The notes beneath the pieces are model-generated. The model was not told the origin of the DNA, did no database searches, and was given only the letters and a program-made list of their open reading frames with translations. Shown piece after piece: positions 1-22,144 of a stretch of 22,144 nucleotides of DNA; the stretch's first letter is position 1, and each line of letters opens with the position of its first letter. A program made the position numbers and the translations under genes. The stretch lies in the IMG/VR virus record IMGVR_UViG_3300006789_000204, positions 1 to 22,144 of that record; one strand, 5' to 3'. Origin of the DNA: a virus.

Positions 1-1
1 C

Positions 2-232
2 ACTCAAGTTATTCTTGGTCCACGAGGTTCTTCTGTTGCGTTTAAATTTAGAGCTTCATTAAATTTACAAAAGAGTGATTATCTTTTCGAAACTCTTGGT
101 AGTACCGGCACCGTAACAGCAAAAGATGGTTCTTCTGTTTCAATATATTTTATTGATACAACTGTAAGGGTATCCGGAGCTACCACTGGATATAGAATTG
201 ATATACCAGTGAGATTTATCAAAGAGATTTAA
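2..232 (+). CDS. Probable virion structural protein, C-terminal part (5' end outside window)
   Basis: This frame is open from base 2 and ends at TAA 230-232, giving the last 76 residues of a protein that begins upstream of the window. The fragment is rich in Ser, Thr, Gly, Val and Ile with alternating hydrophobic residues, which fits a beta-sandwich; no catalytic motif is visible. It ends ...DIPVRFIKEI. The next gene starts 18 nt later behind an AGGAAA ribosome site, and the two genes after it are clearly virion-type, so it probably belongs to the same late structural operon. From memory it resembles uncharacterised structural proteins of marine T4-like phages, but that is recall and not a search. 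The reading frame is certain; the function is an inference from composition and neighbours. Confidence 0.7.
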   Translation, partial: TQVILGPRGSSVAFKFRASLNLQKSDYLFETLGSTGTVTAKDGSSVSIYFIDTTVRVSGATTGYRIDIPVRFIKEI

Positions 233-250
233 AAGTAAAAGGAAAGTACT

Positions 251-1420
251 ATGGCAACCACATTTAAAACATTTCTAAACGGCGACGTTACCAATGCGAG
301 GACTTTGTTACATGAAGCAATTCCAATCACAGGAACAATCGTTTCAGGAACTTACAACTCTGAAGGCACTGGTGATGAATATAATATCAAAAACTATTCT
401 CATGGAATGTTTCAGTCTGTCTATGATTATCCTTACTTGAGTTCATCGGCAAATCATATTTTTGATATTACATGCGGCTATAGTTCTGACTCTTCACTGT
501 CTGGTACCAGCGAAACAACACAACAAGCTAAAAAAATCAACATCTATAATCAAATGGCACAAGTTTTGATGGGACACGATCAAGATGGCAACATTCAAAA
601 GTTTGATAGAGATGGTAATATTGCTGGTGGCGGCACAAAAATATCTGAAGCGTTCTTTATGAATTTTGCAAGATTGCTTGTTAAGGATGAGATTAAGAAA
701 GGTTCGTTTGAGATAGTGTTGTATACTGGTTCTGGTGGTAACGCTGGTGAAAACACAGACAATTATAATAAATTAGATCCAGATCAGAGTCTATATTCTG
801 GCAGCGCATTAACAATTAGTGATTATGGCGCTGTTAACTCTTATAAGGTTAATTCACCAGCTGGTGAATATGGTCTATTGTATACTAGTTCTGCAACTCC
901 CAATACAGAATCTGGTGTTGGGCTGCTTTTTTATCAAGCTGGTGTGGCAGTACTGACTGCTTCTATTTTTTCAAACGAACCTACAACAGGGCACATAGAA
1001 GGTACAACTAAACATTGGTGTAATTTTGGTGATTTTACTGATACGCGAGTCGGTGGTGAGGCAGATGATCGTGAAGATGGTGTTGTAGGCTGTTTAACTG
1101 GTTCTACAATTCAAGTGTTTGGTGGTGGCGTTAGACATAGGTTGAAAAATATTCAGTTCAATAATACAACAGAATTAAATTCAACGATTTATTTCTGCCG
1201 CGTTAACCATAATGATTTTAATTATAGCTCCAACCCAACGTATTTAAGTGCAAGTCAAATACGCTGTAAAGAGGTGCCGCAAGATACTCCAGTGACTTAT
1301 ATAACTACTGTAGGGCTTTATTCCGCAGATAACGCACTTCTAGCGGTGGCTAAATTAAGCGAGCCTTTGAAAAAAGATCCCACTAATGAATTAACATTAC
1401 GTGTGAGGTTGGATTATTAA
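251..1420 (+). CDS. Virion structural protein (tail/baseplate-associated type), paralogue A
   Basis: This is a 389-residue protein with no catalytic motif and a beta-rich, Asn/Ser/Thr/Gly-rich composition. Near the C-terminus (about residues 320-332) it has NHNDFNYSSNPTYL. It then has ITTVGLYSADNALLAVAKL (about 351-369) and ends ELTLRVRLDY. The 'GLY-D--LLAVAK' signature followed by a charged end is typical of phage tail and baseplate-attached proteins, and the whole pattern recurs in T4-like marine phages. The start is supported by AAAGGAAAG a few bases before ATG 251. The next gene encodes a protein of the same length with the same C-terminal signatures, so the pair looks like an ancient tandem duplication. 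It probably assembles into the virion; the exact location (tail, baseplate or neck) cannot be told from the sequence. Confidence 0.8.
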   Translation: MATTFKTFLNGDVTNARTLLHEAIPITGTIVSGTYNSEGTGDEYNIKNYSHGMFQSVYDYPYLSSSANHIFDITCGYSSDSSLSGTSETTQQAKKINIYNQMAQVLMGHDQDGNIQKFDRDGNIAGGGTKISEAFFMNFARLLVKDEIKKGSFEIVLYTGSGGNAGENTDNYNKLDPDQSLYSGSALTISDYGAVNSYKVNSPAGEYGLLYTSSATPNTESGVGLLFYQAGVAVLTASIFSNEPTTGHIEGTTKHWCNFGDFTDTRVGGEADDREDGVVGCLTGSTIQVFGGGVRHRLKNIQFNNTTELNSTIYFCRVNHNDFNYSSNPTYLSASQIRCKEVPQDTPVTYITTVGLYSADNALLAVAKLSEPLKKDPTNELTLRVRLDY

Positions 1421-1441
1421 TAGATAACTACTTATCTTACA

Positions 1442-2611
1442 ATGCCCTACTACAAGTTTAAAGAAAATGATTTATTTTATAACAGAATAAAGGCATTTCC
1501 TGAATGTCAATTTTGGATATATAGGGGCAAAACTTATTATAACAATATTAAGCCCTTATCTGGTTCTTTAAATGGGACAACCCCAGTAACACATGTTCCT
1601 ACTGGCAGCATAAGTCTATATGAATTAAATGTTGATCGCCCAAGTGACTCTTTAATATATCCTTTTATAACGAAAGATGGCGGCATGGGGGCTTTTAAAA
1701 CTGTTTCTTTGAGCAGCTTTAACACTGGTTTTAATTATGGCGACATAATTACAGGAGAATACCCTCTATCTGCCACAATCTCAAAAGAGCGTTGGGCTGA
1801 AGGTGCAGCTGCTTTATTGGATTATTCACACATTGAGGCACTTCAAAACACATTAGATTTTTATAAGCCACTTTCAAATCATTATGCTTTTGATTCTTCA
1901 TTGGGAGACAAGTTTGATCAAGCTCTGGGACTGGTTAGTGTTCCTTCAATCTTTTATGGTTCTTCAATAAAGAAAGGAAGCGTTTATTTAAGATTTTATG
2001 TGTCTGGGACACTAGCCGCAGAGCTTCATGATAGGGATCGAAATGGAGAGTTGATAGAGGTATCAAGCTCTGATTATCCTGCCAACACAGGTAAGGTTGC
2101 TGGAGTGGTGCTATACAATGAGGGGTGCGTTGTTTTAACAGGAAGTTGGGATATATCAAGCCACACAGAAAATTATCTTGGTGCCGGTGCCATCAATCCA
2201 GATTGGACAATTTTTGGACAATCTTTAGTAGCCAGTGCGAATGAAACAGTAAGTTCAAGCTATTACATGACGTTTAAGGGCACAAATTATATTCCAACAA
2301 TTACAATGATGGCACATGCAGATAGGGGAAAAATTAATCACTCTAACAACCCCACTTATCTTAAAAAATCCACATATATCACACCAGAAACTGGTTCTGT
2401 GATATATAAAGAATATGATAAATTAGAAATACAAAACGTTGTTAGCGGCGCATATTGTAATCAAACTGCTTCTTTTGAAAAGCAGACTTTTATAAGTAAA
2501 ATTGGCATATATGATGAAGATAAGAATCTAATAGCTGTTGCAAAATTTGCAAACCCTGTGCGTAAAAAACAAACAAACGATTACACCTTTAAATTAAAAT
2601 TGGATTTTTGA
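1442..2611 (+). CDS. Virion structural protein (tail/baseplate-associated type), paralogue B
   Basis: Also 389 residues, this is the diverged partner of the preceding gene. Shared landmarks include a KKGS-aromatic strand in mid-protein, an 'LYNEGCVVLTGS' strand matching 'FYQAGVAVLTAS' in paralogue A, NHSNNPTYL, then ISKIGIYDEDKNLIAVAKF and the ending TFKLKLDF. The rest differs strongly, so the duplication is old. No enzymatic motif is seen. The 12 bases before ATG 1442 contain no G, so a Shine-Dalgarno is impossible there; the gene lies 21 nt after the previous stop. It is the last virion gene before the DNA-metabolism island, and the -35-like element of the next gene's promoter lies in its final codons. 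Confidence 0.8.
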   Translation: MPYYKFKENDLFYNRIKAFPECQFWIYRGKTYYNNIKPLSGSLNGTTPVTHVPTGSISLYELNVDRPSDSLIYPFITKDGGMGAFKTVSLSSFNTGFNYGDIITGEYPLSATISKERWAEGAAALLDYSHIEALQNTLDFYKPLSNHYAFDSSLGDKFDQALGLVSVPSIFYGSSIKKGSVYLRFYVSGTLAAELHDRDRNGELIEVSSSDYPANTGKVAGVVLYNEGCVVLTGSWDISSHTENYLGAGAINPDWTIFGQSLVASANETVSSSYYMTFKGTNYIPTITMMAHADRGKINHSNNPTYLKKSTYITPETGSVIYKEYDKLEIQNVVSGAYCNQTASFEKQTFISKIGIYDEDKNLIAVAKFANPVRKKQTNDYTFKLKLDF

Positions 2612-2617
2612 TATAAT
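2589..2617 (+). promoter_or_regulatory. Sigma70-like promoter for the resolvase gene, probably leaderless
   Basis: A perfect -10 hexamer TATAAT lies at 2612-2617. A weak -35-like TTAAAT (2589-2594, 3 of 6 consensus bases) sits 17 nt upstream. The -10 ends 6 nt before ATG 2624, so the expected transcription start falls at or within a base or two of the ATG. The region also marks the change from virion genes to DNA-metabolism genes. The motif and spacing are seen; promoter activity is inferred. Confidence 0.6.
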
Positions 2618-2623
2618 AATTAC

Positions 2624-3142
2624 ATGATATTAGGATTAGATATTTCAACTTCAATTACTGGAGCTTCAATAATAGATAAACATGGCTCTCTAGTTTATTG
2701 TGAGGCTTGGAGAACAGATAAAAAAGGGTTAACCTTCTATGAAAAGCTGGATTTGATTAAACAAAACGTAAAGAACGTTAAATCCAATTTTAAAATAGCG
2801 GCAATTTACGTCGAGGAGCCAATGGGAATGTTCGCTCGTGGAAGATCTTCCGCGCAAGTTATTTCTAAAATCCAGAGATTTAATGGAGCGACGTGTTGGA
2901 TGGTTAGAGAATTGTTTAATAAAGAACCTCATTATATACATGTTGCAACCGCTAGAAAAGCATATGGAATAAAAGTCCCACGTGGATCGAACACAAAAGA
3001 AATTGTTTTGGACAACGTTGTTGCAAGGGAAACGAATTTTTTAGTTGAATATACACGCCAAGGAAACTGTGTAAAGGGAACCTATGATCGTGCAGATTCA
3101 GCCGTGGTTGCAAGAGCAGGGTATGGTTTGTTTAATAAGTAA
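2624..3142 (+). CDS. RuvC-family Holliday junction resolvase
   Basis: This 172-residue protein has an RNase H-like fold of the RuvC type. The first beta strand ILGLDISTS carries the first catalytic Asp (D6), IYVEEP gives the second acidic position (E64/E65), and the C-terminal helix start TYDRADSAVVA supplies the last acids (D155/D158). These match the acidic tetrad of RuvC nucleases, which resolve four-way junctions using Mg2+. In a phage the role is to clear recombination and replication branches before packaging; T4 uses the unrelated endonuclease VII (gp49). The start is fixed: an in-frame stop at 2609 leaves ATG 2624 as the only ATG, and D6 must be included. The 12 nt before the ATG contain no G, so there is no Shine-Dalgarno. 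A single-stranded-DNA or other RNase H-fold role is less likely but possible. Confidence 0.82.
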   Translation: MILGLDISTSITGASIIDKHGSLVYCEAWRTDKKGLTFYEKLDLIKQNVKNVKSNFKIAAIYVEEPMGMFARGRSSAQVISKIQRFNGATCWMVRELFNKEPHYIHVATARKAYGIKVPRGSNTKEIVLDNVVARETNFLVEYTRQGNCVKGTYDRADSAVVARAGYGLFNK

Positions 3143-3154
3143 TGTAAAAACATG

Positions 3155-3183
3155 TTGCTTTTTTAAAATCAATTTAGTATTAT
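3155..3183 (+). promoter_or_regulatory. Sigma70-like promoter for the primase gene, probably leaderless
   Basis: The 47-nt gap before the primase gene holds TTGCTT (3155-3160), a 17-nt spacer, and TATTAT (3178-3183, 5 of 6 matches to the -10 consensus). The -10 ends 6 nt before ATG 3190, exactly as at the resolvase gene, so the transcript probably starts at the ATG. This is the largest non-coding gap in the replication island, and no terminator hairpin is seen in it. Confidence 0.55.
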
Positions 3184-3189
3184 TGTCAC

Positions 3190-4125
3190 ATGCACTTTGA
3201 AAAGCTTCAGATTCTTGAGGACATATTAGGAGATTGTATACAGTCAAAAGATGAATGCCTCTTCTTTTGTCCTTTCTGCAAACACCACAAAAGAAAGATG
3301 TCTATTAACATATCTAAAAACTCATATAAATGCTGGGTGTGTGATACTAGAAGTAGAAATATTTATTCTTTAGTTAAAAGAGTTGGCGATAGTTTTCATA
3401 AACAGAAGTGGTTGAACCTCACTAATGTAGTGGAAATATCGAAATTTGAAGAATTATTTAAAGTTCAAGAAAAAGAAGTTAGACTTCAAAGAATCGATTT
3501 GCCATTTGAATATATGTTTTTGGCTGGTAAAAATATGCCAAAGTCAGCGACTGTCGCATTAGACTATCTTTTAGATGATAGAGACATTGATCGCTCTGAT
3601 ATATTTAAATGGAAAATAGGATATTGTGATAAAGGGAGATATAGAAATAGAATTATAATTCCATCTTTTGACAGCGATGGGTACTGTAACTATTTTGTTG
3701 CTAGAAGCTATACTGGTGATTGGATGTCATATAAAAACCCACCGGTATCAAAAAACATTATATTTAATGAACTTATGTTAGATTGGGAAGAGCCAATTGT
3801 ATTAGTGGAAGGCGTGTTTGATGCTATAAAGGCTGATAATGCTATTCCACTATTGGGTTCCACCTTGAGCACACAATCCTTATTGTTTAATAGACTATTG
3901 CAAACCAAGCCAACAGTATATTTGGCGTTAGATAACGACGCAGAGAAAAAGTCTTTAACATTAATAAAAAACATGATATTATATGGACTGGATGTTTATA
4001 AGATTGATACATCTGGATATGAAGACGTTGGCTCGATGTCAAAAAAAGAATATTTACAAAGGAGAAAACAAGCTGAATTAATCGATTCAGATAGTTTTTT
4101 GTTATTGAATGTTGGCATCGCCTAA
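3190..4125 (+). CDS. DnaG-type DNA primase (zinc finger plus Toprim)
   Basis: This 311-residue protein has the two core parts of a bacterial/phage primase. An N-terminal zinc finger has FCPFCKHH (C27, C30) and KCWVCD (C48, C51) and serves to recognise the priming site. A Toprim catalytic domain has IVLVEGVFDAI (E207, D211) and VYLALDNDAEKK (D248, D250), which bind the metal ions for RNA primer synthesis. There is no helicase domain, so it resembles the stand-alone T4 gp61 arrangement rather than the T7 primase-helicase. The start is fixed by an in-frame stop at 3175, with ATG 3190 the only ATG before the zinc finger, and there is no Shine-Dalgarno. Its 3' end overlaps the next gene by 17 nt. 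No replicative helicase lies nearby in this window. Confidence 0.88.
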   Translation: MHFEKLQILEDILGDCIQSKDECLFFCPFCKHHKRKMSINISKNSYKCWVCDTRSRNIYSLVKRVGDSFHKQKWLNLTNVVEISKFEELFKVQEKEVRLQRIDLPFEYMFLAGKNMPKSATVALDYLLDDRDIDRSDIFKWKIGYCDKGRYRNRIIIPSFDSDGYCNYFVARSYTGDWMSYKNPPVSKNIIFNELMLDWEEPIVLVEGVFDAIKADNAIPLLGSTLSTQSLLFNRLLQTKPTVYLALDNDAEKKSLTLIKNMILYGLDVYKIDTSGYEDVGSMSKKEYLQRRKQAELIDSDSFLLLNVGIA

Positions 4126-4363
4126 ATACACAAACCTTCGCTTACGACAACCCTCTTTTAGAATCGGAGATCTCTTTAGATGTTGGGACGATGAACTTAA
4201 TCGTCCAATAATGGGATTTATCATTAATGTAGTAAAGGGTGAAAGCGGGGCATATGACTTGATGATTAGATGGAACGATCCTTTTGTTGCAGTGGAATAT
4301 TGCAGCGAAATTGAAGCAAAAAAGAGAATGAAATTAAAATTGTGGAAGTATAAGCCACTTTAA
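4109..4363 (+). CDS. Small hypothetical protein, possible SH3-like barrel
   Basis: This 84-residue protein overlaps the primase end by 17 nt in another frame. The centre, FRIGDLFRCWDDE followed by PIMGFIINVV and YDLMIRWNDP, alternates hydrophobic and polar residues in short strands. This pattern suits a small SH3/Tudor-like beta barrel, and the C-terminus is basic. No family can be named. The gene sits tightly between the primase and a zinc-ribbon gene, so it is probably co-transcribed with replication functions. No clear ribosome site precedes ATG 4109, and initiation may depend on coupling to primase translation. The reading frame is plausible by length, position and codon style; the function is unknown. 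Confidence 0.6.
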   Translation: MLASPKYTNLRLRQPSFRIGDLFRCWDDELNRPIMGFIINVVKGESGAYDLMIRWNDPFVAVEYCSEIEAKKRMKLKLWKYKPL

Positions 4364-4377
4364 AAGGGAAAAAATAA

Positions 4378-4653
4378 ATGAAGATTAAAGCAATTAAATG
4401 CTTGAATTGTAATGATATAGTATACTCTCGCGCACCAGATGATTTTAGAGAGTGCTCGTGCCAGCAAGTTTTTGTGGACGGAGGGTTTAGTTATTTTAAA
4501 CATGGTGCACTACCTGGCGCTGAATTCAAAACAATAACAGTTAATATTGGTGTGAGTTTAGGAGACTTACATGAAGACTGGAATTCTATGAAAGACGAAT
4601 ATGGAATTATTAAAGAATCTGATAAAGATGAAGGGACAATGTACAAAGTATGA
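4378..4653 (+). CDS. Small zinc-ribbon protein
   Basis: This 91-residue protein has a likely four-cysteine zinc ribbon: KCLNCNDI (C8, C11) and ECSCQQ (C26, C28), followed by VFVDGGFSYFKHG. The spacing and the 'VDGG--Y' strand resemble a small uncharacterised zinc-ribbon family common in phages (DUF7695-like by recall). The C-terminal half is acidic. ATG 4378 is preceded by AAAGGGA, a reasonable ribosome site. Its stop overlaps the start of the SbcD-SbcC gene by 4 nt (ATGA), so translation is probably coupled. A nucleic-acid binding or accessory role in recombination is possible but only from context. Confidence 0.7.
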   Translation: MKIKAIKCLNCNDIVYSRAPDDFRECSCQQVFVDGGFSYFKHGALPGAEFKTITVNIGVSLGDLHEDWNSMKDEYGIIKESDKDEGTMYKV

Positions 4654-7600
4654 AATTTGCGCACATCGCTGATACACATATTAAAAATTTAAAATATCAT
4701 TATGAGTATCGTATGGTTTTTAAAGAGTTGTATGACAAACTTCGCGAAGAAAAAGTAGATTATATTATTCACTGTGGAGATATTGCACACACTAAGACAC
4801 AACTATCTCCAGAATTTGTTGAATTATGTTCTAATTTTTTATCTGAATTAGCTTCCATAGCACCTACTTATTTAATTCTGGGAAACCACGATGGTAATCT
4901 TAAGAACAGTGGCAGACAAGATGCTATTACACCAATCGTGGAGGCGCTTAACAATCCTAATTTATTTTTATTGAAAGAAAGTGGGGAGGTAAATTTAAAT
5001 GGAAACTTTACTCTTAATGTTCTTAGTGTTTTTGATCGTGATAATTGGATCAATATTCCGTCCGATGCTGACACGATTAGTATTGCTTTGTACCATGGCG
5101 CTATTTCTAATAGTCGGACTGATTTGGGCTGGATCATGGAACATGGTGAAGACGACTTATCAATCTTTAAGGGGCATGATTTTGCGTTTTTAGGTGATAT
5201 ACATAAAACAAATCAGATACTAGATCACGACGGAAAAATAAGATACGCTGGCTCAACTGTACAGCAAAATCACGGTGAGACAAATGACAAAGGGTTTTTA
5301 GTATGGGATATTAAGGATAAAAAAGACTTCACATGTCATCATGTGGTGTTAAAAAATCCCAAGCCCTTTATTACAATTGAATTAACACCGAAGGGGCGAA
5401 TGCCGCGAAAATTGGATATTCCAAAGGGCGCACGAGTTCGCCTTGTATCGAACAACAACTTACCCCTTGATACAATGAAACGCGCAGTAGAGGTTGCTAA
5501 ACATAGATTTAAGCCTGAGAGTGTAACGTTTTTAAATAGAGCGATGGGGCAAAGAGGTTCTGTTGATGAATTAACAGACGGACTAGAGAACGACAACCTT
5601 AGAGACATTGTTGTACAAGAAGAATTGATTAAAGAGTACTTAAAAGACTTTCAAGCAGATGAAGAATTGTTGCAGCGCGTGCTGCGACTTAATTCTAGAT
5701 ACAATGTTGTTATTGAAGAAGGAGAAGAAATTACTCGCAATATCAATTGGAAGTTGGACAAGTTAGAGTGGGATAATTTATTTAATTATGGCGAAAGTAA
5801 TGTAATTGATTTTAAAAAACTTTCTGGTATTGTAGGAATATTCGGTAAGAACTTTTCAGGTAAATCCAGTATTGTTGATAGTATACTTTTCGCTTTGTTC
5901 AATTCTACTAGTAAAAAAGAGCGTAAGAACCTTAACATCATAAATCAAAATAAGAATGTGGGTAAAGCAAAGTTGCAACTTTCAATTGGTAATAACAAAT
6001 ATGTTGTTGAAAGAGACTTAGAAAAGTATACTAAGCGGCTTAAAGGTGAGGAAAGTATAGAAGCAAGAACAAGTTTAAACTTTGAAGCGTGTAACGAAGT
6101 GACTGATACAACTGAAAGTTTAAATGGCTTAACAAGAAATGACACTGATAAAATTATAAGAAAACAATTTGGCACTCTTGACGATTTTCTTATGACTTCA
6201 ATGTCATCTCAATTGGGCTCACTTCAATTCATTAGCGAGGGCTCCACAAGAAGAAAAGAAATACTTGCTAAGTTTCTTGACTTAGAAATGTTTGATAAAA
6301 AGTTTAAATTAGCAAAAGAAGATGCAACCGATTTACGAGGCGCACTGAAGCGCTTAGAGGGAAAAGAGTTTGGTGATAATATTTTTGAAGCAGAAAAAGC
6401 AATCATTTATAATGAAGCTCAAACGCGCAAGCATGTTGAAAATTGCGAGGACACCAAGAAACAATTAAAAACAATACAAGAACAGATTGACGAAACACAG
6501 AGGGCTATAGACTCTATTCCAACTGAGGTTGTTAACATTAAAGAGGTGAGCGAACAAATCAGCGAAAAAGAAAAGGGGTGTGGAAATATAATTGCTGATA
6601 TCATCAACTTGCAAGATAAGCTTGTAGACAAGGAAACTCTTCTTAAGAAAATTAATGAGTTTGTAGTTTGTTTTGATATTGAAGAATTACACAATAAGAA
6701 AAAGGATGTTATTGCAAGAAATGCTTTGATAAATAAAATTACCGATGAACTGTGTGTAATAGAAAATAGCATGAAGGTGAAGAAGAAAAAGAAACAACTT
6801 TTAGAAGAAGTGCCATGTGGAAATAAGTACCTTGATTGTAAATTTATATGTGACGCACACAGCGCAGAAACTGAATTGCTTGATTTAGTGCGAGAGGTAA
6901 AAAATTTAAACAACGTTGCAGTTCGGGTTAATGAGGAGTTAGAAGATTTAAATCCAGATAAGTTAGATGAACATTTAGAAAAATATAATCAGCTGTTTGA
7001 TAAACAAAAAGATACTGAAAATGAAATTTCCACAACAAAGCTTTTGATTGAAAAAAATGAAATTGCTTTAACCTCTTTAGAAAAGGAACTTGAAACACTT
7101 AACCAAAAGAGCGCACTCTATTACGACAACAAAGAGGTTATTGAAAATAAAGGATCGTTCATTAAGCAGCTGTCAAAAGAAAAGAAACTTTATTTAGAAA
7201 AAGAGAATGAACTACAAGAATGCCAAGGTGCATTAATGGAATATTATAAAGAGCATGGTTCGTTAGAACAGAAGCTAAATTCTCTTAAAGAACAAAAGCA
7301 AGAATTGGCAGATCTTCGTGAAGAATACTCTGCTTATGATCTGTTTATGAGGTGCATGCACACTAATGGCATTTCATATGACATTATTAAAAAGAAGCTT
7401 CCTGTGATCAATAATGAGGTTGCAAAGGTTATTGCAAATGTTGTTGATTTTGAAGTGTTTTTTGAAAATGATGGAAAGCACATGAAAATATTCATTAAGC
7501 ATCCTAAACATGAACCTCGCCCAATTGAAATGGGAAGTGGAGCAGAAAAAACAATATCAGCCATGGCTATTAGATTGGCTCTACTTTCAGTCTCATCACT

Positions 7601-7805
7601 TCCTAAGTCAGATATTTTTATTCTTGATGAACCCGGCACGTCGTTAGACGCAGACAACATGGATGGCTTTATTTCTATTTTAGAACTAATTAAAGTGTAT
7701 TTCAAAACTGTCATCTTGATTTCTCATCTTGATAGTTTGAAAGATTGTGTTGACACACAGATAGTAATAGATAAGAAAGATGGGTTTGCCCATATAGCTG
7801 TATGA
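4650..7805 (+). CDS. SbcD-SbcC (Mre11-Rad50; T4 gp47-gp46) fusion nuclease-ATPase
   Basis: One uninterrupted 1051-codon frame joins two proteins that are normally separate. Residues 1 to about 350 are a Mre11/SbcD calcineurin-like phosphoesterase: IADTH (D8, H10), HCGDIAH (D44), LGNHDG (N79, H80), ALYHG (H149) and LGDIH (H185). From about 365 on is a Rad50/SbcC ABC ATPase: Walker A GKNFSGKS (399-406), long coiled coils with an apex at 723-734, ABC signature GSGAEK (962-967), Walker B IFILDEP (D993, E994), D-loop SLD and H-loop H1026. The pair resects and processes DNA ends and hairpins; in T4 it drives recombination-dependent replication. ATG 4650 overlaps the upstream stop as ATGA, with no close Shine-Dalgarno. 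The apex departs from the usual CxxC hook, having C723, C730 and C734. All catalytic motifs of both halves are present, so the fusion looks functional. Confidence 0.92.
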   Translation: MKFAHIADTHIKNLKYHYEYRMVFKELYDKLREEKVDYIIHCGDIAHTKTQLSPEFVELCSNFLSELASIAPTYLILGNHDGNLKNSGRQDAITPIVEALNNPNLFLLKESGEVNLNGNFTLNVLSVFDRDNWINIPSDADTISIALYHGAISNSRTDLGWIMEHGEDDLSIFKGHDFAFLGDIHKTNQILDHDGKIRYAGSTVQQNHGETNDKGFLVWDIKDKKDFTCHHVVLKNPKPFITIELTPKGRMPRKLDIPKGARVRLVSNNNLPLDTMKRAVEVAKHRFKPESVTFLNRAMGQRGSVDELTDGLENDNLRDIVVQEELIKEYLKDFQADEELLQRVLRLNSRYNVVIEEGEEITRNINWKLDKLEWDNLFNYGESNVIDFKKLSGIVGIFGKNFSGKSSIVDSILFALFNSTSKKERKNLNIINQNKNVGKAKLQLSIGNNKYVVERDLEKYTKRLKGEESIEARTSLNFEACNEVTDTTESLNGLTRNDTDKIIRKQFGTLDDFLMTSMSSQLGSLQFISEGSTRRKEILAKFLDLEMFDKKFKLAKEDATDLRGALKRLEGKEFGDNIFEAEKAIIYNEAQTRKHVENCEDTKKQLKTIQEQIDETQRAIDSIPTEVVNIKEVSEQISEKEKGCGNIIADIINLQDKLVDKETLLKKINEFVVCFDIEELHNKKKDVIARNALINKITDELCVIENSMKVKKKKKQLLEEVPCGNKYLDCKFICDAHSAETELLDLVREVKNLNNVAVRVNEELEDLNPDKLDEHLEKYNQLFDKQKDTENEISTTKLLIEKNEIALTSLEKELETLNQKSALYYDNKEVIENKGSFIKQLSKEKKLYLEKENELQECQGALMEYYKEHGSLEQKLNSLKEQKQELADLREEYSAYDLFMRCMHTNGISYDIIKKKLPVINNEVAKVIANVVDFEVFFENDGKHMKIFIKHPKHEPRPIEMGSGAEKTISAMAIRLALLSVSSLPKSDIFILDEPGTSLDADNMDGFISILELIKVYFKTVILISHLDSLKDCVDTQIVIDKKDGFAHIAV

Positions 7806-7814
7806 GGATTGTGA

Positions 7815-9080
7815 ATGGCAGTATATTATGTTAGAAAAAGCATAGGAGACGACTCCTCAGGAAATGGAAGCTATGCCGCACCTTATCTGACTGTCGAAAA
7901 AGCAGCCACTGTTGCTGATGACGGCGCTGGTAATATTGTTGAGATATTAGATTCAGGGGTTTATGAGGAAACTGATATTGAGACGTTTGTTAATGCAATC
8001 ACCGTTAGAGCAACTGGCACCAATTCTCCAACATTAGCAGGCGATATGTCAGATCATTATGCCTTTAAGTCGTATGCAAGTGGGAACTATTATGAAGGCT
8101 TAAATTTTGTTAATTATGTGACTAGCCCTCATGGTGGTGGTAATGGCGCTGGTAAATATTTTAAAATGGACGGTTGTGTGGCGCACTATACTGGCACACA
8201 AAACGTGGTTGATTCCACCACCGATGGCATGTCGGAAATCCACAACTCTAAACTTGTATCTTATGGGAACAACACAATTACTGTTAATCATAATCGATAT
8301 TTTTTAGTTACTAATTCTGTTTTAGCTACGAATGATGTTGGGAGCGCAGTGATTATGAGTAGTAAAGGTTATTTTAAAACTACTGCTAGTTTTTGTACTT
8401 GTATAGGTAGTGGGTACGATGTTGTTGCTGAGAGAAGCTATATTTTAATGTCAGGGCTAGCAAAAGTAAAGAATTGTATTATATCAGGAACTGGAATTGG
8501 TATCAATGCCAATGTGAGTGAACATAACTTAGTTCATGTTACTTCGGGCGAATCGACTGCGCTCCCATGGGTAGAATATACTACCAACCATCACTATAAT
8601 GATGACGCCGGCATTGAGGCTAGAACAGCTAGTTTGGGAGAAATCACAGGAGATCCACTATTTGTTAGCGGTTCACACACTGGAGTGGAGAATTCAATCA
8701 ATGGTGATACACATTTTGCCTCACAAGACTTTAGTTTACAACGGCTCTCACCAGCAGTTGACGCGGGAGCACGTGATGGTTGGTGGGATGGCTATGACAT
8801 AATAGACACGAAAAGAAAGCAAGGGTGCACCTGGGACATAGGAGCTTATGAATATATACCAATTGGTGGGAATTGGACAGAATATGAGTCACATGAGAAG
8901 TTGAATGTAGATTCTGATTTGGCGCTAAATTCAGTTTCTAATACGTTGAAGCACGATCATAAATTTGACAAGTGCGCCAAACTTCGGCAAGCATGCTTTT
9001 CGTTAGTTGCGAGGGGACCAATATCATTGAGAGGTAGAACGATTGCCTATAAAGTAGAGTTGGGAGGCAACAAGAATTAA
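7815..9080 (+). CDS. Right-handed beta-helix protein, possible tail spike or adhesin
   Basis: This 421-residue protein begins AVYYVRKSIGDDSSGNGSYAAPY, the usual opening of pectate-lyase-like beta-helix proteins (a 'DG--GSY--P---' motif). Repeating Asn/Gly/Val-rich rungs with NCIISGTG-type turns follow. Around residues 295-348 it has DFSLQRLSPAVDAGARD and WDIGAYEY, the closing signature of many secreted beta-helix modules. The last 70 residues form a separate charged tail. No obvious catalytic residue set is visible. Phage proteins of this type are mostly tail spikes, fibre tips or polysaccharide depolymerases; binding of surface glycans is the likely role. GAGG (7804-7807) lies 7 nt before ATG 7815. 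It follows the recombination gene by only 9 nt. Confidence 0.75.
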   Translation: MAVYYVRKSIGDDSSGNGSYAAPYLTVEKAATVADDGAGNIVEILDSGVYEETDIETFVNAITVRATGTNSPTLAGDMSDHYAFKSYASGNYYEGLNFVNYVTSPHGGGNGAGKYFKMDGCVAHYTGTQNVVDSTTDGMSEIHNSKLVSYGNNTITVNHNRYFLVTNSVLATNDVGSAVIMSSKGYFKTTASFCTCIGSGYDVVAERSYILMSGLAKVKNCIISGTGIGINANVSEHNLVHVTSGESTALPWVEYTTNHHYNDDAGIEARTASLGEITGDPLFVSGSHTGVENSINGDTHFASQDFSLQRLSPAVDAGARDGWWDGYDIIDTKRKQGCTWDIGAYEYIPIGGNWTEYESHEKLNVDSDLALNSVSNTLKHDHKFDKCAKLRQACFSLVARGPISLRGRTIAYKVELGGNKN

Positions 9081-9106
9081 CCATAGGAAAATACAGGAGG
9101 GATAAA

Positions 9107-9298
9107 ATGATGAAACAAATTTTAGATAAGGGATTAAACAAGCTTATGTCACGCAAGTTGATGGTTTGGTCTACTGCCACATACTTAATGTTATTTACTA
9201 GTTCACTTGCAAGTGAAGATTGGGTGGCAATTTCGTTAGCTTACATTGGGATTCAAGGCTTGGCTGACATTGCTACACAGTGGAGACACGGCAAGTGA
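9107..9298 (+). CDS. Small membrane protein, holin candidate
   Basis: This 63-residue protein has a basic amphipathic start (KQILDKGLNKLMSRK) and two hydrophobic stretches, about residues 19-35 (MVWSTATYLMLFTSSLA) and 39-55 (WVAISLAYIGIQGLADI), then a short basic tail. Size, two spans and charge pattern fit small phage holins, which form lesions in the inner membrane at lysis. No endolysin is recognised beside it, so this stays a candidate. AGGAGG (9095-9100), the best ribosome site in the window, precedes ATG 9107; a second ATG follows at 9110. The 3' end overlaps the next gene by four bases. Confidence 0.6.
   Translation: MMKQILDKGLNKLMSRKLMVWSTATYLMLFTSSLASEDWVAISLAYIGIQGLADIATQWRHGK
9282..9285 (+). 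promoter_or_regulatory. Ribosome site favouring GTG 9295
   Basis: GGAG at 9282-9285 lies 9 nt before GTG 9295. That start overlaps the upstream TGA as GTGA, the usual coupled arrangement, and makes it preferable to the more upstream GTG 9280, which has no ribosome site of its own. Confidence 0.5.
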
Positions 9299-9708
9299 TT
9301 ACCCTGTTAGCGCTTAAAAAAATACTTAAAAAAGTATGGACATGGCTTAGGCATAATTGGTATGTTCCAGCTGTTATAGTTTATACTTTAGTATTGTGGA
9401 TCCTCTTCAGAAAAAAAGATAAAGCTAGAGAAGTTTTAGAAGTAAGAGCGGAGAGCTACGAAAAACAGATCGAAGCAATCAACAAGTCTCATGATGAAGA
9501 AATTAAAAAGAGAGATGAAATCTTAACTACTTATAAAGACATTGTTGAACAACTAGAAGAAGAGTTTGAAGAGGACAAAAAAGAACTAGATACAAAGAAG
9601 AAACAAGAAATTAAAAATATAGTCAAAGAGTATCATGACAAACCAGATGAACTGGCGGCTCTTATGGCTGAAAAGTTTGGTTTTATTTATGAGGGGAATA
9701 ATGAATAA
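9295..9708 (+). CDS. Membrane-anchored coiled-coil protein
   Basis: With the GTG start at 9295 this is a 137-residue protein. A short basic N-terminus (LKKILKKVWTWLRHN) leads into one transmembrane segment (WYVPAVIVYTLVLWILF), then about 90 residues of strongly charged heptad-like sequence rich in Glu and Lys, predicted to be a coiled coil. This topology resembles inner-membrane spanin subunits or other envelope tethers, and the gene follows a holin-like gene directly. The basic residues lie on both sides of the segment, so orientation is unclear. An alternative GTG at 9280 would add five residues. The 3' end overlaps the next gene by 8 nt. The spanin idea is an inference from shape and context. 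Confidence 0.65.
   Translation: MITLLALKKILKKVWTWLRHNWYVPAVIVYTLVLWILFRKKDKAREVLEVRAESYEKQIEAINKSHDEEIKKRDEILTTYKDIVEQLEEEFEEDKKELDTKKKQEIKNIVKEYHDKPDELAALMAEKFGFIYEGNNE
9691..9696 (+). promoter_or_regulatory. Ribosome site fixing the start at 9701
   Basis: GAGGGG at 9691-9696 lies 4 nt before ATG 9701. This decides the start of the next gene: the more upstream in-frame ATG at 9635 would overlap 74 nt of the previous gene and has no such site. Confidence 0.6.
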
Positions 9709-10105
9709 AGAGGCTTTAAAAAAACAAATTAAAGATGTCATTAGGGAAGTTTTTGATTCACCATTTCTTTCCGGCGATAAAGAGCCAGAAAAAGTATTTA
9801 GCTCTTTTCAAGGCATGGAGTCTCAGGATCCATTTGATTCTTTAGACAAGATAGAAAACTTAGCTGATAAAGTAGAGCTTGGAATTAAAAACCCAAGAGA
9901 GGCTTTAACACAAATATCTGATAATGTTGTTAAGGGATTGGCTGGTATGTCTGGCAATGCGAGCGCAGAAGACAAAAGAATTGTTGATCAGATATTAATA
10001 CCAATACAAGAAGAATTAGATCTTGTCTTGAGTGGTGAGCACAGCATACAAGAGTTTTATGCTCGCCTTAGAACAAAGATCGATGAATATTATGGAGAAG
10101 GATAA
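9701..10105 (+). CDS. Hypothetical acidic helical protein with a basic N-terminal peptide
   Basis: This is a 134-residue soluble protein. It starts MNKEALKKQIKDVIREVFDS, a basic amphipathic helix resembling the recurring N-terminal peptide of several other proteins here (LKK-IK--I-E), though without the IKEEL core. The remainder is acidic and helical, with no cysteine cluster, membrane segment or enzyme motif. The start is chosen from GAGGGG just upstream and the 8-nt overlap with the preceding gene. The stop overlaps the next ATG by one base (TAATG), so the run 9107-10602 looks like one translationally coupled unit. I do not recognise the family. Confidence 0.65.
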   Translation: MNKEALKKQIKDVIREVFDSPFLSGDKEPEKVFSSFQGMESQDPFDSLDKIENLADKVELGIKNPREALTQISDNVVKGLAGMSGNASAEDKRIVDQILIPIQEELDLVLSGEHSIQEFYARLRTKIDEYYGEG

Positions 10106-10602
10106 TGAGAAAAGCAATTGCTTTAGTGTTAATTTATACACTTATTTTTCCGGCTGTACTTTATGCAGATCCACCGGAACCAACACTACCTGTAGTAGAG
10201 ACTCCAACACAACCTTCAACAGATATTCCAGATCCTCCTAGAATTATGGGGATTCTTAAAGGGCAGCGAGCACCGTATAACGGCGTATTGCTAAGCACCA
10301 CGGCAGCTGCAAGGTTGTTTGTACAAAGTGACTATTCACTAACAGAGTGCAACCTTAGAATTAATTATGAAGTAGATAAAGAGCGCGCAAGAATGCAATT
10401 GTTATTAGACTCAACACGAGTAAGCCTAGATTCTATGCGAACGAGAAACGATAGTGTAATGGCTTTAAAAGATCAAGAAATTAAGCGACTTACTGAAATC
10501 GCCTCAGAGGGGGCAAACGACTATTCAGTTTGGTGGGCTGCTGGCGGAATCATTGTTGGCATTGCCTTGACAATTGGAGTTGTATATGCTGTCAAGGAAT
10601 AG
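10105..10602 (+). CDS. Exported protein with signal peptide and C-terminal membrane anchor
   Basis: This 165-residue protein has a clear N-terminal signal peptide: basic MRK, a hydrophobic core to about residue 16, then FPAVLYA with likely cleavage before D22. Next come a Pro/Thr/Glu-rich stretch (about 22-48) and GQRAPYNGVLLSTTAAA (about 54-70), a motif seen in small phage envelope proteins by recall. A charged helical region follows (about 85-135), then one transmembrane segment (WWAAGGIIVGIALTIGVVYA) and a short KE tail. The predicted form is a periplasm-exposed protein anchored at its C-terminus in the inner membrane. GAAGGAT precedes ATG 10105. Together with the preceding membrane genes it may serve in lysis or in modifying the envelope; no direct proof is visible. 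Confidence 0.7.
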   Translation: MRKAIALVLIYTLIFPAVLYADPPEPTLPVVETPTQPSTDIPDPPRIMGILKGQRAPYNGVLLSTTAAARLFVQSDYSLTECNLRINYEVDKERARMQLLLDSTRVSLDSMRTRNDSVMALKDQEIKRLTEIASEGANDYSVWWAAGGIIVGIALTIGVVYAVKE

Positions 10603-10608
10603 TAATAT

Positions 10609-11178
10609 ATGCCCAGAGATATAAGCAAATACTCACATGCCAAATTAGTTGAAACAATTAAAAAACATAGTGCGCCCACCGAGCCCACCGAGGACACCGC
10701 CGCGACGGTAACAACAAAGCGTTTGATTCTTGCGGCTAGCGCCTGCACAGCCACAGGTAGAACACAAGATATTACAATTTATACGAAAACAGCAGCTGAA
10801 GGGATCGCTAATGTCCGCGTGCGGTGGGGATCGTCAAAATTTAATTATGGTGGTTCGATTTTTTATTTTAGTGTTGGTTTCCACCCCACCGACGGCTCAT
10901 TAGATGAAGATTCTTTTTTGCTTCAGAGAGATGTTGCTGGTGTTTCTGCAGGCGATTTCGCAATTGAAGAATATTTGTCTAATTGGGGTGTCGTGTGGGG
11001 ACCAAATAGTTATGGGCGGCGATATTATATGCACACACTAGCTCATTATCAAACAGCCGGCGATATTACGGTTTCTATTCTTCTAGGATCCGGCGAGGAT
11101 GTTAGCGATATATCTTCTGGAACAATAGAAGTCTTTTTAGATATTGTAGAACCAGGGGATGGAACGACAATAAGTTAA
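10609..11178 (+). CDS. Hypothetical beta-rich protein, possibly virion-associated
   Basis: This is a 189-residue protein. After a short helical N-terminus (about residues 1-20) comes a Thr/Pro/Glu linker (SAPTEPTEDTAATVTT) encoded by an unusually GC-rich stretch with a tandem 9-bp repeat. The rest is beta-rich, with many Gly, Tyr and Trp residues (NVRVRWGSS, SIFYFSVGF, WGVVWGPNSYG) and an acidic end. No known motif is recognised. The N-terminal helix plus linker plus beta domain would fit a head- or tail-decorating protein. The ribosome site is weak (AGGA, 10 nt before ATG 10609). The next gene starts one base after its stop. Confidence 0.6.
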   Translation: MPRDISKYSHAKLVETIKKHSAPTEPTEDTAATVTTKRLILAASACTATGRTQDITIYTKTAAEGIANVRVRWGSSKFNYGGSIFYFSVGFHPTDGSLDEDSFLLQRDVAGVSAGDFAIEEYLSNWGVVWGPNSYGRRYYMHTLAHYQTAGDITVSILLGSGEDVSDISSGTIEVFLDIVEPGDGTTIS

Positions 11179-11179
11179 A

Positions 11180-11566
11180 ATGAAAAAAGATTTAAATAAA
11201 ATAGTTCAAATTGAAAAAGCAATTGCTAAAAAATATGGTAAAGAAGCAGTCGCCAATCCAAAATCTGGCTGGACGGACGAAAAAGAAAAAGAGTATCTTG
11301 AAGAATTAAAACAAATTTCTCATAAGGATTATAAAAAAAGTAAATCCATAGAGAAAGTAGAGAAAGACGGTTTTTTATTATCTAAGAATCTAATTAATAG
11401 GAAAAGCAAAAGAAAATGCTCCGTTTGTGATGTATATTCTTTTGATATGGAAGATGACTTATATATGAACAAGTTTGAATGTTGCTTTCAATGTTTTGTT
11501 CAGTGGGTGGAAGGAAGAGAAGAGCGGTGGAAAAAAGGGTGGAGGCCAAATAATGAAACTAGCTAA
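11180..11566 (+). CDS. Cysteine-cluster (zinc ribbon-like) phage protein
   Basis: This 128-residue protein has a charged helical N-terminal half that starts with repeated Lys/Ile and includes KYGKEAVANPKSGWTDEKEK. The C-terminal half carries KCSVCD (C80, C83) and ECCFQC (C101, C102, C105), a likely zinc-binding ribbon, then VEGREERWKKGWRPN. I recall this combination from uncharacterised proteins of marine T4-like phages, but cannot name a function. A regulatory or nucleic-acid-binding role would suit a small zinc ribbon. The start lacks a clear Shine-Dalgarno, and the 3' end overlaps the next gene by 14 nt. Confidence 0.7.
   Translation: MKKDLNKIVQIEKAIAKKYGKEAVANPKSGWTDEKEKEYLEELKQISHKDYKKSKSIEKVEKDGFLLSKNLINRKSKRKCSVCDVYSFDMEDDLYMNKFECCFQCFVQWVEGREERWKKGWRPNNETS
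11541..11545 (+). promoter_or_regulatory. Ribosome site fixing the start at 11553
   Basis: GGAGG at 11541-11545 lies 7 nt before ATG 11553. It selects this start over the in-frame ATG at 11475, which is deep inside the upstream gene. The chosen start also puts the shared MKLxKxxLKxxIKEEL peptide at the very N-terminus. Confidence 0.65.
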
Positions 11567-11840
11567 AACTAGACTTAAACAAATTATTAAAGAAGAGTTG
11601 GCTTTTTATAATAAAAAGAGCAATTCTAAAAATATGCTTGTTAAGGAGTTTTTTAGAAAGGAGCAAGATCTTGCTGGCAAGGTGCAGGATTTGATTGCAC
11701 ATATTGAAGGTATGGATTCAGTGCCCCCACCAGTTGAGGAGTTGTTGACAGCTGCAAGGGCTGTAGAGTCCGCAGCTGGAGGGGTGTCTGTTGTGCCGCA
11801 TCATTTAGAGCCAGGTGGCGCAACAGTGGTAGATCGATAG
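11553..11840 (+). CDS. Small protein with IKEEL-type N-terminal peptide
   Basis: This is a 95-residue protein. The first 16 residues, MKLAKTRLKQIIKEEL, are nearly the same as those of the gene at 18413 (MKLTKAQLKKLIKEEL), although the remainders are unrelated. The body has a Lys/Asn-rich stretch, a short helix (about 31-50) and a Pro/Val/Ala-rich low-complexity end. The I-K-E inside the peptide matches the [LI]-x-E cleavage consensus of T4 gp21 protease, so the protein could be delivered into the prohead and trimmed. That is inference; no cleavage is shown by sequence. GGAGG 7 nt upstream sets the start, and it overlaps the previous gene by 14 nt. Confidence 0.7.
   Translation: MKLAKTRLKQIIKEELAFYNKKSNSKNMLVKEFFRKEQDLAGKVQDLIAHIEGMDSVPPPVEELLTAARAVESAAGGVSVVPHHLEPGGATVVDR
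11571..11600 (+). repeat. IKEEL-peptide coding segment, copy 1
   Basis: This 30-nt segment encodes RLKQIIKEEL and aligns without gaps to 18431-18460 and 19145-19174. The shared core is ACTTAA followed by an AT-rich stretch and AAAGAAGA. It is a dispersed protein-coding motif, not a mobile element. Confidence 0.6.
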
Positions 11841-11859
11841 TAATAAAGGAGCAAAATTA

Positions 11860-12420
11860 ATGGCAACTATATACGATGTTATACAAGGAATTAGTCAAGC
11901 AGCTGCAAATGCTTATGATGGCTCACATGATGAAAGGTATTCATCAGATGGTGAGGCGAGGAAGGTTGGCTTAAAGAGAGAAGAAGGTGATCCCATCACT
12001 GATTCAAGAATTATGGATGGATTTAAAGTTAAGTTTCATGGTGATAAATTAGTGGTTCTTTATCACTCAGAGCTTCCCATTAAAGAGGTGCATAATAATA
12101 ACTTTGTTAATGATGTAGAGTCAATATTTTCAGATATTACTAAGTTTCTTAGAAAGGAATATAAATCTGTTACTGGAAATAGCCTAACATTAACTTCTCA
12201 AGGGGATGCCCAAGTTTTATTACAAAACATGTCCAATATTAGGACTTGGTGTCAGGCTAATAAGACATACAAAATTGGTGGATTGAACGAAGTTGAGCCA
12301 GTATCTGCAGGTACTCCTAAAGATAGGTTGGATAAAGCAATTGAGAAGTTTTTGTCGATAGGAAAAGATAAATATTCGGGCGCAAAAAAGCCAACAAATA
12401 TTACAAGAAAAAATGATTAA
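11860..12420 (+). CDS. Conserved hypothetical protein in the small-terminase position
   Basis: This 186-residue protein starts ATIYDVIQGISQAAANAYDGS. The middle has GLKREEGDPITDSRIMDGFKVKF and LVVLYHSELPIKEVH, alternating strands and turns, followed by helices (about 85-105) and a Lys/Gly-rich end. It precedes the terminase large subunit by only 8 nt, the place occupied by gene 16 (small terminase) in T4. However, no helix-turn-helix or obvious oligomerisation motif is seen, and the beta-rich middle does not look like a T4 gp16. I recall similar proteins upstream of terminase in marine phages, without an assigned role. AAAGGAG precedes ATG 11860. A packaging or head-neck role is a guess from position. 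Confidence 0.7.
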   Translation: MATIYDVIQGISQAAANAYDGSHDERYSSDGEARKVGLKREEGDPITDSRIMDGFKVKFHGDKLVVLYHSELPIKEVHNNNFVNDVESIFSDITKFLRKEYKSVTGNSLTLTSQGDAQVLLQNMSNIRTWCQANKTYKIGGLNEVEPVSAGTPKDRLDKAIEKFLSIGKDKYSGAKKPTNITRKND

Positions 12421-12428
12421 AACACATT

Positions 12429-14030
12429 ATGAGTTATCAACCCTCAAAAAAAGAAATTCTAAAAGAAATTATAAAATGCGGTAGAGATCCATCCTATTTT
12501 ACAAATAGTTATGCGAAAATTTCTCACCCCTTAGAAGGGTTGATTCCTTTTAAAACTTATGATTATCAAGGACAGTTGTTAGAAGATTATAATGATTATC
12601 GTTTTGTCGTGATCTTGAAGGCACGTCAGCTTGGTATTTCTACTATTACGGCTGTATATATTGCATGGTTGATGCTTTTTCATCGTGACAAAAATGTTCT
12701 TGTTATGGCAACAAAATTTGGAACTGCTGCCAACCTAGTTAAAAAAGTAAAGAGTATTATAAAGAGCCTACCTTCGTGGTTAAGGCAAGTGGCAACAGTT
12801 TCAATTGATAACAGAACTTCATTTGTGTTAAGTAATGGCTCTGAAATAAAAGCATCTACAACATCGTCCGACGCTGGGCGTTCAGAAGCCCTTTCATTGC
12901 TGGTTATTGATGAGGCGGCACATGTTGAAGGTTTGGATGATTTGTGGACTGGCTTGTATCCCACGCTTTCAACTGGTGGACGATGTATTGCGCTTTCAAC
13001 TCCGAATGGTGTTGGTAATTGGTTTCATAAAATTTATGTTGAAGCTGATCAACAGAAAAATGATTTTCATCCTGTGAAATTGATGTGGTATACACACCCT
13101 GATCGTGATGATGAGTGGTTTGAAAAAGAAACCAGAAACATGTCTCAAAGACAAATTGCACAAGAGCTTGAGTGTAATTTCAACACCTCCGGAGAAACTG
13201 TGATTCATCATGGCGATATAAAGAGGTTGAAGCAGAACGTTAAAGAGCCAAAACATAGAACTGGGTTTGATAGAAACTTTTGGATATGGGAAGAGTATAA
13301 GTCTGATAATACGTATTTATTAACAGCTGACGTTGCAAGGGGTGATGGTGCTGACTTTTCTGTTTTTCATATTATGAAGTTAGAGACTTTAGAAATAATT
13401 GCTGAATATCAGGGTAAGGTAACTCCTGATATATTTTCCACGATCGTTCACGATGCTGGCTGTGAATATGGCAATTGTATGATTGTGGTAGAAAATAATT
13501 CTGTTGGCTTTACTGTCTTGGACAAATTGATGGAAAGAAACTATCCTAACGTCTTCCACTCAGTAAAATCAACGCATGAATATATCGATCAGTATCGAGC
13601 CGAAACAAAAAGTAACGCTATTGCCGGGTTTACCACCTCTTCAAAAACTCGTCCTTTGATTATTGCAAAGTTTGAAGAATTCATTAGAAATAAATTATTA
13701 ACTATTTACTCTTCAAGGTTTTTGGCAGAGTTTGATACGTTTGTTTGGTATCATGGGAAGCCGGAAGCTCAAAGGGGTTATAATGATGATTTAATTATGG
13801 CTTGTGCTATTGGGTGTTGGGTGAGAGATACAGCTATTATAGAAAATCAAAGAGCTGTGGAATATAATAAAGTTTTTATTGAGAGTATGATAAAATCAAA
13901 TTCTGTTATAGACACACATATATCTGGTATGCACAAATCACCAGCGCTGGAGGTGAATGACAAGTATTTTGATAATATTAAAGAAACTAATAAAACTAAG
14001 AAAGAATATTTATGGTTGTTAAAAGGATAA
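12429..14030 (+). CDS. Terminase large subunit (T4 gp17-like DNA packaging motor)
   Basis: This 533-residue protein has both halves of the packaging motor. The N-terminal ATPase shows an adenine-binding-type start (YDYQGQLLEDY), a Walker A-like LKARQLGISTIT (about 63-74), Walker B LLVIDEAAH (D161, E162) and the coupling motif ALSTPNG (188-194). The C-terminal RNase H-like nuclease shows LLTADVARGDGADFS (D301), MIVVENNSVG (E355) and YNDDLIMA (D453/D454), which would cut concatemers at start and end of headful packaging. T4 gp17 is 610 residues, so this is a somewhat shorter version. It would dock on the portal encoded 6 nt downstream. No good Shine-Dalgarno precedes ATG 12429. No insertion or intein is seen. 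Confidence 0.95.
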   Translation: MSYQPSKKEILKEIIKCGRDPSYFTNSYAKISHPLEGLIPFKTYDYQGQLLEDYNDYRFVVILKARQLGISTITAVYIAWLMLFHRDKNVLVMATKFGTAANLVKKVKSIIKSLPSWLRQVATVSIDNRTSFVLSNGSEIKASTTSSDAGRSEALSLLVIDEAAHVEGLDDLWTGLYPTLSTGGRCIALSTPNGVGNWFHKIYVEADQQKNDFHPVKLMWYTHPDRDDEWFEKETRNMSQRQIAQELECNFNTSGETVIHHGDIKRLKQNVKEPKHRTGFDRNFWIWEEYKSDNTYLLTADVARGDGADFSVFHIMKLETLEIIAEYQGKVTPDIFSTIVHDAGCEYGNCMIVVENNSVGFTVLDKLMERNYPNVFHSVKSTHEYIDQYRAETKSNAIAGFTTSSKTRPLIIAKFEEFIRNKLLTIYSSRFLAEFDTFVWYHGKPEAQRGYNDDLIMACAIGCWVRDTAIIENQRAVEYNKVFIESMIKSNSVIDTHISGMHKSPALEVNDKYFDNIKETNKTKKEYLWLLKG

Positions 14031-14036
14031 AAATTA

Positions 14037-16016
14037 ATGGCAGACAATAAACATAATCCCAAAAATCCCGCCTCTACCCTGTTTAAAAAGCTTACCCGTT
14101 TATTTTCAGGACCAATTATAAACTATAGATCGCAAACCACACGACAACTTCGAAGAAGAAGATTAGATAAATATGCAAAAATATTTAAAGACACTGCAGG
14201 ACAAAAGTTTCAAAGAAGTTCTTATAATCCATATGAGTCGCTTACAGCAAACATCATGGCTCAACAAAATAGAATGCAGCGCTATTCTGATTTTGATCAA
14301 ATGGAATTCACTCCAGAGATTGCTTCTGGGTTAGACATCTATGCTGATGAAATGACTACGCACAGCGATTTAAGACAAATGTTGCGTATAGAATGTGACA
14401 ATGAAGAAATTAAATCGATTTTACATTCCCTTTACATAAACATTCTTAATATAGAATTTAACATGTTTGGTTGGTGTCGCACCATGTGCAAGTATGGAGA
14501 TTTTTATCTGTATCTAGACATTGATGAAGAGATAGGTGTTAAAAATGTTATTGGACTTCCTGCGCCACAAGTAGAAAGACTTGAAGGTGAAGATAAGACA
14601 AACCCAAACTATGTTCAGTTTCAATGGAACGATGCAGGGATAACGTTGGAAAATTGGCAGATGGCACATTTTAGAGTTTTAGGTAATGATAAATATGCAC
14701 CATATGGCACATCTGTATTGGAAGCTGCCAGGAGAATTTGGAGGCAATTGACACTTCTAGAAGATGCAATGATGGCTTATCGTATTGTCCGCGCACCAGA
14801 AAGAAGGCAGTTTAAGGTGGAAGTGGGCAATATTCCACCACAAGATGTTGAAGCTTATATGCAGAAAGTTATAACTTCAATGAAGAGAAATCAAATTGTA
14901 GATCCAGATACGGGACGTGTTGACTTGCGTTACAATCCGATGAGTGTTGAAGAAGATTATTTTATTCCTGTGCGCAATGGAGTTGGTACTGAAATCACTA
15001 CATTGCCTGGCGGATCGTATACGGGCGATATTGATGATGTCAAATATCTAAGAGATAAACTATTCTCAGCTTTAAAAATACCACAATCATATTTGGCTCG
15101 CGGCGAGGGTGCAGATGAAGATAAAACCACTTTAGCTCAAAAAGATATTCGATTTGCTAGAACTATTCAAAGATTACAAAGATCAATCATTTCTGAATTA
15201 GAAAAAGTAGGAATTATTCACCTTTATATACTGGGCTTTAGAGGGGATGATTTGACTTCCTTTAAACTTAAATTAAATAATCCTTCTAAAATTGCTGAGT
15301 TGCAAGAGCTTGAACATTGGAAAACTAAATTTGATACAGCAGCCGGCGCGACGGAAGGGTATTTTAGTAGAAGGTGGGTAGCCGTTAAAATACTTGGCAT
15401 GTCTGAAGAAGAGTATCTTAGAAATCAAAGAGAGATGTTCTTTGATAGAAAGCTCGATGCAGCGCTTGAAGCCGTTGCCGAAGAGGGTGCAGCGATGGGC
15501 AGCGCTGGCGGTGGCGATGCGGCTGAGTTTGGTGAAGAAGACATGGGCGGCGAAGAAGACATGGGCGGCGAAGAAGACATGGGCGGTGAAGAAGAAATGG
15601 GCGGTGAAGAAGAAATGGCACCCGAAGAAGACTTGGGCGGTGAAGAAGACACTGCGTTGCTGGCTGCTCCCCCAGCAAAGCGTGATGATGGTTATGTCTA
15701 TCACCGTGATGGATCTCACACAAGCCCACGTGGAAAGGGGCATGTATACACACCAGTCTCAGTTGAGCGCGGGTGGGATAACAGACCCGCTGGAGCCCGC
15801 TCCAGACACTGGGGAAGCTGGGGCGCTATTGAAATGGGAAAATTACCTAGAAGACAAATAATCCCTGGAGGTTCAGAACTGTTTAGTCTTGGTAAAGGGA
15901 TTCCTGAGAATGTTGATACTAATTATAAAGACGAAGAACGTAAATTATTCGAAGTTACAAAAGAAATCAAAGATTTAATTAAGGAGCTAGAAATAAGAGA
16001 TGAAGTTAAAACATAA
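14037..16016 (+). CDS. Portal vertex protein (T4 gp20-like) with acidic repeat tail
   Basis: This 659-residue protein would form the dodecameric ring for DNA entry and the head-tail joint. The N-terminal 470 residues read as a T4-type portal: a basic start, MEFTPEIASGLDIYADEMTTHSD, then KYGDFYLYLDI, HFRVLGNDKYAPYGTSVLEAARRIWRQ, and VKYLRDKLFSALKIPQSYLARG in the clip/stem region. T4 gp20 has 524 residues; the extra length is a C-terminal extension. That extension has seven Gly-Glu-Glu-Asp-Met-Gly type repeats (about 499-540), a Gly/Arg/Ser/Trp-rich stretch with RDDGYVYHRDGSH, and a helical end KEIKDLIKELEIRDE. AAAGGAT precedes ATG 14037. The gene overlaps the next by 17 nt. Identity is from motifs and the position after terminase. 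Confidence 0.92.
   Translation: MADNKHNPKNPASTLFKKLTRLFSGPIINYRSQTTRQLRRRRLDKYAKIFKDTAGQKFQRSSYNPYESLTANIMAQQNRMQRYSDFDQMEFTPEIASGLDIYADEMTTHSDLRQMLRIECDNEEIKSILHSLYINILNIEFNMFGWCRTMCKYGDFYLYLDIDEEIGVKNVIGLPAPQVERLEGEDKTNPNYVQFQWNDAGITLENWQMAHFRVLGNDKYAPYGTSVLEAARRIWRQLTLLEDAMMAYRIVRAPERRQFKVEVGNIPPQDVEAYMQKVITSMKRNQIVDPDTGRVDLRYNPMSVEEDYFIPVRNGVGTEITTLPGGSYTGDIDDVKYLRDKLFSALKIPQSYLARGEGADEDKTTLAQKDIRFARTIQRLQRSIISELEKVGIIHLYILGFRGDDLTSFKLKLNNPSKIAELQELEHWKTKFDTAAGATEGYFSRRWVAVKILGMSEEEYLRNQREMFFDRKLDAALEAVAEEGAAMGSAGGGDAAEFGEEDMGGEEDMGGEEDMGGEEEMGGEEEMAPEEDLGGEEDTALLAAPPAKRDDGYVYHRDGSHTSPRGKGHVYTPVSVERGWDNRPAGARSRHWGSWGAIEMGKLPRRQIIPGGSELFSLGKGIPENVDTNYKDEERKLFEVTKEIKDLIKELEIRDEVKT
15531..15656 (+). 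repeat. In-frame 18-bp tandem repeat in the portal gene, seven units
   Basis: Seven 18-bp units of the form GGYGAAGAAGACATGGGC encode G-E-E-D-M-G. Units 2 and 3 (15549-15566 and 15567-15584) are identical. Units 4 and 5 change Asp to Glu, unit 6 begins with Pro, and unit 7 decays. The array is codon-aligned, so copy number could change without a frameshift. It creates a spurious long reverse-strand open frame. Confidence 0.9.
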
Positions 16017-16821
16017 TAAAAAGAGAAATACTGCATTTTTATTTGAAATACTGGCAAGAGAAGTTGTTAAAAGTACCATATCAAATGATTTAAAAAGAAA
16101 AAATTGTACCATTTCTTTAATAAGAGAGTGTTTCTCTAAAAACACTGCACTGGGCAAGGAATTGCGACTTTATAAAACACTTACGGAGTCTAAAGATATG
16201 AAGCCATATGTTGCTGAAAAGTTAATACAGGAGTCAAAAATTTCTCATGCAAAAATTAATAAAGCTTCTTTGTTTAAGGAACAGAGTGTACTAATTTCTA
16301 AAATTAATAAAAGATTATCAAAAAGCGTGTTTTCTAATTTTGTGCCCAACTATAAGAACATGGCTACTATCTTTCAAATATTCGGAGATAGCACAACTGT
16401 TAAAGCACGAGTTCTGCTAGAAAGTACAATTCTTGAACAACTAACAGTTAACTCTATAGATAACAGTAGAGAAGATAAAAACGTTGGAAATCTAGCTCTT
16501 AGAACTTTTGTCAAGAAGTATAACGAAACATATTCAGGACAATTTTTAGAGGAACAGAACACGCTCTTAAATCACTACATTATGTCCTTTTCAGATAATG
16601 GAATTGATTTGAAGATCTTCTTAAATGAAGAAATACCACGCTTGAAAAGGGTTGTCAACTCTTCATTTAAAATGGAAGTTATCAAAGCTGATGATGAGAT
16701 GAACAATAAAACAAAACAGGTTTTAAATCTTTTAGAGGGATTTAAAAACAAAAAAATAGATAAAGATGTGGTGAGACAAATATTAAAGATTCAAGGCTTG
16801 GCAAGAGAGATAACAGAATAA
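16000..16821 (+). CDS. Conserved phage protein between portal and protease genes (prohead core position)
   Basis: This is a 273-residue, Lys-rich, helical protein. It starts MKLKHNKKRNTAFLFEILAREVVKS. A central segment has FKEQSVLISKINKRLSKSVFSNFVPNYKNMATIFQIF (about 90-126), which I recall from uncharacterised proteins at the same place in marine T4-like phages. It ends with DKDVVRQILKIQGLAREITE. In T4 the interval between genes 20 and 21 encodes prohead core proteins gp67 and gp68, so a role in head assembly is plausible from position, though there is no visible similarity. ATG 16000 overlaps the portal end by 17 nt. AGGAG at 15982-15986 is rather far upstream (13 nt). Confidence 0.75.
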   Translation: MKLKHNKKRNTAFLFEILAREVVKSTISNDLKRKNCTISLIRECFSKNTALGKELRLYKTLTESKDMKPYVAEKLIQESKISHAKINKASLFKEQSVLISKINKRLSKSVFSNFVPNYKNMATIFQIFGDSTTVKARVLLESTILEQLTVNSIDNSREDKNVGNLALRTFVKKYNETYSGQFLEEQNTLLNHYIMSFSDNGIDLKIFLNEEIPRLKRVVNSSFKMEVIKADDEMNNKTKQVLNLLEGFKNKKIDKDVVRQILKIQGLAREITE

Positions 16822-17381
16822 TGTCTATTAATATAAAAGTCGATTCAGATGCAGCTGCAGCATATAAAGTATTAAAGAAGCTGGAGCCGCAAGCTAAGGT
16901 ATTCCTTAGAATGAGGAAGCTTTTAGATGGCAGCTTGATAGTTTTTGATCACACTGATATTGATATTGTTATTAATGGTAAGAAAAATAAAATCACCTCT
17001 TTTCCAAAAGATGAATTTGGAGATCATATCTATGCTTCTCAAAGCAGGTTGTTTGATTTCTTAGCAAGAAAAGGTGTCGTATTGCATGATAGTATAAGAG
17101 GCGGCAATGTTTATGGCTCTTTAGAGGGGACAATACCCGACACCGATGATGTTGATACAATTCAAGTGGCTGTTTTTGTTATATCAAAGTTTATTGAAGA
17201 AGAGAGAGAGTATAACAAAGGTAGTGAAGAATATGAAAAAGAAATTGAAGATCATCTTTTCAAGCCTGATGCTGATGACTCTACAGAGCTAGGGGAAATC
17301 CCACACGATCCGAAGAAGGGTGGATACGGAAAATGGCCGGGTGCCGCTGCAGCATACGCACTTCATGGAATGTACAGGTAA
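16821..17381 (+). CDS. Conserved phage protein, prohead-region hypothetical
   Basis: This 186-residue protein overlaps the preceding stop by one base (TAATG), implying coupled translation. The N-terminal 120 residues contain AYKVLKKLEPQAKVFLRMRKLLDGSLIVFDHTDIDIVI, a short beta segment, and YASQSRLFDFLARKGVVLHDSIRGGNVYGSLEG. The C-terminal third is acidic (EEEREYNKGSEEYEKEIED), followed by a Gly/Ala-rich end. I recall the same block order in marine T4-like phages next to gene 21, without a function. A scaffold or core component is possible because of the acidic helical tail and location. No enzyme motif or membrane segment is visible. Confidence 0.72.
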   Translation: MSINIKVDSDAAAAYKVLKKLEPQAKVFLRMRKLLDGSLIVFDHTDIDIVINGKKNKITSFPKDEFGDHIYASQSRLFDFLARKGVVLHDSIRGGNVYGSLEGTIPDTDDVDTIQVAVFVISKFIEEEREYNKGSEEYEKEIEDHLFKPDADDSTELGEIPHDPKKGGYGKWPGAAAAYALHGMYR

Positions 17382-17390
17382 GAAACTAAT

Positions 17391-17711
17391 ATGCAATTAT
17401 TGTATTTTATTCTAATAGCATATGGGCTTACACAAATGTTGGTATACGGCTCCATTTTTAACAAAATCAGACCTTCTAAACAATGGCTAAAAGGATTTGG
17501 ACAACTCTTTCACTGTCCCATGTGTATGGGTTTTTGGGTAGGAATGCTTTTATTTGGTATTAATGAAAACACAGAACTATTTACATTTGAATATACTTTA
17601 GTTAATTTAATATTATTGGGGTGCTTAAGTTCTGGTACTTCATATATTTTGTGCACGGTATTTGGGGACGAAGGAATAAAACATGAACATCGAAATGCAA
17701 ACAATGGATAG
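17391..17711 (+). CDS. Membrane protein with CPMC motif (DUF1360-like)
   Basis: This 106-residue protein has three hydrophobic stretches: about residues 2-22 (LLYFILIAYGLTQMLVYGS), 45-58 (MGFWVGMLLFG) and 68-92 (TLVNLILLGCLSSGTSYILCTVF). A HCPMCMGFWVG motif sits at the start of the second. A CxxC followed by 'GFW-G' at a membrane boundary is the hallmark of a small family of bacterial and phage membrane proteins (DUF1360-like by recall). The role is unknown; metal or redox chemistry by the CxxC is conceivable. No strong ribosome site precedes ATG 17391. It is an unexpected membrane gene inside the head-assembly block, just upstream of the protease, and overlaps a tiny gene at its 3' end. Confidence 0.72.
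   Translation: MQLLYFILIAYGLTQMLVYGSIFNKIRPSKQWLKGFGQLFHCPMCMGFWVGMLLFGINENTELFTFEYTLVNLILLGCLSSGTSYILCTVFGDEGIKHEHRNANNG
17671..17675 (+). promoter_or_regulatory. Ribosome site for the 34-aa gene
   Basis: AAGGA at 17671-17675 lies 7 nt before ATG 17683, inside the end of the preceding gene. It is the main reason to believe the short frame that follows is translated. Confidence 0.5.
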
Positions 17712-17787
17712 GGTATGGAAAATACGCCCAGTTAGGCGTTGTAAGAATGGCTGTTCATTCATGCGGGTTGCGCCCGTTCAACAATGA
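17683..17787 (+). CDS. 34-residue basic protein with CKNGC motif
   Basis: This short frame starts at ATG 17683, 7 nt after AAGGA, overlaps the previous gene by 29 nt and ends at TGA 17785-17787, 12 nt before the protease gene. The product is basic, with WKIRPVRRCKNGCSFMRV in the middle and a PVQQ end. The paired cysteines could bind metal or form a disulfide. It fills what would otherwise be the largest gap in the head-assembly block. No family is recognised. The DNA also has two small inverted repeats (ACGCC/GGCGT at 17724-17739; CGGG/CCCG at 17764-17776), so an RNA-level role is an alternative. Confidence 0.5.
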   Translation: MNIEMQTMDRVWKIRPVRRCKNGCSFMRVAPVQQ

Positions 17788-17799
17788 GAGGGGATTATA

Positions 17800-18411
17800 A
17801 TGTCAAAACTGCTTCTTAGAGAATATTATGAACTATGTCCAGGTGGCATTTGTCAAGATCTTCTAACAGAGGAAGAGAAAAGACTCTCAGCGCAAGGTAT
17901 TGTTTTCATGTCTGGAATCATGCAACGCTGCGACACAAGAAATGGTAATGGGCGAATCTATCCTAGACCGATCCTAGAAAGAGAAATGTCAAATTACGGC
18001 AAACTTGTTAAAGAGAACAGAGCTTTAGGGGAACTTGATCACCCAGAAGATTCTATTATCAATCTCAAAAATGCTTCACATCTCGTTACTGATGTTTGGT
18101 GGGATGGTGATGCTGTTATGGGCAAAGTTAGAGTTTTAAACACGCCAGCGGGACAAATTCTTTCAGGTTTAATAGAATCTAATGTAAAGCTTGGGATTTC
18201 TTCTAGAGGACTGGGCTCAGTTAAAGAAAGCAGTGGCGATACTATAGTTGAAGATGATTTTCAATTAATTTGTTTTGATTTCGTTTCAGAACCATCAACC
18301 CCAAATGCGTACATGGTTAAAGAAAGTAGACAAAGAGAGCTTATGAACACTGTTTTTACCAAAGGTGACAAAATTAATCGAGCATTGAATGAAATATTAA
18401 GGATACAATAA
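17800..18411 (+). CDS. Prohead core protease (T4 gp21-like, herpesvirus-assemblin fold)
   Basis: This 203-residue serine protease cuts scaffold, core and capsid proteins during prohead maturation. T4 gp21 has 212 residues and cleaves after [LI]-x-E. Visible family motifs are GIVFMSGIMQRCDTRNGNGRIYP (about 33-55), GELDHPED with the catalytic His (H81), VMGKVRVLNTPAGQI, and GISSRGLGS with the catalytic Ser (S134 or S135). DDFQLICFDFVSEPS follows. The N-terminus contains L-L-R-E near residue 8, a possible self-cleavage site. GAGAGGGG ends 7 nt before ATG 17800. Its genes downstream encode proteins with IKEEL peptides that may be its substrates. Confidence 0.9.
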   Translation: MSKLLLREYYELCPGGICQDLLTEEEKRLSAQGIVFMSGIMQRCDTRNGNGRIYPRPILEREMSNYGKLVKENRALGELDHPEDSIINLKNASHLVTDVWWDGDAVMGKVRVLNTPAGQILSGLIESNVKLGISSRGLGSVKESSGDTIVEDDFQLICFDFVSEPSTPNAYMVKESRQRELMNTVFTKGDKINRALNEILRIQ

Positions 18412-18412
18412 A

Positions 18413-19186
18413 ATGAAACTAACCAAAGCACAACTTAAGAAACTTATCAAAGAAGAATTACAAAACACATTGCAAGAAGGCTGGTGGCCTTTTGGAAAGA
18501 AAGAGAAGGAAGCAGAACCAGAAGCAGAACCAAGCACCTCAACAGAAGAAAGAGATGAATTGTTTTCTGAATTTCAAACGTTGTGGAAAAGCGTGCAAAG
18601 AAGGTACGATCAAATGCTTTATAATAGACATGATCAGCCAATGTCAAATCATGATCCCCGCGCACCGACTGTTGGAACAAGGCTTTGTCGAGATGATCAT
18701 GGAAAAATTTGCGACGGACGTATGGAAGCTTTTAATGAACGGGTTGAAGAATTTATAAGAGTTGGCAAAGAAACTGGCCAAATTGAGGAAGCAGATATAG
18801 ATGTGCTCCATGGTGGGTGGGGATATAAGGGAACTGGAAGAATTGAAGCAGGTAGGGGTTCTAACATGGAGGGTTTTGAAGAGCTAAAATCAAAGCTCCG
18901 TATGCTCGATCACCAAGCCGAGCGCCTTATAGATAAGCTAAAAGAGAAACACGAGGAATGGCGGGAGAATATGGACAAACACAAAGAAGGGATGCGGAGC
19001 GCTAAAAAATGGGAAGAGGAAGATTGGGTTGAAGACTATGAAAGCGAAGGAAGACCAGACTTCGATGTTAGTTTTAGAAAAACGAAGAGACGTTCAGGGC
19101 GCAAAAATCCATATGCCGAATACCTCCAAGAAAATAAAAAATCTAAACTTAAAAGAATAATTAAAGAAGAGTTAAAAAACCTATAG
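18413..19186 (+). CDS. Charged coiled-coil protein with IKEEL peptide at both ends; scaffold/core candidate
   Basis: This 257-residue protein starts MKLTKAQLKKLIKEEL and ends KSKLKRIIKEELKNL, so the same peptide occurs at both termini. In between come a Glu/Pro stretch (about 30-45), a segment with RDDHGKICDGRMEAF (about 92-107), a helical coiled-coil region (about 150-205) and an Arg/Lys-rich linker. Size, charge and position right after the protease match T4 gp22, the scaffold (269 residues), but I see no direct sequence similarity and the major capsid gene does not follow. It could be a scaffold, a core protein or injected cargo. AAGGAT precedes ATG 18413, one base after the protease stop. 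Confidence 0.72.
   Translation: MKLTKAQLKKLIKEELQNTLQEGWWPFGKKEKEAEPEAEPSTSTEERDELFSEFQTLWKSVQRRYDQMLYNRHDQPMSNHDPRAPTVGTRLCRDDHGKICDGRMEAFNERVEEFIRVGKETGQIEEADIDVLHGGWGYKGTGRIEAGRGSNMEGFEELKSKLRMLDHQAERLIDKLKEKHEEWRENMDKHKEGMRSAKKWEEEDWVEDYESEGRPDFDVSFRKTKRRSGRKNPYAEYLQENKKSKLKRIIKEELKNL
18431..18460 (+). repeat. IKEEL-peptide coding segment, copy 2
   Basis: This segment encodes QLKKLIKEEL at the N-terminus of the gene starting at 18413 and aligns gap-free with 11571-11600 and 19145-19174. Confidence 0.6.
19145..19174 (+). repeat. IKEEL-peptide coding segment, copy 3 (at a C-terminus)
   Basis: This segment encodes KLKRIIKEEL at the C-terminal end of the gene 18413-19186. It is as close to copy 1 as copy 2 is, although it lies at the other end of the protein. 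Confidence 0.6.
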
Positions 19187-19198
19187 GGGGCAGCTGTT

Positions 19199-20242
19199 AT
19201 GAAGATGAAACAAATCTTAGAGAACTTTAGAAGGTACGAAAGGCAAATTTTGAAAGAAGAACTTGAACTTGAGAAAACCTCTGAAGTACCAGAAGAGGTT
19301 CCAGAAGAGGTTCCAGAAGAGGTTCCAGAAGAAACTCCAACATCAGGCGGGGCTTTAGTAGATATTAATGCTGGTCCTGCAGAGGTTTTAGCGGCAGTTA
19401 AAAAGTTGAATGATGATCCAAAGCTTAAAACCGCATTAAAAGCGGGAAGAACAGACGCGGCTGGACCTAGTGATGAAGTTATAAAAATTGAACACAAACC
19501 AAAGGCAATTGCGGCAAAGGATCTAACTCCAACCCAAAGTCAAATTGGAACTGGTCAAAGTCTCAATGATCAATCCATGGATGAGGATTTTGACAACCCA
19601 GGTCCAACAAATTTAGATCGAGCTATTGCAGGAGGCATGCTAAAATCAAGAACTGGTGAATTTCCTATTTTAGTCTTTAACAATCACATCCTTGATGGGC
19701 ACCATCGATGGAGTCAGTTTATGACAACAAACCCAAATGCGATGGTTGATATTGCCGATATAACGGCTCCAGGTATAAAAAGTGAGAAGGGCGCATTAGG
19801 TTTGCTTCATTATATGAATTATACTCTTTTTGGCAAATCACCAACTAAGGATTTCAAGGGTAAAAACATTTATGATGTTAAGCCTGACGATATATACGAT
19901 CTTGCTTTAAAGCCTGAAGTGATGGTAAAAACTGGTGAAGTTGATCCGGAAACAGGAAAAGACATAAAAAAGCCAGCAAGGGCAGATTTAGCTAACACGA
20001 CAGTGAAGAAATTATACAATGCAAAATTAATTGCTCAACCTACTAAAGAGGCAGCAGCAAAACACTTTGCGGATAACTTAAAGGCGCTTCAGGCAAAAGG
20101 AGCGGGCATTTATCCTAGAACTGTCATGCCACAGCCTGGGGATTCGGGTTCGCCTGATGGGTTTGCAACAACTCCAGAAGAAGCTGCAGCTGGTGAAATT
20201 AACTATCGCGATCCAAAGCCAGGGGATGTCAAACAAACATAG
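19199..20242 (+). CDS. ParB/Srx-like domain protein with basic N-terminal peptide and PEEV repeats
   Basis: This 347-residue protein has three parts. The start, MKMKQILENFRRYERQILKEEL, is a looser version of the IKEEL peptide. An EVPE repeat linker follows (about 29-46). From about residue 95, KAIAAKDLTPTQSQIGTGQSL and PILVFNNHILDGHHRWSQF (D166, G167, H168, H169, R170) match the ParB/sulfiredoxin-like fold, in which the GHHR segment lies near the nucleotide site. Such domains in phages include nucleases and NTPases, but activity cannot be told here. The C-terminus is Gly/Pro-rich and low in structure. AGGGGG ends 8 nt before ATG 19199. Position after the protease and the N-terminal peptide suggest a head-internal protein, possibly ejected with the DNA. 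Confidence 0.75.
   Translation: MKMKQILENFRRYERQILKEELELEKTSEVPEEVPEEVPEEVPEETPTSGGALVDINAGPAEVLAAVKKLNDDPKLKTALKAGRTDAAGPSDEVIKIEHKPKAIAAKDLTPTQSQIGTGQSLNDQSMDEDFDNPGPTNLDRAIAGGMLKSRTGEFPILVFNNHILDGHHRWSQFMTTNPNAMVDIADITAPGIKSEKGALGLLHYMNYTLFGKSPTKDFKGKNIYDVKPDDIYDLALKPEVMVKTGEVDPETGKDIKKPARADLANTTVKKLYNAKLIAQPTKEAAAKHFADNLKALQAKGAGIYPRTVMPQPGDSGSPDGFATTPEEAAAGEINYRDPKPGDVKQT
19283..19330 (+). repeat. In-frame 12-bp tandem repeat, four units
   Basis: Four 12-bp units encode E-V-P-E. The last three (19295-19330) are identical GAGGTTCCAGAA, and the first differs at two bases. The repeat links the N-terminal peptide to the ParB-like domain and creates an open frame on the reverse strand. Confidence 0.85.
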
Positions 20243-20245
20243 AGG
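20241..20245 (+). promoter_or_regulatory. Ribosome site fixing the start at 20250
   Basis: AGAGG at 20241-20245 lies 4 nt before ATG 20250 and overlaps the upstream TAG stop. It selects this start over the in-frame ATG at 20157, which lies inside the preceding gene. Confidence 0.55.
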
Positions 20246-20249
20246 TAAT

Positions 20250-20678
20250 ATGAAAAAGACAGAATTAAAAAAAGTACTTAAACCACTCATTAAAGATTGT
20301 ATAAAAGAGATTTTATTTGAAGAGGGAATATTATCTAATATTGTCTCTGAGGTGGTGAGAGGGGTTCAGCCAATGCAGGTTGCACATGTTGCGACTCAAA
20401 CTAATGTGATTGATGAACAGTCAAAAGCATTAGATTTAGAAAGACGTAATTTATTAGAACAAAGAGCAGAAGCAGAACGTCAACGAAAAATTAGTATATT
20501 AAATGCAACAGGATTTTCTGATGTTTTTAAAGATGTTAAGCCGATATCTGAACAGGGTGTGCCTGGAGCTTCAAAAGCTCAAGGCGCCTTGGCAGGCGTT
20601 GATCCATCCGACGCTGGCGTAGACATATCGGGAATATTTGCATTGGGTGGAAAAAAATGGAAGCAATTAGCAGGATAA
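20250..20678 (+). CDS. Hypothetical helical protein with basic N-terminal peptide
   Basis: This 142-residue protein starts MKKTELKKVLKPLIKDCIKEILFEEG, another Lys/Ile-rich amphipathic helix that contains I-K-E and is related in style to the IKEEL peptide. A coiled-coil-like stretch follows (about 52-75, ALDLERRNLLEQRAEAERQ), then a Gly/Ala/Asp/Ser-rich C-terminus with GVDPSDAGVDISGIFALGG. No enzyme motif is seen. The start is chosen from the AGAGG site. It stands between the ParB-like gene and the bS21-like gene. Its shape (basic helix, coiled coil, flexible tail) would suit a scaffold or core protein, but this is inference. Confidence 0.68.
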   Translation: MKKTELKKVLKPLIKDCIKEILFEEGILSNIVSEVVRGVQPMQVAHVATQTNVIDEQSKALDLERRNLLEQRAEAERQRKISILNATGFSDVFKDVKPISEQGVPGASKAQGALAGVDPSDAGVDISGIFALGGKKWKQLAG

Positions 20679-20689
20679 GGATATAGAAT

Positions 20690-20926
20690 ATGTCAAAAAG
20701 ACCAGTGAATGTAGAAGTTACTCCTCGATATCGGAATGAATCAGCAGAAAAAATGATCAAGAGATTTAATAAAAAAGTAAAAAATGAACGAATTATTGAA
20801 GATTTTAGAGAACGTCAGCGTTATGAAAAACCCTCTCTTAAGAGAAAAAGATTAAAGCTTCGCAAGCGCTTAGTCTTGGAAAAACTTCAAAAAACCATTG
20901 ATGAAAAAAAGAAATTAACTAGTTAG
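20690..20926 (+). CDS. Phage homologue of ribosomal protein bS21
   Basis: This 78-residue, very basic protein has the landmarks of bS21 in order: NESAEKMIKRFNKKVKNERII (about 16-36, the 'E----LRRFKR-VE--GI' helix), RERQRYEKPSLKRKR (about 40-54, the 'R-REFYEKPS-KRKR' signature) and a Lys/Arg-rich C-terminal helix. bS21 sits on the 30S platform near the anti-Shine-Dalgarno end of 16S rRNA and assists initiation. Marine phages are known to encode bS21, and the proteins can join host ribosomes. AAGGATA precedes ATG 20690. Unusually it lies among virion genes. A basic virion protein that merely resembles bS21 is the alternative, but the YEKPS-KRKR block argues against it. Confidence 0.8.
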   Translation: MSKRPVNVEVTPRYRNESAEKMIKRFNKKVKNERIIEDFRERQRYEKPSLKRKRLKLRKRLVLEKLQKTIDEKKKLTS

Positions 20927-20943
20927 ATACAAGGAGTTTACTA

Positions 20944-21363
20944 ATGGCTAATAACAAATTGTTTCCAGGCGGCGCTGGAGTTGGATTAAGAAATGTGGGA
21001 TCCTATCAGGTGTCTGGACATCCATTCATAACCGGCTCAACAGACATGGGAGGCAAAGATATTGAAAATAAGATTGAGTTTCCTTATGTTACTAAAAATG
21101 TAACAGTAATTGCATCTGGCTCTAGTATAGTTAATGTGCATTTTAATACAACTTCTAGTACGGATGTGGTTGCTGGAAATCATTATATTACTCTCGACTC
21201 AGATGAAGACAGCTTTACGTTCGATGCAAAATGTAAAGAAATATATATAACTAGTGTCAATGCTAACGCTGGCTATCAATTGTATGCAACCCTTACCAAC
21301 ATTCCAACGATAAGAATGTATGATCTAACAGGTTCTGGATTAACGACTGGCGATGGTACCTAA
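20944..21363 (+). CDS. Virion structural protein, beta-rich
   Basis: This is a 139-residue protein. It begins ANNKLFPGGAGVGLRNVGSYQVSGHPFITGS, followed by IEFPYVTKNVTVIA, YITLDSDEDSFTFDAKCKEIYI and a Gly/Thr-rich end. The pattern of short hydrophobic strands and the 'NVGSYQVSGHPFITGS' block recur in small structural proteins of marine T4-like phages by recall. No catalytic motif is seen. AAGGAG precedes ATG 20944, spacing 7, predicting strong expression, which suits an abundant head or tail component. The next frame begins five bases after its TAA. Confidence 0.7.
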   Translation: MANNKLFPGGAGVGLRNVGSYQVSGHPFITGSTDMGGKDIENKIEFPYVTKNVTVIASGSSIVNVHFNTTSSTDVVAGNHYITLDSDEDSFTFDAKCKEIYITSVNANAGYQLYATLTNIPTIRMYDLTGSGLTTGDGT

Positions 21364-21368
21364 TAAAA

Positions 21369-22144
21369 GTGGGTGGTTATCGTAAGTTTTTTAAGGATGG
21401 GACTGGCGGGCTCAGAGGAGGTCCAGGCGCAGCTACTGGTAAATTCGAATCAAGCGAGAAGCGCGCCACCACGAGTACAAATGTTTGGGACGATTCAATT
21501 CCCGTTGGCTATTGGGACATGTCTGATGAATCGGGCGCTACAGTGAGTGATGTATCTAGTGCAGGTAATGATTTAGATGGCACTCGACATGGAGATTCTG
21601 GTGATGCCGGTCCAGTTTGGGATACGACAAATAAGGTCAGAGGCGACGCTTCATTGAATTTTATTGACAATTATAGTGATCGAGTATATATGGCTGATAA
21701 TAATGCTTTGGATTTTAATGTTAGTGACACTTTTAGCCTATCATGTTGGCTGAAAAGAGGTTCTGGAACACCTCCTGTTGGTTATGGTGGGTTAATAGCT
21801 AAGATGGCACAAACTGGAAAAACCAGCAGTGGTGATGGTGTTTTTGAAGGGTATACTCTTTGGGTAGAAAGTGTCCAGAAGGCTCCAGCTTTTTTTATAT
21901 ATGAAGCCTACCCAAATCCGGTTTTGCATGTTCGTAGTTCGAATCAGGCTATAGTTAATGATGAAAATTGGCATCATCTTCTTGTAACGTATGATGGAAG
22001 CGCTTCACAAGCTGGTACTATAATTTATTTAGATGGAAGCGCTATAGACACAGACGAAGTGACAGACACTTTGGCTAGCGATGACGATATACTTAATTCA
22101 ACGGAACTATCCATTGGATGTGTAATTAATAATGCAAATGCTGA
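21369..22144 (+). CDS. LamG/concanavalin-like domain protein, 5' part (runs off window)
   Basis: This frame runs from GTG 21369 to the window end (258 codons) with no stop. It starts GGYRKFFKDGTGGLRGGPG, a likely virion-attachment segment. A LamG-type jelly roll follows: GYWDMSDESG, ASLNFIDNYSDRVYM, FSLSCWLKRG and WHHLLVTYDGS, then IYLDGSAIDTD. Such domains bind glycans in tail fibres and adhesins or decorate capsids. The frame opens at 21324 and holds no ATG before the conserved start, so GTG 21369 is the best start. No Shine-Dalgarno is visible; coupling to the gene just upstream is likely. The true length is unknown. Confidence 0.75.
   Translation, partial: MGGYRKFFKDGTGGLRGGPGAATGKFESSEKRATTSTNVWDDSIPVGYWDMSDESGATVSDVSSAGNDLDGTRHGDSGDAGPVWDTTNKVRGDASLNFIDNYSDRVYMADNNALDFNVSDTFSLSCWLKRGSGTPPVGYGGLIAKMAQTGKTSSGDGVFEGYTLWVESVQKAPAFFIYEAYPNPVLHVRSSNQAIVNDENWHHLLVTYDGSASQAGTIIYLDGSAIDTDEVTDTLASDDDILNSTELSIGCVINNANA

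Follow-up and report, generated by a model that had tools for sequence, protein, structure and literature searches.

A single-chain Mre11-Rad50 (SbcD-SbcC) gene in large aquatic phages: junction, genome context and hook variation

Background

Proteins in which Mre11 and Rad50 are fused were described in 2011 by Yoshida, Claverie and Ogata for Mimivirus R555, Bacillus phage 0305phi8-36, plasmids, bacteria and eukaryotes, and several fusion events were inferred over this wider set (PMC3175470). R555-like sequences were most abundant in the viral fractions of marine and other aquatic samples; phage primases were noted on the same scaffolds, and ownership by phages was proposed (PMC3175470). For the T4 counterparts, gp46 and gp47, mutants have defects in recombination, in replication and in the degradation of host DNA (PMC3175470; cited in PMC5105663), and the biochemistry of T4 Mre11/Rad50 is still ongoing (PMC13402864).

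Here we analysed a stretch of 22,144 nucleotides of DNA from a marine phage (the window; IMG/VR record IMGVR_UViG_3300006789_000204, positions 1 to 22,144). The initial annotation of this locus left open whether the kind of fusion it encodes is already described for related phages. It is, and has been known since 2011, as is evident from the fusions reported in PMC3175470 and from structural matches of the window's protein to fused proteins of NCLDV and Tenacibaculum phages. The scale of the family, its genome context and the oddity of its hook are additions.

The fused gene and its relatives

On the plus strand of the window, one frame encodes both an Mre11/SbcD nuclease and a Rad50/SbcC ATPase, each of them complete (positions 4650-7805; 1051 aa, ATG start, 0 internal stops). 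This single chain had been the central claim of the initial annotation, and families, motifs, predicted structure and relatives agree on it. The ATG of the fusion overlaps, as ATGA, the stop of a small 91-aa ORF adjoining it on the 5' side (4378..4653, plus strand), which has no family match in a PHROG profile search; the strand opposite the fusion holds chance short frames only.

NCBIfam, Pfam and PHROG all assign the first third of the protein to Mre11/SbcD and the remainder to Rad50/SbcC. Within this one protein, Pfam places Metallophos (residues 1-156, E 6.6e-14) ahead of AAA_23 (residues 371-613, E 2.7e-11), and SMC_N, across residues 369-1029, scores 38.2 bits, slightly below the 40-bit cut-off. 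The PHROG SbcC family matches residues 302-1046 (E 2.5e-51) and the SbcD family residues 1-492 (E 4.6e-31). The latter profile has 989 positions and its match ends deep in Rad50, which suggests that it already includes fused members. The phosphoesterase motif set (DxH, GD, GNHD, H, GDxH) is present in full in the Mre11 half, and its residues D8, H10, D44, N79, H80, D81, H149, D183 and H185 are invariant in 82/82 aligned fusions. The bipartite ABC head is likewise complete, with conserved nucleotide-binding motifs: Walker A (GKNFSGKS, residue 399), Q-loop (521), signature (MGSGAEKT, 961; that is, GSGAEKT in place of LSGGE), Walker B and D-loop (FILDEP..SLD, 990) and H-loop (H, 1026). Both sets of motifs thus lie in one uninterrupted frame, as originally proposed.

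A first scan of IMG/VR returned 380 relatives, of which the best 80, 54-75% identical, were kept; all are full length, and the match lies in one stop-free frame in 80/80. A second, more distant scan, led by the protein of Microcystis phage Mel-JY01, returned 546 relatives; the best 80 of these share 28-34% identity with the window and likewise each form a single frame (1008-1074 aa, some clipped by contig ends). The fusion is therefore in one frame in 160/160 relatives, and a stop and start at the junction, which was sought in both clades, occurs in none of them (0/160; best 80 of 380 and best 80 of 546); rarer split forms may exist among the weaker matches beyond these two sets. The fusion is genuine and occurs widely among aquatic phages.

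A cellular origin was considered for 12 matches on genome contigs and rejected: many of these are short contigs of metagenome bins which look like binned phage DNA, and the match on a WOR-3 'chromosome' of 2.8 Mb (L093) sits in a piece of phage DNA, flanked on both sides by N runs, that was placed there by an error of scaffolding. Plasmids gave partial, low-identity matches only, none covering 80% of the query, and the Roseovarius plasmid match that was looked at in detail has separate sbcD and sbcC.

Domain anatomy and the junction

The whole-chain AlphaFold2 model (44 sequences; pLDDT 79, pTM 0.46) predicts an Mre11 phosphoesterase with its capping domain in residues 1-296 (4650..5537; all features of the chain are on the plus strand), which comprises the Metallophos match and the invariant metal site and is SbcD-like. 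It is followed by a flexible stretch (residues 297-319; 5538..5606), whose pLDDT is mostly below 65 in both this model and a second one of residues 1-374 (pLDDT 85, pTM 0.77), and by a helix-loop-helix corresponding to the Rad50-binding element of Mre11 (residues 320-358; 5607..5723), with helices at 320-334 and 338-358 that the second model reproduces. A covalent linker of about seven residues (359-365; 5724..5744), in which R363-N364 is near-invariant, leads to the Rad50 N-lobe (residues 366-560; 5745..6329), whose strand 1 begins at 366 and which bears Walker A and the Q-loop. Then come an antiparallel coiled coil (residues 571-890; 6360..7319; DSSP helices of the model at 546-903) with an apical hook, C723-x6-C730 (PCGNKYLDC; 6816..6839), of which C730 is invariant, and the C-lobe (residues 891-1051; 7320..7802) with the signature, Walker B and D-loop (990-1000) and H1026.

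Comparison with solved structures supports these assignments. The closest matches are the Mre11-Rad50 entry 3av0_B for the Rad50 half (Z 30.1, 357 aligned, rmsd 5.0) and Staphylococcus aureus SbcD 7dog_A for the Mre11 half (Z 25.5, 275 aligned, rmsd 3.4), followed by Escherichia coli SbcD (Z 24.1), whereas GpdQ and purple acid phosphatases reach Z 17-18 only, over residues 1-237. Matches to Thermotoga maritima Mre11 (3tho_B, residues 1-358) and E. coli SbcD (6s6v_A, residues 1-356) extend through the helix pair, with a large rmsd due to a hinge. The models thus indicate that the Rad50-docking domain of Mre11 is kept in the fusion and that the new joint lies at about 359-365. The docking region had originally been described as having itself become a covalent linker at about residues 330-370; the covalent joint stands, but residues 320-358 are predicted to be a folded helix-loop-helix and the linker is confined to the few residues after it. 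Its length is of the same order as the 9-12 residues estimated to be needed as a bridge in the T. maritima complex (PMC3175470). At the whole-chain pTM of 0.46, the helix-loop-helix may dock either in cis or on a partner chain.

Junction residues R363, N364 and W367 are invariant or almost so. Nei-Gojobori counts for the window against ten close relatives gave a pN/pS of 0.28 at the junction (residues 345-375), next to 0.17 for Mre11, 0.13-0.21 for the Rad50 lobes and 0.43 for the faster-evolving coiled coil, values that are rough because pS is near saturation. These ratios indicate purifying selection on the reading frame across the junction. They also bear on the rival explanation that a lost stop or a misassembly has merged two adjacent genes. 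The split genes of Vibrio phages D386 and MAR10 are adjacent or overlapping, so that one error could merge them; yet the single frame recurs in all 160 relatives, on independent contigs, and the junction is constrained both in its residues and in its pN/pS. There is next to no chance that the fusion is an artefact.

A second alternative takes the gene as fused and the working enzyme as a T4-like assembly of two subunits, arising by cleavage of the chain or by additional synthesis of the Rad50 half from an internal start. The low-confidence flexible stretch at 297-319 would offer a site for cleavage, but it precedes the helix-loop-helix and so lies off the natural border between the subunits, while the linker at that border is short and conserved. 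As for internal initiation, no conserved start codon was found at residues 335-385, where a Met at 340 or 341 occurs in at most 22/82 sequences. We regard a two-subunit product as very unlikely. The 1:1 ratio of nuclease and ATPase that the initial annotation took to be forced by the fusion is accordingly implied by the gene, although proteolysis could alter it.

Genome neighbourhood and proposed function

Upstream of the fusion, on the same strand, lie genes for a RuvC-like Holliday-junction resolvase (2624..3142; PHROG 159, 2.2e-10) and a DnaG-like primase (3190..4125; PHROG 47, 2.8e-39; dnaG profile, 8.1e-14), both assignments being backed by synteny. Upstream sequence of more than 4.3 kb is available for 43 close relatives; of these, 43/43 have the primase and 42/43 the order resolvase-primase-fusion. 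In the distant clade a primase, scored by presence of a match, is found upstream in 79/80, and the window's RuvC-like gene was not detected (best 80 of 546). Further downstream, again on the plus strand, the window encodes a terminase large subunit (12429..14030; PHROG 2, 1.9e-49), a portal protein (14037..16016; PHROG 213, 2.3e-73) and a head maturation (prohead) protease (17800..18411; PHROG 207, 9.9e-54). Judged by these genes, the virus carrying the fusion is a large aquatic phage with a capsid and packaging module of T4 type. The closest cultured match of the terminase is that of Flavobacterium phage immuto (41%), a phage without any match to PHROG 77/100. In Rfam, the window and L083 had no match at gathering score.

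The 15 long relatives (76-204 kb) allow the gene to be viewed in a wider genomic setting. In all of them the strong matches to SbcC and SbcD profiles lie inside the fused ORF; the profile search revealed no second clear SbcC- or SbcD-like gene, and three further SbcC matches (E about 1e-4) are in coiled-coil proteins. The fusion thus stands in for gp47/gp46 in these phages, within a conserved resolvase-primase module. RecA/UvsX is encoded in 10/15; it was not seen in the other 5 records, which may be fragments.

We consider it very probable that the protein is a single-chain counterpart of gp47/gp46 which dimerises, resects double-strand ends with the help of ATP and feeds recombination-dependent replication. 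Two fused chains would assemble into the usual M2R2 head, in which the Mre11 parts pair and bear a two-metal, predicted Mn-dependent nuclease site and the Rad50 heads close upon ATP binding. The helix-loop-helix 320-358 would sit at the base of the coiled coil, of its own or of the partner chain, tethered by the seven-residue linker to the first Rad50 strand, and the arms would be joined by the hooks at the tips of the coiled coils. Such a complex would open and trim double-strand ends with ATP to yield 3' tails, from which the phage UvsX/RecA could initiate recombination-dependent replication; the resolvase and primase encoded nearby presumably act in the same module. An enzyme of one chain and fixed stoichiometry would also be a handy laboratory object for the question of how ATP binding by Rad50 gates the Mre11 nuclease.

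The main role might instead be defence, counter-defence or breakdown of host DNA, as in SMC-type nuclease systems such as Jet/Wadjet and Lamassu. SMC chains of Jet and Lamassu also match the ATPase half, and in T4 the failure of 46/47 mutants includes host-DNA degradation (PMC5105663). However, the nuclease half is a genuine SbcD/Mre11, the top-scoring solved structures are those of Mre11-Rad50, and the gene belongs to a conserved resolvase-primase module in every member examined rather than occurring sporadically. Such a main role seems unlikely to us, and the recombination enzyme remains the preferred reading.

Hook types

The hook of the window has two conserved cysteines at the tip, putatively binding zinc, and with its C-x6-C spacing it departs from the CxxC hook found in the proteins of T4, P-SSM2, S-SKS1, phiM7, Melnitz, D386, MAR10 and E. 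coli. Within the window's clade (best 80 of 380) a C-x6-7-C hook is present in 74/80 as well as in the window, and CxxC in 6/80; in the distant fused clade, CxxC is found in 80/80 (best 80 of 546).

In a tree of the heads only, with the hook columns left out, the six CxxC members fall in at least 5 places, and forcing them together, as a group defined by the trait beforehand, is rejected (p-AU 8e-60). L020 and L025 have heads that are 91% identical and hooks of different type, and L053 carries a CxxC tip on a coiled coil otherwise resembling that of L064. Among pairs matched for head identity (0.65-0.70), the identity of the hook segment is 0.63 when both hooks are of the CxxC type and 0.28 when the types differ, whereas that of the coiled coil is 0.25-0.28 in either case. 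This combination of equal coiled coils and type-specific hook segments points to a local switch of the hook, by recombination or by repeated replacement. It is tempting, if still rather doubtful, to regard the tip of the Rad50 arm as an exchangeable part, switched between CxxC and C-x6-7-C at least 5 times as if the hook set the pairing partners; if true, single-chain Mre11-Rad50 would gain a private dimer code. The swapped hooks raise the question of whether partners are chosen through the zinc hook. A literature search found no paper on hook switching, which is weak evidence of novelty.

Comparison with known systems

The initial annotation set the fusion against two separate genes in T4 and in bacteria, and this distinction is borne out. 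T4 gp47/gp46 are the same two enzymes in the same gene order, 47-46, and in the same type of virus, but their genes are separate, with 46.2 and 46.1 in between, the hook is CPTC and gp46 is far shorter (560 aa). Separate genes in the order 47-46 are also found in P-SSM2, S-SKS1, Sinorhizobium phage phiM7 and the Vibrio phages examined, in the last of which 47 and 46 overlap by four bases. E. coli SbcD and SbcC share the folds of the window fusion but are encoded by two adjacent genes, sbcD-sbcC, have a CPLC hook and are about 16% identical to the window protein.

Two cultured phages have the same fusion: Microcystis phage Mel-JY01 (WWT39521), 32% identical and with a primase-like gene directly upstream, and Tenacibaculum phage pT24 (gp019), about 15% identical. 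In annotation it has stayed hidden in both because of the labels 'AAA domain' and 'metallo-phosphoesterase'. Trees built separately for the Mre11 part and for the Rad50 head agree in uniting the sampled phage fusions (UFBoot 99 and 92) and in dividing them into two main clades. A single fusion event in these phages is consistent with this result, in trees made of few, long-branched sequences and few split forms, with the NCLDV, bacterial and eukaryotic fusions left out.

Among predicted viral structures (BFVD), the top match is a fused protein of Tupanvirus, 24% identical over its full length (1309 columns); next come fusions from other NCLDV (Harvfovirus and others) and those of Tenacibaculum phages pT24 and PTm1. 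The window protein shares with the R555 type the Mre11-first order, the single frame, the retained helix-loop-helix and the short linker. It differs from that type in its length (1051 aa vs 1351 aa), in belonging to a T4-type phage and in the C-x6-7-C hook of most of its close relatives. The suggestion made from short reads in 2011 is settled here by example: abundant aquatic fused genes belong to large tailed phages with T4-type heads.

Hook types and inserts among the fused genes

Among the fused Mre11-Rad50 genes, the Rad50 hook, i.e. the cysteine pair at the apical tip of the coiled coil (window 6816-6839), occurs in two discrete types, C-x6-7-C versus CxxC, and the type has switched at least five times among fusions whose heads are similar (loci of relatives noted for the switch: L025, L037, L039, L053, L071 and L075).

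At L083:6665-7579, the fused gene of the uncultured 484-kb phage LR756508 is broken near residue 189, past the GDIH phosphoesterase motif, by an insert that contains a zinc-finger/HNH-like ORF. The insert may be an intron that encodes a homing endonuclease; Rfam gave no matches at gathering score at this locus. In another relative (L095:3-2975), the frame starts with an intein-like C-terminus joined directly past the point where the GNHD motif of Mre11 falls; the nuclease site probably holds an intein here.

Other observations on the window and its relatives

Besides its fusion, the 735-kb phage LR756503 (locus L084) has a separate SbcC-like match at 670999-672753, which by translation table 11 is interrupted by four in-frame stops (one TAG and three TAA). 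A fragment of the window's phage type within the WOR-3 'chromosome' CP070664 is flanked by runs of N (L093:1776-8100) and looks like a scaffolding error.

In the window itself, two neighbouring 389-aa ORFs (251-1420 and 1442-2611), neither of which has a PHROG match, are alike in their C-termini and appear to be paralogous structural-protein genes in tandem. The C-terminal part of the portal gene contains a run of repeated GGEEDM-like units (15400-15660).

Comparison with a cultured phage

In the cultured Tenacibaculum phage pT24, gp019 (L187:4890-8822; 1310 aa), which is annotated as a metallo-phosphoesterase, is likewise a Mre11-Rad50 fusion, with the hook CHKC.
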